In this document: one piece after another, positions 1 to 64,000 of the stretch
How the letters are laid out: the number at the start of each line of letters is the position of its first letter
Numbering within the stretch: position 1 is the stretch's first letter
NCBI GenBank assembly: GCA_938034445.1
Contig: CALHLD010000011.1
Span: 1 to 64,000, forward strand
Direction of reading: 5' to 3'
Length of the DNA: 64,000 nucleotides
From: an uncultured archaeon
GTDB taxonomy: Archaea > Thermoproteota > Nitrososphaeria > JACIWG01
The notes under the pieces: generated by a model
Database searches by the model: none
The model's input: only the letters and a program-made list of their open reading frames with translations
What the model was told of the DNA's origin: nothing
Translations under genes and position numbers: made by a program

Positions 1-1329
1 GGTGTTGAGGTTGGCGTATTTGACGAGCTTATTATTGCAGGAAACTACTTCTATCCAGGTAATGTTACCATATGGTTTGATGGTTCAAAGTATCTTGGTT
101 CAGTGTTAGCTAATGGTACAGGCTTCTTTAACACTACAGTAACAATACCCATAACTTCAATGGAGTCCCACTATATTCTATTAAAGGATGCTAACAATTT
201 CAGGTTCGTGTTCTATGTCTATGTTGTTCCAACACTTGTTCTCGAGCCTAAACAGGGTCCTGTTGGAACTGTTGTCACTGCAAAAGCTTATGGTTTCCCA
301 GCAAAGATCGCCGTATTCATATACTGGCTTGAAATTGAATTGGGTGATGGAACATACTATTGGATGGCTAATGCTACAACCGGTGCAGACGGGCAGTTTA
401 ATGTTACCGTAAAGTTTACTGTACCACACACCTATGGTGGCGTGCACGAGGTCTGGGCTGTAGACGAGTATCTTGGTAAAGAAACTACTGACATAAGTGG
501 TACAGAAATTGCTGAAAGAGACTTTAAGGTTCTCCCAACACTAAAGATTATACCTGCAACCTTTGCTAACGATGGTTCACTTGTAACGGTGTTAGGTACC
601 GGCCTTGATCCAACCATAGGCTACACACCGAACATTGACAATCGCCTACTTGGTGTTGATCCACAGAACTGGGATTATCCAAGCAGTGTATACTGTAATA
701 GTACTGGTGACCTTGAACTAAAGTTTGTTGCTGCAGGCTTCACTCCAGGACTTCACGTGTTCTCTCTATATGCTGGTGGAGAGCTTAAGCCAATATTCTT
801 GCTCTTTACTGTAACAGGTGTCTCACCCGACGCTCAGACCATACTAAACAATCTTGCAACATTATCCAACACTGTTGACGGTATAAAGACTACACTCACA
901 CAAGGTATACAGAATATTAGGAACGACATTTCTAGTGTTAAGGGTGATCTTGCAACATTATCTGATTCGATGTCTAAGGGCTTCTCTAGCGTAAATAATG
1001 CTATTGGCACGTTGACTACAAGCGTAAACAATCTTGGAAGCAGCCTCTCAGGCCAGATCACAAACTTAGGTAATACTTTGAGCAAGAGTATTTCAGATAA
1101 TGCTAATAGCCTTTCAAGCCAAATTAACAGCTTAGGTAACACTCTAAGCAAGAGCATTTCAGACAACGCTAACAGTATACAGACATCTATAAAGAATGCA
1201 CAGGATGCTACCGTGTCACAAGTGAAGTCTAGTGTAGGCGACATTTCAACCTTCCTTATCATCATCGGTATACTTGCAGCGGTAACCTTAGTTGTCGAAG
1301 TAGCTATATTGTTGAGAAGGCTATCGTAG
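1..1329 (+). CDS. S-layer stalk-like surface protein, C-terminal part
   Basis: The reading frame is open from base 1, so this is the C-terminal 442 residues of a longer gene starting outside the window. The first ~270 residues are beta-rich and contain several N-glycosylation sequons (NVT, NTT), as in Ig-like extracellular domains. A long heptad-like region follows, rich in Ser, Asn, Leu and Ile, with two near-identical units around LSKSISDNAN. The protein ends in one hydrophobic helix (FLIIIGILAAVTLVV) and a short basic tail. This is the layout of archaeal S-layer anchors such as SlaB: outer domains, coiled-coil stalk, membrane anchor. The family assignment is by architecture, not by recognised homology. 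Confidence 0.65.
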   Translation, partial: GVEVGVFDELIIAGNYFYPGNVTIWFDGSKYLGSVLANGTGFFNTTVTIPITSMESHYILLKDANNFRFVFYVYVVPTLVLEPKQGPVGTVVTAKAYGFPAKIAVFIYWLEIELGDGTYYWMANATTGADGQFNVTVKFTVPHTYGGVHEVWAVDEYLGKETTDISGTEIAERDFKVLPTLKIIPATFANDGSLVTVLGTGLDPTIGYTPNIDNRLLGVDPQNWDYPSSVYCNSTGDLELKFVAAGFTPGLHVFSLYAGGELKPIFLLFTVTGVSPDAQTILNNLATLSNTVDGIKTTLTQGIQNIRNDISSVKGDLATLSDSMSKGFSSVNNAIGTLTTSVNNLGSSLSGQITNLGNTLSKSISDNANSLSSQINSLGNTLSKSISDNANSIQTSIKNAQDATVSQVKSSVGDISTFLIIIGILAAVTLVVEVAILLRRLS

Positions 1330-1366
1330 AAAGGGTAGCCTTCATCCCACAATTTTTTATTTTTTA
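1316..1366 (+). terminator. Hairpin and T-run terminator of the surface-protein gene
   Basis: A perfect 8-bp inverted repeat (GAAGGCTA at 1316-1323, TAGCCTTC at 1336-1343) straddles the stop codon. It is followed by T6-A-T6 at 1353-1365. This looks like a strong terminator for a highly expressed surface-protein gene. Confidence 0.65.
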
Positions 1367-1420
1367 AAAAGTAATAAAATTTTATATATTATCTTCTCGT
1401 ACCAGAAGATGGTGTAATAT

Positions 1421-1636
1421 ATGGGTAGGTTTACAATATTAGCTGGTTTCACGCTTCTCGGTTTCGCTATAGGTTTTATCGCATACCTTGTTTCACCTTC
1501 CCTAATAGATTTTCTTGCATCAGTCTTGCCTCAACTATTTAGTGATCCAAGGATTGCTGGAGCGTTTCTTTCCGGTATCGCTGGAGCCCTTATAATGGAT
1601 GTTACAATAATATTGTGGTCTTATCTTTCAAAATAG
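1421..1636 (+). CDS. Small two-helix membrane protein
   Basis: A 71-residue protein I do not recognise. It has two predicted membrane helices, roughly residues 5-27 and 46-68, joined by a short loop containing DPRIAG. ATG start. It sits alone between the surface-protein terminator and the convergent TrmB-type gene, whose stop abuts it directly. It could be a small envelope protein, but nothing in the sequence gives a function. Confidence 0.55.
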   Translation: MGRFTILAGFTLLGFAIGFIAYLVSPSLIDFLASVLPQLFSDPRIAGAFLSGIAGALIMDVTIILWSYLSK

Positions 1637-2842
1637 TTAAGATAAAGGCTTCTTCTCTATTTTTGCTTGTATGATGTGTTTTCCCTCAGACTGTATACCA
1701 GTATTCTGTAATATCTTGAATATCATCTCATTCTTTTTTGCTGAGCCTGCTAGTGCAAAGAACCATACTGTTGCAGGCAGGCCTTTGGACGCCATAGGCG
1801 CTTCTAGTGTGTATAGTCTTGTTAGGGGGTCAAACCTTGTTATAGAATCTTTTCCAAGGCTTTCTGAAATTAGTGCTGAAATTATTGGCTGCTGTACTTC
1901 GAACCCCTTATTGAATATGTCCAGCTGAAGCATCATTGTAAGGTTTTCTACAAACTTTTCCCCTATCTTGTAAACTTTTTCTTCATCGAATACTGTTTCT
2001 GCTACCGCTTGAACAAATGCCTCATAAACTTTTTCTTCTCCAGAATATAATGTTATTATGTCTTCTCCACCCAACTGTATTATCTGATAAGCTTTTTTCC
2101 ATGAAAGTGATTTTTTGTAAAACTTTTCTATTATAATTTCTTTAGCAAGTTTGCATACTTGAATGTCATTTATTTCAGTTATTTTTCCAGACTCTTCCAA
2201 TAGTACTGTTGTCTTCTCGTCAAATAATATTATGTTCACGTTAATGCTTTTTCCAGTGACTCTAACATCTATTGTTGAATCAAATTTTTCGACGATCTTA
2301 TCATCATTATATAATCCTATAACAATTTTCACGTTCGCTTCTTTTGAAAGCATGTTTATTTTTTCTATGTTTTCTGATAGCACATTCAGTCCCCACCAGT
2401 TTAGGCATGCGTAAACGCTTTTTGATGTACTGTCTAGTATCTCCTTCAACCTTTTCTGGAATGTTCTCATATTATATACTGTATACTTTTTTTCTTCGAT
2501 GTCCGTTGGCATCCTAGTCTCATTTTTTAGTTCCTCAAGCTTTTTATACGCTAAAACCATCTTCTTAAACCTCCTCTTCTCATCTTCTAATCTTTTTGAT
2601 AAGACTTCTTCAGGTGATACTGGTATACAGTATAGTGGCTCTTTTCCTGAAAACTCTACAAGACCCTTTTCTGACAAAGATTTTACAACACCATATGCTT
2701 TCGTTCTAGGAACTCCAGACTTTAGTGAAATATCCTTAACCTTCATCCTACCACATTTCAATAATGTTGTATAAACTTTTGACTCGTACTCGCTTAATCC
2801 GAACTCCTGTAATGAAATATATTCTTCATTTGATCCTATCAT
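1637..2842 (-). CDS. TrmB-family transcriptional regulator
   Basis: A 401-residue protein. Residues ~10-75 form a TrmB-type winged helix (LSEYESKVYTTLLKCG, then VPRTKAYGVVKSLSEKGLV), followed by a basic coiled stretch at ~80-110. The central part resembles the PLD-like sensor domain of TrmB proteins (around residues 120-235). The last ~160 residues I do not recognise. TrmB proteins usually sense sugars or other small ligands and bind operators near their own or adjacent promoters. The gene is transcribed divergently from the ESCRT-III/Vps4 cluster, 93 bp away, and an inverted repeat overlaps its start codon, so control of itself or of the cell-division operon is possible. Ligand unknown. Confidence 0.75.
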   Translation of the reverse strand: MIGSNEEYISLQEFGLSEYESKVYTTLLKCGRMKVKDISLKSGVPRTKAYGVVKSLSEKGLVEFSGKEPLYCIPVSPEEVLSKRLEDEKRRFKKMVLAYKKLEELKNETRMPTDIEEKKYTVYNMRTFQKRLKEILDSTSKSVYACLNWWGLNVLSENIEKINMLSKEANVKIVIGLYNDDKIVEKFDSTIDVRVTGKSINVNIILFDEKTTVLLEESGKITEINDIQVCKLAKEIIIEKFYKKSLSWKKAYQIIQLGGEDIITLYSGEEKVYEAFVQAVAETVFDEEKVYKIGEKFVENLTMMLQLDIFNKGFEVQQPIISALISESLGKDSITRFDPLTRLYTLEAPMASKGLPATVWFFALAGSAKKNEMIFKILQNTGIQSEGKHIIQAKIEKKPLS

Positions 2843-2872
2843 GTAACCCTTTCACCTGTCACCAAGGTTACA
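2842..2872. promoter_or_regulatory. Inverted repeat between TrmB-type gene and cdv operon
   Basis: TGTAACC (2842-2848) and GGTTACA (2866-2872) are perfect inverted 7-mers with centres 24 bp apart. They lie at the start codon of the TrmB-type gene and inside the divergent intergenic region before the ESCRT-III gene. A plausible operator for the adjacent regulator. Function inferred from position only. Confidence 0.4.
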
Positions 2873-2935
2873 TTTTCTTCAGTAACATACAAAATAATAG
2901 GAGAATGTCTGAAGATTAAGACCCAGTGGTAAAAA

Positions 2936-3574
2936 ATGTCTAAGTTTGAAGAAAAGTGGGTTAAGGAACAGAAGCCTGGAGTGGGTGATAGGGTTAGGGA
3001 AGCAATAAGACCTTCTGGTCCACTAAAGCCAAGGCTTGAGGACGCAATACGTGCTATACAGACTCAGATCGCTAGACTTGACGCTATGGCTACAAAGTTA
3101 AAGGAGAGAGATGCTGCAATCTTTAACAAGGTTGTCTCATCTATTCAGAAGCATGACACCCAACATGCTAGCGTTTTCGCTAACGAGCTTGCTGAAATTA
3201 GGAAGATGCTTAGGATGGTTACATCATCTAAGCTTGCTTTAGAGCAGATTGTGCTCAGGCTTAATACTGTAACAGAGCTTGGAGACATTGTTGTAACATT
3301 AGCTCCTGCCATGGCAGTTATTAGGAGTGTCAAATCCGGCATAATAAGCGTATTACCTGAGGCTGAAAGAGAGATTAACGAGATAAGTAGTCTACTGAGC
3401 AGTATACTGGTTGATGCTGGACAGGTTAGTGGTACAACATTAAACTTTGAGGCAGCAAACGAGGATGCTGAAAGGATTTTAGCAGAAGCTTCAGCTGTAG
3501 CGGAGCAGAGGATGAAGGAAAGATTCCCAGAACTTCCAACAGGTGTTCCAACGGGAGAGTCTGCTTTCACTTAA
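2936..3574 (+). CDS. cdvB1: ESCRT-III-like protein (CdvB paralogue, no wH domain)
   Basis: A 212-residue Snf7/ESCRT-III-fold protein. It has a basic N-terminal helix region followed by long helices: residues ~35-75 (KPRLEDAIRAIQTQIARLD), ~75-115 and the conserved LALEQIVLRLNTV segment, then an acidic C-terminal part. It ends in a Pro-rich tail (FPELPTGVPTG) that may act as a MIM2-like Vps4-binding motif. It lacks the C-terminal winged helix present in the next gene, so it corresponds to the CdvB1/B2-type paralogues that build the constricting polymer during archaeal cytokinesis. ATG start. First gene of a three-gene Cdv cluster; CdvA is not adjacent. Confidence 0.9.
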   Translation: MSKFEEKWVKEQKPGVGDRVREAIRPSGPLKPRLEDAIRAIQTQIARLDAMATKLKERDAAIFNKVVSSIQKHDTQHASVFANELAEIRKMLRMVTSSKLALEQIVLRLNTVTELGDIVVTLAPAMAVIRSVKSGIISVLPEAEREINEISSLLSSILVDAGQVSGTTLNFEAANEDAERILAEASAVAEQRMKERFPELPTGVPTGESAFT

Positions 3575-3584
3575 ACTTGAGGGT

Positions 3585-3649
3585 TGAAGACGGTTTGCTT
3601 GAACCTGGGCTACCAGGTTTGGGTAACCGTCTTCATCAAAAATTTTTTT
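3585..3649 (+). terminator. Compound hairpin plus T7 tract between the two ESCRT-III genes
   Basis: A perfect 11-bp outer stem (3585-3595 with 3625-3635) encloses a perfect 7-bp inner stem (3602-3608 with 3613-3619, loop GCTA), with a 6 x 5 nt internal loop between them. A T7 tract at 3643-3649 follows and runs directly into the GGTGAT ribosome binding site of the next gene. It has the form of an intrinsic terminator or attenuator, or a 3'-end protective structure, within the operon. Confidence 0.65.
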
Positions 3650-3659
3650 GGTGATATTT

Positions 3660-4496
3660 TTGGGCTGGAGGTTTTGGAAGCTAAATGAGGATAAGCCTTT
3701 AAGAGATCGTATCCTCGAATCTATTAGGAGTATAGAGTTCCATAAGAGGGAGCTTGATAATATTAGGAGGCGTCTTGATAGTAGAAAGGATAGGCTTTTT
3801 AATTTGACTGTTAAAGCTTTGGAAGCTAAGGATAGGGTCAGAGCTAAAGTTTATGCTACAGAGTATGCTGAAATAAAGCGTGTTATTAAGGTTGTTACAA
3901 TGAGCGAGCTTGCCCTTACGCAGATTGCTATAAGGTTGGAGAGTATATGTGATACTGGAGACATTATTATGCAGGTTTCAGCTGCCTTTAAGGTTGTTAA
4001 AAAGGTAGGTGAAGAGTTGAGCAGTATAATGCCCCAGCTTGAAAGCACGATGAAAGAGATAAATGATGTGCTTGTTGAAACTATGTCAAGCCTTCAACAG
4101 ATTACTCCAGAAAGTTCTATTGTGCTAGATGTTAGTGGTGGCGAAGAAATTTTGGAGTCCGCTAAAAGGTATGTGGAAGAAAAGATAAGCTCTCTTGAAG
4201 AGCCTCTTCCAGAATCTTTGCAGGGCGAATATTCTTTGGACCGGATACAGAATATCGCCTTGCTTGCTTCTGGTGACGATGAAGAGGAGCCTTTTAAGGC
4301 TACATTATTGAACGCTCCCCCTCCAAATCCTAAGCAGGCTTTGTTGGACGATCGTGTTCTAGAACATATTAAGGCAAAAGGCTCATATAATGTCGTTGAA
4401 ATCGCCTCCTCCTTAGGTGTTCCAGTTGACAAGGTTGAGCAATCGATATTTAGGCTTGCTGCTGCTGGAAAAATACATATTGAAGAGGTTGAATAG
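3660..4496 (+). CDS. cdvB: CdvB: ESCRT-III protein with C-terminal winged helix
   Basis: The ESCRT-III core covers roughly residues 10-180, with clear similarity to the preceding paralogue (KVYATEYAEIKRVIKVVTMSELALTQIAIRLE). A Pro-rich linker (LLNAPPPNPK) follows, then a C-terminal winged helix of about 50 residues (VVEIASSLGVPVDKVEQSI). In Sulfolobus CdvB the equivalent wH domain binds the membrane-associated CdvA, and the linker motif recruits Vps4. I place the start at TTG 3660, 4 nt after GGTGAT at 3650-3655; upstream in-frame TTG 3648 and GTG 3651 would overlap that site. The stop is followed after 2 bp by cdvC. Confidence 0.9.
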   Translation: MGWRFWKLNEDKPLRDRILESIRSIEFHKRELDNIRRRLDSRKDRLFNLTVKALEAKDRVRAKVYATEYAEIKRVIKVVTMSELALTQIAIRLESICDTGDIIMQVSAAFKVVKKVGEELSSIMPQLESTMKEINDVLVETMSSLQQITPESSIVLDVSGGEEILESAKRYVEEKISSLEEPLPESLQGEYSLDRIQNIALLASGDDEEEPFKATLLNAPPPNPKQALLDDRVLEHIKAKGSYNVVEIASSLGVPVDKVEQSIFRLAAAGKIHIEEVE

Positions 4497-4498
4497 GT

Positions 4499-5683
4499 TT
4501 GAGCTACCAGGCTGCTAAAGAGCTTGAAGAGTCAGCATACTATTATGCTTCACAAGCTATTAAAATGGATTCTCAGGGCTCTTATGCTACTGCTATAACA
4601 TACTATCAGAAGGCTATTGCCACGCTAATAAAATTAGCTCAACTTTATCCAGACTATAAGTTGAATAAAATGTATTTGGAGCGTGCTGCAGCATATCAGG
4701 AGCGTGTTAAAGCATTGCAGGCTGCAAGGGGTTCTCCTTCTGCATCTGATTCTTCTGATGGTCCAGTAGCTCAAACTGTTCAAGCCTCAAAAGGTGTTGA
4801 AACTCTTAAGGCAACTTTTGACGACCTCGTTATGAAGGAGAAGCCCAATGTGAGATGGGAGGAGGTTATAGGATTAGATGATGCCAAGAAGGCTATAAAG
4901 GAGTCCATCATCTTTCCAGTTAAAAGGCCTGACTTGTTTCCATTGGGTTGGCCTAGAGGCATACTCTTGTATGGTCCTCCTGGATGCGGTAAGACTATGT
5001 TGGCTGCTGCGGCTGCTAGTGAAATAGAAGGCTATTTTATTACGGTAGACGCTGCCTCCATAATGTCTAAATGGCTTGGTGAAGCTGAAAAGAATGTTTC
5101 TAAGCTCTTCAGTTACGCTAGAAGGCTTTTGGACGATAATGGTCCTGTAATAATATTTATTGATGAATTAGATTCTCTTCTAGGTACTCGTTCTCAAGAA
5201 GTTGGTGGAGAGGTTAGGGTTAGGAACCAGTTTCTGAAGGAAATGGATGGTATAATGGATAAGGGTAAAACTTTACAACTTTATGTGATAGGTGCAACCA
5301 ACAAGCCTTGGTCTCTCGACTCACCATTTTTAAGGCGTTTTCAGAAGAGGATATACGTTCCACTTCCAGACCTTAGGGCTAGGCTTGAAATGTTTAAACT
5401 TTATACTGCACCCTTGAAGCTTGACTCTTCTGTCGACTTGAATCAGCTTGCTAAACTTACTGAAGGCTATTCTGGAAGCGATATTCGAGACATATGCCAG
5501 TCTGTCCAACTCAGAGTTGTCTCAGAACTTTTCGAGTCAGGTGCCGCTGTAGACAAAAACGCTCAACCTCGTGAAATTAGGATGCAAGATTTTAAGGAAG
5601 TTCTAAGGTACAGACGCCCCAGTGTTTCTCAGGAAATGTTAAGAGCATATATCGCGTGGACTGAAAACTTTAAAGCACTATAA
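4499..5683 (+). CDS. cdvC: CdvC: Vps4-like AAA ATPase
   Basis: A 394-residue ATPase that remodels ESCRT-III polymers. The N-terminal MIT three-helix domain covers residues ~1-78 and is followed by a Ser/Gln-rich linker. The AAA core has Walker A GPPGCGKT at 159-166, the pore motif KWLGEAEK near 191-198, Walker B IIFIDE at 218-223, the GATN sensor and the LRRFQKR arginine-finger region. A C-terminal helix closes the fold. TTG start, 2 bp after cdvB, so the two are surely co-transcribed. The MIT domain should bind the Pro-rich tails of the two ESCRT-III proteins upstream. Confidence 0.95.
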   Translation: MSYQAAKELEESAYYYASQAIKMDSQGSYATAITYYQKAIATLIKLAQLYPDYKLNKMYLERAAAYQERVKALQAARGSPSASDSSDGPVAQTVQASKGVETLKATFDDLVMKEKPNVRWEEVIGLDDAKKAIKESIIFPVKRPDLFPLGWPRGILLYGPPGCGKTMLAAAAASEIEGYFITVDAASIMSKWLGEAEKNVSKLFSYARRLLDDNGPVIIFIDELDSLLGTRSQEVGGEVRVRNQFLKEMDGIMDKGKTLQLYVIGATNKPWSLDSPFLRRFQKRIYVPLPDLRARLEMFKLYTAPLKLDSSVDLNQLAKLTEGYSGSDIRDICQSVQLRVVSELFESGAAVDKNAQPREIRMQDFKEVLRYRRPSVSQEMLRAYIAWTENFKAL

Positions 5684-5687
5684 ACTT

Positions 5688-6989
5688 TTACGGGACCAGT
5701 CTCTTCGGATCCCTAGGATAAAGGATTGTTTCTCTAATATTATTTCTTCCTGTTACAACCATTAAAAGTCTGTCTACACCAAGCCCCCATCCAGAATGTG
5801 GTGGCATTCCATAGTCGAAGGTTTTGAGGTGGTATTCGAAGTCTTTTGGATCGAGTTCCTGTTCTATAAGCCTTTTCTCAAGCTCTTCTCTACTGTTAAC
5901 TCTTTTCCCTCCTGATGCAAGTTCTAGGTACCCGTACATTAAGTCAAACGATTTTGAAAGCCTATCATCTAATCTCTCGATATAGAATGGTTTTATTGCA
6001 AGAGGCCAGTGGTATATGAAATAGAATTCTTTAAAGGTTCTTCCAAGCAGTCTTAAATCCTTTGTCTGTAGGTCTTCACCCCATTCTATCATCCTCTTTT
6101 CTCTAAGCTTTTCTATTGCCTCAGTATAAGATATTCTTTTAAACGGTCTCTCAACCCTTGGTAATCTTACTTTTAAAATCTCTAATTCTTCAGAATTCTC
6201 TTTTTCCACATCTTTTATAACATTGTATACCACTTCTTCAGCTACATTCATTACATCAAATTCGTCCATGTATGCTGCCTCCATGTCCAAGCTTGTGAAC
6301 TCGCAAACGTGTCTTAAGGTGTGCGATTTCTCCGCCCTAAAATATTGTGATATCTCAAAAACTCTTTCAAGGGACATAGTTAGCTGTTCCTTATACAGTT
6401 GTGGGCTTTGTGCAAGATATGCTTTCTTTTCAAAATACGATAGCTTGAATAGGTTCGCTCCCCCTTCAGCCGCCTGACCTATTATCTTTGGTGTGTTTAC
6501 TTCAATAAATCCTAGCCTATAGAATGTTTCTCTTATGGATTTTAAGACCGTATGTCTTATCTTAAATATTGCCATCACCTGTGGATTTCTTAGGTCCAGT
6601 GCTCTTGCATCTAACCTTTTATCTAAGCTTGAAAAGACTCTTCCTGTTGGGTCTATTGGAAAAGGTGGTTTTGACCTAGAAAGTATTACAAGTTTTTCAG
6701 CGAGGACCTCCATTGGCACATTCTGTGACTTGCTCTTTTGAACCTTTCCTAACGCCTCTATTATACTCTGTCTCGTAAGGTTTTCTCCTACCTTAAAGGT
6801 TTCTTCGCCAACAATATTCTTGTTTAAAACTATTTGAGCTAACCCCGTCCTATCTCTTACTGTAATAAATGTAAGTTTTCCTAGAGGTCTAATATCTTCT
6901 ACCCATCCTCTTACAACACACACGGTTCCTTCTGCTAAATTAGATATTTCTTTAGCATAATATCTTTTAAACTGTCTGTCTACGCTCAT
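5688..6989 (-). CDS. aspS: Aspartyl-tRNA synthetase, archaeal type
   Basis: A 433-residue class IIb synthetase. The N-terminal OB-fold anticodon-binding domain (~residues 15-105) contains VRGWVEDIRPLG. The catalytic domain has motif 1 near FIEVNTPKI, the flipping loop AAEGGANLF, motif 2 YFRAEKSHTLRHVCEF and motif 3 GLGVDRLLMVVTGRNNIRE. Length and motifs fit archaeal AspRS better than AsnRS. Whether it also charges tRNA-Asn cannot be decided from sequence alone. It overlaps the upstream NusA-like gene by 23 bp, so both sit in one transcript. It converges on cdvC with a 4-bp gap. Confidence 0.9.
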   Translation of the reverse strand: MSVDRQFKRYYAKEISNLAEGTVCVVRGWVEDIRPLGKLTFITVRDRTGLAQIVLNKNIVGEETFKVGENLTRQSIIEALGKVQKSKSQNVPMEVLAEKLVILSRSKPPFPIDPTGRVFSSLDKRLDARALDLRNPQVMAIFKIRHTVLKSIRETFYRLGFIEVNTPKIIGQAAEGGANLFKLSYFEKKAYLAQSPQLYKEQLTMSLERVFEISQYFRAEKSHTLRHVCEFTSLDMEAAYMDEFDVMNVAEEVVYNVIKDVEKENSEELEILKVRLPRVERPFKRISYTEAIEKLREKRMIEWGEDLQTKDLRLLGRTFKEFYFIYHWPLAIKPFYIERLDDRLSKSFDLMYGYLELASGGKRVNSREELEKRLIEQELDPKDFEYHLKTFDYGMPPHSGWGLGVDRLLMVVTGRNNIRETILYPRDPKRLVP

Positions 6990-7485
6990 ACTCTATCATC
7001 ACATCTATTCCCTTTAGAGTCTTGAGAACCCTTTTAACTGCATTTTCGTCAACTTGCTCTATAACTCTTCTACTGTATGGAAGTATTACTTTTGTAAGCT
7101 TGCTTCCATCCGGAAGCCATACGACGTTCACTGTTAGAATTCTAATAGGATAAAATACTTCTTCTAAAAGTTTTCTTTCTGACGCATCTGCTTCAAAAAC
7201 CCAAACTCTTCTTCCGAAGGCTTCATTTATCTTTTTTAAGGTTTCTTGGCTTGACCTTAAAACTTTAAGGTTTCCCCCTCCAAAAAGTAGTATAAGGTCT
7301 CCATCTGACTCTAAAGCTTTAACAAAAGTTAGCTTATCTAAAACTTTATCCTTTTCAGCCAACTTTGAAAGTTTTACAGAGCATTCTACATCTAAATCTG
7401 TGATCTGCCCACTTTTAAGCTTCCTACTATCTTCTGGGCAGAGTACACCTGTTTTTGCGCAAAAATTACATATCGGTGTTTTCAA
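6967..7485 (-). CDS. NusA-like KH-domain protein with N-terminal Cys motif
   Basis: A 172-residue protein. The N-terminus carries CNFCAKTGVLC, a small Cys cluster typical of an archaeal NusA-like family. The middle part (~residues 45-115) resembles a divergent KH-type RNA-binding fold. The C-terminal part contains ILTVNVVWLPDGS, the characteristic segment of that family. The role is probably RNA binding in transcription or translation, but it is not experimentally defined to my knowledge. TTG start. It overlaps aspS, and I recall this family next to AspRS in other archaea, which supports a translation-linked role. Confidence 0.6.
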   Translation of the reverse strand: MKTPICNFCAKTGVLCPEDSRKLKSGQITDLDVECSVKLSKLAEKDKVLDKLTFVKALESDGDLILLFGGGNLKVLRSSQETLKKINEAFGRRVWVFEADASERKLLEEVFYPIRILTVNVVWLPDGSKLTKVILPYSRRVIEQVDENAVKRVLKTLKGIDVMIEYERRQTV

Positions 7486-7532
7486 ATATAACCAACCAAC
7501 CCTAACATTCTAATGCTAAATAAGATTTTTGG

Positions 7533-7567
7533 AACCCTAAATTTTTTTTAAAAAAAATAAAAGGGTT
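7533..7567 (-). terminator. A/T-rich hairpin terminator downstream of alba
   Basis: AACCCT (7533-7538) and AGGGTT (7562-7567) flank an imperfectly paired T8/A8 core. Read on the minus strand, this gives a GC-clamped stem containing long T and A tracts immediately after the alba stop. It probably terminates alba before the NusA-like/aspS operon. Confidence 0.5.
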
Positions 7568-7577
7568 TGGATGGCGC

Positions 7578-7853
7578 CTATTTTCCAAGCTCAATATAAA
7601 TTGAGCTCACATTCGTTGTGGCGCCTGTTTTTGCATCTTTTACTTGCTCTGTGTCTATTGTAATGTTCTTTACTTTAACGTCTGTTGCAAACCTTTTTAC
7701 CAGAATTTGTGCAGTGTCCACCGCCTTTGATATCGCTCTTCCTCTAGCCTTTAAAGTTATGGACTTTGACCCATTCTGTAAAAGTGTTAGGCATGCGAGC
7801 ACATAGTTCATTACAGGCTTTTTTCCGACTAATATGGTGTCGTTTTCTGACAT
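7578..7853 (-). CDS. albA: Alba DNA/RNA-binding chromatin protein
   Basis: A 91-residue Alba protein. It contains the N-terminal VGKKPVMNYVLACLT segment, with the adjacent Lys pair that in Alba is the acetylation/DNA-contact site, the LKARGRAISKAVDTAQIL helix and the terminal strand SSIYIELGK. It forms dimers that coat DNA and also bind RNA. I use ATG 7853 (MSENDT); an in-frame upstream extension of seven residues to 7874 is not typical of the family. It is monocistronic, with its own promoter in the AT-rich divergent region and a hairpin terminator. Confidence 0.92.
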   Translation of the reverse strand: MSENDTILVGKKPVMNYVLACLTLLQNGSKSITLKARGRAISKAVDTAQILVKRFATDVKVKNITIDTEQVKDAKTGATTNVSSIYIELGK

Positions 7854-8036
7854 TTTTATCCACCAAAGTATCATCTGAGAAAGGGATATGAGTATTTATA
7901 TATGTTATGGTCAAAAAATTATTTTCCTAAAACGTAATAAAGGGTTATCGCCTTAAATTTGCATTCTACAAGCATAAAAAATTTAAAATTTTAAATTAAA
8001 TTAAATTTTATAAGGTAATGTAATATACTTGTAAGT
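7854..8036. promoter_or_regulatory. Divergent AT-rich promoter region, alba / archaemetzincin
   Basis: About 180 bp, very AT-rich, with repeated AAATT/AATTT tracts around 7976-8012. A TATA-like TTTATATA lies near 7895-7902 (alba side). TTTTATAAGG near 8005-8014 is placed about 25-30 bp before the GTG of the metzincin gene. No coding potential seen. Confidence 0.45.
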
Positions 8037-8570
8037 GTGGCAAAAGAAGTGGTTTTTGTCCCATTAGGTAGCACATTACGTACCCTATTATACGAAAAAG
8101 AGCTTCTTAAGGCTGCCTCATTATATTCTCTAAGGGGGCGTTTGCTAAATATTAGCTTCCCATTAAATGATGCATCCTATAATCCCAATAGGAGGCAATT
8201 TAATGCTCTAATGTTGCTTGAGCAGGTTTATAGGATTAAAAAGGACTTCGACTTATGTATGGGTGTAACTGCTTCAGACATATATGTTCCGCAAATGAAT
8301 TTTGTTTTCGGCGTCGCTGACGTAAGCCGAGGCTGCGCTGTCCTATCAATCTTTAGATTAACTTTTGGAAGATATGAGGATAGTCAAGAAATTTTTAGAG
8401 AAAGGGTTCTGAAGGAAGCTGCTCATGAGCTGGGCCACCTTCTTGGATTAAGTCACTGTAAGAATAGAGATTGTTTGATGTCATTTTCTAACAGCCTATC
8501 TGAAGTCGATATAAAAAAACCAATCTTATGTGAAAAATGTTTAAGCACATTAAGAATGTTAAGTGAATGA
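8037..8570 (+). CDS. amzA: Archaemetzincin-type zinc peptidase
   Basis: A 177-residue metalloprotease. The metzincin motif HELGHLLGLSHC supplies the three zinc-binding His and the catalytic Glu. It is followed by a Cys set (C..RDC, then CEKC) that binds a second, structural zinc in archaemetzincins. Substrate unknown for the family. Length is close to the usual 180-200 residues. GTG start at 8037 follows a TATA-like element at a distance suited to a leaderless or short-leader transcript. It converges with the following minus-strand gene, with no gap. Confidence 0.88.
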   Translation: MAKEVVFVPLGSTLRTLLYEKELLKAASLYSLRGRLLNISFPLNDASYNPNRRQFNALMLLEQVYRIKKDFDLCMGVTASDIYVPQMNFVFGVADVSRGCAVLSIFRLTFGRYEDSQEIFRERVLKEAAHELGHLLGLSHCKNRDCLMSFSNSLSEVDIKKPILCEKCLSTLRMLSE

Positions 8571-8963
8571 TTAAATTTTTAGGATATCATATCCCATAAC
8601 CTTGCTACGGTATTTTAAAACTATGTGATCACTTGAAAGTTTGTCTGAAACGTCTTTAACGTTTTCCAGATAATATAGTGTGTCCTCTATGGGCTCCCTT
8701 CTACTCAAATCTCCCCTCAATCTTTTTTCCCATCTCAAAATCCTTTTACCTTCAAGTCCTTCTAAAATTTTGGGAAGCCTTTCACTAGCTTTTATCATCC
8801 CATTGAAATCCAATCCTTTTAGTCTCCATATTGTTGAAAGTGTGTCATATAAGTCTGATTTCCAAGCTGAGCCATGAAGTATAATCATCGCCCTTAAAAC
8901 GTCTTTTTCAATTTCATCAAAATCTTCTTCTGGCTTCATGTTCTGTTTGATTGTATTGTTCAT
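8571..8963 (-). CDS. Predicted winged-helix protein downstream of guaAb
   Basis: A 130-residue protein I do not recognise. Residues ~15-85 look like a winged helix (EKDVLRAMIILHGSAWKSDLYDTL, then a basic KRILRWEKRLRGD wing), followed by a charged C-terminal region. The start codon shares a base with the stop of guaAb, so the two are translationally coupled. A regulatory role linked to purine synthesis is possible from context only. Confidence 0.5.
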   Translation of the reverse strand: MNNTIKQNMKPEEDFDEIEKDVLRAMIILHGSAWKSDLYDTLSTIWRLKGLDFNGMIKASERLPKILEGLEGKRILRWEKRLRGDLSRREPIEDTLYYLENVKDVSDKLSSDHIVLKYRSKVMGYDILKI

Positions 8964-9928
8964 TATACTGCCTCTATAGTTGATGGCGGTTTCCTGGTAA
9001 TATTGTATGTTACACTCACAACATCCTTTACTTCAGAAGTTATTCTTTCAGCAATCTTCTCCAAAACATCATATGGTAACCTTTTCGGTGAAGCTGTTTT
9101 AGCGTCTAAACTTTCCCAGCATCTAACCTCAACCTGTAATCCAAGTTTTCTTTTACCTTCCAAGATCCCTGTAACCCTATCCTCATGTAATATTGCAAGA
9201 TACTGGAATGCTTTAATATCCTTTAACTCTTGCTCAACAATACTAGTACATTTCCTTATAATTTCAACTCTTTCTGGTGTTACCTCACCAATTATTCTAG
9301 CTGCTAAAGCAGGTCCAGGGAAGGGTATCCTATCATAAACACTTTTTGGAAGCCCTAAAGCCTCAGCCACCTTCCTTATAGCCGGTTTTCTTAATTGTAT
9401 AAGTGGCTCTATAACCCTGTAACCAAACTCTTTCTCTGTATCAATACCTAATTGTTCAAGCACATTGTGCTGTCTTTTCACTCCAGCCACAGTCTCCTCA
9501 ATATCAGTATAATTTGTTCCCTGTAAAAGGAATTTTATTCCACTTTCTTTAACAATCTTTGCAAAAACTTCTTTATAGAATACTCTAGTTATAGCCTCCC
9601 TCTTTTCTTCAGGATCTTTTAAGCCTTTTAATGCATTAAAAAATTTCTCTTTTGCGTCAACTAGGATAACATTTATTCCCAATCTCTTGAAGAGGGAAAC
9701 AACTTGTTCCGGCTCCCTTTCCCTCATAAGTCCATTGTCTATAAAATATGTTATGAGCTTTTCTTTTAAAGCTAGATGTCCAAGCATTGTAACCACTGAT
9801 GAATCAACGCCGCCAGAAAGTGCGTTTATTGCATAATTTTCTCCAACAATTGACCTTATTTCCTCAACTTTTTCTTTTATGAACTTTTGGGGATCAAGTT
9901 CCTCTAACCTTATCTCCTTCACATCCAT
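8963..9928 (-). CDS. guaAb: GMP synthase PP-ATPase subunit B
   Basis: A 321-residue ATP pyrophosphatase plus dimerisation domain that converts XMP to GMP. The PP-loop is ALSGGVDSSVV near residue 40. RIPFPGPALAARIIGE is the family signature, and KPPSTIEAV at the C-terminus matches GuaA proteins. It lacks the N-terminal glutamine amidotransferase domain, as is usual in archaea where the two subunits are separate; the glutaminase partner is not in this window. ATG start, with an AT-rich promoter upstream at ~9940-9985. Confidence 0.93.
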   Translation of the reverse strand: MDVKEIRLEELDPQKFIKEKVEEIRSIVGENYAINALSGGVDSSVVTMLGHLALKEKLITYFIDNGLMREREPEQVVSLFKRLGINVILVDAKEKFFNALKGLKDPEEKREAITRVFYKEVFAKIVKESGIKFLLQGTNYTDIEETVAGVKRQHNVLEQLGIDTEKEFGYRVIEPLIQLRKPAIRKVAEALGLPKSVYDRIPFPGPALAARIIGEVTPERVEIIRKCTSIVEQELKDIKAFQYLAILHEDRVTGILEGKRKLGLQVEVRCWESLDAKTASPKRLPYDVLEKIAERITSEVKDVVSVTYNITRKPPSTIEAV

Positions 9929-9985
9929 GCCCTTAATCTATAGATGATGTTATATAAATTTGCTTTCCTATCCACAAAATTTTTG

Positions 9986-11122
9986 TTAAAATTTAAAATA
10001 TTGGTATTCTTTTTCACAGGGATTTCCGAAGGCTGTTTTTATCGCCTTACTTTTTGGGTAAATGATTGTAGACCTAATGGTATTATGGTATTGTGTGTGC
10101 CTGCATATGGTTAAATCCGATGGCTTACCTTCTTCTCCATGATCCCTTAATATTCTAAATATATTGTTTTCTTGAACTTTATCTAATGTCCTTAAAAGGC
10201 TTTCAACTCTAGTATATCTTTTCTCACTAGATTCGTGGACTCTTTTTCCCCAAAGCTCTTTAGGAGCCTTTTTTGAATAAATTGCCTGTTTAGGAATTTC
10301 GATTTTCTGCATTTTTTCTGTAACATAATGGTTTGTAGCTACCACTGTGTTCTCGTCCCTAATGCTGTAATTGTGTGATGAGAGTTCGATAACCTTAATA
10401 TTAGAATTTGCGTCCATAATCGTGATAATAGCGCCATATCCTCCTCTCTCACATCTTTTCAGAAAATCTAATGCCTCATCTATACTCCTACAATTTTCTA
10501 ACATTTCTTGCAGTGTAATTGATAATGGGACTATGCATGTTGGCCTATCAAGGGAGTATGCGAAATTGCATACTATCGATAAACCATACTCATTTAATCC
10601 GTCCAAAATTCCATGAGAAGGTATTATCGAACATCCTAAGGTTCCATAACCATCTTTTGGCCTAGATTCTATAACCACCTGATATTCAGTAAACTCTAAT
10701 GGGAAATCAAAATTTCTAGCCAATATTGGTTCACCTTCAACTGTCCTTTCAGAAGGTAATCCTAAACTGGTGCAACCTCCAAGACCGAATCCAGAAGCTT
10801 CGAGTGAAATCATGAGAATGATCATAGAAACTTCCATTCCCGCCCCATCCGCTACACCCTTTAAACGTTCAAACTGTCTAGGATAATATTTGAGTAGATC
10901 ATTCTTCATCAACTTTTCCGTATCCTTTTTTAATGTGCTTAAAAACCATTTTTTTGGCACAATTTTTGGTCTCATAACCTTTATTGTACCCATGTCCGCC
11001 AAATTTTCCATCATCTTGTGTATACGATGCTTAAGTATCCTTCCATAATCTAATCCCATCTTATAATGGTCGCCGGAAACCAATATCTTTTCCATCATCA
11101 ACTTCGATAAACAGTCTTCCAA
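9986..11122 (-). CDS. C45-type N-terminal nucleophile hydrolase / acyltransferase
   Basis: A 378-residue protein of the acyl-CoA:6-aminopenicillanate acyltransferase (peptidase C45) type. The conserved stretch GGCTSLGLP near residue 115 provides the Cys that becomes the N-terminal nucleophile after self-cleavage in this family. It is followed by ILARNFDFP and HGILDGLNEYGLSI, as in choloylglycine/C45 hydrolases. Another conserved segment is VVATNHYVT. It has no signal peptide, so it is probably cytoplasmic. Substrate unknown; an amide bond of a lipid or peptide-like compound is likely. Divergent from the CAP-domain gene. Confidence 0.7.
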   Translation of the reverse strand: MEDCLSKLMMEKILVSGDHYKMGLDYGRILKHRIHKMMENLADMGTIKVMRPKIVPKKWFLSTLKKDTEKLMKNDLLKYYPRQFERLKGVADGAGMEVSMIILMISLEASGFGLGGCTSLGLPSERTVEGEPILARNFDFPLEFTEYQVVIESRPKDGYGTLGCSIIPSHGILDGLNEYGLSIVCNFAYSLDRPTCIVPLSITLQEMLENCRSIDEALDFLKRCERGGYGAIITIMDANSNIKVIELSSHNYSIRDENTVVATNHYVTEKMQKIEIPKQAIYSKKAPKELWGKRVHESSEKRYTRVESLLRTLDKVQENNIFRILRDHGEEGKPSDLTICRHTQYHNTIRSTIIYPKSKAIKTAFGNPCEKEYQYFKF

Positions 11123-11171
11123 TTATATTTTAAACCTTTTCCATAAACAATCTCGTATCAAATAATGTAAA

Positions 11172-11179
11172 CTATTTAT
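11172..11179 (+). promoter_or_regulatory. TATA box of the CAP-domain gene
   Basis: CTATTTAT lies about 24-31 bp upstream of the ATG at 11203, preceded by a purine-rich stretch. There is no ribosome binding site between them, which suggests a leaderless transcript. Confidence 0.45.
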
Positions 11180-11202
11180 GTCTTAAAAACTATGATTTTT
11201 GT

Positions 11203-12255
11203 ATGCAAGAGCATAGAACTAAGCTGTACAAGCTTATCCCCCTGATGGTATTTGGACTCATATTTATTGCAACATATTTCATGTACATAAGCCCTCAAAT
11301 TCAAAATCTTCGTCAAAGCAATCTAGTGGTAACAGAAACTACTACCTCAACTATTACAGTTGTCACGACCAAATCTTCCTACCTTACATCAACCGTTACG
11401 GGTGCGTTTGAGACATCGGCTTCTAACAATCGATCAGCCAATATATCGTATTTAATAAATTATGCTCTTGAACTAATAAACAGTGATAGGGTAAATAATG
11501 GTATTGAACCTGTAGAATTAGGAAATAATCCTGCAGCCCAATCCCATGCTGAAAGCCTTGCTAGAATATTATGCTTAAGCCATTGGGATACAAATGGAAT
11601 GAAACCTTACATGCGCTATACACTGTTTGGTGGCAAAAATTTTGTTCAAGAAAATGTTGCAGCAGTTTTCATGTTCGGTAGAGCTAATCCTTTATCAGAT
11701 GAAGAAATCAAATCCTATCTATCCAAGTTGGAGCATGAAATGATGTACAATGATGCTACCTCCGACTGGGGTCATAAAAGAAACATACTTGACCCATCCC
11801 ATACGCATGTAAACATTGGTATAGCATACAATAGTCAAATTATTGTTCTTGTACAGGATTTTGAAAACATCCTAATAGAATGGGACGAATATACTGTAAA
11901 AAATACTACAGTAACCTTGAGAGGAAGGTTTTTGCGGAACCTTAGACCCTATATGGTTCTAGTCTATTTTGACCCCCTACCCACTCCTCTTTCCAGAGAA
12001 GATTTGCAGCGTGCACCCTATAATGGAAGCTATAATTTCGGAAAACTTTTAGGTGCAATATTGGATAGAGGTTACCAAACTGGTGTACCTTACATTTATG
12101 CAACAAAGTGGTTTCAGAAGGGCCTAGATTTTGAAATAGTCTTTGATTTCAAAAAGTTTGTGCAAACTCCTGGTGTCTATACTATTGTATTAGAGGTTGA
12201 AGACTGGAGGGGAAAGCAATATTTTGCATCCTCATACTCGATCTTTTTAGAATAA
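11203..12255 (+). CDS. Membrane-anchored CAP/SCP-domain extracellular protein
   Basis: A 350-residue protein. A signal-anchor helix at ~residues 11-30 (LIPLMVFGLIFIATYFMYI) is followed by a Thr/Ser-rich linker. A CAP (SCP/PR1) domain covers ~residues 80-215, with YALELINSDRVNNG, AQSHAESLARILCLSHWD, QENVAAVF and WGHKRNILDPSHTHVNIGIA. The last ~130 residues form a beta-rich domain I do not recognise. CAP proteins are extracellular, and several act as proteases or bind lipids; the function here is unknown. It likely faces outward from the cell membrane. Confidence 0.75.
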   Translation: MQEHRTKLYKLIPLMVFGLIFIATYFMYISPQIQNLRQSNLVVTETTTSTITVVTTKSSYLTSTVTGAFETSASNNRSANISYLINYALELINSDRVNNGIEPVELGNNPAAQSHAESLARILCLSHWDTNGMKPYMRYTLFGGKNFVQENVAAVFMFGRANPLSDEEIKSYLSKLEHEMMYNDATSDWGHKRNILDPSHTHVNIGIAYNSQIIVLVQDFENILIEWDEYTVKNTTVTLRGRFLRNLRPYMVLVYFDPLPTPLSREDLQRAPYNGSYNFGKLLGAILDRGYQTGVPYIYATKWFQKGLDFEIVFDFKKFVQTPGVYTIVLEVEDWRGKQYFASSYSIFLE

Positions 12256-12373
12256 TTTGATAAAATTCTACGGCTGCTAAAGCCTAGACAAGTCCACTCA
12301 CCAACAAAATATAAAATTGTATGAAAAATTATTAAATACCCGTTTGTACGTACTATAAAACTGGGTGAAAAGT

Positions 12374-12559
12374 TTGCCTGTAGTCCAGATAAGCATGTGG
12401 GCTGGTAGGTCTGATGAGCAGAAAAAGAAGATAATAGAAGGGGTAACAAACGTATTATGTGAAGCGCTGAACATAAAGCCTGAAAATGTTACAGTAATAA
12501 TATACGATGTAGAGAAAAAGAATTGGGGAAAATCTGGTAAGCCTGCCTCGGAAGTGTAA
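12374..12559 (+). CDS. 4-oxalocrotonate tautomerase-like enzyme
   Basis: A 61-residue 4-OT subunit. TTG at 12374, preceded by GGTGA at 12364-12368, places Pro directly after Met, which is essential because Pro1 is the catalytic base after Met removal. Arg11 (GRSDEQ) and Trp50 (NWGKSG) match the family. Arg39 of canonical 4-OT is replaced by Thr in NVTVII, so the substrate is probably not 4-oxalocrotonate itself. The upstream GTG at 12365 would bury the catalytic Pro and is unlikely. No pathway neighbours suggest a substrate. Confidence 0.82.
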   Translation: MPVVQISMWAGRSDEQKKKIIEGVTNVLCEALNIKPENVTVIIYDVEKKNWGKSGKPASEV

Positions 12560-12575
12560 AAGGTATAAGAAAAAA

Positions 12576-12585
12576 TTTTTATAAG
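12576..12585 (+). promoter_or_regulatory. TATA box for tRNA-Asp
   Basis: TTTTTATAAG ends 26 bp before the first base of tRNA-Asp at 12611, standard archaeal promoter spacing. Confidence 0.6.
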
Positions 12586-12610
12586 CCCATGTTAAGAAAC
12601 CAATTTGTCC

Positions 12611-12685
12611 GCCCAGGTAGTATAGATCGGTTAGTATCTCCGGCTGTCACCCGGAGGGTCGCGGGTTCAAGTCCCGCCCTGGGCG
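12611..12685 (+). tRNA. tRNA-Asp (GUC)
   Basis: A 75-nt cloverleaf. The 7-bp acceptor stem GCCCAGG/CCTGGGC is perfect. The anticodon stem CTCCGG/CCGGAG with loop CTGTCAC gives anticodon GTC. The T-arm contains GGTTCAAGTCC. Discriminator G, as expected for tRNA-Asp. CCA is not encoded, and there is no intron. Confidence 0.95.
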
Positions 12686-12762
12686 CTCCTATTCTATAAA
12701 AATGTTCATTGTTTTATAAAATTGGAAAGGAGCATTTGATTATAGTCACCCAATTTTTAATA

Positions 12763-13089
12763 TCATGCCATTGAAATTCTTTTCCTTATAATCATTCTAA
12801 GGTTCTCCAGTTTTTCTACAAGATCCATTCCAGAGTCAATTTCCGCTTCTATGCCTGTTCTATTTTTTAAAATGTTTATGATATATTTTTCTAGAACATT
12901 TGCTCCAATGCCAAAAACTTTTTGTAAGCAATCATGAAATTTTCTTAGATTTGATGGTATGTCTTGTTTGCTGAGAAGGTATTCTCTTTCAAAAAAATAG
13001 TATATTGCCTCCTTACTTTTGTCTCCCAAAATTGATAAGGTTTCATCGATAGCTTCTAAAATTATCCTGTCAGCCTCATCTAATTTCAT
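12763..13089 (-). CDS. NitrOD5-like small protein
   Basis: A 108-residue protein resembling the NitrOD5 domain (formerly DUF3227) known from Nitrosopumilus-type archaea. Matching features are an all-helical fold, the N-terminal AIDETLSILGDKSKEAIYYFFE, the IPSNLRKFHDCLQKVFGIGANVLE core and a basic C-terminal helix. In other archaea the domain is an output module, sometimes fused to sensors; here it stands alone. Function unknown. The presence of this family is weak evidence for a Nitrososphaeria-related host. Confidence 0.55.
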   Translation of the reverse strand: MKLDEADRIILEAIDETLSILGDKSKEAIYYFFEREYLLSKQDIPSNLRKFHDCLQKVFGIGANVLEKYIINILKNRTGIEAEIDSGMDLVEKLENLRMIIRKRISMA

Positions 13090-13199
13090 ATAATGCTATA
13101 AAACTTTAGCATGTTTATTAATTTTAAGAAAAATTTTTATTGTCTATATAAGTTGAAAAAGGTGGTGTTGTCTTCTTAAATTTGAACGTAGACTAATGG

Positions 13200-13207
13200 T
13201 TTATAAG
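13200..13207 (+). promoter_or_regulatory. TATA box of the epimerase gene
   Basis: TTTATAAG lies 23-30 bp before the ATG at 13231 with no ribosome binding site between them, consistent with a leaderless transcript. Confidence 0.5.
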
Positions 13208-13230
13208 TTTTAACAAGAGTACTATTTTGT

Positions 13231-14160
13231 ATGGTGAATGTCCTAATTACTGGTGGTGCTGGCTTTATCGGCTCAAATCTTGCCCTCTTTCTAAAAGGTT
13301 GTGGCTACAATGTTATATGCGTTGACAACCTTTCCAGATCTCTTGAACATAATGTTAGACGTTTGTCTTTAAATGGTATTCCCTTACATTTGGCGGATGT
13401 CAGAGATTATGATAAAATTCTTGATATAGTAAGGGGATGTAATATTGTGGTTCATGCTGCCGCCTTAATTGATGTTGAAGAATCTTTAAGAAATTCTGTA
13501 TCATATTTTGAGAATAATGTGGTTGGAACTGCTGTTGTGGCTAAAGCATGTGTTGACCTAGGTGTAGAAAGGCTTGTTTATCTGAGTTCGGCTGCAGTTT
13601 ATGGTGATCCAATAAAGGTTCCTATTGATGAAAATCATCCTACTAACCCTCTTTCACCATATGGTTTAAGCAAGCTTTTGGGTGAAAATATTATTGAATT
13701 TTATTCTAAAATTTATGGTTTAAAGTACATTATTTTGAGGCTTTTTAATGTCTTTGGTCCGGGTCAAGCTTTTACTGGATATGCTGGTGTGATAACAAAG
13801 TTTGTTAACTTGGTAAAAGGTGGTCAAAGGCCCATAATCTTTGGAGACGGTCTTCAAACAAGAGATTTTATCCATGTTCTTGACGTTTGTAATGCAGTAG
13901 AAGCGTCTTTTAAAACCAAACATTTTAATGAAAAGTTTAACATAGGTTCTGGCAATGAAGTAAAAATTATAGATTTGGCGAAAATGATTATGTCTCTCGC
14001 CAATTTTGCTGGAGAACCCTCTTTTGCTCCCGAAAGGGCTGGTGATGTTAGGTTCAGTTGCGCTGACATTTCTAAGGCTAAGAGGCTACTAAATTTTTGT
14101 CCTAAACTTTCTCTTGAAGAAGGATTAAAAACTGTTTTGTATTGTTTAGAAAAATATTAA
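13231..14160 (+). CDS. NAD-dependent sugar-nucleotide epimerase/dehydratase
   Basis: A 309-residue extended short-chain dehydrogenase. The Rossmann motif GGAGFIGS is at residues 8-15, the catalytic Ser region is LSSAAVYGDP, and the Tyr-Lys pair is in SPYGLSKLLGE. Substrate-domain segments RLFNVFGPGQ and DGLQTRDFIHV are typical of UDP-glucose 4-epimerase-like enzymes. It probably makes a nucleotide sugar for surface glycans, in keeping with the many glycosylation sequons on surface proteins nearby. The exact sugar cannot be read from sequence. Confidence 0.85.
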   Translation: MVNVLITGGAGFIGSNLALFLKGCGYNVICVDNLSRSLEHNVRRLSLNGIPLHLADVRDYDKILDIVRGCNIVVHAAALIDVEESLRNSVSYFENNVVGTAVVAKACVDLGVERLVYLSSAAVYGDPIKVPIDENHPTNPLSPYGLSKLLGENIIEFYSKIYGLKYIILRLFNVFGPGQAFTGYAGVITKFVNLVKGGQRPIIFGDGLQTRDFIHVLDVCNAVEASFKTKHFNEKFNIGSGNEVKIIDLAKMIMSLANFAGEPSFAPERAGDVRFSCADISKAKRLLNFCPKLSLEEGLKTVLYCLEKY

Positions 14161-14180
14161 AATATTCCCAGTCCCCTAAC

Positions 14181-15344
14181 ATGTTCGATATGGATTCTAG
14201 GGAACGTTTTATTAAAGCATTATCTCGTAGTAAACCTGATAGGGTTCCAATATTTGTTTTTGGAATAAATGGTGTTGTTCTAGAAAAGCTTCTTGGTAGA
14301 CCTGTGATGCAAAGAAACCCTAAAGCTTATCTTGAAATGTGTTCTAAAGGTGAAGTTGAAAAGGCTAACCTGCTTACGGCTGAAGACCATATAGAGTTGG
14401 TTGAAAGGTTCGATTTAGATGCTGTTAGAGAAGTTAATCAAGTTGGAGGATGGCTTATTGACCCGAGATGGGAATACTTTCCAAAAGATTGTAGGGTTGT
14501 AAAAAGGGGTGAAAATGTATGGGAAGTGAACGGTGTACCAGTTCACTATATGCCTGAAGTCAACTCCCTTTATGTTGAAAGGCCTTTTCTTCCAACGGAC
14601 CCTGATGAGGCTAAAGCGTTTTTAAAAAGTGTATGGAATGATGTAAGTGTACCCGATCAGGAAGTGATAGTTTTAGAAAAGATTGCAAAAAGGTTGAGGG
14701 ATAAAAGGTTCATTTTATCCGTAGTACAGGGTACATTTTTACCATTTTTTTCTCCATCAACGCACATGATGGTCTGGCTCCATAAAAGACCTGATGTTCT
14801 AAAAATGTGGTTGGACTATTACTTGAGGGTTAATGTTGAACGTGTAAAAGCTAAGATAGATGCTGGTGCCGATGCGATAATAGAAAATGATGATTATGCT
14901 ACAACTATGGGGCCGATGATTTCTCCAAAGCATTTTAGAGATTTCGTTTTACCTAATCTTAAACGCCTTTGTGATGAAGTTCACAGGAAGGGTGCATTCT
15001 TTATTAAGCATACGGATGGAAACATTTCATTGATCCTTGAAGATATAATTGCTTCTGGTGTAGACGGTATTCATCCCTTAGAAAAGAAGGCTGGCATGAA
15101 CATTGGATTGGTTAAAGAAGTTTACGGTAAGAGAGTTTGTGTTATCGGTAACATTGATGGTTCTCTAGGTGGTAGTATGGGGAAAGAGTATATTATAAGG
15201 GAGACTCTTGAATGTCTTAATTCGGCTGCAAAGGACGGTGGCTATATAATGACAACAAGTAATGTTATAACCTCAGATGCTAGGGTTGAAAATTTTCTAG
15301 CATGGATCGATACTGTTAAAAGTTTTGGATGGTACACCTTTTAA
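14181..15344 (+). CDS. Uroporphyrinogen decarboxylase-domain protein (MtaA/UroD-like)
   Basis: About 387 residues with a UroD-type TIM barrel. It contains DSRERFIKALSRSKPDRVPIF, the typical N-terminus of this superfamily, DAIIENDDYATTMGPMISPKHF, and the HTDGN and HPLEKKAGMN motifs. Such proteins include corrinoid-dependent methyltransferases as well as true UroD. The N-terminal segment looks more like the methyltransferase-type branch, and no haem genes lie nearby. I choose ATG 14181; an upstream TTG at 14142 overlaps the preceding epimerase gene. Confidence 0.7.
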   Translation: MFDMDSRERFIKALSRSKPDRVPIFVFGINGVVLEKLLGRPVMQRNPKAYLEMCSKGEVEKANLLTAEDHIELVERFDLDAVREVNQVGGWLIDPRWEYFPKDCRVVKRGENVWEVNGVPVHYMPEVNSLYVERPFLPTDPDEAKAFLKSVWNDVSVPDQEVIVLEKIAKRLRDKRFILSVVQGTFLPFFSPSTHMMVWLHKRPDVLKMWLDYYLRVNVERVKAKIDAGADAIIENDDYATTMGPMISPKHFRDFVLPNLKRLCDEVHRKGAFFIKHTDGNISLILEDIIASGVDGIHPLEKKAGMNIGLVKEVYGKRVCVIGNIDGSLGGSMGKEYIIRETLECLNSAAKDGGYIMTTSNVITSDARVENFLAWIDTVKSFGWYTF

Positions 15345-15387
15345 AAGTTTATAACATTCGCTTTCCAAAAATTTTTAGGTGGTATGC

Positions 15388-16023
15388 ATGCCTCTATTGT
15401 CTGAAAGGATAAGAGAACATGTTAAAGAAGTTTTTAAAACACTTCCTTCGCCAATAAAACTTGTACTATTTACACAGGAGTTTGAATGCGAATTCTGTGC
15501 TGACACTAGACAGCTTGTTGAAGAACTTTCTCAACTCTCTGATAAGGTTAAGCTTGAAGTCTACGATTTCGTATCCGATGTAGATAAGGTTGAAAAGTAT
15601 GAGGTTGACAAAATTCCTGCAATTGTTGTTGAAGGTGAAAAGGATTATGGGATTAGATTCTATGGCCTACCTGGAGGCTATGAATTCAATTCACTCTTAC
15701 ATGCTATAAAGATTGTTTCTTCAAAAGATTCTGGTCTCTCCCAAGATTCAAGAAATATGCTAAAATCTTTGACAAAGCCTGTGCATATTCAAGTTTTTGT
15801 AACATTAACATGCCCATATTGTCCAATGGCTGTTGAAACAGCGCATAAACTTGCTTTAGAAAGTGACCTTGTTAGAGCAGACATGATTGATGCAACAGAA
15901 TTTCCTCATCTAGCAAACAAGTATCAAGTGTTTGCTGTGCCAAAAGTTGTAATAAACGATAAGATTTCGTTTGAAGGCGCCTTGCCTGAACTTTCCTTTA
16001 TAAGACACGTTTTAAGAGCCTAA
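15388..16023 (+). CDS. pdo: Protein disulfide oxidoreductase (two-thioredoxin-fold glutaredoxin-like)
   Basis: About 211 residues made of two thioredoxin-fold units, each with a CxxC site: CEFC in the first half and CPYC in the second. This is the hyperthermophile PDO layout, used to form, reduce or isomerise cytoplasmic disulfides, which are common in thermophilic archaea. The conserved cis-Pro segments are KIPAIVV and AVPKVVI. ATG 15388 follows AGGTGGT (15377-15383); an in-frame GTG at 15379 lies inside that site and is rejected. Confidence 0.88.
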   Translation: MPLLSERIREHVKEVFKTLPSPIKLVLFTQEFECEFCADTRQLVEELSQLSDKVKLEVYDFVSDVDKVEKYEVDKIPAIVVEGEKDYGIRFYGLPGGYEFNSLLHAIKIVSSKDSGLSQDSRNMLKSLTKPVHIQVFVTLTCPYCPMAVETAHKLALESDLVRADMIDATEFPHLANKYQVFAVPKVVINDKISFEGALPELSFIRHVLRA

Positions 16024-16077
16024 AGTTTCTAGGCTTCTCCCTTTAAACTTATATATTCTGCTAATTTCCTTTTTGGT

Positions 16078-16959
16078 ATGAATGAGCTTGTTAGGCTTCT
16101 CTCCAACTTTATTAGAACTGTTGCAATAAGGTTACCTGACGACGTGTTAACTGCACTAAAGGAACTTTCTTTGAGAGAAAGATCTTATTGGGGTAAGGCT
16201 GTATACTCTCTAATGTTTGATAATATTAAGCTTGCTTTAGAAAAGGGTGTGCCAGTATGCCAGGATACTGGTGTGTTAATGTTTTTTATCGACGCTGGAA
16301 CAAATTTTTCCTACATAAATATGCTTCCAGAAGCTGTAAGGGCTGCTACACTTAAGGCTACAGAAGATGTTCCACTCAGACCTAATGTAGTTGAACCTTT
16401 TGATGAAAGGAATACTGGCAATAATATTGGTACAAGGTTGCCTTGGATTGAATGGAATATAATACCAAACGCTGACTATGCCGAAATAACATTGTATCTT
16501 GCAGGTGGAGGTACTTCCTTGACAGGGAATGCGAAGGTTCTACCACCTGCATCCGGATTTAAGGGTGTTATAGAATTTGTTCTAGATGTTGTATCAAGTT
16601 ACGGATTAAATGCTTGTCCCCCTTTCCTTCTTGGTGTAGGAATTGGTACTACAGTAGAGACTGCCGCCATCCTGTCCAAAAAGGCTCTTTTAAGGCCTAT
16701 AGGTTCAACAAATCATAACCCTAAAGCTGCATTGCTTGAAAAAATCATTTATGAAAAGGTATGTGGTCTTGAAATTGGTCCACAGGGTTTGGGGGGTTCA
16801 ACCACAGTTTTGGGTGTTAATGTTGAATATTCTGCAAGACATCCTGCGACTTTAGCTGTTGGTGTGTCAACAGGATGTTGGGCTCACAGGAGAGGTGTGA
16901 TAAGAATAAAATCTGATCTAGCCTATGAACTTCCATTCTATAAGGGTGAAGTTTTATGA
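16078..16959 (+). CDS. Class I fumarate hydratase, alpha subunit
   Basis: A 293-residue [4Fe-4S] hydro-lyase subunit. The cluster-binding Cys lie in VPVCQDTG, NACPPFLLG and STGCWAHRR. It catalyses the reversible hydration of fumarate to malate together with the beta subunit in the next gene. The related tartrate dehydratase TtdA cannot be excluded, but central metabolism makes fumarase more likely. ATG start. It overlaps the beta gene by 4 bp (ATGA). Confidence 0.9.
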   Translation: MNELVRLLSNFIRTVAIRLPDDVLTALKELSLRERSYWGKAVYSLMFDNIKLALEKGVPVCQDTGVLMFFIDAGTNFSYINMLPEAVRAATLKATEDVPLRPNVVEPFDERNTGNNIGTRLPWIEWNIIPNADYAEITLYLAGGGTSLTGNAKVLPPASGFKGVIEFVLDVVSSYGLNACPPFLLGVGIGTTVETAAILSKKALLRPIGSTNHNPKAALLEKIIYEKVCGLEIGPQGLGGSTTVLGVNVEYSARHPATLAVGVSTGCWAHRRGVIRIKSDLAYELPFYKGEVL

Positions 16960-17561
16960 GTTTGGTGATAAATACTCCAATAGAAGATCATGTTTTGGAA
17001 GAGGTTAAGGTTGGAGATATCGTTTACTTAAACGGTGTTCTTGTAACAGCTAGAGATGCTGCTCATGAGAGGTTTTTGAAGCATGATGTTAAAATGCCTG
17101 TAAGTTTAAAGTTTCTTCCAATCTTCCATGCCGGTCCTATTGTTAAGAAGGTTAATAGTGGCTGGTCTATTGTTTCTATAGGGCCTACAACAAGCATGAG
17201 GATGGAATCTTTAGAATATGATTTCATAGAAAGGACTGGTGTGAAGATGATTATTGGCAAGGGGGGTATGGGTCCCAGAACTGCTGAAGCATGTAAGAGG
17301 TTTAAGGCTGTACATGCCATATTTCCTGGCGGCTGTGCAGTTGTTGCCGCAGAAAGGGTTAAAAGGGTTTTGGGTGTAGAATGGCTTGATTTGGGTGTGC
17401 CTGAAGCCCTCTGGATTCTGGAGGTTGAAAACTTTGGCCCCCTCATAGTATCTATTGACGTAAAGGGAAATAACATGTTTGATGAAAGAATAAAGTCAGT
17501 TAATGGTAGAAAACTTGAAATGCTAAAGAATTTGGATAAGGAATTTTCATCAAAGTTATAA
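16956..17561 (+). CDS. Class I fumarate hydratase, beta subunit
   Basis: A 201-residue partner of the alpha subunit. It has the swivelling C-terminal domain of class I fumarases: VYLNGVLVTARDAAHERF, GPTTSMRME, IIGKGGMG and FPGGCAVVAAE, the last carrying the conserved segment near the active site. Split alpha/beta fumarases are standard in archaea. Its ATG overlaps the alpha stop codon. Confidence 0.9.
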   Translation: MSLVINTPIEDHVLEEVKVGDIVYLNGVLVTARDAAHERFLKHDVKMPVSLKFLPIFHAGPIVKKVNSGWSIVSIGPTTSMRMESLEYDFIERTGVKMIIGKGGMGPRTAEACKRFKAVHAIFPGGCAVVAAERVKRVLGVEWLDLGVPEALWILEVENFGPLIVSIDVKGNNMFDERIKSVNGRKLEMLKNLDKEFSSKL

Positions 17562-17597
17562 AAAAATTATATAATTCATCATATACTGGTATGTGTA

Positions 17598-18986
17598 ATG
17601 TCTAAAGGCTTTGATGCAAAGAATGTTGTTGAAAAAATCTTATCAAACAAAGATTATGTGGTAGAAGAAGTTAGAAAGCTTCTAAGGATGCCAAGTATTT
17701 CTGGAACCGGTGAAGGTATAGAGGATGTTGCAGGATATTTAAGGGACTGGATCAGGGGAAGGCTTGGTTCTAGTGCAACGTTGCTAAAATACGGCGGCCA
17801 CCCTATCGTTTACGGTAAACTTGAATCAGGGAAGGATAAAACATTAATATTCTATAACATGTATGATGTCCAACCAACAGGTCCTCTCGAGCTTTGGTCT
17901 TCTCCCCCATTTGAAGCAAGAATTGTAGAAGATAAAATTGTTGCAAGAGGTGCTACAAACACGAAAGGTGCTCTAATGTCAACTCTTTTAGGCTTTGAAG
18001 CTATCGTCAACGTTCTAGGAGAATCTCCTGTAAACATAATCTTTGCTCTTGAAGGAGAGGAGGAGCTTGGTTCCCCGAGTATGCCAAAGTTTATTGAAGA
18101 CAAGAAGGGTGAGCTGCAGAATGCAGACACAGCTCTCTTTACTCTACCTTCAGAGGTTGAGTTAGGTAAGCCTAGGATTCAGCTTGGAAACAAAGGTATA
18201 GTCTTTATTGAATTAAAATGTATTACAAGCAAGTATGAAGTTCACGGAAGCTATGGTAGGGGCTTCTATAATCCTGCAGTTGTGTTAAGTAAAATTGTTT
18301 CCGAGCTCATTGACCCACATTTTGGGCCAAAAATTCCTTGGCTTGAAGAAAAGGCTGTTCTTCCAACACCAGACGATCTTATGCTTTTGGATCAGCTTAT
18401 AGAATGCACTCCACTTGATAAGATGATGTTATCACATGGTATAAAATCTTCTAGACTTCATGGCCGTGACTGGTATCAGGCTGTCTTCTTTAAACCGAAT
18501 GTTAATGTTGACGGTTTTAGTGCCGGATACACTGGACCTGGAACAAAGACTGTACTGCCAAACGAAGCTACTTTGAGAATTGACTTTAGGATTGTCCCCA
18601 ATATTGAACCAGAGGATGTAGTCCAAGGTTTAAAGTCTCTTATCGAAAAACTTGGGTTATCTGATTTGGTTGAAGTAAATGTACTCGACGGCTATACTTG
18701 GAGTAAGATAAGTCCAAGATCTCCAGTAGTAGATGTTGCAAAAGAAGCGTATACTGACATGAATATGAAACCGTACATTATTCCCTTAATTACAGGTTCA
18801 GCGCCGATGCACCTTTTTACTAGAGTCCTTAAGATTCCTGTGATTGTAACAGGCCCTGGTCATGGTGAACGTGCTCATGCACCTAATGAGTTTATAACAG
18901 TTGACACTACTTGGAAGATTGCATCTTATACAGTATATTTAGTGAATAGGATTGTCTCATGTGAAGCTAACTTGAGGCAACTTTAG
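17598..18986 (+). CDS. M20-family peptidase-like protein with altered metal ligands
   Basis: A 462-residue protein clearly of the M20 dipeptidase fold. Compared with the usual motif HYDVQP, position 88 is Met instead of the zinc-binding His (MYDVQP). In RGATNTKG, Asn121 replaces the bridging Asp. In the third metal motif (usual SDT), the aligned residue near 183 is not acidic. The Glu pair in EGEEELGSP and the C-terminal His in HGERAHAPNEF remain. Three of five expected ligands are therefore changed, and ordinary dinuclear zinc catalysis is doubtful. It may be a binding protein or an enzyme with a different mechanism. ATG start, own transcript. Confidence 0.75.
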   Translation: MSKGFDAKNVVEKILSNKDYVVEEVRKLLRMPSISGTGEGIEDVAGYLRDWIRGRLGSSATLLKYGGHPIVYGKLESGKDKTLIFYNMYDVQPTGPLELWSSPPFEARIVEDKIVARGATNTKGALMSTLLGFEAIVNVLGESPVNIIFALEGEEELGSPSMPKFIEDKKGELQNADTALFTLPSEVELGKPRIQLGNKGIVFIELKCITSKYEVHGSYGRGFYNPAVVLSKIVSELIDPHFGPKIPWLEEKAVLPTPDDLMLLDQLIECTPLDKMMLSHGIKSSRLHGRDWYQAVFFKPNVNVDGFSAGYTGPGTKTVLPNEATLRIDFRIVPNIEPEDVVQGLKSLIEKLGLSDLVEVNVLDGYTWSKISPRSPVVDVAKEAYTDMNMKPYIIPLITGSAPMHLFTRVLKIPVIVTGPGHGERAHAPNEFITVDTTWKIASYTVYLVNRIVSCEANLRQL

Positions 18987-19030
18987 CGTATTAGCTGAAA
19001 AGTTTGCAGTTTCCAAACGTTAGAAGTCGA

Positions 19031-19058
19031 GTAAACTTTAATATCTTTAATAGTTTAC
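19031..19058. promoter_or_regulatory. Inverted repeat upstream of nnr
   Basis: GTAAACT (19031-19037) and AGTTTAC (19052-19058) form a perfect 7-bp inverted repeat around an AT-rich core that probably includes the TATA box. It ends 10 bp before the nnr ATG. Candidate operator; the binding protein is unknown. Confidence 0.4.
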
Positions 19059-19068
19059 CATAAATGTA

Positions 19069-20616
19069 ATGGTTCAAAATCTACTTGAATATTATAGGCT
19101 TTTTACTCCTAACGAAGTTTCTTCTGAAGAAATGTCTGTGATTGAAGAGAATGCGGTGGGCTTTGGATTCTCAAGGCTTTTGATGATGGAGAATGCTGGC
19201 GCTAAGGTAGCAGATTTTATTCTTAAAAAATATGGTGAAAGGGTTAGAAATGTTGTTGTTGTATGTGGAACTGGAAATAACGGTGGAGATGGTTTCGTAG
19301 TAGCGAGGCATTTGAGGAACAATCTTTTGAGCGTTAAGGTTGCACTTGTCGGCCGCCCTTCTGAAATTAGAAGTGATGAGGCTAGGTTAAACTGGCTTCT
19401 TTTGGAAAAGATGGATGATGTTGAAAAATTATTTTTAACAGACACTTCTTCTATTGAAAATTTGAAAAAAGTTTTCGAAAAATGCGATGTTATTGTTGAC
19501 GCAATATTGGGTACTGGAGTGAAGGGTGTATTATATGATCCAATAAAATCTGTTGTCGAAACAATAAATGGGTTTGATAAGATTGTTGTTGCAGTTGATA
19601 CTCCAACAGGCTTAAATCCTTCTACTGGCGAAATTCATGGGCTATCTGTTAAGGCATCACATACAATAACTTTTCATAAAATGAAGAAGGGTCTTGTAGG
19701 TAAAAGCGAGTATACTGGAGAAGTTTTTGTTGAAGAAATAGGGATACCTTGGGAAGCAGAATTTTTTACTGGACCAGGTGATTTAAGGCGTGTGATAAAG
19801 CCTAGGAAAGCGTATTCTCATAAAGGTGACTACGGCACTGTGCTTGTTATTGGAGGCTGCGAATTCTATTCTGGTGCACCTGCTCTTGCAGCTCTTTCAT
19901 CTTATAGAACTGGTGCTGGGCTTGTGTATATAGTTGCTCCTCAGTCGGTAGCAGCCTCTATTAGACAGATTTCACCTGACTTAATCGTATACCCTACAAA
20001 GTATACTCATTTTACATTAGATGATGTAGAGTTGGTAAAGGGTCTTCTTAAAAAGGCTGATGCTTTGGTTATTGGTCCAGGTCTAGGTCTTCATCCTGAA
20101 ACCATTGAAATGGTGCATGAGGTTCTAAGACTATGTAAGGGTGTTGTTAAGGTTGTATTGGATGCTGACGGGTTTAAGGCTTTAAAGGATAGTCCTCGGC
20201 TGCTTGAAGGTGTTGTAGCAACACCTCATGCAGGCGAATTTAGGCACGTGTTCGACTTTTCTGTTGGAGAAAGGTGGTGGGAGCGTATTGATACTGCTGT
20301 TGATGTTGCACGAAAATATAATTTCACTCTTCTTCTTAAAGGTCACGATACTCTTATAACAGACGGCTTTAGGGTTAAAGTTAATCGTTGGTCAACATCG
20401 GGTATGGCTGTTGGAGGAAGTGGTGACGTATTATCTGGAATTTTAGGAACTTTCCTTGCATGGGGTAATGACTATTTTTATTCAGCGGCTGCAGCGGCTT
20501 ATGCGCATGGTGATGCTGGTATAAGGGCTGTAGAGAAAAAAGGCTTTCATATTCTCGCATCCGACCTATTGGATGAAATACCTGCTGTCTTGAAACCTTT
20601 TGACAAAGAGGTTTAA
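19069..20616 (+). CDS. nnr: Bifunctional NAD(P)H-hydrate repair enzyme Nnr
   Basis: A 515-residue fusion. The N-terminal NAD(P)HX epimerase domain (~1-215) has CGTGNNGGDGFVVARHL and AVDTPTGLNPSTG. The C-terminal ADP-dependent NAD(P)HX dehydratase (~230-510) has KGDYGTVLVIGG, VIGPGLG and the nucleotide-binding GGSGDVLSGILGTFLAWG. Together they restore damaged hydrated NADH/NADPH, a repair task that matters more at high temperature. Domain order and length match the usual archaeal/bacterial fusion. Confidence 0.93.
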   Translation: MVQNLLEYYRLFTPNEVSSEEMSVIEENAVGFGFSRLLMMENAGAKVADFILKKYGERVRNVVVVCGTGNNGGDGFVVARHLRNNLLSVKVALVGRPSEIRSDEARLNWLLLEKMDDVEKLFLTDTSSIENLKKVFEKCDVIVDAILGTGVKGVLYDPIKSVVETINGFDKIVVAVDTPTGLNPSTGEIHGLSVKASHTITFHKMKKGLVGKSEYTGEVFVEEIGIPWEAEFFTGPGDLRRVIKPRKAYSHKGDYGTVLVIGGCEFYSGAPALAALSSYRTGAGLVYIVAPQSVAASIRQISPDLIVYPTKYTHFTLDDVELVKGLLKKADALVIGPGLGLHPETIEMVHEVLRLCKGVVKVVLDADGFKALKDSPRLLEGVVATPHAGEFRHVFDFSVGERWWERIDTAVDVARKYNFTLLLKGHDTLITDGFRVKVNRWSTSGMAVGGSGDVLSGILGTFLAWGNDYFYSAAAAAYAHGDAGIRAVEKKGFHILASDLLDEIPAVLKPFDKEV

Positions 20617-20679
20617 TTTTCTTAATATTTTAAAAAATTATTAACGTAATGTTCTTACTCTTATGATGTATAGATTGGA

Positions 20680-23600
20680 ATGCTGTATATAAAGAAGGTT
20701 GAGGTGGAGGGTTTTAAAACCTTTAGTAAGAAGGTTACGTTAAACCTTCAACCGGGGTTCATTGCGATTACTGGATTAAATGGGTCTGGAAAGTCTAACA
20801 TATTCGATGCCATACTCTTTGCTTTAGGTGAAAGTAGTCCAAAAACTTTGAGGGTTACAAGTTTGAAGAATCTTTTATTTGATGGTGGTGTTAATGGCGA
20901 GAAAGCCTCTAAGGCTATCGTTTCTGTGCAGTTTGAAAATTCTGGTAGAGAAATTCCTGTGGATGCTGACACGGTAACTTTTACAAGAGAGCTTAGGGAA
21001 GATGGTGAATCAATATTTAAAGTAAATGGTAGACATGTTTCTAAGCAAATGGTTCTAAATCTAACGCAACTTTGTCTGATTTCACCTGAAGCATTTAATG
21101 TTGTCTTGCAGGGGATGATTAATCGTGTTGCCGAATTGAGGCCTGATGAACGCCGCCGTCTACTTGAAGGCCTTATTGGTGTAGCACAGTTTGATGAAAA
21201 AAAGGCTGAAGCTTTAAAGAATCTTGAGGAAGCAACACATAAGCTTGAAATAGCCTTTGCGAGGATTGGAGAAATAAGGAATGTTTTAAGAAAGAATGAG
21301 GAAGCAAGAAACATACTATTAAGATATCGTCACCTTGAAGAGGAAGTAAGGCGCCTTAATGCAATGAAGACCTCAAAAAACATAAGTTTTCTTACACAAT
21401 CCATTTCCTCTCTAAACTCTAGCCTAGAAGAAGAAAAGGCTCTGTTAAAGAAAAGATTACATGATAAGACTGTTTTAGAGTCTGAAATAGAAGGGTTAAA
21501 GGGTCAAAAAGAGCTTTTTCTTTCATCAATATCCGATCCATCAAAGACCTTCGTAAACTATGAAATGGAGCTTGCTTCAACATTTTCGAAGATAGGTGAA
21601 CTATCTTCTTTAATAAAATCTCTTGAAGGAAGGAACTTGGAGATAGAGCAAGACCTCTCAACATTATCGACAATGCTTTCGGGGCTCGAGGTTGAAAAAA
21701 ATACTCTTTCCCAAAATATTGAAAAGTTAAGGAATGAAATTAAAGTTAAGGAAGGTGAACGCCAAAATCTTTTGCAGGAAATTAAAAAGATTTCATCAGA
21801 TATAAACGAATTGAATAAGAGGATTTCTAGTATTAAGTCTCAAAAGATTAAGGTTGACGCTAAAATTAAGAAGATTGAAGCAATTTTGGAAAAGGATAAG
21901 GCTAAAAGGGAGAAGATATTGTCAATTTACACGAAACTTTCTTATAGGGTTAAGGTGCTTGAAAATAAACAGAACTCTTTTTCAACAATATTAAATGAGC
22001 TTAAGCAGTCTCTTTCAAACTTGGATCAACTTTTACAGAGTGGGTCAACAGAAGTAGTTTCTCTCTCAAAATCATATGAGGAAATTGAGCGAAGACGTAA
22101 GATTATGCTTGATGCAATAAAGTCTTCTATCGAAATATTAGAGAAGGTTGAATCAAATATTGTTAAGGCTGAAGCGGTTAGGCGGATTGCTGAAGAAGTT
22201 CTTGATGTAGGGGGATTAGAGAGGCTTGTTTCTCTGGCAAAAACTGGTGCTGTAGGAGGTTGTGTTGGGCTGGTAAAAGATCTTATAAGCTTTGAAGAAA
22301 AGTATGTAAAGTCTGTTCAGTCGGTTTGTGGCTTATGGTTTAATGCAATAGTTGTCGAAGACCGTGAATCATTAAAAAAGCTTATTGAGGTAGCTAAGAA
22401 AGTTGGTGCAAAACAATTTAATGTGATAACATTATCTGAAATAAAACCTGTACCTCTTTCCAATCTCCCTCAAGGCTCTGGTGTAGTAGGTTACCTTTCA
22501 AGTTTTGTTGATGTTAAAGGAGGTTATGATGTTTTGAAAAGTTTTCTTTTCCAAAACACTTTATTGGTTGAAGACAACTCTACGGCACTAAAATATTCTG
22601 GTGAAGGATTTAGATGTGTTACATTAGATGGTGCCTTATATGAACCATACGGTTTAGGGTATGCATCAGGTTTTCCAGAAATTCTTGAGGCAGTATCATC
22701 TTATGGTGCAGACGAATATTATGATGATCTTAAGACTGTAATCGAGAATCTTAAGAGAATTGTTGAAAAGAGGCAGAGCGACCTAGAGAGGTTGAATGAA
22801 AAGGGTAAAGCTCTATTGGAAAAGAAGGCTGAAATTTCTAAAAGTCTGGGTCAAGTTCATGGTGAAATTGACTCAATAATCAAGTTTGTTAAAAAATATT
22901 CTGAGACATACTCCTTAAACCAGGAGAAGCTTAACAGTTTGAGAAGTAAGCTTTCTAAGGTCGAATTTTATCTTAAAAGAATAGAAGAAAAAATTAATAG
23001 GTTGAACGGGAAAAGAGAAGAATTGTTGAAAATATTGCAAAGTGATGAGGAAAATGTTGAAGCCCAAAAACTTATTGAATTGAATAACATGCTAAACAAC
23101 TTAAACAGTCAACATCAATCTTTAACCAATATAATTAATGAAATGAACGTTAATCTTCTTCGGATGAAGAGTAGGCTTGAAAATGATGTTCTAATATCCT
23201 ACAATAATACTAAGAAAAGTATTGAAAAACTGAAGAACGAATATAATGATAATAGGGTTAAGGTTGAAGAAAGTAGACGTCTTCTAGAAAGTTTAAACGA
23301 AAAATACAATGATTTAAAGTCTAGGGAGGAAGAATTTCATCGGGCATCGATAAACATGCAAAAGACTATCTCCGAATTCGATGCGAAAATCAGTGAAAAA
23401 ATTTCTCAACTCAACTCCTTAAATGAGATGATAAGCAGGTCGACTCTGAGGGTGAACCAGATTAGCGGTAAGATTGAAAATTTGAAGGAAAAGCTTGAGG
23501 CTGAATATAATACGTTAAGGCTTTACGGCTACAGTTCTCCAATAGAATATGTTGAAGGGTCAGAGGATATTCTTTTGATGCTTCAGCAGGAGATGGAGGA

Positions 23601-24216
23601 AGTTAAGCCTATGCTAAACTTTTTGGCTGAAAAAGATTACGAGAATGTTCTTGAAGGCTACAAGAATCTTTCTATTAGAAGTAATCAGCTTGAAGAGGAG
23701 AGGGAAAGTATTATTGCTTTGATAGAGGAAATCGATAGCCAGAAAAAGAAGGTGTTTATGGACGCTTTTGAAAAGATTGACCGTAGTTTGAGAAGCGTTT
23801 TTAAAGAACTTACTGATGGTGAAGCTTGGCTTGAGCTTGAGAATCCCGACGAAATATTTTCTGGAGGAATCTATCTTATGGCAAGTTTTCCTGGAAAAAG
23901 GCCTAAGGAATCTCTTATGCTAAGTGGTGGTGAAAAGACCATCACAACTGTCGCATTTATTTTAGCAATGCAGAGTGCCTACAAGTCACCCTTCTATTTA
24001 CTAGATGAAGTTGACGCTCACCTTGATCAGCTAAATCTGGAGAGGTTAACCAAGATTTTGAAAGAACGTTCTAGAGAATCTCAAATTATACTAATAACTT
24101 TAAAGGATTTGACACTTTCTAAAGCTGACAAAATATTTGGCGTCTACCAGCGTGCTGGTAGCGCACATGTTGTAGAATATTCTCCAGGGGTTACTGTTAA
24201 GGAGGTTAAGGCATGA
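20680..24216 (+). CDS. smc: SMC chromosome condensation ATPase
   Basis: 1178 residues with the full SMC layout. The N-terminal ATPase lobe has Walker A TGLNGSGKSN near residue 35. A long coiled coil follows, then a hinge around residues 510-665 and the return coiled coil. The C-terminal lobe has LSGGEKT and Walker B LLDEVDAHLD. SMC dimers with the kleisin ScpA and ScpB extrude or tether DNA loops. All three genes overlap here (SMC stop and ScpA start share 4 bp), so the complex is made from one transcript. Crenarchaeotes such as Sulfolobus lack this canonical set. Confidence 0.97.
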   Translation: MLYIKKVEVEGFKTFSKKVTLNLQPGFIAITGLNGSGKSNIFDAILFALGESSPKTLRVTSLKNLLFDGGVNGEKASKAIVSVQFENSGREIPVDADTVTFTRELREDGESIFKVNGRHVSKQMVLNLTQLCLISPEAFNVVLQGMINRVAELRPDERRRLLEGLIGVAQFDEKKAEALKNLEEATHKLEIAFARIGEIRNVLRKNEEARNILLRYRHLEEEVRRLNAMKTSKNISFLTQSISSLNSSLEEEKALLKKRLHDKTVLESEIEGLKGQKELFLSSISDPSKTFVNYEMELASTFSKIGELSSLIKSLEGRNLEIEQDLSTLSTMLSGLEVEKNTLSQNIEKLRNEIKVKEGERQNLLQEIKKISSDINELNKRISSIKSQKIKVDAKIKKIEAILEKDKAKREKILSIYTKLSYRVKVLENKQNSFSTILNELKQSLSNLDQLLQSGSTEVVSLSKSYEEIERRRKIMLDAIKSSIEILEKVESNIVKAEAVRRIAEEVLDVGGLERLVSLAKTGAVGGCVGLVKDLISFEEKYVKSVQSVCGLWFNAIVVEDRESLKKLIEVAKKVGAKQFNVITLSEIKPVPLSNLPQGSGVVGYLSSFVDVKGGYDVLKSFLFQNTLLVEDNSTALKYSGEGFRCVTLDGALYEPYGLGYASGFPEILEAVSSYGADEYYDDLKTVIENLKRIVEKRQSDLERLNEKGKALLEKKAEISKSLGQVHGEIDSIIKFVKKYSETYSLNQEKLNSLRSKLSKVEFYLKRIEEKINRLNGKREELLKILQSDEENVEAQKLIELNNMLNNLNSQHQSLTNIINEMNVNLLRMKSRLENDVLISYNNTKKSIEKLKNEYNDNRVKVEESRRLLESLNEKYNDLKSREEEFHRASINMQKTISEFDAKISEKISQLNSLNEMISRSTLRVNQISGKIENLKEKLEAEYNTLRLYGYSSPIEYVEGSEDILLMLQQEMEEVKPMLNFLAEKDYENVLEGYKNLSIRSNQLEEERESIIALIEEIDSQKKKVFMDAFEKIDRSLRSVFKELTDGEAWLELENPDEIFSGGIYLMASFPGKRPKESLMLSGGEKTITTVAFILAMQSAYKSPFYLLDEVDAHLDQLNLERLTKILKERSRESQIILITLKDLTLSKADKIFGVYQRAGSAHVVEYSPGVTVKEVKA

Positions 24217-24854
24217 GTGTAAAGTCCCCTCTGACAAAGTTTCCTTTAAAGCTCTTAGTTGACACTGAAAGTATTCCTAAGAGGAGGGTTTGGGAGGTCA
24301 ATATTGCAGAGTTGCTAAAACAGTTTACTACACTATATTCTGATTACAAGAAGGATCTGAGACTCTATGGTACTGTAGCATTATCTTCTTCTATCATATA
24401 CAAGTTGCAGGTTGAATCATTTTTCCTTTTCGAAAAACAGGCTTCAAGAGTCTTTGGAAGTGAAGAACTTTCTCTTCCAACTATCATCGATGTACCATAT
24501 AGGCATGAAGTTTACTCTACATCTGTCGACGACCTTATTGTTGCTTTAGAGAGGATAATATTTTCTTCTCCAACTAAGAGGATGAAGAGGGAGGAGACGC
24601 TTGTTCCTGTTGCAAGTTTGGAGCTTCCAACTGACCCATTTTTGATGAACATAGGTGAAATGTTGAAGGAGTTTAAGAAGAAACTTTTGTCGTTGATGGA
24701 TGAAGAGCATATTGTAAGCTTTAGAAGGATGGTTGAAGGATTGCCTATTATTGAGGTTGTAAGAAATTTTCTTTTAACACTTTTTGTAGCTCAAGAAGAG
24801 TTTGCTGACCTTATTCAAAAAGAAGATGATATAATTATAAAGGTGCTTTTATGA
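24213..24854 (+). CDS. scpA: Kleisin ScpA
   Basis: A 213-residue kleisin that bridges the SMC heads. The N-terminal helical part (WEVNIAELLKQFTTLYSDYKKDL) contacts the SMC neck. The C-terminal winged helix includes SFRRMVEGLPIIEVVRNFLLTLFVAQEE, which resembles the ScpA ending. It is more divergent than smc itself, but position and domain pattern make the call firm. ATG overlaps the smc stop and its end overlaps scpB. Confidence 0.85.
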   Translation: MSVKSPLTKFPLKLLVDTESIPKRRVWEVNIAELLKQFTTLYSDYKKDLRLYGTVALSSSIIYKLQVESFFLFEKQASRVFGSEELSLPTIIDVPYRHEVYSTSVDDLIVALERIIFSSPTKRMKREETLVPVASLELPTDPFLMNIGEMLKEFKKKLLSLMDEEHIVSFRRMVEGLPIIEVVRNFLLTLFVAQEEFADLIQKEDDIIIKVLL

Positions 24855-25390
24855 TGAGCGAAAAAGATGATATAAGCGTTTTAAAGGGTAAGATTGAAGC
24901 AGCCCTCTATGTCGCCGGTAGACCTCTTTCTCTGGAAGAACTTTCTAAGGCTACTGGTATACGTTCTAAGAGAAAGAATCTTCTTCTGGCTAGGGAGGTT
25001 CTTTCAACATACAATTCCTTTTCTAATGCGCTTGAAATTTTAGAGCTTCCAGGAAACCTTTTTGTTTTACAGCTTAAAGAAAAGTATAGGGATATTATAA
25101 GAAAGTTTTCTACTAAACCACTTCTTCCTGAATCCGCTTTAAAGACGCTATCTTATATCGCATTCTATCAACCTGTATCCGTTAAAGATATTGTTAACAA
25201 GATTGGCGTTAAGGCCTATAGGCATATTTCTATGCTTGAAGCACTAGATTTTGTTGAAGCAAAACCTGGTGTCAGGCCAAAAACATATGTTACTACGTCA
25301 AACTTTTCAAGATATTTTGGGTTAAGTGAAGACATTAACATTTTAAAGGAGCAGTTAAAGAATAGGGTTAGTAAGGGTTTAAAGCTTTAA
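24851..25390 (+). CDS. scpB: ScpB, SMC-kleisin accessory protein
   Basis: A 179-residue protein with two winged-helix domains. The first contains KGKIEAALYVAGRPLSLEEL, the typical ScpB N-terminus. The second contains LPESALKTLSYIAFYQPVSVKDI. ScpB dimers bind the middle of ScpA. Start ATG 24851, overlapping scpA; the second Met codon at 24854 is an alternative. Confidence 0.9.
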   Translation: MMSEKDDISVLKGKIEAALYVAGRPLSLEELSKATGIRSKRKNLLLAREVLSTYNSFSNALEILELPGNLFVLQLKEKYRDIIRKFSTKPLLPESALKTLSYIAFYQPVSVKDIVNKIGVKAYRHISMLEALDFVEAKPGVRPKTYVTTSNFSRYFGLSEDINILKEQLKNRVSKGLKL

Positions 25391-25418
25391 AGAAAAGTAT
25401 ATTACATATTCTTTATAA

Positions 25419-25437
25419 CACCCTTTCGCATAGGGTG
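25419..25437 (+). promoter_or_regulatory. Inverted repeat covering the Shine-Dalgarno of eS8
   Basis: CACCCT (25419-25424) and AGGGTG (25432-25437) are perfect inverted 6-mers around TTCGCAT. The right arm contains the GGGTG ribosome binding site 8 nt before the ATG. CTTTATAAC at 25411-25419 is a TATA candidate that overlaps the left arm by one base. If transcription starts further upstream, the hairpin would hide the binding site; otherwise the repeat is an operator candidate. Confidence 0.4.
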
Positions 25438-25445
25438 CTTCTAGT

Positions 25446-25832
25446 ATGCCAAAATATGTAGAAAACTTGAAAAAGAGGAAGCCTACTGGCGGTGTTCGTG
25501 TTCCTAATAGGGGTAGGAGAGCGTACGAAGAGCACGGTTATCCTGTAGACACTATGGTTGGTGATGAAGAGCGTTTGATTAAAAGGTGTAAGGGTGGAAA
25601 CTATAAAGTTAAATGTGTTAGGGCCTATTACGCTAATGTCGTCGACCCGGTTTCAAAGCAGTCTCGAAAGGTTAAGATTTTGAAGCTTATAGCAAATCCT
25701 GCAAGCAAAGATCTTACGAGGAGAGGTGTTATAACTAAGGGTGCTGTTTTAGACACTGAACTTGGTCAAGTGAGGGTTACCTCTAGACCTGGACAGGATG
25801 GTGTTGTCAACGCCATTCTACTTAAACGGTAA
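25446..25832 (+). CDS. rps8e: Small ribosomal subunit protein eS8
   Basis: 128 residues, the normal archaeal length. It has a basic N-terminus KKRKPTGGVRVPNRGRRAYE and the conserved C-terminal part ITKGAVLDTELGQVRVTSRPGQDGVVNA, typical of archaeal eS8. It heads a run of information-processing genes (SRP19, Gar1, TFB) with short gaps, probably one operon. Confidence 0.95.
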   Translation: MPKYVENLKKRKPTGGVRVPNRGRRAYEEHGYPVDTMVGDEERLIKRCKGGNYKVKCVRAYYANVVDPVSKQSRKVKILKLIANPASKDLTRRGVITKGAVLDTELGQVRVTSRPGQDGVVNAILLKR

Positions 25833-25838
25833 GCTAAA

Positions 25839-26138
25839 TTGAAGGACTACGAGCATATAATATTGTGGCTTGACTATTTTAACTCAAAATTTTCTAGAAG
25901 TTGTGGTAGACGTGTTCCATTAAATCTTGCAGTCTCTTCACCCACGCTTGAAGAGCTTGTGGAGGCTGCTAAAAGATTAGGTTACGAAGTTGAAGCTGTT
26001 AGGGCAAGGTATCCTAAAAGAAATTGGGAAGAAAGTGGCTACATCTCAATACCTAAGAAAAAAAATAAGACAGCGGCTGTGAAGGAGATTTCAAAGATGT
26101 TGTCAATTGTCCGAGGCATGAGGCGCCAGAAGGGTTAA
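25839..26138 (+). CDS. srp19: Signal recognition particle protein SRP19
   Basis: 99 residues. It contains IILWLDYFNSKFSRSCGRRVP, the SRP19 N-terminal strand and loop that contact the 7S RNA tetraloops. The basic C-terminus (MRRQKG) and length fit. It assembles with 7S RNA before SRP54 binding. TTG start 6 bp after eS8. Confidence 0.88.
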   Translation: MKDYEHIILWLDYFNSKFSRSCGRRVPLNLAVSSPTLEELVEAAKRLGYEVEAVRARYPKRNWEESGYISIPKKKNKTAAVKEISKMLSIVRGMRRQKG

Positions 26139-26170
26139 AGTTTAAATTATATGCTTTTGGTTAATGTGTT

Positions 26171-26425
26171 GTGAAAAAACTGGGTGTTGTTCTACATAAG
26201 GCTAAAAGCGGAAATCTTGTTTTGAAAGGTACAGATTTTTTTAAACCTTCCCTTACAGTATATGATGAAGAAGGTAAGAAGGTTGGTTTTGTTATAGAAA
26301 CTTTTGGACCCGTAAACTCGCCATATGTTCTTGTTAAACCTACTACTGATAGGGTTCGAAAACTTTTGGGGAAAACCTTGTACGTGAAGGATGGTGGGGC
26401 TGGTGTTGGAAGAAAAGGAGTCTGA
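26171..26425 (+). CDS. gar1: H/ACA RNP protein Gar1
   Basis: 84 residues forming the small six-stranded Gar1 barrel. It contains KLGVVLHKAKSGNLVLKG, IETFGPVNSPYVLVKP and GKTLYV. Gar1 works with Cbf5, Nop10 and L7Ae in RNA-guided pseudouridylation. GTG start. The gene overlaps the start of tfb; the gar1-tfb pair is common in archaea. Confidence 0.9.
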   Translation: MKKLGVVLHKAKSGNLVLKGTDFFKPSLTVYDEEGKKVGFVIETFGPVNSPYVLVKPTTDRVRKLLGKTLYVKDGGAGVGRKGV

Positions 26426-27317
26426 ATCTAAGGTGTGCGGAGTCTGTGGCAGTAGGCTTATTGTAGACTTAGATTCTGGAGAGCTTCTTTGTCCTAAATG
26501 CGGTGTTGTTATAAAAGATCATGTTGTAGACGAACGTCCTGAGTGGAAGGCTATAGACTTAGAGGATAAGCAGAAGAAGGTTAGGGTTGGCGCTCCAATG
26601 ACATATCTTTTACATGATGAAGGTCTAACAACCTTCATAGGAAACAAACCATATGGGGGTTCAAAAGGCGGTGACTTCAAGAATATTAAGGCTGCATCCT
26701 CTATTGTTAGAATGAATTCGGAAGAACGTTCACTTGTACAAATTCTGGAAAAGATAGATGATTTGAGTAAAAAGCTTTCCCTTCCAAATAATGTTGCGGA
26801 AACAGCAGCATACTTTGTTCACTCGAAAGATGTTAGACTTTTTCTAAAAAATAAGAGTCAGAGAGAGATTTCAGCTGCACTAGTGTATCTTAGCTGTAGA
26901 ATATGCAACTTTAATCGGTCTTTAAAGGAGGTTTCTGAAGCCGCTGGCTTAAAAAAGAAGGATGTAGCAAAATATTATCGTCTTCTAGCCCAAAATTTTC
27001 CAAATTCTTCCATAAAAAGGCCTACAGTTTCCAACTATGTTACCAAGGCAGCTAATCTTTTAAATCTTTCAACTAAAACTGAACGTCTTGCGCTAGCCAT
27101 TTCTTCAAAGGTTGAAGCATCTAAATTTTCTCATGGAAAGAATCCTGCTGGTTTGGCTGCTGCCTGCATATATATTTCTTCAACACTATATGATGAACCG
27201 GTATCTTCGGATGAGTTAGCCTCTAGCTTAAATGTTACTTCATTAACTGTAAGGAATAGGGTTAGAGAAATTTTACAAAACTTTAATATAATTGTTGAAC
27301 TTGATTCTCTAAAATAG
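26403..27317 (+). CDS. tfb: Transcription initiation factor TFB
   Basis: About 304 residues. An N-terminal zinc ribbon (CGVCGSR, then CPKCG) and B-reader region (VVDERPEWKAIDLEDKQKKVRVG) recruit RNA polymerase. Two cyclin-fold repeats follow, the second including GKNPAGLAAACIYISS. It binds TBP-TATA and the BRE. The start is not certain: ATG 26391, GTG 26403 and TTG 26406 are in frame, and GGTGGGG at 26393 favours 26403 or 26406. The gene overlaps gar1 by about 20 bp. Confidence 0.95.
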   Translation: MLEEKESESKVCGVCGSRLIVDLDSGELLCPKCGVVIKDHVVDERPEWKAIDLEDKQKKVRVGAPMTYLLHDEGLTTFIGNKPYGGSKGGDFKNIKAASSIVRMNSEERSLVQILEKIDDLSKKLSLPNNVAETAAYFVHSKDVRLFLKNKSQREISAALVYLSCRICNFNRSLKEVSEAAGLKKKDVAKYYRLLAQNFPNSSIKRPTVSNYVTKAANLLNLSTKTERLALAISSKVEASKFSHGKNPAGLAAACIYISSTLYDEPVSSDELASSLNVTSLTVRNRVREILQNFNIIVELDSLK

Positions 27318-27382
27318 TAAACATTATAGGTAAGTGCCAACTTAATATTTTTAATATCCCTTTTTGGAGGTGTATGCTATCT

Positions 27383-27865
27383 ATGAGTTCAAAGGATGAT
27401 GTTGTAGATGATGTTTTGGAAGATGAAGAGGATGTGTCTTTAGAGTCCTCTCTGTCCACGATAAAAAGTGAAGAGGAAGAGCTTGACCTTACATCAAGAA
27501 CGTATAAGGCTATTGTAGAGCATGGTATGGAGGGTATTCTCCAGAGTCAGCTTTGGAAAGAATTGAATTTGACGAGCAGAGACGGTAGTAGGCTTGCCAT
27601 AAGGCTTGAAAAACGTGGTATGATCAGACGTGAAAAGGTTCTTGAAAATGGTAGGTGGACTTATAGGCTTTACCCCATACGTATGCCAATAAAGACTGCA
27701 TCGATAAGAAATTCTCCATGTTTAACATGTAAGCTTGTTGAACAGTGTTCAGAAGATGGTAAGATAACGCCAAAAACCTGTAGGATGCTCGAGGATTGGG
27801 TTAGGAAAGAATATGCCGCAAACAAGGTTATGATGAAGGTTGAAGCTAAGTCAGGCTCGGCGTGA
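27383..27865 (+). CDS. TFE-beta (RPC34/RPC39-like) transcription factor
   Basis: About 160 residues. An acidic N-terminus is followed by a winged helix (~45-115; GILQSQLWKELNLTSRDGSRLAIRLEKRG). The C-terminal Cys pattern CLTC-x5-C-x8-C matches the Fe-S cluster domain of TFE-beta and of the eukaryotic Pol III subunit RPC34/hRPC39, including the Ile-x-Pro-x-x-Cys and trailing Trp. It would dimerise with TFE-alpha to help open promoters. GGAGGTG at 27366-27372 sits 10 nt before ATG 27383; ATG 27374 is too close to that site. It lies 3' of tfb and overlaps rlmE. Confidence 0.78.
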   Translation: MSSKDDVVDDVLEDEEDVSLESSLSTIKSEEEELDLTSRTYKAIVEHGMEGILQSQLWKELNLTSRDGSRLAIRLEKRGMIRREKVLENGRWTYRLYPIRMPIKTASIRNSPCLTCKLVEQCSEDGKITPKTCRMLEDWVRKEYAANKVMMKVEAKSGSA

Positions 27866-28436
27866 CTTTTATAGGAGGAAGGCTAAAGAGGAAGGCTACA
27901 AAAGTAGGGCTGCATACAAGCTTATTGAACTAGTTAAAAGGTATGGTTTAATTAAAGCTGGAGACTATGTAATAGATTTTGGATGCGCTCCAGGTGGATG
28001 GCTGCAGGTTGCAAGCAAATATGTTGGGTCGAAGGGCAAAGTTTTCGGCTTCGACATAAAAGCTGTTGATATAAATTTGTCAAATGTATACACGTACGTT
28101 CTTGATATATCCTCTCCAGACGCTCTCGATTTTGTTAAAAAGAGTGTTTTGGGTGAAGCTGATGTTATTCTCTCTGACCTTTCACCAAACATTAGTGGTG
28201 TTTGGGAAATTGATCATGCAAAACAGGTGGACCTTACTTTAAAGGTGATTGAAATGCTTCCACATCTTTTAAAGCCTGGAGGAAATTGTTTATTGAAGGT
28301 CTTTCAGGGACAATATCTTGACTTGGTTCGAAATAGGTTGAACAGAATTTTTGATAAAGTTTATCTTACCAAGCCTTCTGCAAGTAGAAAGGAGAGCAGT
28401 GAACTATACTTTGTATGCATCTCATATATTGGCTAA
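27840..28436 (+). CDS. rlmE: RlmE/FtsJ-type rRNA 2'-O-methyltransferase
   Basis: 198 residues with a Rossmann methyltransferase fold. It contains the N-terminal SRAAYKLIELVKRYG, the SAM motif DFGCAPGGWLQVAS, DVILSDLSPN with the catalytic Asp, LLKVFQG with the catalytic Lys, and SSELYFVC with the Glu. These give the K-D-K-E tetrad. It probably methylates a ribose in 23S rRNA. TTG start overlapping the end of the TFE-beta gene; the stop overlaps the convergent trm1. Confidence 0.92.
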   Translation: MKLSQARRDFYRRKAKEEGYKSRAAYKLIELVKRYGLIKAGDYVIDFGCAPGGWLQVASKYVGSKGKVFGFDIKAVDINLSNVYTYVLDISSPDALDFVKKSVLGEADVILSDLSPNISGVWEIDHAKQVDLTLKVIEMLPHLLKPGGNCLLKVFQGQYLDLVRNRLNRIFDKVYLTKPSASRKESSELYFVCISYIG

Positions 28437-29579
28437 TTTTAATAAAATTTCTTCTATAACATTTACTGGAGCATCTGTCCTAACTCCTCTACTATTCAAT
28501 ATCGTTCTTGTTGCAAAATACCCTTTTTCTCTAAGTCTTTCAACAACCTTGTCTATTGACGGTGTTGTAATCTGTAGCCTGTCACATACTCCGCTAACAA
28601 CATGATATGAGATTGGTCCTTCTGCCTCCATATAAGCTAAGTTTATCATTTTCAAATATTTTCTAAAACCCAACTTTTTAGCAGTATCTTCCATAGCCTC
28701 AACAAACTTTTTTTCAAAAATTTTTCCAACCCATAGGGGTCCAGCTACATTAAGTTTCTGCCCACATCTTCTACATACTCCACTATTCTCCCACAGCCTT
28801 ATCCTATCATGGCATATGCTACAATGTCCAATGTACCCTATTTCCTCTAAACATTTGTCCCCCTCCTCTGCCCCATCGGTAATAATTGCGTATACTCTGA
28901 GATAATGTCTTGTTGAGTGAGAGAATATCGGCTTTATTCCCTTATCATATCTTGCGGCGGCAAATGCTAGAGCACTATATAATAATCTTAAACCTATCTC
29001 GTGACAGTATTCTGTTCTCAACGATCTACCATAATATTTTCTTAAGGCAGTTCTTTCATGTATTCCACACAATACTGGTGTGTCTGTTGCAGTAAGTGAT
29101 ATCATGCCATCCCTCTTAACAGTTCTTATCACGTCTTCAATGAAAGGTGATGGTGTTCCAAATGGATCAACATCTATTATGTCAAAGTAGTTTCCATCTC
29201 TTCTACTTGATGCTAAAAAATGTTCTGCGTAATCGTTTGAAAACATACACTTTTCCATAACATTGTTTATTTCAGCATTTTTTTTCGCTATATAAATTGC
29301 GTTTGGGTTTATGTCATTTAAATAAACTTTCGCTACATCTGTTTCTTTTGCAACTCTAACTCCTCTAGCGCCTACACCACATAAAATGTCAAGAAAATTT
29401 AAATTTTTTCCAACTAGATTATAGAATGTTTGATAGACAATTATTGATATGTCCCTGTTTTCTGCCCCTCTTGGGTTAAAAAACGCTGGCTGCATAGGAG
29501 GCACATTTGATTTCAAACTTTCTTCTGGAACAAGTAGAATCGATTTCCCCTCCCTATACTCTACAAGTCCATTGTTCAT
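28422..29579 (-). CDS. trm1: tRNA (guanine-26 N2)-dimethyltransferase Trm1
   Basis: About 385 residues. The N-terminal SAM domain contains VEYREGKSILLVP, FFNPRGAENRDISI, DILCGVGARGVRVA and IDVDPFGTPSPF. The C-terminal domain has zinc-type Cys pairs (CSIC and CRRCG) and a wH-like tail. It methylates G26 of tRNAs. I choose ATG 29579, preceded by GGGGGGT with 9-nt spacing and lying just beyond the end of the endonuclease III gene. Longer in-frame starts up to 29693 would overlap that gene by ~95 bp and are unlikely. Confidence 0.92.
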   Translation of the reverse strand: MNNGLVEYREGKSILLVPEESLKSNVPPMQPAFFNPRGAENRDISIIVYQTFYNLVGKNLNFLDILCGVGARGVRVAKETDVAKVYLNDINPNAIYIAKKNAEINNVMEKCMFSNDYAEHFLASSRRDGNYFDIIDVDPFGTPSPFIEDVIRTVKRDGMISLTATDTPVLCGIHERTALRKYYGRSLRTEYCHEIGLRLLYSALAFAAARYDKGIKPIFSHSTRHYLRVYAIITDGAEEGDKCLEEIGYIGHCSICHDRIRLWENSGVCRRCGQKLNVAGPLWVGKIFEKKFVEAMEDTAKKLGFRKYLKMINLAYMEAEGPISYHVVSGVCDRLQITTPSIDKVVERLREKGYFATRTILNSRGVRTDAPVNVIEEILLKLANI

Positions 29580-29598
29580 ATTACATCTACCCCCCATT

Positions 29599-30285
29599 TT
29601 AAGAGGATAAAAATTGTTCACTCGAGGGACAGTCTTCTTTGACTGGGCACATGGTGCATTTTGGATTTTTTGCTGTACAAACTCTTCTTCCAAACATTAT
29701 TAGGGCGAAGTGTGTTCTTAGCCTTTCTCCTTCTGGAACTATTTCCTCCAGCTTTTTTCTTATCTCAAAGTATCCGTCCCTCTTGTTGGCTATTCCAAGT
29801 CTCTTGGAAACTCTACTCACATGTGTGTCGACTGGTATTATGTCTCTTCCTCTTTTAAATGCTAGAAATATGTCTATCGTCTTAGGGCCTATGCCTTTAA
29901 CTTTTGAAAGAAACTCTTTTACCTCATAATCGTCCATTAAATCAAGTTTTCTTTCATCGCCTAACTCATATTTTATCTTTTTAGCCAATTCAATTATTCT
30001 TGGTGCTTTAACATTGTATAGTCCCGCTGGCTTTATGCATTCAACTATTTTCTCTTTATCTACTGAAAGTATCGACTCAACATTTATTCCAATCTCCTTT
30101 TTTAAAAGCTTGACTGCCCTTATCGTATTCTTGTCACTTGTATTTTGTGATATTATTGTTGTCACAAGTGTTTCGAATGCACTTTCATCGTTAACATTTT
30201 TTTCAATTTTCATTTCATCAACTATTCTTTTTATTACCTTGCTTTTTTCTGTCTCCAACTCAATCTTAACTTTTTTATTATACAA
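29599..30285 (-). CDS. nth: Endonuclease III (Nth-type DNA glycosylase/AP lyase)
   Basis: 228 residues. The helix-hairpin-helix VKGIGPKTIDIFLAF is followed by VDTHVSRVSKRLG, which carries the catalytic Asp. The 4Fe-4S cluster pattern C-x6-C-x2-C-x5-C is intact (CTAKNPKC, MCPVKEDC). The lysine usual in the HhH glycosylase active site of Nth is not obvious in the aligned stretch (GPKTID has a Lys near the expected place). It removes oxidised pyrimidines. Followed closely by trm1 on the same strand. Confidence 0.85.
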   Translation of the reverse strand: MYNKKVKIELETEKSKVIKRIVDEMKIEKNVNDESAFETLVTTIISQNTSDKNTIRAVKLLKKEIGINVESILSVDKEKIVECIKPAGLYNVKAPRIIELAKKIKYELGDERKLDLMDDYEVKEFLSKVKGIGPKTIDIFLAFKRGRDIIPVDTHVSRVSKRLGIANKRDGYFEIRKKLEEIVPEGERLRTHFALIMFGRRVCTAKNPKCTMCPVKEDCPSSEQFLSS

Positions 30286-30319
30286 AACTACATAAATATA
30301 TTTGTTTTATATACCTTTA

Positions 30320-30865
30320 TTGACGGACTTGTCTAAAAAGATATTTGTTACAGGAGATCCTGGTGTTGGTAAGACTACGTTGATTAGTAAGGTTGTCTTT
30401 GAACTTAAGTCGAGGGGGTACACTGTCGGTGGTGTTATAACACGTGATGTTAGGGAAAGAGGTGTCCGTGTCGGTTTTGAAATTTTAAGTTTAAACGATA
30501 ATGTTAGAGGTGTTTTGGCTTCCACAAAGTTTAAGGGAGGTCCTAGGGTTGGAAAATATTTTGTTAACTTGAACGATTTAAAGAATATTTTCGCTACCTC
30601 AATCTTATATGCTATAGATTTCTCTGATATTGTGGTATGTGATGAGGTTGGGCCTATGGAGCTTTTATCTCCTGAAGTTAGGAGGGCTGTTGAAGCCTTG
30701 ATCTCATGTAATAAGCCTGTTGTAGGCTCTGTCCACAAGAGGATGAGGGATCCAATAATTGAAAGGATATCCACTTCTCCTGACATTAAAGTATATGAAA
30801 TAACATTTGAAAATAGGAATACTCTTCCAAAAGCTATTGTTGAGGAAATTGTATCATCCATTTAG
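30320..30865 (+). CDS. NTPase of the THEP1 family
   Basis: About 182 residues. Walker A is GDPGVGKTT near the N-terminus. The Walker B region VVCDEVGPMELLS is characteristic of THEP1/cancer-related NTPases (DUF265). It hydrolyses nucleoside triphosphates in vitro in other species; cellular role unknown. Start candidates are TTG 30302, 30320 and 30329. A TATA-like ATAAATATA at ~30293-30301 fits a leaderless start at 30320. It is followed after 3 bp by rnhB. Confidence 0.85.
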   Translation: MTDLSKKIFVTGDPGVGKTTLISKVVFELKSRGYTVGGVITRDVRERGVRVGFEILSLNDNVRGVLASTKFKGGPRVGKYFVNLNDLKNIFATSILYAIDFSDIVVCDEVGPMELLSPEVRRAVEALISCNKPVVGSVHKRMRDPIIERISTSPDIKVYEITFENRNTLPKAIVEEIVSSI

Positions 30866-30868
30866 TAT

Positions 30869-31540
30869 GTGATCTTCTTGAATGAGATTATTGTTGGAGG
30901 TGTTGACGAAGCTGGTAGGGGCTCTCTTATAGGCCCTCTTGTTATAGCAGGTGTTTCTATTCAAGCTTCTAAGCTCTCTTCTCTTGTTGAAGCTGGTGTA
31001 AAAGATTCTAAGCTTCTTTCACCTTCTTCTAGAGCTAGACTTTATGATATTATTTTAGGCTTAGCTAAAAAGGTTTATGTTATTGAAGTTTCTCCAAAAG
31101 AAATAGATGAATACGTTTTACATGGCAAAAGGTTGCGTAAGCTAAACTATCTTGAAGCTAAGGCTATTGCCAAGATTGTTTGCGAAATTAGCGCGAACAT
31201 CGTATATGTTGATTCTCCAGACATTATTGTTGAACGGTTTGCCAACACTATTAAGGAGCTTTTAGGCTCTGATATTAGTATTGTTGCAGAAAACTATGCT
31301 GATAAAAGGTATCCTATAGTTTCTGCTGCAAGTATTATTGCTAAGGTTACTAGGGATAAGAGGATTAAGGAACTTGAGAATGTTTATGGGGAAATTGGAA
31401 GCGGTTACCCTTCAGATCCTAGGACGAGGGCTTTTGTTAAAAGGTGGCTTGAAACTAAAGGTTTCTTACCTGATTTTGTTAGACTCTCGTGGAAGTCTCT
31501 TAAAAGGATTGGTTCAAGAAGTTTAGATGAATTCAAATGA
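30869..31540 (+). CDS. rnhB: Ribonuclease HII
   Basis: 223 residues. The signature GGVDEAGRGSLIGPLV provides the first catalytic acids, KDSKLL the next motif and YVDSPD the third Asp. AENYADKRYPIVSAASIIAKVTRD is the typical RNase HII block. It removes RNA from RNA-DNA hybrids, including misincorporated ribonucleotides. GTG 30869 or TTG 30878 could be the start. It converges on the fibrillarin gene. Confidence 0.95.
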   Translation: MIFLNEIIVGGVDEAGRGSLIGPLVIAGVSIQASKLSSLVEAGVKDSKLLSPSSRARLYDIILGLAKKVYVIEVSPKEIDEYVLHGKRLRKLNYLEAKAIAKIVCEISANIVYVDSPDIIVERFANTIKELLGSDISIVAENYADKRYPIVSAASIIAKVTRDKRIKELENVYGEIGSGYPSDPRTRAFVKRWLETKGFLPDFVRLSWKSLKRIGSRSLDEFK

Positions 31541-31541
31541 T

Positions 31542-32234
31542 TTAGAAACGTTTTCTTGAAACTATTAGGGCATGGTCTTTATCGAATGGTGTGAGCTCGA
31601 TTTTCTGTAGCACATCAAATCCACTTGACTTAAGCTTTCTTTCTTCTTCTTCGAAAATTTTAGTCGGTTCCTTTACAACGTCAATGCTTCTCGATTTAAC
31701 AATAAGCATTAGGATTCCCTCTTTTTTCAAAAACATTTTACAGTTTTTTATTGCGATTTCAGTCTGGTCCGGCTGTGCAATGTCACAGTATACCACATCA
31801 ACTTTACCAAATATTCCCACATAATTTTCAGGTTTTCTCGCATCCTCTACTATGGTGATAATGTTTTTTCTAAACTTTGCGCATCTGTCTATGAACTCGT
31901 TCGCTACTCTTGGAGAAAATTCTACTGCAAAGACTACACCATCGTCTTTGACTATGTCCGAAACGTGGCTTACCGTTGTCCCAGTTGATGCTCCCAAATA
32001 AAGTACTTTTATCCCCTCCTTGAATGGTGAAAATTTTAAACCATTTATTATTGCGGCAGCAAGTTTGCTTCTGAAGGGGTCCCATAGCCTATACTCTACA
32101 CCACCAGATGAAACTATTTTTTCTCCATAAACCCTTTTTCCTGGTGCAAGATTTGCTGTAGCAATCTTCTCCTGCCCATTTTCAGTTATCCAGTAGACTC
32201 CATTAAAATTATTGTCTACTCTTACTTGAACCAA
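31542..32234 (-). CDS. flpA: Fibrillarin (C/D box RNP 2'-O-methyltransferase)
   Basis: 230 residues. The SAM-binding region VLYLGASTGTTVSHVSDIV is near residue 78. It also has VYCDIAQPDQTEI and the N-terminal GVYWITENGQEKIATANLAPG typical of archaeal fibrillarin. It is the methyltransferase of box C/D sRNPs acting with Nop5 and L7Ae. The start lies 26 bp inside the end of nop5, so expression of the two partners is coupled. Confidence 0.95.
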   Translation of the reverse strand: MVQVRVDNNFNGVYWITENGQEKIATANLAPGKRVYGEKIVSSGGVEYRLWDPFRSKLAAAIINGLKFSPFKEGIKVLYLGASTGTTVSHVSDIVKDDGVVFAVEFSPRVANEFIDRCAKFRKNIITIVEDARKPENYVGIFGKVDVVYCDIAQPDQTEIAIKNCKMFLKKEGILMLIVKSRSIDVVKEPTKIFEEEERKLKSSGFDVLQKIELTPFDKDHALIVSRKRF

Positions 32235-33381
32235 CTTTTTTCACCTTTTCCTTTTTACTTGTTCTCCTGATTTCCTTTATCCTTTCCATCAAATCTTTTT
32301 CTATACTTGGGTCAAGCTCTTTTCTGTATAAGTCGATTCTTGCTGCAATAGCTATCTTTGACGCCAGTGCTCTCGCAATCTTCCCCCTTTGCCATTTTGG
32401 TGAACCGTGAACTAGTGAATGCTGGAATATTATTCCATGCTTTGGAGGTTTTGCTCCAGTCTTTAACGCTCTAAATATTGCCTTTTCAGCTCCCAAAATT
32501 TGGATTGTGCTTGACGGAAGTTTTGCAAGCTCCTCTAATCCTCCCGCTTTTGCGATAAGCCTTGCCCCTATTGTTGGTCCAAGTATTTTGGTCAGGTTCG
32601 GTGCAATATTTTCCATTATATTTTCTAGGTAGTCAGTTAACTTCTTTTTAACTTCACTTGCTTCTTTGACAAGGTTTGCTAAAGATTGCAGTCTTCCTAT
32701 ATCGACTTCTCTAAAGTTTCCCCCTCTAGAATTTCTTGAAGCCTCTAAGATCGCTCTTCTTCTATTTTCTGAAAGTTTTGAAATTGCCTGTGTTTCTTCT
32801 AGAAGTCTTCTCCTATCCCCTACTTCGCTAACAAACTTGCATAGTTCAAGTGGGTCGTCATAGAATTGCAGTATTTCTGGAAAGTGTATAGAATACCATT
32901 CCTTTACTCTTGTTCCAATAACATTTATCATCTTATCTAGTTCGTCGATTGCCTGTATTGTCTGTATGGCCTGTATGTCTAATCTTGTTGACTCTTCCGA
33001 AATCTTTTCCTCTGAAAGTTTTAGACTAAATTCTCTAATCTTCTGATACGCTTCTAACTCGTTTTTTGCGAGGCCTGAGTCTAGGATAATCTCAATTTTT
33101 TTTGAAACTATTTTAGCCGCCTCGTCTTCGGACAAAACTTCTACATTATTGTATTTTTCAAGAAATATTTTTCTTAGCTCCTGTGTCTGCACCTTAACTC
33201 CTCTTATAGGCAAATTTTCCATTTTCTTTTTTAAAGCGTTAACCAGTTTCTCCTCCTCTCCTTTCAAAAACCTCAGGTATTCTATTACCGGATCTCTTGA
33301 ATAGTTTATTTTATCGATTACCTTTAGGGATTCATCAAGTAAATTTATTCCAAGCTCGTGAGCGTAAACTATTGCCTTCAC
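32209..33381 (-). CDS. nop5: Nop5 (NOP56/58) scaffold of C/D box RNPs
   Basis: 390 residues. It has an N-terminal fibrillarin-binding domain, a central coiled coil that dimerises (~105-230), and the Nop domain (~235-350) with APNLTKILGPTIGARLIAKAGGLEELAKLPSSTIQ-type sequence and GIIFQHSLVHG. It ends in a Lys/Arg-rich tail typical of the family. It bridges L7Ae-guide RNA and fibrillarin. Upstream, AT-rich sequence at 33382-33468 holds divergent promoters for this gene and pyrD. Confidence 0.95.
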   Translation of the reverse strand: MKAIVYAHELGINLLDESLKVIDKINYSRDPVIEYLRFLKGEEEKLVNALKKKMENLPIRGVKVQTQELRKIFLEKYNNVEVLSEDEAAKIVSKKIEIILDSGLAKNELEAYQKIREFSLKLSEEKISEESTRLDIQAIQTIQAIDELDKMINVIGTRVKEWYSIHFPEILQFYDDPLELCKFVSEVGDRRRLLEETQAISKLSENRRRAILEASRNSRGGNFREVDIGRLQSLANLVKEASEVKKKLTDYLENIMENIAPNLTKILGPTIGARLIAKAGGLEELAKLPSSTIQILGAEKAIFRALKTGAKPPKHGIIFQHSLVHGSPKWQRGKIARALASKIAIAARIDLYRKELDPSIEKDLMERIKEIRRTSKKEKVKKVGSSKSRQ

Positions 33382-33468
33382 AAGTTATCACTCTTTAACA
33401 CATACATTTTAACAGACTTGTTTATAAATTAAGCGAAAAACTTTTCCTAAACAACTGCTTACCTTGAA

Positions 33469-34389
33469 ATGTTGGAAATGAGCTTAAACTTGGAAATAGA
33501 GTTGGCTGGTATTAGAATGGATAACCCTCTTATGCTTGCTTCAGGAATTCTTGGCACATGCCCTTCCTTGATTAGAAGAGTTGAAGCGGCTGGCGTTGGT
33601 GCTGTTGTCACAAAGTCTATTGGTTTAAGGTCTAGGGAAGGTTTTTCAAATCCTACAGTTCATGTCATAAAATATTATGGGCTTTTGAATGCGATGGGTC
33701 TTCCGAATCCTGGTGTAGACGAGGTTTTGAAGGAATTTGAAGGCCAGAAGTTTAGTGTTCCGGTGATCTACAGTATTTATGGTTCTTCGCCTGAAGAATA
33801 TTCTATTGTCGCAAAGAAGCTTTTAAAGCTTAATCCTATCGCGTTTGAATTAAATCTTTCATGTCCCCATGTTAGGGAAGTTGGCTCCCTTATAGGCCAA
33901 GATCCCGAAATGGTTTACAAGGTTGTAAACTTGGTAAAATCTTCTGTAAACGTTCCAGTGTTTGCAAAATTGTCTCCTAACGTCACGAATGTCATGGAAA
34001 TTGCTAGGTCTGCTGTAAAGGCTGGTGTTGACGGTATTGTTGCAATAAATACTGTTATGGCTATGGCTATTGATGTTGACTTAAGAAAACCTGTTTTAGG
34101 TAATATCTATGGTGGCCTCTCTGGGCCTGCTATAAAGCCTATTGCAATAAAAATTGTCTACGACCTTTTTGAAAACTTTAATGTTCCAATTATAGGTGTT
34201 GGAGGCATATGCGATTGGAGGGATGCAGTAGAATTTCTTCTAGCGGGGGCACGGGCTGTACAGATAGGTTCTGGCATACTCTGGAGGGGGCTGGACATTT
34301 TTGGAGAAGTCTTAAATGGTTTAAGAAAGTATATGCTAGATAATGGGTTTAAATGTGTTGAGGAAATTGTGGGTGCGGGTCACAGATGA
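33469..34389 (+). CDS. pyrD: Dihydroorotate dehydrogenase, class 1B catalytic subunit
   Basis: 306-residue FMN TIM barrel. LNLSCPHVREVG carries the catalytic Cys of class 1 enzymes. PVFAKLSPNVTNV and GGICDWRDAVEFLLAGARAVQIG form the FMN phosphate site. The adjacent pyrK makes this the NAD-linked 1B type, which oxidises dihydroorotate in pyrimidine synthesis. TATA-like TTTATAAATT at ~33421-33430 lies about 40 bp upstream. Confidence 0.95.
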   Translation: MLEMSLNLEIELAGIRMDNPLMLASGILGTCPSLIRRVEAAGVGAVVTKSIGLRSREGFSNPTVHVIKYYGLLNAMGLPNPGVDEVLKEFEGQKFSVPVIYSIYGSSPEEYSIVAKKLLKLNPIAFELNLSCPHVREVGSLIGQDPEMVYKVVNLVKSSVNVPVFAKLSPNVTNVMEIARSAVKAGVDGIVAINTVMAMAIDVDLRKPVLGNIYGGLSGPAIKPIAIKIVYDLFENFNVPIIGVGGICDWRDAVEFLLAGARAVQIGSGILWRGLDIFGEVLNGLRKYMLDNGFKCVEEIVGAGHR

Positions 34390-35219
34390 ATTTTGAAGGT
34401 CGAAAATTAGAATATGCTATGATGCGTAGGATGCATGTTTTGGATGTTAAAAGGTATGACGGCCGTTTTGCAATAGTATACTTTAAAGACAAGTATGTTT
34501 ACAGGTCTATTCCAGGCCAATATGTTATGGTATGGGTTCCAGGATGCGATGAAATACCTCTTTCAGTTTCTCATGCTGAAGGTGGTGTCTGCGCTGTTAC
34601 CGTAAAAAATGTTGGTGAAGCTACATCAAGATTGTGTAATGTTGGTGTCGGCGAACAGCTTGGTGTAAGAGGTCCGTTTGGGAATGGTTTCAGGTTTGTT
34701 GGTGTGAAGCCCTTGATTGTTGCAGGCGGTATTGGTGTTGCTGGGTTGCGTTTGCTAGTACACAAATTTATTAGAAAGTCGGTGGTTCCAACACTTGTCG
34801 TTGGCACAAAAACATTTGAAGAAAACATATTTCATGAAGAGTTTTTGAAGCTTTCAGAAAATGGGCTGCTAGCCTATTATCCTGTAACAGAGGATGGATC
34901 ATTGGGTGAAAGAGGTTTGGCCAGTGAGGTCGCTGAAAGACTTATTTTCTTAAATGATTTTGATCAAGTTTACTGTTGTGGTCCTGAAAAAATGTTATAT
35001 AAGATGTTTAACATTGTTTCGGATAAAAAATTCGGCGCCCAATTCTCTCTCGAACGTTATATAAAGTGTGCTGTTGGAATATGTGGGCAATGTGTTCTCG
35101 ACGATGAAGGTCTTCTAGTATGCAAGGATGGGCCTGTCTTCACAAAAAATGTTCTTAGGCGAACAAAGGATTTTGGACACTTTTCAAGAAACGCTTCTGG
35201 TAAAAAGTTTCAGATATAA
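34386..35219 (+). CDS. pyrK: Dihydroorotate dehydrogenase electron-transfer subunit PyrK
   Basis: 277 residues. It has an FAD-binding ferredoxin-reductase-like domain (PGQYVMVWVPG, then IVAGGIGVAGLRLL) and a C-terminal [2Fe-2S] site with CAVGICGQCVLDDEG and a fourth Cys in LLVCKDGPVF. It passes electrons from the PyrD FMN to NAD+. ATG overlaps the pyrD stop by 4 bp. Confidence 0.92.
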   Translation: MNFEGRKLEYAMMRRMHVLDVKRYDGRFAIVYFKDKYVYRSIPGQYVMVWVPGCDEIPLSVSHAEGGVCAVTVKNVGEATSRLCNVGVGEQLGVRGPFGNGFRFVGVKPLIVAGGIGVAGLRLLVHKFIRKSVVPTLVVGTKTFEENIFHEEFLKLSENGLLAYYPVTEDGSLGERGLASEVAERLIFLNDFDQVYCCGPEKMLYKMFNIVSDKKFGAQFSLERYIKCAVGICGQCVLDDEGLLVCKDGPVFTKNVLRRTKDFGHFSRNASGKKFQI

Positions 35220-35278
35220 AATCATGGCATGGAAAAAGATTTATTTATACAATGTCTAAAAGTTGGTGGTGAAAAGCT

Positions 35279-35446
35279 ATGCCAACACATGGAAGTCTAA
35301 CTAAGGCTGGTAAAGTAAGGTCTAAGACTCCCCCTCAAAAAAAGGAGCGTAAGCCTGCACCTATTCCGAAGGAAAGAAATAGGGGCAACTATGTTAAAAG
35401 GTTTATTTTGAAGAGGAAAAGTGGCCAAAACTGGATTCTACCATAA
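35279..35446 (+). CDS. rps30e: Small ribosomal subunit protein eS30
   Basis: A 55-residue, very basic protein read directly from the sequence: it begins MPTHGSLTKAGKVRSKTP and ends with FILKRKSGQNWILP. The GSLTKAGKVR start is the eS30 hallmark, as in the Fau protein. eS30 is found in Crenarchaeota, Thaumarchaeota and relatives but not in most Euryarchaeota, which helps place the organism. A TATA-like TTTATTTATA lies at ~35240-35249, and GGTGGTGAAAAG before the ATG supplies a ribosome binding site. Confidence 0.95.
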   Translation: MPTHGSLTKAGKVRSKTPPQKKERKPAPIPKERNRGNYVKRFILKRKSGQNWILP

Positions 35447-35460
35447 AATAGTCTGATCTA

Positions 35461-37065
35461 ATGAACTCAACCGGCCCAGACTATAGGAGGGTGTGTGAAA
35501 AGATACTAGAGGAGATTATAAAAAAGCCTGTGAAGAATAAAAGGGAACTTTATCTTCTAAAATCAAAATACGCTAAAGAATTCGGTTTATCTAAGGTTCC
35601 TAAAAACTCCGACATACTTTCTCTAGCATCAGGCGATTCAAGGAAGACTCTACAATCTCTACTCAAGATTAAGCCCGTGCGCTCGGCTTCTGGAATCGTA
35701 GTTATTGCTGTCATGAGTAGACCTTATCCGTGTCCCCAGAAGGTTCCTTGCCTATACTGTCCTGGTGGGGTGGCCTATGGTTCACCTCAAAGTTATACTG
35801 GGCTTGAGCCTGCAGCTTTAAGAGGTAAAGAACACGATTATAATCCATATCTGCAGGTTAGAAGTAGGCTTGAGCAACTTAAGTCCATAGGACATAATGT
35901 CCAGAAGGCTGAAATTATAATAATGGGCGGCACCTTCTTAAACCAGCCTATAGAATATCAGGAGTATTTTGTTAAAGGCTGTTTTGATGGACTTAATGGT
36001 AAAATTTCAAAATCTCTTGATGAAGCCATAAAATTGAATGAGGTTGCTGAAGTGAGGAATGTTGGTTTAACTATTGAAACTAGGCCTGACTTCTGTAAGG
36101 AATATCATGTGGACTTGATGCTAAAATATGGTGTAACAAGAGTTGAAATAGGTGTTCAAACTCTCTCTGACAGGATATACAAGATTGTAGAACGTGGTCA
36201 TACTGTGCAAGATGTTGTAGACGCCTTTAGGATTGCAAAAGATTCTGGCTTAAAGATTGTAGCACATATGATGCCAGGCTTACCGGGGTCTTCGCCGGAA
36301 GAGGATATTGAATCATTCAGAATGCTTTTTGAAGATGAAAGGTTTAAACCAGATATGCTAAAAATATATCCTACACTTGTAGTCAAAAACTCAAGACTCT
36401 ATGAACTTTATCTTGAAGGAAAATATGTTCCATATCCTGAAGAAGTCTTTGTAGATATTGTTGCAAAGGCTATGGCTATGGCTCCACCTTGGCTCAGAAT
36501 AATGAGAGTGCAGAGGGATATTCCAGCAAATTTGATTGTTGCCGGAGTCAAGAAAGGAAATTTGAGAGAGTTAGCGCACACTCGCCTTAGAGAACTAGGC
36601 TTATCATGTAAATGTATTCGATGCAGGGAAATTGGTTTGCTTGAATTAAGGAGTGGTAAAAGGATGGAGGAGGAAATAGTATTAAATAAGATTATGTATA
36701 AGGCTTCTGATGGAATAGAAGTCTTCCTATCCTTTGAAACGGTTGAAAGTAAAGCTTTAATAGGCTTTATTAGGCTTAGAAAGCCTTCTGAAAAAGCTCA
36801 TAGAAGTGAAGTTAAAAATTCTGCTATAGTTAGGGAACTGCATGTTTATGGTCAAGCTGTTCCAGTCGGTTTAAAGGCTGACGAAAGCTGGCAACATAGA
36901 GGATATGGTAGAAGGCTTCTTGAAGAAGCTGAGAAAATTACTAGAGAAGAATTTGGGTTAGACAAAATACTTGTAACAAGCGCTGTAGGTGTAAGAAAAT
37001 ATTATGAAAAATTCGGGTACTCTCTCATGGGACCATACATGGGTAAGACTCTGAAAATATTATAG
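35461..37065 (+). CDS. elp3: Elp3-type tRNA uridine acetyltransferase
   Basis: 534 residues. The radical-SAM domain has a Cys cluster in CPQKVPCLYCPGG, the internal TIETRPDFC and GVTRVEIGVQTL segments, and the C-terminal GNAT acetyltransferase domain with RELHVYGQAVPVG and HRGYGRRLLEEAE. It makes cm5U-type modifications at tRNA wobble U34. The archaeal enzyme acts without the other Elongator subunits. Length matches archaeal Elp3. Converges with the creatininase-family gene with a 6-bp overlap. Confidence 0.95.
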   Translation: MNSTGPDYRRVCEKILEEIIKKPVKNKRELYLLKSKYAKEFGLSKVPKNSDILSLASGDSRKTLQSLLKIKPVRSASGIVVIAVMSRPYPCPQKVPCLYCPGGVAYGSPQSYTGLEPAALRGKEHDYNPYLQVRSRLEQLKSIGHNVQKAEIIIMGGTFLNQPIEYQEYFVKGCFDGLNGKISKSLDEAIKLNEVAEVRNVGLTIETRPDFCKEYHVDLMLKYGVTRVEIGVQTLSDRIYKIVERGHTVQDVVDAFRIAKDSGLKIVAHMMPGLPGSSPEEDIESFRMLFEDERFKPDMLKIYPTLVVKNSRLYELYLEGKYVPYPEEVFVDIVAKAMAMAPPWLRIMRVQRDIPANLIVAGVKKGNLRELAHTRLRELGLSCKCIRCREIGLLELRSGKRMEEEIVLNKIMYKASDGIEVFLSFETVESKALIGFIRLRKPSEKAHRSEVKNSAIVRELHVYGQAVPVGLKADESWQHRGYGRRLLEEAEKITREEFGLDKILVTSAVGVRKYYEKFGYSLMGPYMGKTLKIL

Positions 37066-37794
37066 TGGATTAATTTCAGCCTTCTCTAAAAATTCGCAGA
37101 CAATCTCCTCTATATATACGCATACTTCATTAAAGAAGTCCTTAGCCTTTTTCAAGTCAAAGTCCGGCACATCCTTCTCCTCACGTTTTATCACCGACCC
37201 TACTGAAGGATACATCCACACACCATTTCTTTTCAAAATCTCCTGTCTACTGTCATAAAGTTTCCTATTAACAAGTTTCTCGTCTACAGCTAAAACAGCG
37301 GCTGTCTCTTCAGCGGCACCATGTCCAGAACTTACACCATAATATTTTTTCACAATATCCTCACATGATATCCACCAATCAATGCACAGCACTCTTATCC
37401 TGCTACTAGAATACGCTCTTTCAGCCGCCTCCCTTATACAATCTACATTTCCACCGTGTCCATTTATTACAATAATATTCAAAAATCCTGATTTAGCAAA
37501 TCCTACAAAAATATCGTATAAGTAGTTTGTGAAAGAACTTTTTGTAACTGGTATTGATCCGGGATAGCAGCTTAAAGTTTGTGTGACGCCATAGTAGATT
37601 GGTGCTGCTAAAAGTGCTCTAACTTTATCACTTAATCTTTTAGCAATTTCTAAAGGTAGTAGCGTGTCTGTTGAAAGAGGTAAGTGTGAGCCATGAGCCT
37701 CTATCGATCCAACAGGCAATATTACAGTATTATATCCTTTAACAATTTTTTCAGCCACTTCAACCCAGCTTTTTAGATGATATTCTTCAACCAT
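37060..37794 (-). CDS. Creatininase-family amidohydrolase
   Basis: 244 residues. It contains VILPVGSIEAHGSHLPLSTDT (conserved Glu and His metal ligands), NGHGGN and SGHGAAEETA, the metal and catalytic motifs of the creatininase family. Members include creatininase, the archaeal FAPy deformylase ArfB of riboflavin/F420 synthesis and the mycofactocin peptidase MftE. ArfB is the most likely role in an archaeon, but neighbours give no support. ATG start with an AT-rich promoter region upstream. Confidence 0.75.
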   Translation of the reverse strand: MVEEYHLKSWVEVAEKIVKGYNTVILPVGSIEAHGSHLPLSTDTLLPLEIAKRLSDKVRALLAAPIYYGVTQTLSCYPGSIPVTKSSFTNYLYDIFVGFAKSGFLNIIVINGHGGNVDCIREAAERAYSSSRIRVLCIDWWISCEDIVKKYYGVSSGHGAAEETAAVLAVDEKLVNRKLYDSRQEILKRNGVWMYPSVGSVIKREEKDVPDFDLKKAKDFFNEVCVYIEEIVCEFLEKAEINPL

Positions 37795-37868
37795 AAATTT
37801 GGTTTCATACTCTGTTTTATAAAATTTTTCTAAGTTTATAGAATATGATATACAATGTTCTATAGTGT

Positions 37869-39140
37869 ATGAGATTATATTTTGTTCAAGTGCATATGTT
37901 TTTGATGGATATGCGCGACTCCAACGGTATTATATTAGGTTTTACAGACGGTCAAATGTTAGAGTTGAATGTTGACGATTTTGGGCGTCTGCTTATAGTT
38001 GGCGGCTGCTCTGAATCGTATACATTCTATCTTCTTGAAAAACTATCATGTAAGTTCCAATTAGCCTTCTATAGTTTAAAGGATGTTTCTTCAAAAGTTT
38101 TAAACAATTTTCATGTCCTGGATCTAGAACATTTGCTTCCAAATATTCTGGTATTTGATAGTTTAGGCCATAACCTTTCCTCCAGAATCATTGCTGAAGC
38201 TTTCAAATATTCTTTCAAGCTTTCTGAAGAAGAGTTTCTTCTTCTTCATACTCTACTGTTGTCTCTTTTAAAACAAAGTAGTAAACTTAATCTACTGCAT
38301 ATTGTAAGTGGTGTAAAATCATCTTCTTCTACGGATTCAAGTGTTCTGGAAAAGAATGCTGCCCTAAAGCTAGAATGGCGTCTGCACTTGATTGAAGAAC
38401 TATTCCCATATGTTATAAGAAGAGGTGATAATGTTGCTTATGATGGAAGTGTATGCTATAATCTGTCCTTCATCAACTCTGTTGAAGGAAAACTTTTGAC
38501 TCTCCTGCTTCTACTTTCAAAAAACTTTTTATATGATAGAGTAAGGGTTCCAGTAATTTTTTTAGGAAATTTTCCTGACCATGCTAAAGCTTATATTGTA
38601 AGTTTTATTGATCTTCTCCAAAATATTGTTGAACCAATTCCACTTATATTGTCTTGTAAACAAGGTTTTCCATTAAAGTATTTGAATTTTTTTGAAACAC
38701 TAATTTTTGATAAACCTTTTCTAGAAATTTTTGAAGTTAGTCTAAAAACTTTTTACCGTAAAAGCGGCTGTAGGGGTGAACTTTTCTATGTAAGAGGTGA
38801 CAATATTATCCCATTTTTTTATGATGAACCTAAGCTAGAAACTTTTGGAGAAAAGCTTCAGCATGTCACAAAAGATTTTGTTGAAGACTATCCGCTAGTT
38901 CAAAGGATTCTTGAAGTTATCTCCAACTACCCTAATGTGACTAGGCAAGGTCTTATACAATCCCTATCTATAGACTATCCTGCTGAAGTTGTAGAATATG
39001 TTTTGAATGAATTGATTGAAAAAGGCTATGTTATTGTCGAATTTGAGAAGAATAAAATGGGTCAATTTGCAAAGCTCTCAATTTCAATAGACGGACGCAC
39101 CCTTTTATCTAAAAAGAAGGGTGGTGTTCAAAACCAATGA
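37869..39140 (+). CDS. Degenerate HerA/VirB4-like P-loop protein with C-terminal wH
   Basis: 423 residues, not assigned with certainty. The layout resembles HerA/FtsK-type ATPases: GRLLIVGGCSESYTFYLLEKL aligns with the Walker A region but lacks the GK[ST] (residues 45-52). The stretch PNILVFDSLGHNLSSRIIAEAF resembles the family's NPL segment, and VIFLGNFPDHAKAYI sits where Walker B is expected without an acidic pair. Residues ~345-410 form a winged helix (ISNYPNVTRQGLIQSLS). If the alignment holds, it is a non-hydrolysing partner. It overlaps the RecA-like gene by 4 bp. The true start may be at ATG 37905 or 37911. Confidence 0.45.
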   Translation: MRLYFVQVHMFLMDMRDSNGIILGFTDGQMLELNVDDFGRLLIVGGCSESYTFYLLEKLSCKFQLAFYSLKDVSSKVLNNFHVLDLEHLLPNILVFDSLGHNLSSRIIAEAFKYSFKLSEEEFLLLHTLLLSLLKQSSKLNLLHIVSGVKSSSSTDSSVLEKNAALKLEWRLHLIEELFPYVIRRGDNVAYDGSVCYNLSFINSVEGKLLTLLLLLSKNFLYDRVRVPVIFLGNFPDHAKAYIVSFIDLLQNIVEPIPLILSCKQGFPLKYLNFFETLIFDKPFLEIFEVSLKTFYRKSGCRGELFYVRGDNIIPFFYDEPKLETFGEKLQHVTKDFVEDYPLVQRILEVISNYPNVTRQGLIQSLSIDYPAEVVEYVLNELIEKGYVIVEFEKNKMGQFAKLSISIDGRTLLSKKKGGVQNQ

Positions 39141-40138
39141 AAACCGGATTAGATGTTTTGGATAAAATTTTAGGGGGAAACTTTCCTCAAGGTGTCCTTT
39201 TACAAGTTTTTGGTGAAAAGGCTGTTGGAAAAAGTATTTTTTCCTCGCAATTAGCGTACAAGAATCTTGAGCAGGGTGCTAATAGTCTAATAATAGATAC
39301 TGAGCAAGGTTTCAAAAACACTATAGGCTCATATTGGCATGAGCGTTTTAAGAAAAGGTTTAACCTAGAGTGTGATTTACAGTATGTTAATATTAGGAGG
39401 TTTGCTTTAAGGGGAAGAGAAAAGAAGGTTTTCGAGTCTGAGCTTAAGTCACTTTTTGAGGCAGCGCTTTCTTCAATGAAAATAAACTATACGAAGGCTC
39501 AGCTGGAGCAGGCCTGCTGGCCCTTTCTTGAAGGCATTGAAATAGGGTATGCTGTTAAAGATAAGCCAACATTATATGTTATTGAGGCTCCAGCCTTACA
39601 GGATATTCTTGCATTAAATGGTGTAAGGTGTGATATCCTAATAAGCGAGTCTGGACGTGTTGAAGTTAGACTTCTTCCTGGAACAACCTTTAAAGTTTCT
39701 GAAAGTGTTCTTGGCAGGTTTGTTCAAGAGGCTAACATATCGCTACTTGTGTACGATAGCATTTCTATGCCCCTTAAGTCGACGTTTATTGGTACTCAAG
39801 ATTTTCCTGGACGCTCTTCTGCTACTGCGCTGATTCTTGGCCAGACTCAGAAGCTTTGTTCCGAACTCAATATCTCTGTTATAGCATTGAATCATGTTAC
39901 TGTGAACCCTATAACTGGACAGAATAAGCCTTATGGTGGACAGATTGTTGGCTACGACTTCAAGTTTAGTTTTATGCTGGAAAAGGCTTTCTCTAATATT
40001 GTTAACGATAGGACCATCGTTAATAGGGAGACCTTAAATGAAGCTAACAGGATTCTTAGAGTTCATAGACATCCTTCTATTCCAGAATATTCGCTATCTA
40101 TCGCGTTAAAGTTGTGTGATGAAGGCTTTTTCTGCTAA
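39137..40138 (+). CDS. RecA/RadA-like ATPase with large insertion
   Basis: 333 residues. Walker A GEKAVGKS is at 26-33, the IIDTEQGF motif (compare RadA IDTEGTF) at ~52-59, Walker B LLVYDSIS at 203-210 and ALNHVTVNP at ~245. KPYGGQIVGYDFKF resembles the RadA/RadB C-terminal part. About 100 extra residues lie between the TEQGF motif and Walker B compared with RadB, in a segment with its own beta-rich block (GVRCDILISESGRVEVRLLP). The N-terminal DNA-binding domain of RadA is absent. A RadB/KaiC-like ATPase working with the flanking proteins is likely; actual recombinase activity is unproven. Confidence 0.65.
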   Translation: MKTGLDVLDKILGGNFPQGVLLQVFGEKAVGKSIFSSQLAYKNLEQGANSLIIDTEQGFKNTIGSYWHERFKKRFNLECDLQYVNIRRFALRGREKKVFESELKSLFEAALSSMKINYTKAQLEQACWPFLEGIEIGYAVKDKPTLYVIEAPALQDILALNGVRCDILISESGRVEVRLLPGTTFKVSESVLGRFVQEANISLLVYDSISMPLKSTFIGTQDFPGRSSATALILGQTQKLCSELNISVIALNHVTVNPITGQNKPYGGQIVGYDFKFSFMLEKAFSNIVNDRTIVNRETLNEANRILRVHRHPSIPEYSLSIALKLCDEGFFC

Positions 40139-40154
40139 ATATGTGGTTTAATTT

Positions 40155-41258
40155 ATGGTAGCAAAATTTTCTAGAATAATCTTATTTTCTCTGACAATAT
40201 TTTTAGCTTTTGTTACAGTATTAGTTTTCCTAAGCATTCTATTACATTTTGTGAACGATAGCCTTTCTAGGATATATTTTTTCACCACTTCCACCCTATT
40301 TTACTTTCTCCTTTTCTCTTACTTAGCTTACGTGTTCTTAAGGGTTAGACTCTTTTATAGCCTTTATCATCTTTTTAGAAAGGCTTTAAAATATGGTCTT
40401 CTAATTTCTTTCTCATACACTTTACCATATACTATATTAAAAGATAGTGTCTTGGCACTAATTTTACATCCCATAACAGTATCATTATATGTTGCTTCGA
40501 AAAAGAATTTGATTTTCTTTAGAACGCATTTTCTAAGTTATAAGTTTTGTGATGGTTTTTTGATTGAAGGCTTTTTTGTGAAAAGGGTTCATCTGATAAT
40601 GCAAGTTTATCCCTCCACTTCCCAGGATACTGTAGTCAATAGGCTCTCTAGATTTGGTGAAGTTTTTCTTTTAAAGTATCCTCATGGTTTTCTAATGTTG
40701 TTTAAATGTAGTAGTCTGTGTATTTCCTACAGTTTTTGGAAAAGGTTTCTTCAAAAACGTTTTCTAGTACCCTTTAAGGATCTTGTTCCATCACTCTGCC
40801 ATCTTAGAATATTATCGTGTAAGGAGATGAAAGAATTTTTGGATAGAAGGTACGTTCCAGCTAAATCTTCTTTAAATTTGAAAGGTTTTTCTTCAGTTGA
40901 CCTAATATATTTTCCTAGAAGCCGAGACCGTCTTAGGTGTGCCTTTTTCATGGTAGGTGTCGGGGGCTCAAATCTTCTTTTGCTAGAAAAGGTCGGTGTA
41001 AAATGTTTTGAAGTAGACCACTTTACTGGCTGTCATCTATATTTAGACGACCTTTATGCCTTTTTGAAGTCTCTTCACACATGTAGTCGTCTTTTCGAAT
41101 ATTATGGCATGTGTCCTGTAAGGGCTAATATTGTAAGAAATGGTGACTGTTTTAGGGTTAAGATTCTATCTTCTCCTCCAGTCTGTTTGGAGCATGGACA
41201 GCTTAATCTACAGCTTACACTATATTCTCTTAACATTAGTATGCTACAAAAAGGTTAA
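40155..41258 (+). CDS. Polytopic membrane protein of the RecA-like cassette
   Basis: 367 residues, unrecognised. The N-terminal ~130 residues contain about four membrane helices (ILFSLTIFLAFVTVLVFLS, IYFFTTSTLFYFLLFSYLAYV and two more). The remaining ~230 residues are soluble, with many Cys and basic residues, and contain a segment PHGFLMLFKCSSLCISY and, later, FFMVGVGGSNLLLLEKVG. ATG start 16 bp after the RecA-like gene, same strand. The three genes probably act together, with this protein anchoring the ATPases to the membrane. Function unknown. Confidence 0.55.
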   Translation: MVAKFSRIILFSLTIFLAFVTVLVFLSILLHFVNDSLSRIYFFTTSTLFYFLLFSYLAYVFLRVRLFYSLYHLFRKALKYGLLISFSYTLPYTILKDSVLALILHPITVSLYVASKKNLIFFRTHFLSYKFCDGFLIEGFFVKRVHLIMQVYPSTSQDTVVNRLSRFGEVFLLKYPHGFLMLFKCSSLCISYSFWKRFLQKRFLVPFKDLVPSLCHLRILSCKEMKEFLDRRYVPAKSSLNLKGFSSVDLIYFPRSRDRLRCAFFMVGVGGSNLLLLEKVGVKCFEVDHFTGCHLYLDDLYAFLKSLHTCSRLFEYYGMCPVRANIVRNGDCFRVKILSSPPVCLEHGQLNLQLTLYSLNISMLQKG

Positions 41259-41281
41259 ATTAACTTACATTCTATGCAGGC

Positions 41282-42625
41282 TTGATATATTTGGAAAAGT
41301 TGGACGGTTACTCTGGTGCACTGAAGAGGCTTTTGGAGGAAAATAATGTTAGGGCTGGTGATGTTATAAAAGTTATTACGGCTGAAAGAGAATATGTTGG
41401 AACTGTTATACCAAGATACGAGTACGCTTCACAAGATTTTTTGACTTTGAAGCTTTTGAACGGCTACAATATTGGTATAAGGTTTGATAAAATATTGTTG
41501 ATCACACTTATTGAAAAGCATTCTCCTCCATCATTCAAGTCTACGCCGCCAGAGTCTAAGAGCGAAAGCTTGCCCCACGCTGTAATAGTTAGTACTGGTG
41601 GAACTATAGCGAGTAGGGTTGACTATAGAACTGGAGGTGTTAGGCCTGCCCTATCTGCTTCTGACCTACTGTCCGTTGTCCCTGAGCTTGCAGAAATTGC
41701 GAAGGTTGATGCTGAAGTGCTTTTCAGCATATATAGTGAGAATATGACTCAGTCTAATTGGACTATTTTAGCTAAAAAGCTTCACGAATATGTGAGTAAG
41801 GGTTATGAGGGTGTTGTAGTAACACATGGTACCGATACTATGGGTTATACTGCTGCAGCATTGAGCTTTGCTTTAAAAAATACCCCTATCCCAATTGTGC
41901 TGGTCGGATCTCAGAGGTCATCTGATAGGCCTTCATCTGATGCTTCATCAAATCTTATTTCAGCAATGCGTGCCTCTATAGAGGCTCCCTTTTCTGGAGT
42001 TTATGTGCTTATGCACGGATGGGTTTCTGATGAAAGGATGGAGATGCATTTGGGGACAAAGGTTAGGAAGATGCATACGAGTAGAAGAGATGCTTTTAAA
42101 TCAATTAACACTAAGCCTGCTGCCGTTTACGAAAATGGGAGAATTCGTGTGCTTTTAGATAATCTTCCAAAAAGGAGGCCTCCATCATATTTTGAAATAT
42201 TTCCAAACTTTGATGATAGGGTTGCTCTGATAAAATTTTATCCTAACATGGATCCAGAAATTTTCTCATACTTGTATGAGAGAGGCTATAGGGGTATTGT
42301 CTTAGAAGGTTTTGGCCTCGGACATGTGAGTAGTAAGGTGATTCCCGTTTTGAAAAAGATGATTAGAGATGGAATGTTTGTTTTTATGACTTCACAGTGT
42401 ATTTTTGGAAGGGTTCGCTTGACCGTATACGATACTGGAAGAGATCTTCTTGAAGCCGGTGTTATACCTTTAGAGGACATGCTTCCAGAAACTGCTTTCG
42501 TTAAGCTTTCATGGTGTCTTGGAAACTTTGAAGAGGATAGGGTTTTAGATACTATGAAAGCCAACATCGCATACGAATATTCTTCTAGAACGGTTTTGGG
42601 GGAGGGTGAATGTTTTGGAGGCTAA
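41282..42625 (+). CDS. gatD: Glu-tRNA(Gln) amidotransferase subunit D
   Basis: 447 residues. A small N-terminal domain (~1-80) precedes an L-asparaginase-type domain with VSTGGTIASRVDY and VVTHGTDTMGYTAAALSFAL, carrying the catalytic Thr residues. It frees ammonia from glutamine or asparagine for GatE, which amidates Glu-tRNA(Gln). GatDE is restricted to archaea and implies that this organism lacks GlnRS. Start is TTG 41282; a later TTG at 41291 is an alternative. The 3' end overlaps gatE by 20 bp. Confidence 0.95.
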   Translation: MIYLEKLDGYSGALKRLLEENNVRAGDVIKVITAEREYVGTVIPRYEYASQDFLTLKLLNGYNIGIRFDKILLITLIEKHSPPSFKSTPPESKSESLPHAVIVSTGGTIASRVDYRTGGVRPALSASDLLSVVPELAEIAKVDAEVLFSIYSENMTQSNWTILAKKLHEYVSKGYEGVVVTHGTDTMGYTAAALSFALKNTPIPIVLVGSQRSSDRPSSDASSNLISAMRASIEAPFSGVYVLMHGWVSDERMEMHLGTKVRKMHTSRRDAFKSINTKPAAVYENGRIRVLLDNLPKRRPPSYFEIFPNFDDRVALIKFYPNMDPEIFSYLYERGYRGIVLEGFGLGHVSSKVIPVLKKMIRDGMFVFMTSQCIFGRVRLTVYDTGRDLLEAGVIPLEDMLPETAFVKLSWCLGNFEEDRVLDTMKANIAYEYSSRTVLGEGECFGG

Positions 42626-44504
42626 AAATTTTAAGGCTAGGGTTGGGCTAGAAATTCATCAGCAGCTTAATGTTGGAAGAAAACTTTTCTGCAACTGTCC
42701 AATAATGGAATATGATGAGGCTGAATATAGAATTTTAAGGTATCTTAGGCCAACTCAAAGTGAACTTGGAGAAGTTGATCCTGCTGTAATGTTTGAGTTT
42801 AGAAAGAATAAGGCTAACATTTACATCTATAACAGTAGAGCCTCCTGCCTCGTAGAATGTGATGAGGAGCCTCCCCATCCAATAAACATGGACGCTGTTA
42901 AGGCTGCCATTACTGTAGCATTAGCTTTAGGCTCCAAAATCGTGGAAGAGCTTCATGTTATGAGAAAGATTGTTATAGACGGCTCCAATACTACAGGATT
43001 CCAGCGTACTGTTCTTGTTGCCATAGATGGTGCTTTGAAGGCTGATGGGATAGAAGTTCCTGTGCAAACTATATCTGTTGAAGAGGATGCTGCAAGGCTT
43101 GTTGAGGAAAGGGATGATGCTAAAGTTTTTTCACTTGACCGTCTTGGTGTTCCCCTGATAGAAATTTCTTTAGCGCCTATTGAAGCCGACCCGAAGACTG
43201 TTGAAAGGGTTGCTTTAGCTCTTGGAAGGCTTTTGCGTTTAACAGGTTTTGCAGCTAGAGGTCTTGGAACAATAAGACAGGATATTAACATTTCAATCGA
43301 AGGTTTTCCGCCTTGTGAGGTTAAGGGGGTTCAGAAACTTGACCTTATACCAAAGGTTATAGAATATGAGATGATGAGACAATATCATCTTTATAATGTT
43401 GCAACGCTTTTGAAGGAGAAGGGGTTAGATCCTGACTCTTCTGTAGGCGAATATGTTGATGTTACAGGTCTTTTTGAGAGAACCAGCTCTAAGGTTGTTA
43501 GAAGCGCTTTAGATGGTGGGAAGAGGGTTTATGGTATAAGGCTTAAAGGTTTCTCAGGTCTTTTTAAAATGGAACCTTATCCAAGTGTTAGGCTTGGTCT
43601 TGAATTGGCTGACATGGCTAGAGCATATGGTTTGGGTGGCATAATCCATTCTGATGAGCTTCCAGCCTATGGAATAAGCCTTGAAGACGTTGAAAGGATT
43701 AGAGCTTATCTTTCAGCTGGAGAATCTGATGCTTTTGTCCTCATATTGGCTGGGGAAAGGGATTATGATGCGCTACTAGCCTTAAGGCATAGAATGTTAC
43801 AGTTCTTTGAAGGGCCTGTTCCTGAAACTAGGGGTCCGACTGGGGATGGTAGGACAAGATATTCTAGGCCTAGGCCTGGTGCTGCTAGAATGTATCCTGA
43901 AACTGATATACCATTGATAAAAGTTACAAAAGAGTTGATTGAAGAATGTAGAAAATTTGTTCCAAAGCCATGGAATGAAGTTTTAAAAGATTATATGCAA
44001 AAGTATGGTTTGAATGAGAAGCTTGCGAACCAGGTTCTTGATTCAGTTTACCTTAGCCTGTTTGAAAGGGTCTGTTCTACAACAAAACTTTCTCCAATTT
44101 TGGTTGCTGTCATCTTAACAGAGCATTTGGTGAACATAAGTAGGGAGGGTTTGGACGTATCCGTGTTGGATGAAGAGAGGCTGCTTGAGCTTTTCCAGCT
44201 ACTTGACTCTGGAAAACTATCTAAGGAAAGTGTTATCGATATATTGAAGTGCATGTGTAGTGAAAGAATTAGTGCAGGTGATTGTGTGAAAAGGCTTGGC
44301 CTGAAACCGATTTCTGAAGAAGAGTTGGCGAAAATTGTCTATGAAACAGTGTCGTCGAATAGGGCTCTTGTTGAATCTTTGAAGGAGAGGAGTTTCGGTC
44401 CCTTAATGGGAATGTTGATGGAGAAGGTGAGGGGTAAGGCTGACGGTGGAAAAGTTTCTAGGCTTTTAAGGGATGAAATAGCAAAGATTTTGCAAGGCAC
44501 TTGA
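42606..44504 (+). CDS. gatE: Glu-tRNA(Gln) amidotransferase subunit E
   Basis: 632 residues. The N-terminal GatB-like cradle has RVGLEIHQQLNVGRKLFCNCP. The AspRS-type insertion (GAD domain), specific for GatE, lies in the middle (~290-420), and tail domains contact the tRNA (PKPWNEVLKDYMQ, then YqeY-like helices). It phosphorylates and amidates Glu on tRNA-Gln using ammonia from GatD. GTG start inside the end of gatD. Confidence 0.95.
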   Translation: MNVLEAKNFKARVGLEIHQQLNVGRKLFCNCPIMEYDEAEYRILRYLRPTQSELGEVDPAVMFEFRKNKANIYIYNSRASCLVECDEEPPHPINMDAVKAAITVALALGSKIVEELHVMRKIVIDGSNTTGFQRTVLVAIDGALKADGIEVPVQTISVEEDAARLVEERDDAKVFSLDRLGVPLIEISLAPIEADPKTVERVALALGRLLRLTGFAARGLGTIRQDINISIEGFPPCEVKGVQKLDLIPKVIEYEMMRQYHLYNVATLLKEKGLDPDSSVGEYVDVTGLFERTSSKVVRSALDGGKRVYGIRLKGFSGLFKMEPYPSVRLGLELADMARAYGLGGIIHSDELPAYGISLEDVERIRAYLSAGESDAFVLILAGERDYDALLALRHRMLQFFEGPVPETRGPTGDGRTRYSRPRPGAARMYPETDIPLIKVTKELIEECRKFVPKPWNEVLKDYMQKYGLNEKLANQVLDSVYLSLFERVCSTTKLSPILVAVILTEHLVNISREGLDVSVLDEERLLELFQLLDSGKLSKESVIDILKCMCSERISAGDCVKRLGLKPISEEELAKIVYETVSSNRALVESLKERSFGPLMGMLMEKVRGKADGGKVSRLLRDEIAKILQGT

Positions 44505-44550
44505 TTGTAATCAAAGTGGTTTAACCTTTATATCATGGTATGAAGGAGTT

Positions 44551-45006
44551 TTGTTGAAAATGCGTTTAAAGATAAAGATAGGTTCATCGGAAATAGAATT
44601 CGAAGGAGACTTAAGTGAAATATCATCTATACTTGACATTATACCAAAGATAATAGAAGCTACCAGAGGCGCTTCATCGTCTCCAATATCGCAGACTATC
44701 CCAAAGACTGATGTGGCTGAGGAGCCTGCTTTAGAGGAGTTGCCTACGATTCAGATTTCTAAAGACGATTCTATAGCGGACATTATAATGAAGATAATGA
44801 ACTCTTCATGGGGCAGGAAGCCTAGACGTCTTGAAGATATTAAGAAGGCTCTTGAAACATTAGGCTTCCCCCTCACACGCTCGACTGTTGCAGTAACACT
44901 TTTACGTTTAACACAGTCAGGTAAGTTGAGGAGGTTTAAGGACGATAAAGGTGAATTCTGTTACTCGATACTTGCCTCAAACGTTGATGCTATAATTCAA
45001 GCGTAA
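44551..45006 (+). CDS. Small beta-hairpin plus winged-helix protein, copy 1
   Basis: 151 residues. A short N-terminal strand pair (LKIKIGSSEIEFEGDLSEISSIL) is followed by a low-complexity linker and a C-terminal winged helix (~80-145; RPRLEDIKKALETLGFPLTRSTVAVTLL-like). I do not know the family name. The same two-part layout is seen in the next two genes. TTG 44551/44554 and ATG 44560 are possible starts; AAGGAG at 44543-44548 favours TTG 44554. Probably a DNA-binding protein. Confidence 0.5.
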   Translation: MLKMRLKIKIGSSEIEFEGDLSEISSILDIIPKIIEATRGASSSPISQTIPKTDVAEEPALEELPTIQISKDDSIADIIMKIMNSSWGRKPRRLEDIKKALETLGFPLTRSTVAVTLLRLTQSGKLRRFKDDKGEFCYSILASNVDAIIQA

Positions 45007-45055
45007 AATTTTTTAACGAAATTCATAAATCTTAGCTCTTGTAAGGTAGTGTATA

Positions 45056-45556
45056 ATGTCTGAACAAAATAAGATTAATGTTACTTTAACATATGGTCTC
45101 CTTAGGGCAGAGTTTTCAGGTTCTCCTGAAGAAGTTGTCCGCTTCTTTAACCAGTTTATTACACAACAGCTTCCACAGTATGATCTTGCCCAAAAGATAT
45201 CATTAAACTTTAGCCTAAACGACCTAATGCTCTCTTTCTCAAACTTTATAAGAATAACTCCTGAAGGTGCAAAGGTTTGGCAAACAGACTTAAGTGATAA
45301 GGAAATTATCGCTCTACAGCTTGTTGCTACAAAGATAGAATATCTATTGAATAGACGTCAGAGGGAAAGCATGCAGTTGCAGGAAATACAGTCTTCAACT
45401 GGCATAAACGCGAAGAGTGTTAGCTCTAGAATAAGTGAGCTTGTGAAAGCAAATTATGTTGAAAGGATTCCCTTGGAGAGAGGTAATGCTTACAAAATAA
45501 CGACAATGGGCATAGAATGGCTTAGGCAGCAGCTTCAAAAGAAAGTAAAAAGCTAG
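45056..45556 (+). CDS. Small beta-hairpin plus winged-helix protein, copy 2
   Basis: 166 residues. The N-terminus INVTLTYGLLRAEFSGSPEEVVRFF parallels that of the gene before it. The middle is helical, and the C-terminal ~75 residues are a MarR-like winged helix (QLQEIQSSTGINAKSVSSRISELVKANYVERI). ATG start at 45056, just after AAGGTAGTGT. A transcriptional regulator or DNA-binding protein; target unknown. It is convergent with the third copy. Confidence 0.55.
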   Translation: MSEQNKINVTLTYGLLRAEFSGSPEEVVRFFNQFITQQLPQYDLAQKISLNFSLNDLMLSFSNFIRITPEGAKVWQTDLSDKEIIALQLVATKIEYLLNRRQRESMQLQEIQSSTGINAKSVSSRISELVKANYVERIPLERGNAYKITTMGIEWLRQQLQKKVKS

Positions 45557-45564
45557 AAAAGGTA

Positions 45565-45942
45565 CTATACTGGAGGCTTCTTCTGAACATAGTGGTAGTT
45601 TCTAGGCTCACCTTCTCTAGTCAAAACACCTTCTCTAACAAGATCTGTTAAAGCATGAGATATGGCTGACCTATCGTAATGGTATCCTCTTCTAGCAAGC
45701 TCCTCGTCAACTTCAGAAAGTCTTCTTGAAACCATAAACCATCCCTCCCTCCACATTCTTTCAAGAAGCCCCCTACATGTTACTCCACCAAAATCCTTCC
45801 CCTCATGGATTACGGTTGCTTGCGCGCTTTCTCCAAAGCTTCCTAAAACCTTTGAAACAACTTCAGCAACTTTTTCTTCATCGCATTCTATTTCTATCTC
45901 CCAATTCCCTCTCTTTAACTTTATTTTAACTAGATTATTCAA
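45565..45942 (-). CDS. Small beta-hairpin plus winged-helix protein, copy 3
   Basis: 125 residues. The N-terminal strand pair KIKLKRGNWEIEIECDEEKVAEVVSKVL has the same pattern as the two preceding genes. The C-terminal winged helix (~60-120; RRLSEVDEELARRGYHYDRSAISHAL) resembles that of the first copy. Divergent from nurA with 75 bp between start codons, a region holding two perfect palindromic elements. Possibly a regulator of the nurA-herA operon; inferred from position. Confidence 0.5.
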   Translation of the reverse strand: MNNLVKIKLKRGNWEIEIECDEEKVAEVVSKVLGSFGESAQATVIHEGKDFGGVTCRGLLERMWREGWFMVSRRLSEVDEELARRGYHYDRSAISHALTDLVREGVLTREGEPRNYHYVQKKPPV

Positions 45943-45970
45943 ACAACACCACCATATTGTTGTTGTTCAA

Positions 45971-46024
45971 GTTGCGCAACATTTAAATCCTCCCTTTTCC
46001 CACCCATATTGTTCAACATGAACA
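45971..46024. promoter_or_regulatory. Promoter and two palindromes upstream of nurA-herA
   Basis: GTTGCGCAAC at 45971-45980 is a perfect 10-bp palindrome lying at the BRE position of a TATA-like ATTTAAAT (45981-45988), about 30 bp before nurA ATG 46018. TGTTCA (46010-46015) and TGAACA (46019-46024) form a second inverted repeat across that ATG. Together they look like operator sites on the leaderless nurA promoter. Confidence 0.45.
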
Positions 46025-47058
46025 ACAAAATAAATCTTCCTGTCGAAGATGAACAGAAGCTGAGCCTTATATTATCAAGTAGCATAATCCACCGTTTGAC
46101 AGACTTTAAACGAGTTTTCGGAAAAAAGGTTGTTTTCCACAAAAGGGAGGCTGGAGAGCTGAAGCCGATATTTTCTATCTCCAATTCTCCCCTACAGCTT
46201 CAGATAGAACCTTTTGATGTTGTTAAAGTTGACTGTAATGTTGTTGGAATAGATTCATCATGTATTTCTATTGGGGAGACTGAAGAGGGTTGTCTTTATT
46301 CTGTTAAGTCTGGTGTTTTCATTTACTCTACTTCTAAGCCTAAAACATACTATTCTCTTGGACCTTATGTCGTTTATGTTGACGATGAAGTTGTTAGGCA
46401 AATATATTATGGAAGTCCTGTCAGGGAGAAGGTTGTAAGGCTTGTGTCATTGGACACTGAATATACTAAAAAATTGATCAGATTCATTTTTGAAAGGGAA
46501 ATTTTGAAGCAGGTTACTTCTAATCTAAAAGATAGTATTATATTGGTTGACGGTTCACTTAAGTCAACATCTTTCGAGCTTGAAGGAATATCTTTGAAGA
46601 AGATACTTGAAATTGCTTTAGAAAATGGTAATGCTGTTGTCGGCCTTTCTAAAAGTAGTAGGCTTAAGGTTGTTAAAAATATTGCAAACTATATTGAGCT
46701 ACTAAACTATGCTCCAGTAAAAGTTGATGTTCACCATATTCTTGAAGATGTTGTTGAAAGGCTTGAGGGGCATATTTTTATTGTCAAGTTTAAGAGGCAC
46801 GGTTATGCTTTTAGGGTTGATGTACCATTTGACCTAATCTTTGATGTTGACACCATATTGGGTAAAATCCTGTGGAATGACAGTTTCAGATACGGTTACC
46901 CTGAATCTCTTATTATGGCTCATAATCTTTCAGTCTTTGACCGTGTTGAAGAGGTTTCAGTAAAAAGTGCTATTGCAAAATCTTTGAACATCATTCAAGT
47001 TCCCGCACATAACCTTAGGAAGATGCTTTTGAATGGTTTAAAGTTTGAGGGAGGCTGA
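46018..47058 (+). CDS. nurA: NurA 5'-3' nuclease
   Basis: About 346 residues. NurA fold with the first catalytic Asp in VVGIDSSCISIG and the later acidic site in SIILVDGSLKSTSF. The C-terminal part has the MAHNLSVFDR and VPAHNLRKML segments seen in the family. NurA with HerA resects double-strand ends for recombination. ATG 46018 is chosen; TTG 46009 would sit in the leader. The hexameric partner HerA begins 6 bp after the stop. Confidence 0.85.
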   Translation: MNNKINLPVEDEQKLSLILSSSIIHRLTDFKRVFGKKVVFHKREAGELKPIFSISNSPLQLQIEPFDVVKVDCNVVGIDSSCISIGETEEGCLYSVKSGVFIYSTSKPKTYYSLGPYVVYVDDEVVRQIYYGSPVREKVVRLVSLDTEYTKKLIRFIFEREILKQVTSNLKDSIILVDGSLKSTSFELEGISLKKILEIALENGNAVVGLSKSSRLKVVKNIANYIELLNYAPVKVDVHHILEDVVERLEGHIFIVKFKRHGYAFRVDVPFDLIFDVDTILGKILWNDSFRYGYPESLIMAHNLSVFDRVEEVSVKSAIAKSLNIIQVPAHNLRKMLLNGLKFEGG

Positions 47059-47063
47059 AAATT

Positions 47064-48554
47064 TTGAGGATTGTTTCAAAAAAGGATGATGAAATAATTG
47101 TTCTCGCCCTCCCCAGTGAAGAGGTTAAGAAGGGTGACTATCTTCTAATCGAGGACCCGAACATTAAAAAAGAGATGGTTGTGCAAGTATATGATGAAAC
47201 GTACATCGACTCCAACAATTTTTTGGACGAAATTGTTAGAGATGAGGTTATAAAGTCTTCTACTCCTTCGATAGAAAATGATCCTCTAGAAATTGGGACA
47301 TTATCTTACATGCTTATGGACTTACGTTTTCTAAAGTGTAAGATTAGGGGCTGTTTTGAAAATGGTGCTTATGTTCCATCATCAAATTGGCTTCCGTCTA
47401 GGGCTTCCTCAAAGATTAAGCATATTACGGTAAGCGAACTATATTCTAGGGTTTTTGGTAAAATGGACTTGAATATTGTTATTGGCTTCACTTTAGATAA
47501 TCATCCTTACAGCATAAGCTTGCATAATCTTGACGGTCAACTAAATATTATTACTGGAAGAAAGGAATCAGGAAAATCACATCTTTCAAAGATTCTTGTT
47601 TCAAAGCTTGTTGAAAATGGTGCTTATGTTGTAATCTTTGACATAAACAACGAGTACAATGGTATCGGTAAAAGGAGGGATGGTTCCGAAAATGAAATCG
47701 GTAAAAAGATTGTAGCGCTTAGGCCTGGAGAAAACTTTAGATTCTCTATAAAATATATTGGGCGGAGAACTCTTATCAACATACTGGAAAATGTGCTCGA
47801 TACTCCAGGTGTCACCTTAAGAGAATTTATTCGAATACTCGATGACCTTGAATCTAAGGGTTGTCTCACACTAAAGGCTTTAGGTGAAACAATACAAACC
47901 TGGAAATGTAATGAGTTTGTTAGGGATGCTATGCTTACAAGATACTATTCCATACTTGCCTCAAAACTTTTTACTGATTTCCTTGAAGAATCCTTCAAGT
48001 TCGAGGATGTCTTTGAAAATTTTAAAGATGGGGTTGCCATGATAATACAGCTTGGTAACAAGCCTCCTATTGCTAGAAGGATTGTGGTCGAAACTGTGCT
48101 CAATAAGGTTTGTGACCTGCTTGAATCAAATAAGATTCCTCCAATATTCCTTTTTGCTGAAGAAGCACACCTATACCTTAGGGAAACGTACTGGGACGAT
48201 CTTATAACTAGAATGAGACACTATGGTGTTTTCACCACATTTGTCACAAACCAGCCTGACGCAATACCAGTTGGAATATATAGGCAGGCTGACAACATCT
48301 TCCTATTCAATTTCATAAACTCTAACGACCTTGAAATGGTTTCTAAGGCTTCAATGGTTGACACTGAAACTGTAAAGTCTTTGGTTAGAACACTTCCGCC
48401 AAGGCATTGTCTTGTGATAGGTAAGGCTGCTGGGAACCTGCCTTGTCTAATAAGGGTTGTTCAATCGAACTTTCAAGCGTTGGGCGAAACAAAACGTTTT
48501 TTTAGAGAGCGTGTCCAGTTTGCTGAAACATTATCTACTAGGCTGGTGTATTAA
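47064..48554 (+). CDS. herA: HerA bipolar helicase/translocase
   Basis: 496 residues. Walker A GRKESGKS is at 165-172, the motif IFDINNEYNGIG follows, and Walker B appears as FLFAEEAHLYL with Glu-Glu-Ala-His. NQPDAIPVGIYRQADNIFLF is the C-terminal HerA signature. HerA pumps DNA into NurA. The acidic pair in the Walker B region is present (AEEAH rather than DEAH). TTG start. mre11 and rad50, which often sit beside herA-nurA, are not here. Confidence 0.9.
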   Translation: MRIVSKKDDEIIVLALPSEEVKKGDYLLIEDPNIKKEMVVQVYDETYIDSNNFLDEIVRDEVIKSSTPSIENDPLEIGTLSYMLMDLRFLKCKIRGCFENGAYVPSSNWLPSRASSKIKHITVSELYSRVFGKMDLNIVIGFTLDNHPYSISLHNLDGQLNIITGRKESGKSHLSKILVSKLVENGAYVVIFDINNEYNGIGKRRDGSENEIGKKIVALRPGENFRFSIKYIGRRTLINILENVLDTPGVTLREFIRILDDLESKGCLTLKALGETIQTWKCNEFVRDAMLTRYYSILASKLFTDFLEESFKFEDVFENFKDGVAMIIQLGNKPPIARRIVVETVLNKVCDLLESNKIPPIFLFAEEAHLYLRETYWDDLITRMRHYGVFTTFVTNQPDAIPVGIYRQADNIFLFNFINSNDLEMVSKASMVDTETVKSLVRTLPPRHCLVIGKAAGNLPCLIRVVQSNFQALGETKRFFRERVQFAETLSTRLVY

Positions 48555-48587
48555 AATTTTTTAACCCTATAATGTACACTTGTAATA

Positions 48588-49286
48588 ATGTCCTTACAGT
48601 ATGATGAAATCTTAAAGAAGATTATAGGGGATATTGTTTTAAGTGACAATGTAGGCTTGTCCATGAAAATTTGGCGTGAAAAGTTGAATATAAAGCAGGT
48701 TGATTTGGCTAAAAAGTTACATATTTCGCCAGCGGTCTTAAGCGATTACGAAAGTGGTAGGAGGAGTTCCCCTGGAACCTCTTTCGTCAAAAAGTATGTT
48801 AAGGCTCTGGTTGAGCTTGACCAGCAAAAGAATAAGCTTTTAGGGAGGCTTGATGTGCCTACAAGTGAGTCAGCGATTCTTTCTATGGGGGAGTATGATG
48901 TTCCAGTCGATGCGAAAACTGTTGTTGAAGTTTTGAAGGTGCAAGTTTTAGGTGGTGTAGAGCTTTTGAATAAACAAATATACGGTTACACTGTCTTGGA
49001 TAGCATTAAGACTATTCTATCAATGTCCGGTTTAGATTTTATAAAAATATTTGGATTTAACTCTGAACGTGTTCTTGTATTCACGAAAGTTGGTTTGGGA
49101 CGTTCGCCCATTGTTGCTGTAAGAGTTTCTCAGATAAAGCCTAGGATGGTTATATTACATGGTCCAAAGCAGGTTGACCCACTCGCTATAGAAATTTCTA
49201 AAAAAGAAAACATAATATTTGGAGTTTCTACGCTTGCGACAGAATCTGAAATAATATCCACTCTCTCTAAATTGAATGCGAAGTAG
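48588..49286 (+). CDS. Xre-family archaeal transcriptional regulator
   Basis: 232 residues. The helix-turn-helix is at ~25-75 (MKIWREKLNIKQVDLAKKLHISPAVLSDYESGRRSSP). The remaining ~150 residues resemble the conserved archaeal C-terminal domain of COG1709-type regulators, with VLVFTKVGLGRSPIVAVRVSQIKPRMVILHGP. Target unknown. ATG start; it follows herA and precedes the convergent nucS. Confidence 0.8.
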   Translation: MSLQYDEILKKIIGDIVLSDNVGLSMKIWREKLNIKQVDLAKKLHISPAVLSDYESGRRSSPGTSFVKKYVKALVELDQQKNKLLGRLDVPTSESAILSMGEYDVPVDAKTVVEVLKVQVLGGVELLNKQIYGYTVLDSIKTILSMSGLDFIKIFGFNSERVLVFTKVGLGRSPIVAVRVSQIKPRMVILHGPKQVDPLAIEISKKENIIFGVSTLATESEIISTLSKLNAK

Positions 49287-49288
49287 CT

Positions 49289-50041
49289 TTAAAAGTGCTT
49301 GTCCAAGGTTTCTTCAAATGGTTCAACGGTCAAGAGTTTAGAAATCTTGTTCAGGTCAAGTTTTCTGAAACTGTACCCTTTCTTCTCAAGCAAAGATAAG
49401 GCTTGCTTTGTAATCGATGGCGCACAGAGTATGCCACGAAACTTTGTCGGCTGACCTTTTACATACTTGTCAAGCTGTTTAACTGCATCGACACCTGCAG
49501 TACGCCTTTTAACTTCAACAAAAACATAGTTTCCATCTCTGTCTATGCCAGTAAAGTCTACAACTCCCGTAGAAAGAGGCTTCTGCTTCGAAGTCAACCT
49601 CAACCCATTTTCAATAAACTCTGGATGCTGAAATAGTATACTATAAAATGTTTCCTCAGAGGGTCCCATAAGAAACTTTGCATCATCAACTAGGCTTGCT
49701 GAAAAAATAATGTAAACCTTATCAAAAACAGCTTTAAGAAACTCTTTAGGACGCCTACGTTCAGAAAAAACGATCATCTTATCACCTTCAACCCTACACC
49801 TTATAATACAACCGCTAGGCTGCCAGTTTACAGGCTCATAACCCTTACTCCTATGAACAAGGACGGAACCATCACCCTTAATAATCAAAATCCTTTCGCC
49901 AGAACCTAATGTGGACGAGCTTCTACCAACATATTCGACACTGAAAAGTCCACAGCATACAATAAGATTTTTCATCCTTAAAGCAGAGTTAACAAAATCT
50001 GATGCAGTAGCAATGGAGGGATAAAGTAAAGATTCTATCAT
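49289..50041 (-). CDS. nucS: NucS/EndoMS mismatch endonuclease
   Basis: 250 residues. The N-terminal DNA-binding dimer domain precedes the RecB-like nuclease domain with GVVDFTGIDRDGNYVFVEVKRR, which gives the D-E-x-K catalytic set, and a following Gln-rich helix (AVKQLDKYV). It cleaves mismatched or branched DNA and interacts with the sliding clamp. A PCNA-binding C-terminus is weak here (PFEETLDKHF). Well conserved in length. Confidence 0.9.
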   Translation of the reverse strand: MIESLLYPSIATASDFVNSALRMKNLIVCCGLFSVEYVGRSSSTLGSGERILIIKGDGSVLVHRSKGYEPVNWQPSGCIIRCRVEGDKMIVFSERRRPKEFLKAVFDKVYIIFSASLVDDAKFLMGPSEETFYSILFQHPEFIENGLRLTSKQKPLSTGVVDFTGIDRDGNYVFVEVKRRTAGVDAVKQLDKYVKGQPTKFRGILCAPSITKQALSLLEKKGYSFRKLDLNKISKLLTVEPFEETLDKHF

Positions 50042-50102
50042 ACAAAACCAAACAATACTATAAGATAAAAATTTTAAACTAACATGCTTCTAAAATTGGA
50101 AT

Positions 50103-50177
50103 GGGCTCGTGGCCAAGCATGGATAAGGCGTCAGCCTCCGGAGCTGGAGACCGTGGGTTCAAGTCCCACCGAGCCCG
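50103..50177 (+). tRNA. tRNA-Arg (CCG)
   Basis: A 75-nt cloverleaf. The acceptor stem GGGCTCG/CGAGCCC is perfect, with discriminator G. The anticodon stem is TCAGC/GCTGG (one G-U pair), with loop CTCCGGA giving anticodon CCG (50138-50140). The T-arm contains GGTTCAAGTCC. No intron, and CCA not encoded. It lies just before a compositionally distinct arsenite-exporter gene. Confidence 0.88.
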
Positions 50178-50371
50178 TTACATTACCATTTTGTTGTTGA
50201 CTGAGTTCTTCCGATATAATGCATGTTTTCGCAAACAGACTTAAGGGTCTATGATGATCTTAAGCAATTTTACTCTATACTCTAAAATACTTTTGTCATA
50301 GTTAATCACAAAACTGTAGACATGTTTATATGCTTAAACTGTGGCATAATAGTTAACTTGAGGGATAGACA

Positions 50372-51424
50372 TTGGGCGACCAAAGGTCTGGGCTTCCGAT
50401 ACTGAGCCGTTTCCTGACACTATGGGTCTTGCTTGCAATGGTGACTGGAGTTAGTTTGGGCTACGTCTTCCCTGGCTTAGCAGATCTCTTGGGGAAGATG
50501 AGTATTGGAACCACTTCCATCCCGATAGCCGTCGGTCTGATATGGATGATGTACCCTCCTTTGGCTAAGGTCCGGTACGAGGAGCTGAAGAAGATTGTGA
50601 CGGCAAGGGGGTCAAAGGTTATGATTACAGAATCCCTAATATTGAATTACTTAGTCGGTCCCTTTCTGATGTTTATTTTGGCTTGGATCTTCCTTGCACC
50701 ATTCCCCGAGTTCAGGAACGGGATTATATTGGTGGGGCTAGCTAGATGCATAGCCATGGTCATAGTGTGGATTGACCTGGCTGAAGGAGACAATGAGTGG
50801 GCTGCTATTCTCGTTGCATTGAACTCGGTATTTCAGATAGCATTTTACTCAGTGTATGCATACTTCTACATTACAGTAGCGAGCTCGTGGATCGCGGGTA
50901 CAGATGCTAGTACCGTGATTCAAATTTCCTTTAGTGAGATAGCCGCATCTGTACTGATTTACTTGGGCATACCCTTCTTCGGTGGGATTATCACAAGGTT
51001 TTACTTTCTTAAGAGCAAAGGTAGTGAATGGTATGACAGGGTGCTGATGACTAAACTCGGTCCAACATCCCTCTTTGCCTTACTATTCACCATAATAGTT
51101 ATGTTCTCTCTGAAGGGTGAGTACATTATCACACTTCCTATGGATGTGATTATAATCGCTACGCCTCTATTATCATATTTCATAATAATGTTTTTCTTGT
51201 CATTTTTGGTTGGCTACCTTTCAGGTCTTGATTATAAACGTGTTACTACTCAAGCCTTCACTGCAGCTAGCAATAACTTTGATCTTGCAATAGCGGTAGC
51301 TGTATCCGTATTCGGTCTTGCCTCAAAGGAGGCTTTTGCGACAGTAATAGGTCCCCTGATAGAGGTTCCTGTGATGATCTCTTTGGTAAATGTGACGGTT
51401 TGGTTAAGAAGGCGCCTTTACTAG
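50372..51424 (+). CDS. acr3: ACR3-type arsenite/arsenical exporter
   Basis: 350 residues with about ten membrane helices. It contains the ACR3 signature GLARCIAMVIVWIDLAEGDNEW, whose Cys is required for arsenite export, and the second signature region near PFFGGIITRFYF. A secondary carrier moves As(III) or Sb(III) out of the cell. The first two thirds of the gene are GC-richer than neighbours (30 of 60 bases at 50401-50460, against 16 of 60 at 48601-48660), and it follows tRNA-Arg, suggesting acquisition by transfer. TTG start. No ArsR-type gene is directly linked. Confidence 0.9.
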   Translation: MGDQRSGLPILSRFLTLWVLLAMVTGVSLGYVFPGLADLLGKMSIGTTSIPIAVGLIWMMYPPLAKVRYEELKKIVTARGSKVMITESLILNYLVGPFLMFILAWIFLAPFPEFRNGIILVGLARCIAMVIVWIDLAEGDNEWAAILVALNSVFQIAFYSVYAYFYITVASSWIAGTDASTVIQISFSEIAASVLIYLGIPFFGGIITRFYFLKSKGSEWYDRVLMTKLGPTSLFALLFTIIVMFSLKGEYIITLPMDVIIIATPLLSYFIIMFFLSFLVGYLSGLDYKRVTTQAFTAASNNFDLAIAVAVSVFGLASKEAFATVIGPLIEVPVMISLVNVTVWLRRRLY

Positions 51425-51688
51425 CCTTCTGTCTATACAAGAGGGAGCATCCTCAGGCTTCCTTCATATTTCTTTATACTGCTTCTGCTCTTAACATGTT
51501 TGCCCTACAAAAACAACTAGCTTGATACATTTCAGAGGAGATATAAATTGTTCCGTTATAATATTTTTGAACATCTTAATCCTGCCCTATGAAAGGCTTC
51601 ATTTTATGAAATTTGCTGGGTGTCCCAAAGGATAGGACGTTCACGTTCTTAGACATAATTTTTCCCCTTTAGCCTTATCAAGCTTGTG

Positions 51689-52135
51689 TTATGTTGATGG
51701 TGCTGAAAACCATGCATGTAATGTCTCGTACCAGAATATTATTGTTGACATTGTAAGAAGTGTTAGGAGCCAGTAGATTATTGGTATATTAGAATATGCT
51801 TGTATCGATACTATTGCAAGGTATACTGTAAAAACTGTAAAGAAGACCGCATACATGATGAATCTTGGAACCAGTAGGGTGCCAACACGAAGAAAGTCTC
51901 TTAGCACGTCAACCTTAACCTCGCTTACAATTTCATATTCTCCATTATCTTCTCTTACTAGGCCGAGCTCCTTAAGCTTGTTTAAATGGTAAAGGGCTAG
52001 TGAGGGGTTTGAAAGTTTTAGGCTTCTCTGAACTTCTCTAACTCCAACCCTCCTATTTTTTAGGACGTAAACATACACTCTTAAAGTATTACCCTTAAGC
52101 TTTGCCTCGACGGTATCCCTCATATGCACAATCAT
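51689..52135 (-). CDS. Membrane-tethered winged-helix regulator
   Basis: 148 residues. The N-terminal winged helix (~8-70) has AKLKGNTLRVYVYVLKNRRVGVREVQRSL and ALYHLNKLKELGLVRE. Two membrane helices follow (~90-110 and ~120-140), with LLVPRFIMYAVFFTVFTVYLAIVS. The layout suggests a membrane-held DNA-binding regulator. It is divergent from the DUF4382 surface-protein gene, which is the most likely target. ATG start; the upstream region is AT-rich. Confidence 0.65.
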   Translation of the reverse strand: MIVHMRDTVEAKLKGNTLRVYVYVLKNRRVGVREVQRSLKLSNPSLALYHLNKLKELGLVREDNGEYEIVSEVKVDVLRDFLRVGTLLVPRFIMYAVFFTVFTVYLAIVSIQAYSNIPIIYWLLTLLTMSTIIFWYETLHAWFSAPST

Positions 52136-52271
52136 CTAAAAGCCTCTTATATCTACTTTTCAATAAAAGATTGTGTTCAATTTTTTAAACGTTACCAAAA
52201 AATTTCTTAAACATGCTGTATAAAAGTGCTCTATTATATCCTCCATAGTACATAATATTTGCCGATGGAAA

Positions 52272-53519
52272 ATGAGCAGTAAAAAAAATGTGATAATATC
52301 GGGGTTTATAGCACTAGCGGCAGCCCTACTAATTATAGTAGCAAGCATGTTTGCAGGTATAGCGCCCCACCAGATCCAACCAACTGCAACTGTTACAACA
52401 TCAACAACTCCGTCAACAACTACTTCTATAACAGCACCACCATCTTCTACCACACAGACTACAACTGTTACGACATCGATAACTCAGCCTACAACATCAA
52501 CAACTACGTCACCATCTACAACACCATCTGCTAAAGCAATTCTATCAATACTCTTTACAGACCCTCCAAGGTTGGCTGAAGGTGTTAAGGCTGTCTACAT
52601 AAACTATAGTAAAATTGGAATACACTATTCTAGGCCTAATGTTGGTCAGGGTTGGGTTTGGACAAAATCTGAGGGCGTGAATCTTAACCTTACAGCCTTA
52701 GACGGTATAGCTCAAGCCATAGACTCAATTGAAGTTGAAATTGGAACTTATATTAACTTAATCAGATTTAATATAACAGGTGCAAAGGTAGAGTATAAGG
52801 GTCACAATTATACGGCCTTCGTTCGCACTGGAAACCTTACCATCACAATAATTGGAGGAGTAAATATCACTGAAGGTGTTAACGCTTTACTAGTTGATGT
52901 TGAGCCAACAGTATTTAACATGGGTACAAGTGATGAGCCATTCTTCGTATTGACTGCTGTAGCAAAGGGATATCCTGTTCCACAGGAGGAGATAGAGGAA
53001 ATACGTGATAACATACATGTGCCAGGCTTCAAGTTCGTCATTAGAAATAGAATGTGGTGGCAAAGATTACGTCAGGGTCATGCTTTCAGTATAGAAATAA
53101 CTTCTGCTGAAATATCATCTAAGTTGCTTGAGGTTAACGTCAAAAACACTGGCAAAGGTGATGTAATGTTAAGGCTTGTCATTGTATTCCCTCTTTACAC
53201 TCGAATGGGTGAAAAGAGCTATTTTCCCCCATACTTTGAAGGCGCGGCTGTCTTTTTAATAAGGCAGGATGGCACACTACAGCCACTACAGCTAAGGTAT
53301 AAGCAGAACATGGGCGAGGACGTGAAAAGCATGCTTATGATAAGTAGAGGGTATAATCTTGCTGAAGGCAAATCAATAGAACTAAGATATGAAGGCGAAA
53401 TAGTGTTTGAGTATGGGCTACGTTTAAGAACCACCACATTCCCGCCAATCCCTGTAAGTGAATATCTTGTCACTGTAATCGGAGACGGTGTAGCCGACAC
53501 CTATATCGTAAAAGTATAA
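52272..53519 (+). CDS. DUF4382-type surface protein
   Basis: 415 residues. A signal-anchor helix at ~9-30 (ISGFIALAAALLIIVASMF) is followed by a Thr/Ser/Pro-rich linker (~32-90) likely to be glycosylated. A DUF4382-like domain (~95-230) has LSILFTDPPRLAEGVKAVYINY and VNALLVDVEPTVF. The C-terminal ~180 residues are beta-rich and unrecognised. It is presumably attached to the outer face of the membrane; ligand unknown. Confidence 0.7.
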   Translation: MSSKKNVIISGFIALAAALLIIVASMFAGIAPHQIQPTATVTTSTTPSTTTSITAPPSSTTQTTTVTTSITQPTTSTTTSPSTTPSAKAILSILFTDPPRLAEGVKAVYINYSKIGIHYSRPNVGQGWVWTKSEGVNLNLTALDGIAQAIDSIEVEIGTYINLIRFNITGAKVEYKGHNYTAFVRTGNLTITIIGGVNITEGVNALLVDVEPTVFNMGTSDEPFFVLTAVAKGYPVPQEEIEEIRDNIHVPGFKFVIRNRMWWQRLRQGHAFSIEITSAEISSKLLEVNVKNTGKGDVMLRLVIVFPLYTRMGEKSYFPPYFEGAAVFLIRQDGTLQPLQLRYKQNMGEDVKSMLMISRGYNLAEGKSIELRYEGEIVFEYGLRLRTTTFPPIPVSEYLVTVIGDGVADTYIVKV

Positions 53520-53589
53520 CCCCCCTCCCATTTTTTTAACATAGATTTGTTAAAAATATTTATATTGGCATAAATTTTTTACTTGGAAT

Positions 53590-54144
53590 ATGAGCTTGTC
53601 TAAGGCTAAGGTTGATCCATTAACCGCTATTGCATATATTGCTATAACTTCTGCTGTAACCGGTGTAGGCTTCCTCCTCACTGCACCTATCCCCCTAATA
53701 CCCGGTGCAATACATTGGAGGGTACTAGCATTTCTACCATGTGTTTTCGGTATACTCTTCGGCCCAATCATCGGCTTCCTTTCTGGAGCTATTGGAAACA
53801 CTCTTTGGGCTCTTCTGGGAGGCTACTTTAATCCTGCAACACCGATCTTCGACTTTATAGGTGTTGGTTTGACAGGCCTTATTCCAGGACTTTTTGTGAA
53901 GGCTGAAGAATCTTTTACTTCAAGTGGGCTTGTTAAGGCTACGGTTGTCTCCTTTATTTCAGGTGTTATCATGGTTCCTGTTGTTGCTATAGGCTTCGAT
54001 TGGGTTGGTGTTGCACCATTCATTCCAGCATGCTATATGCTTGCTTTAAGCGACCTTCCACCAATACTCGTTGGAACACCTCTTGTTGTTAAGGCTGTTG
54101 CTCCTTCTCTGGTAAGAAGAGGTTTGCTTAAGTGGAGGCTATGA
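53590..54144 (+). CDS. ECF transporter substrate-binding (S) component
   Basis: 184 residues, mostly membrane helices (five or six), without an ABC domain. GAIHWRVLAFLPCVFGILFGPIIGFLSGAIGN resembles the S-component core of ECF vitamin transporters. Substrate specificity cannot be read directly. It overlaps the ATPase gene and is followed by EcfA, EcfT and a phosphoribosyltransferase, so a base-like substrate such as a purine is a reasonable guess. Confidence 0.75.
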   Translation: MSLSKAKVDPLTAIAYIAITSAVTGVGFLLTAPIPLIPGAIHWRVLAFLPCVFGILFGPIIGFLSGAIGNTLWALLGGYFNPATPIFDFIGVGLTGLIPGLFVKAEESFTSSGLVKATVVSFISGVIMVPVVAIGFDWVGVAPFIPACYMLALSDLPPILVGTPLVVKAVAPSLVRRGLLKWRL

Positions 54145-55610
54145 ACACTTTAACTGTACAAGATCTTGGATGCAAATACAATGGAAGTAAGCCGGTTTTA
54201 TCCGGCATATCCTTTTTTTTAAAAGAAGGTGAGGTTGTAGGAGTTGTTGGGGCTAGTGGTTCCGGTAAGACTACCTTAGCCTACTGTCTCATGGGCATTA
54301 TCCCCAATAGGGTTGAGGCTGAAGTTTGGGGTAAAGTCTATTTTAATGATGAAAACATTTTGGGGAAGAATGTTAGAGATGTTGTTGGTTTAATGAATTT
54401 GATTATGCAAAATTATGAAAGCCAAATTTTTGGGCTTACTGTTGAAGAGGATATTAGGTTTGGGTTAGAAAATCTTGGTCTCGATGAAGATGAAATTGGT
54501 ATGAGAGTTGATTGGGCTCTTAAAAGTTTTGGTCTCGAATCCTACAGAAATTTTCAGCCATCAAAGCTTTCTGGAGGGTTGAAGCAGAGGCTTGCTATAG
54601 CTTCTACAGCTGTTATGGGCTCAAACTTTCTTATAATGGATGATCCTACATCAAATCTTGACTGGAACGGTATAAAATGTTTGAGGGATACAATATTCTA
54701 TTTAAAGAATGTTGGTAAAGGTGTTCTTGTCCTCTCTAGAAAGCTTAAGGGACTTGAAGGCTGTCTGGATAGGGTATATTATCTCAATGGTCAAATGTTT
54801 CAAGTCTCTAAAAAGATTGGATCTACTCATAGTGCTTGTATGAAAAATTTTGTTCAGAATAATGTTATAGGAAAAGAAAATAGTGTATCTATTAAAGTTG
54901 ATGGCTTATGGTTTAAGTACGAGAAAAACTATGTGCTCAAAAATATTAATTTACAAATACCATACAATAGTATCGTGGCTATAATGGGTCCAAATGGTTC
55001 AGGTAAGACTACGTTGGTTAAACATTTTAACGGCCTATTGAAGCCTTCCAAAGGTAATGTTCTAGTTGACGGGAAGGATACTAGAAACTATAGTCCTGCT
55101 CAGCTTGCAAAATATGTTGGATTCGTTTTCCAGGATCCTGATAGGCATATTGTTTCAGAAACTGTTTGGGATGAAGTTACATTTGCTTGCAAGAATCTTG
55201 GTTTACCTCTAGATAATGCTGATAAGGCTTTGAAGGTCCTAAATTTGCAGGATTTAAGAGATAGGCCGCCATATCTTTTGAGTATGGGTGAAAAGGTGCG
55301 TTTGATGATTGCCTCAGTTTTAGCTGTTGACCCCAAGGTCCTTGTACTAGATGAGCCTACCACTGGACAGGATGAGAAAACGTTGGGATTGATAGAAGAC
55401 GCTATCTTTAAGTTGAAGTCTGAAGGTAAAAGTGTTATTATTGTAACACATGATAGTGATTTCGCATTGAAGGTTAGTGATTTGGCTATTATAGTTAAGG
55501 ATGGTTCTGTTGCAGAATATTCTACTGCAAAGGATATTCTCTTGGATTATAAGAAGATTGAATCGTATGAGCTGGAGCCTCCAACGTTGATTGAGGAGAG
55601 GGTGAATTGA
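54141..55610 (+). CDS. Fused EcfA-EcfA' energy-coupling ATPase
   Basis: About 489 residues with two ABC domains. Domain 1 has Walker A GASGSGKTT and signature LSGGLKQR, but Walker B reads LIMDDPTSNLD (Asp where the catalytic Glu is expected), and the H-loop position is LSRKLKG, without His. Domain 2 has Walker A GPNGSGKTT, Walker B VLVLDEPTTGQD and H-loop VTHDSDF, but a degraded signature LSMGEK. The two ATP sites are therefore unequal. It powers the S/T membrane pair. ATG 54141 overlaps the preceding stop as ATGA; GTG 54132 is an alternative. Confidence 0.88.
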   Translation: MNTLTVQDLGCKYNGSKPVLSGISFFLKEGEVVGVVGASGSGKTTLAYCLMGIIPNRVEAEVWGKVYFNDENILGKNVRDVVGLMNLIMQNYESQIFGLTVEEDIRFGLENLGLDEDEIGMRVDWALKSFGLESYRNFQPSKLSGGLKQRLAIASTAVMGSNFLIMDDPTSNLDWNGIKCLRDTIFYLKNVGKGVLVLSRKLKGLEGCLDRVYYLNGQMFQVSKKIGSTHSACMKNFVQNNVIGKENSVSIKVDGLWFKYEKNYVLKNINLQIPYNSIVAIMGPNGSGKTTLVKHFNGLLKPSKGNVLVDGKDTRNYSPAQLAKYVGFVFQDPDRHIVSETVWDEVTFACKNLGLPLDNADKALKVLNLQDLRDRPPYLLSMGEKVRLMIASVLAVDPKVLVLDEPTTGQDEKTLGLIEDAIFKLKSEGKSVIIVTHDSDFALKVSDLAIIVKDGSVAEYSTAKDILLDYKKIESYELEPPTLIEERVN

Positions 55611-55611
55611 T

Positions 55612-56316
55612 TTGAGGTTTGACCCTAGGACTAAGGTCGTGTTCTTTGTTTCCGCTTTCACATTAGCTTTCCTTTTTACTGAAATTATAGAGTTAATACT
55701 ATTGACTTCTATTATGTTAGTGCTGTCAATATTCTCTGTTGAAAGGGACAAGATTTTTGGTAGGCTTAAGATTATGGCTCCCGTTTTTGTTGTAGCTTTC
55801 TTTCTCTGGACTTTCTTAAACCAGTATTCTCTATTCCACGTTTATGGTGGCGTAAATGTTATGACGGGCGCTTTCATGACTTTGAGACTATTTCTTATTG
55901 TAGTACTTTCTTTGGCTTTTGTCTCTTTTGTAACGCCTGTTGAATTGGTTAATGCTCTTGCATCCTTTAGGCTTCCCTATAAGCTTGTTTTCACTTTAGG
56001 CCTGTCTTTAAGGCATATTAGTACGATATCTGACGAATATATTGCTATTAAGGAGGGTCAGGCTTCTAGAGGCTTAGAGCTTGATAAGGGTTTTTTGGTT
56101 AGAAGGATAAAGAATTATGCTAGTGTTGTGATGCCACTGCTTATAAGAAGTATTGAGAATGCTGAAAAGCTGGTTCTTGCCATGGAGTTGAAGTCTTTTT
56201 CTTTAAGTGGTAGGCGTAGGTATTCTGTTGGTAAACTTGGTCGTGTGGACTATGCTGTAATATTTTCTATGGTTGCTGTAGTGTTTATGTTCTTGGTCAG
56301 AAACTTTTTATGGTGA
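55612..56316 (+). CDS. ECF transporter transmembrane component EcfT
   Basis: 234 residues with about five membrane helices. FDPRTKVVFFVSAFTLAFLF is the typical EcfT N-terminus. The cytoplasmic coupling helices include ASFRLPYKLVFTLGLSLRHI and EGQASRGLELDKG, the conserved Ala-Arg-Gly type motif that contacts the ATPases. TTG start, 7 nt after GGGTGA. Operon with EcfA and the phosphoribosyltransferase. Confidence 0.88.
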   Translation: MRFDPRTKVVFFVSAFTLAFLFTEIIELILLTSIMLVLSIFSVERDKIFGRLKIMAPVFVVAFFLWTFLNQYSLFHVYGGVNVMTGAFMTLRLFLIVVLSLAFVSFVTPVELVNALASFRLPYKLVFTLGLSLRHISTISDEYIAIKEGQASRGLELDKGFLVRRIKNYASVVMPLLIRSIENAEKLVLAMELKSFSLSGRRRYSVGKLGRVDYAVIFSMVAVVFMFLVRNFLW

Positions 56317-56323
56317 AAAGTTT

Positions 56324-56923
56324 ATGGAAAATGTTATCCTATACTCTGGCCAAAAATGTTTTGAAATCGATTTTGATGGTTTAAGGAGATGTTTGCCCGT
56401 TGTTGAAGTTGATGAGGGTATATGGATAGCCTCTAACGCCTCACTCGTGCTCGGTGATGTTGAATTCATTTCTAAGGCTGCTGAAATATTGTCTGAGCGT
56501 ATTGTATCATTCGGTCCAGAAGTTTTGGTTACTGCTGAAGCAAAATCTATTGCTTTAGCGTATGAGGTTGCTAGGAGGCTTGGTTTGAAAAGGTATGTTA
56601 TTGCTAGAAAGAAGCCTAAAGCGTACATGGGTAAATATATTATTGAATCCGTTAAGTCTATAACAACAAAGGAGAGGCAGTCTCTTATTTTGACTGAAGA
56701 GGATGTTGAAAATATTAGGGGTAGGAGGGTCTGTGTTCTAGACGATGTTGTCTCAACTGGAGGTACAGTCGACGCTCTTGTAAAGCTTGTTGAAAAGGCT
56801 GGTGGACAGATCGTGTGCAAGGCCGCTGTATGGAGAGAAGGTCCATGGTATAGTGCAAGAGAAATAGTTTACTTGAAAGACCTTCCAATATTTGTTGACA
56901 CTCTTGATAGAATTAGGATTTGA
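56324..56923 (+). CDS. Purine/pyrimidine phosphoribosyltransferase-like protein
   Basis: 199 residues. The PRPP-binding motif VCVLDDVVSTGGTVDALVKL is near residue 130, and the N-terminal hood has VLVTAEAKSIALAYEVARRLG, an APRT/Xpt-like pattern. It attaches a ribose 5-phosphate to a free base. It lies 7 bp after EcfT in the same operon, suggesting that the transported base is trapped by this enzyme. ATG start. Adenine PRT is likely, but specificity is not certain. Confidence 0.8.
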   Translation: MENVILYSGQKCFEIDFDGLRRCLPVVEVDEGIWIASNASLVLGDVEFISKAAEILSERIVSFGPEVLVTAEAKSIALAYEVARRLGLKRYVIARKKPKAYMGKYIIESVKSITTKERQSLILTEEDVENIRGRRVCVLDDVVSTGGTVDALVKLVEKAGGQIVCKAAVWREGPWYSAREIVYLKDLPIFVDTLDRIRI

Positions 56924-56926
56924 GCT

Positions 56927-58105
56927 TTAGGTAACGATTTCAGAAAGCCTACCTTTTACTGAAGCATAATATATTTCTAGCATGGAAAAGTCTAGAACGG
57001 ATTCGAAGGCATGCAATCCTATACCAAGCTCCCTTAACATACTATAATATTTTAGATACAGTCGCCTCATTTCAGGAGATGTTGGGCCAACGCATGGTGA
57101 GCCAGGTATTCTTGGGCTCACATCGAAGACGAAAAATTCCAGCCTTTTTCCTTCTGGGTCTTCTGGATCGTATGCTATTGCACCCTGTAATGCAAATGGA
57201 CCTAATATGCCTGGAGGATATTCTTCGCAGCAGACTTTAAGAAATCTTTCGGCAGCCCTGTAGACTAGTGGCTTCTGGGACTCTCTCATTGTTAAACCAT
57301 AGTGTCCTATCTCCTCATTTTTTATGGGAACGTCAAGTTCAAGCTGCTCTTTTGCGGTCAAGTTCAGTATTCCTGAAAGGTTAACCTGTCTCCTGTCATC
57401 GAAGCCTAGAAAATCGAATTTATCGAACACATCCTTTAAAGCCCAAGCTTGAAAGTTTGCATTATACCTTGGTCCAAGGACAAACTCTTCAATGACAGCA
57501 TTCTTTAAATCCTCTAAGCTTATCACATTCTTTTTGGCTAACGCTTCTGCCTTACTCCAATATTCTTCAGCACCCTTTGCTGTAAAGAATGCTCTTTCTA
57601 GAGGCTTAGTCTTTTGAGCAACCTTAACGATAACAAGCCTATCTATCTTTTCTGGAGAATCAAACCTTTTAGGTGTCCTAACACCAGCCTTCTCAAGAAG
57701 CCAGTACTGGTTTTTTTCAAGCTTCCTTTCCTCAGTCTTTAACATAAACCTGTTCCCGTACATTGGAACTAGAAACCTTTCTTCAAGATTCTTGTAACCA
57801 ACATATACTGTTAGGGAACGGTTGGGTAAAAATATTGTGTTGAGTCTCCTAAGCTTCTCCTGCACACTCTCATCAACCATGTTCGAGAACTTTTCCAAAA
57901 CTATAACATTATCAAACAAGTGCCTATTATAGTATGCATACAAATCTTCTCTCCCCTTCTCACATACTACAACAGTCTTAAATCCGAAAGCTTTTGCAGC
58001 TGAACCGACTTCTTCAGCAGAATGTGAACCGATGACGCCTACTGTAATGTTCTTTTGTTCATACCTTTGAACAACTTCTTCAACTTCCTTTTTGGAAATG
58101 GGCAT
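56927..58105 (-). CDS. purP: PurP-type FAICAR synthetase (formate-AICAR ligase)
   Basis: 392 residues, ATP-grasp fold. N-terminal GVIGSHSAEEVGSAAKAFGF and the C-terminal FVFDVSPRIPGSPCVGPTSP are characteristic of PurP, which formylates AICAR with formate and ATP in archaeal purine synthesis. Slightly longer than the usual ~360 residues. Archaea often carry divergent PurP paralogues, so the biosynthetic role is likely but not certain. It converges with the phosphoribosyltransferase gene with a 3-bp gap. Confidence 0.85.
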   Translation of the reverse strand: MPISKKEVEEVVQRYEQKNITVGVIGSHSAEEVGSAAKAFGFKTVVVCEKGREDLYAYYNRHLFDNVIVLEKFSNMVDESVQEKLRRLNTIFLPNRSLTVYVGYKNLEERFLVPMYGNRFMLKTEERKLEKNQYWLLEKAGVRTPKRFDSPEKIDRLVIVKVAQKTKPLERAFFTAKGAEEYWSKAEALAKKNVISLEDLKNAVIEEFVLGPRYNANFQAWALKDVFDKFDFLGFDDRRQVNLSGILNLTAKEQLELDVPIKNEEIGHYGLTMRESQKPLVYRAAERFLKVCCEEYPPGILGPFALQGAIAYDPEDPEGKRLEFFVFDVSPRIPGSPCVGPTSPEMRRLYLKYYSMLRELGIGLHAFESVLDFSMLEIYYASVKGRLSEIVT

Positions 58106-58257
58106 TTTTTGTTCAAAAACCTATTGGCACAATAGCAATTAAATTTAACGGTAAAAAATTTTAAATAAAAAAGAGCTAAAAGACCCTATTATAAATTTTT
58201 TTATAAAAATTAAGTTAAAATTTATTTTATAAATTGGTTTAGGCTAATGTAGTGATA

Positions 58258-59142
58258 ATGATGTTAGATGTTAAGGCCGTTATTGTCGGACACTTTTCTA
58301 TTGACGAAAACATAGGTCCTAGGTCTAGAATATCAGATGTTTTGGGTGGTGCACCAGTATATTCTGGCTCAACCTTCTCTAAACTAGGTTTGAAGGCTGG
58401 AATATGCTCGTGTGTAGGTGAAGACCAGTATGAGCGTGCAATAGGATTCTGTAAGAGTCTGGGCATCGACTACAGGGGATTACACGTGTGTGGGAGGAAG
58501 ACGCTCCGCTTTCAAAACGTTTACGATGAGGAAGGGAATAGGTTTCAAAGGTGCTATAATGTTCTAAGAAAACTTTCTCCTAAGGATATTCCAGAAGATT
58601 ATCTAGGATGTGGTGCATACTATATATCGCCTATAATGAATGAGATAACATTAAATTTTTTGAAAAGTATAAGGTTTGAAGGAAATATTATAATGCTTGA
58701 CCCTCAAGGTATCATGAGAAGTGTTGGTGAAGATGGTAAAGTTAGTGTAGTTTTTGAAAAAGAACATTTATTAAAGTTTTTTGAAAAAGTCGATATTGTA
58801 AAGATAGGGTATGATGAAGTAAAGGCAATAGGATTAAATGAGAAAGAGCTTATAAAACTGGTAATGGATACCGGAGCAAAAATAGGCATAATTACAAGAG
58901 GAAAGGATCCAGTCATAGTCTCATATGAAAAGGGTGTGTTCGAAGTAGAAACCATAGACGTTAACGTAGAAGACCCAACTGGAGCTGGAGACGTTTTTGG
59001 AGCAGCATTCTTAACAGAATACATGAGAAGCAAGAATGTAAAGAGGGCTATAAAGTTCGCAAACATTGCGGCAGGCCTAAAGATAAGGTATAGAGGTCCA
59101 GAAGGTTTTCCAACACAAGAGGATATAGAAAAGCTTCTCTAA
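58258..59142 (+). CDS. PfkB-family sugar/nucleoside kinase
   Basis: About 295 residues. N-terminal VIVGHFSIDEN and LGGAPVYSGSTFSKLGLKAG match the PfkB sugar-binding motif. C-terminal VEDPTGAGDVFGAAFLTEYM carries the catalytic Asp and anion-hole Gly residues. Archaeal members include ribose, nucleoside and ADP-dependent kinases. Given the purine context, a nucleoside kinase is plausible. ATG 58258 or 58261 is favoured over GTG 58252; an AT-rich TATA region (58219-58237) fits a short leader. Confidence 0.85.
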   Translation: MMLDVKAVIVGHFSIDENIGPRSRISDVLGGAPVYSGSTFSKLGLKAGICSCVGEDQYERAIGFCKSLGIDYRGLHVCGRKTLRFQNVYDEEGNRFQRCYNVLRKLSPKDIPEDYLGCGAYYISPIMNEITLNFLKSIRFEGNIIMLDPQGIMRSVGEDGKVSVVFEKEHLLKFFEKVDIVKIGYDEVKAIGLNEKELIKLVMDTGAKIGIITRGKDPVIVSYEKGVFEVETIDVNVEDPTGAGDVFGAAFLTEYMRSKNVKRAIKFANIAAGLKIRYRGPEGFPTQEDIEKLL

Positions 59143-59262
59143 CATTATATTCAAAAAATTGATGTTCTATCCTAAAACATGATGCTGGAAAATAGCAAAA
59201 TTCTATAAAAGTTAATATACAAAATTTTTATAAAAAAGCTCTAAACAACCCTAAGCAAGAGT

Positions 59263-59369
59263 GCAGGGGTTCCCAAGCCAGGCCAAAGCTCGTCAGCGCA
59301 GCGGTCAAAGGGGGCGGACTTAAGATCCGCTGACGAAGGTCTTCGTGGGTTCAAATCCCACCCCCTGCA
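59263..59369 (+). tRNA. tRNA-Leu (UAA) with 22-nt D-loop intron
   Basis: The acceptor stem GCAGGGG/CCCCTGC is perfect, with discriminator A. The anticodon loop CTTAAGA gives TAA, and the variable arm is of Leu size. The D-arm contains 22 extra nt (59287-59308). GGCC-AAA-GCT ... AGC-GGTC-AAA forms a bulge-helix-bulge: a 4-bp helix GGCC/GGTC, 3-nt AAA bulges on both sides and a short inner helix GCT/AGC. Cutting after the second A of each bulge (after 59286 and 59308) gives an 85-nt mature tRNA with a standard D-arm, joined as CCAGGCCAA|AGGGGG. TATA-like TTTTTATAAA lies ~29 bp upstream. Confidence 0.9.
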
Positions 59370-59447
59370 CTTACATTTCAAGAGAACCTATAGAAGATGA
59401 ACTTCTTTTTTATTCCAAAAAAGGCTATACTGAAGAATATTATAGTA

Positions 59448-60542
59448 TTATTTTTTTATAATCTTTTTTAGAAGCCAAGCTACTGCCACCAATACACCAA
59501 CACTAACTAATATTATGCTCTCGCGTAATCCTAAATCATGCATATACTGTGGTGTCCTATACTCTTTAAACTGTTTAATACAATATTTTGTGGGATTAAG
59601 CAAGTAATGTTGGCTTTTGCCTGTAGTATAATCATAGTGTGGTTCAATCGCACTTCTCTCATGATATTCGTTCCAAGAATAGATTAGAACCATTTTAACC
59701 TTATCTTTATTTTTTATCACATAATTCCATTCTTTACCATACAAGTTTTTTGTTAATAATCTGTCGAACCTCATGAAAGTTTGTCTTGAGCCAGCATCAT
59801 AAAGGGCTTTATCATCATACCTTGGCAAAATAGAAACTATACCTTCATCACTTATAACAGGATCGCCTGTATAATATTCTATGTGCTCAAATCCTCCATA
59901 TTCATCTAAACAGTCCATACCCTTCCAAAATATTATGTCAACATCATTAGGTGGATTACCGACAACAAAAGCGTTAAAACGTCCATCTTTATAAAATCCA
60001 CTATAAACGGGGTTAAAGAAGAAGATTAAAGGCTTTCCTTCAAACCTCATATACCATGGATTATAGGGTTCAACAAAATTGTCAAAAATGTAATCGTATA
60101 CTTGAGTATAGTTTATGTTCTCATAAGGTTCAATTATAAAACATGCTTTAAAATCCATTCCATTGCCAACAAGAAACTTGAAAACATTTCTTGAAGCATT
60201 ATTGGTGTAATCTTTTATACCCCACCATGAGATAACAATAAAATCTATTCCAGCATCCCTCATTAAACTAATCTGCTCTTTTAAAGTATCATTATTATTA
60301 CTACTATAATAGCCGAAAATGGGATAATCTATAACAATACCTGCACCACCATCATTCCAGTGTGATGTTCCATTACCACCAGTCCATGTCAAACTTGTCT
60401 GATTATATCCATACCAGACGTAAAAGAATACTCCAACAGGAACATCATTTTCTTCTAAACCAGTAGCCTTAAAATTATAGTTAAAACTAAAAAGCAGAAA
60501 ACATACTAACATTAATACCATATGTTTTATATTCTTCTTCAT
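59448..60542 (-). CDS. GH99-like surface glycoside hydrolase
   Basis: 364 residues. A signal peptide at ~8-26 (MVLMLVCFLLFSFNYNF) and a single C-terminal membrane helix (~340-358) place it outside the cell. The TIM barrel contains ISLMRDAGIDFIVISWWG and the ending IYSWNEYHERSAIEP, matching the WNE-type motif of GH99-like endo-mannosidases. It has several glycosylation sequons. It may trim mannose-containing surface or external glycans. Codon usage shows no obvious sign of transfer. Confidence 0.7.
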   Translation of the reverse strand: MKKNIKHMVLMLVCFLLFSFNYNFKATGLEENDVPVGVFFYVWYGYNQTSLTWTGGNGTSHWNDGGAGIVIDYPIFGYYSSNNNDTLKEQISLMRDAGIDFIVISWWGIKDYTNNASRNVFKFLVGNGMDFKACFIIEPYENINYTQVYDYIFDNFVEPYNPWYMRFEGKPLIFFFNPVYSGFYKDGRFNAFVVGNPPNDVDIIFWKGMDCLDEYGGFEHIEYYTGDPVISDEGIVSILPRYDDKALYDAGSRQTFMRFDRLLTKNLYGKEWNYVIKNKDKVKMVLIYSWNEYHERSAIEPHYDYTTGKSQHYLLNPTKYCIKQFKEYRTPQYMHDLGLRESIILVSVGVLVAVAWLLKKIIKK

Positions 60543-60635
60543 ACCATAAAAAATTGGGAGTGTGTGAGCGTATTTAAAGTTGTAGTCATATTACTCTTAG
60601 AATATTTTTTAAAAGCTTAACGGATACAATAATTG

Positions 60636-60645
60636 GTAATATTAC
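60636..60645. promoter_or_regulatory. Palindrome upstream of the OFOR operon
   Basis: GTAATATTAC is a perfect 10-bp palindrome about 60 bp before the likely TATA region of the OFOR operon and also ~90 bp upstream of the divergent glycosidase gene. Candidate regulator site; evidence is only its symmetry and position. Confidence 0.25.
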
Positions 60646-60738
60646 AATTTAACATTCGTGTGCCGACACTTATGCCACATTTTTCCCATTTTTTCGATAA
60701 GTTTATATTATTGTGTACACTTTTTTCTGTTGGTTTAG

Positions 60739-61038
60739 ATGGGTTCAGTTCAAGGATCATGTTGTATATTTTGTGTACTATACTCTCCTAATACAGCTTT
60801 TCCTTGGATGGGCCTATGTAAGCTTCATGGAAAGTTTGTTGTATCGAAACCTTCATGTGAAAACTTTAGGGAAGCGGATTTGAAGAAGGTTTTTGTGGAA
60901 GGCGGTCATATTTATTGTCTCACATGTAGGAAGCCCTTGTACTCTGAACAGGAGCTTTTATCTCATGCTGGCCACACTATGGCTTTTGAACAATGTTTTG
61001 ACGAGGTTGTCTGTGAAGAATCTCCTGCCGGTGACTAG
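60739..61038 (+). CDS. Cys/His-rich small protein of the OFOR operon
   Basis: 99 residues, unrecognised. The first half has Cys at 8, 9, 12, 27 and 40, which could hold a metal or Fe-S cluster. The second half is a C-x2-C-x12-H-x2-H zinc-finger-like unit (CLTC at 60-63, His 76 and 79). ATG start, stop directly followed by the GTG of the oxidoreductase alpha gene, so it is co-expressed and probably functionally linked, for example in cluster insertion or electron transfer. A TATA-like element at ~60701-60710 precedes it. Confidence 0.55.
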   Translation: MGSVQGSCCIFCVLYSPNTAFPWMGLCKLHGKFVVSKPSCENFREADLKKVFVEGGHIYCLTCRKPLYSEQELLSHAGHTMAFEQCFDEVVCEESPAGD

Positions 61039-63886
<2,848 letters not shown>

Positions 63887-64000
63887 CTACTGTAAGCCAT
63901 TAGATCAACTATTATAATTTTTTCAAATTAAACACAATAATATAATATTATATTAAAAAAATATAATATTATATAAAAAAATAAAATTTAAATATTAGAA

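Follow-up and report, generated by a model that had tools for sequence, protein, structure and literature searches.

FtsK consists of a region of four transmembrane (TM) helices, an active motor of the FtsK/HerA fold and a C-terminal winged helix. HerA, the partner of NurA, has the same core fold together with a Walker A motif and an N-terminal HAS-barrel domain, and RadA combines a RecA-type core with an HhH N-terminal domain and a polymerisation motif. The archaeal DNA import systems Ced and Ted (CedA, CedA1, CedB, CedD) use HerA/VirB4-like proteins, namely CedB and CedD, in the company of membrane proteins (PMC9905601, PMC11868833), and CedB/TedB is an active ATPase (PMC9905601). The locus described here recalls each of these systems in part. 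It lies in a 64,000-nucleotide stretch of DNA, hereafter the window, from an archaeal genome of 56 contigs, the close kin of which, among named records, are bins named 'Nitrososphaeria archaeon', followed by others that include Candidatus Geothermarchaeum and 'Geothermarchaeota' bins. The initial annotation of the window, made from the sequence alone, described three genes that overlap or nearly touch and run in one direction, and the list of open reading frames indeed places all three on the same strand, with a 4-nt overlap between genes 1 and 2 and a 16-nt gap between genes 2 and 3 (Table 1). Judging from conservation, the true start of gene 1 is probably the ATG at 37911. Within-genus substitution rates revealed purifying selection on all three genes; the constraint was strongest for gene 2 (dN/dS 0.05-0.09) and weakest for gene 3 (0.32-0.37), with gene 1 at 0.18-0.22.

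Table 1. Positions in the window of the three genes and of the sites and domains discussed in the text.
Feature	Positions	Strand	Description
Gene 1	37869..39140	+	423 aa; predicted HerA/FtsK-superfamily protein that lacks a P-loop and ends in a winged helix
Gene 1, lost Walker A site	38001..38018	+	residues 45-50, GGCSES; most HerAs have GxTGSGKS here (alignment)
Gene 1, C-terminal winged helix	38889..39131	+	residues ~341-421; PadR/MarR/AspA-type matches and structural model
Gene 2	39137..40138	+	333 aa; RadA-family (Rad51/KaiC superfamily) ATPase core without the RadA N-terminal domain
Gene 2, Walker A	39212..39235	+	residues 26-33, GEKAVGKS; all 37 aligned relatives share G26, G31 and K32
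Gene 2, family-specific insertion	39389..39706 (limits approximate)	+	~90 residues; lies after E56 (catalytic Glu) and before D207 (Walker B)
Gene 3	40155..41258	+	367 aa; membrane protein, N-terminal TM region followed by cytosolic alpha/beta domain

Single-sequence and Pfam searches returned no fold for gene 1, and scans with Pfam, NCBIfam, PADLOC and PHROG models found no name for gene 1 and no name or family match for gene 3. An alignment of 41 relatives of gene 1 served as the input to AlphaFold, and the resulting model of the window protein (mean pLDDT 84.5) was compared with the PDB by Foldseek. The best match was HerA (4d2i, E 8e-7); the ten matches at E <= 0.001 comprised HerA, VirB4/TrwK of the R388 type IV system and Cag-beta, and those of lower rank included another HerA, VirB4 and EssC. 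When the gene 1 profile was compared with a HerA alignment by hhalign, the match was 98.3% (266 columns); the value was 98.4% once the winged helix had been cut off, and 1.4% or less against RadA, KaiC and gene 2. Control families built from neighbouring genes scored low, except for the winged-helix families, the gene 1 set included as a positive control, and one family, ctl10, which is probably another HerA. Thus, both the model and the profile search place the RecA-like core fold of HerA/FtsK in gene 1, in agreement with the HerA/VirB4-type protein envisaged at first.

It is the ATP site of this fold that appears to be lost. The Walker A lysine, found in all 22 HerAs, was absent from each of the 32 aligned P-loop-less relatives, and a GK[ST] motif, already reported missing from the window protein, did not occur anywhere in the sequences of the 41 gene 1 relatives. 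An apparent P-loop in the protein of locus L233 was rejected as a chance motif at its C-terminus. Alignment and model together make it well supported that gene 1 is a HerA/FtsK-superfamily fold without a P-loop and with a presumably dead ATP site, in line with the one inactive ATPase-like subunit proposed by the initial annotation. The N-terminal HAS-barrel domain of HerA is also absent, there being too few residues before the core; since position 6 of the gene 1 profile aligns to position ~128 of the HerA profile, no room is left for it. The winged helix that gene 1 was said to have gained was recovered by both family matches and the model (Table 1). It is to be noted that a MarR-like winged-helix protein at 45056-45556 of the window is likewise picked up by the gene 1 profile, a match that is probably due to its winged helix. 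Overall, gene 1 resembles the HerA of HerA-NurA in its core but differs from it in the missing Walker A, the missing barrel and the added winged helix, and furthermore in its partners, NurA being replaced by a RadA paralogue together with a membrane protein.

The motifs of gene 2, in contrast to those of gene 1, are intact, and its assignment as a RadA-family ATPase is well supported on the basis of its sequence. Like RadA and RadB, the 13 gene 2 proteins compared have a RecA-type core, and every one of them retains the Walker A Lys, the catalytic Glu, the Walker B Asp and the loop-1 Arg, as the intact P-loop noted earlier would suggest; unlike in RadA, however, the gamma-phosphate-sensing Gln is replaced by His throughout this set of 13. 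The catalytic Glu and Walker B are separated by 143-150 residues, compared with 57-59 in RadA, and the insertion before Walker B is therefore real, although it amounts to ~90 rather than the ~100 extra residues originally estimated. Only 31-43 residues precede the Walker A Lys, as against 110-164 in RadA, and alignment with RadA detected neither the HhH N-terminal domain, correctly recorded as missing from the window protein, nor the polymerisation motif. With no polymerisation motif and with His for the sensor Gln, gene 2 need not act on DNA as RadA does. Its scores fell below the NCBIfam cut-offs for RadA (44.3 vs 259 bits) and for RadB (TIGR02237; 47.6 vs 172.4 bits), and in the tree the gene 2 proteins were grouped together (99/97), separate from RadA and the KaiC-like proteins. 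Most genomes with the trio encode a canonical RadA elsewhere, the copy of the source genome being at G000:C1:48192-49136. The PADLOC defence-system models gave only weak matches, of which the best in the window was that of gene 2 to mad8 (E 5e-4, and 3e-6 for a relative), covering the RecA-fold region.

The description of gene 3 as a four-helix membrane protein with a Cys-rich soluble domain held in part. The membrane and soluble portions are both present, but four TM helices, followed by an alpha/beta domain, were seen in the model of an f11 relative (pLDDT 81.7), whereas hydropathy of the window protein revealed only two strong ones. Likewise, the window protein does have 12 cysteines, but its counterparts in loci L114 and L048 have none, and a Cys-rich metal domain was ruled out because the cysteines are not conserved across the family. 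The best PDB match of the f11 model was a chain of 6umm, the ESX-3 translocon (E 0.01, probability 0.57, TM-score 0.23-0.27), which we take, from its length, to be probably EccE3. EccE3 has two TM helices and then a cytosolic domain (PMC6986878). Among the matches listed at E up to 1, however, none of 32 gene 3 relatives had an EccE Pfam match, and no other ESX gene was seen in the trio module. The likeness to EccE/EccC of type VII secretion thus comes down to one weak structural match, and of the 'membrane-associated DNA-handling or secretion machine' initially suggested, secretion finds no further support, and DNA handling is retained as a proposal. No credible viral structure match was obtained for gene 3, and a viral origin of the module was rejected, as a scan of viral contigs gave only one partial match to a P-loop region.

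Across families, the third position of the trio is variable. The window type and the f11 type of gene 3 are joined by a weak profile match (58% over ~200 columns, with unrelated controls below 1%), and in family f2 the position is held by two genes, one for a small TM protein and one for a soluble protein, and gene 3 showed no detectable sequence similarity to either. No homology was detected between gene 3 and the membrane proteins of the RadA-version operons described below. Given the weak match to the f11 counterpart and none to these latter proteins, a role of gene 3 as an anchor would rest on position and topology.

Orthologues of gene 2 were found, among the sampled genomes, only in five families of the class to which the window belongs (f1, f2, f4, f8 and f11), and a wide score gap separated them from the RadA and KaiC paralogues elsewhere. 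Gene 1 was directly upstream of gene 2, often with the same 4-nt overlap, in 46 of the 47 loci that have gene 2, and the co-occurrence of the trio in relatives that had been proposed as a check was observed. Neither of the two outcomes named by the initial annotation as refuting its proposal, i.e., the lack of a P-loop fold in the first protein or of co-occurrence in relatives, was thus encountered. The exception, L048 (f8), has genes 2 and 3, and gene 1 was not found there. Two further loci carry gene 1 in pieces, i.e., in two or three frames (L063 6071-7226; L139 4093-5403), possibly due to assembly errors or decay. The genes flanking the trio vary from family to family, which argues that the trio itself is the conserved unit. 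A larger operon with Elp3, GatD/GatE or HerA-NurA was considered and rejected, since these neighbours recur only within the family to which the window belongs. As regards the window, a P-loop HerA (47064-48554) adjoins NurA (46009-47058) ~5-7 kb downstream of the trio, and NucS (49289-50041) is also downstream; in the other f1 genomes a HerA match likewise lies a few kb downstream of the trio.

A phylum-wide search with the gene 1 profile was followed by a second one, for which the profile was built from the matches linked to RadA, and the fetched loci were inspected. The pairing of a P-loop-less HerA with a RadA paralogue was found to extend beyond the class, to 33 loci in the sampled genomes, some of which are cut by contig ends so that not all of their parts are visible. 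The recurrent order is a membrane protein, a P-loop-less HerA with winged helix, an open reading frame of ~100 aa, and radA. The membrane protein is mostly ~200 aa long with 1-3 hydrophobic segments, and the operon radA retains its N-terminal domain. Two f16 loci combine a larger membrane protein and a P-loop-less HerA with a KaiC-like ATPase. By profile-profile comparison, the RadA-linked HerAs and gene 1 match along their full length (99.3%, 384 columns). In the tree, the P-loop-less HerAs, i.e., gene 1, the RadA-linked and the f16 proteins, split from the P-loop HerAs with a support of 100/99, and the split persisted when the winged helix was left out (SH-aLRT 92). This topology is consistent with a family of old origin in which the ATP site was lost once, which, the tree being unrooted, is the simplest reading rather than a proof. 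Nearly all RadA-version genomes have a better-scoring RadA elsewhere, and the operon RadA is thus a dedicated paralogue. Compared with the initial annotation, two points are new, namely the connection with RadA paralogues and an origin of the dead HerA family that seems to be both single and old.

A conserved HerA fold without the usual ATP binding, kept with a RecA-family ATPase, in most cases a RadA paralogue, and a membrane protein, argues for a membrane-anchored complex in which labour is divided. With confidence about evenly poised, we favour the view that genes 1-3 encode one such DNA-handling complex, made of a pseudo-HerA scaffold, a RadA-paralogue ATPase and a membrane anchor, and that recombination is its most likely task, as the RadA link suggests. 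Sequences and models show the order and conservation of the genes, the lost ATP site, the intact motifs of the ATPase, the membrane segments and the recurring association of this pseudo-HerA family with RadA paralogues; we infer that the three products associate physically, bind DNA and hydrolyse ATP. Gene 3 would be the anchor; gene 1, a pseudo-ATPase that no longer pumps, would form with its winged helix a DNA-binding scaffold or ring; and gene 2, as the dedicated RadA paralogue, would bind and hydrolyse ATP and act on DNA mechanically or as a loader. As for the process served, homologous recombination is the most likely one; the complex would perform or prepare it at the membrane as a kind of mediator, and the DNA concerned may be incoming DNA. 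More tentatively, the trio may exemplify a machine that is general among archaea and old in the phylum. At the membrane, a ring of catalytically dead HerA would recruit a dedicated RadA paralogue, and the system, serving recombination or the uptake of DNA, would have no counterpart among those described.

Other arrangements of the same parts can be envisaged. In a DNA import machine similar to Ced/Ted or a type IV secretion system, gene 3 would be the pore or cap, gene 1 a dead VirB4/HerA ring, and gene 2 would pull the DNA in and pass it on to RadA; the fold of gene 1, the use of HerA/VirB4-like CedB and CedD in archaeal import (PMC9905601, PMC11868833), the weak ESX-3 match of gene 3 and the RadA paralogue of the related operons all speak for it. 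Nonetheless, we consider it rather unlikely, because the trio locus has one membrane protein with ~4 TM helices and neither a CedA-like channel of 6-7 TM helices nor a CedA1-like pilin gene, the membrane partner in the RadA version is mostly smaller still, and the motor that drives Ced and type IV systems is precisely the one that is dead here. The RadA-type ATPase is a further difference from Ced/Ted. A split FtsK-like complex for chromosome segregation or dimer resolution, in which gene 3 is the 4-TM anchor, gene 1 the FtsK/HerA core with winged helix, and gene 2 the outsourced motor, reproduces the FtsK domain set in separate proteins; it is improbable, however, since the motor site active in FtsK is lost from gene 1, and a separate RadA-type partner is alien to FtsK systems. 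Lastly, a regulatory or signalling unit, i.e., a winged-helix transcription factor governed by a membrane KaiC/RadA-like ATPase, would accord with the PadR/MarR-type matches and the KaiC-like ATPase of the f16 version, but is very improbable, as purifying selection on the whole of gene 1 and a partner that is usually a full RadA paralogue indicate DNA work rather than gene regulation.

These results define a family of HerA proteins without a P-loop whose genes remain beside those of RadA paralogues in many families of a single archaeal phylum, a pairing for which no description was found in the open-access literature searched. This suggests a membrane-linked branch of recombination in these archaea, undescribed in that literature, and the complex favoured here would clearly illustrate how a DNA pump can become a pseudo-enzyme scaffold. 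The module supplies genes for knock-out and complexes for purification.

A few minor features of the RadA genes and their surroundings were also recorded. The ~100-aa open reading frame between the P-loop-less HerA and the operon RadA (RadA2) was read in four loci (L184 3738-4061, L186 1784-2122, L189 3445-3777 and L193 5941-6318), and has no counterpart in the window trio. Directly 3' of the operon RadA, inspection by eye showed, in L183 (5754-6062) and L186 (518-868), a small protein whose CxC..CxH pattern resembles a SWIM zinc finger. The sensor Gln was replaced by Pro or His in 5 of the 13 operon RadA paralogues compared, and these replacements may reflect altered ATP coupling. Finally, three RadA genes (on G492:C1, G007:C6 and G025:C51) each have an interruption at residue ~115 that leaves a single long frame open, the pattern that inteins would give.
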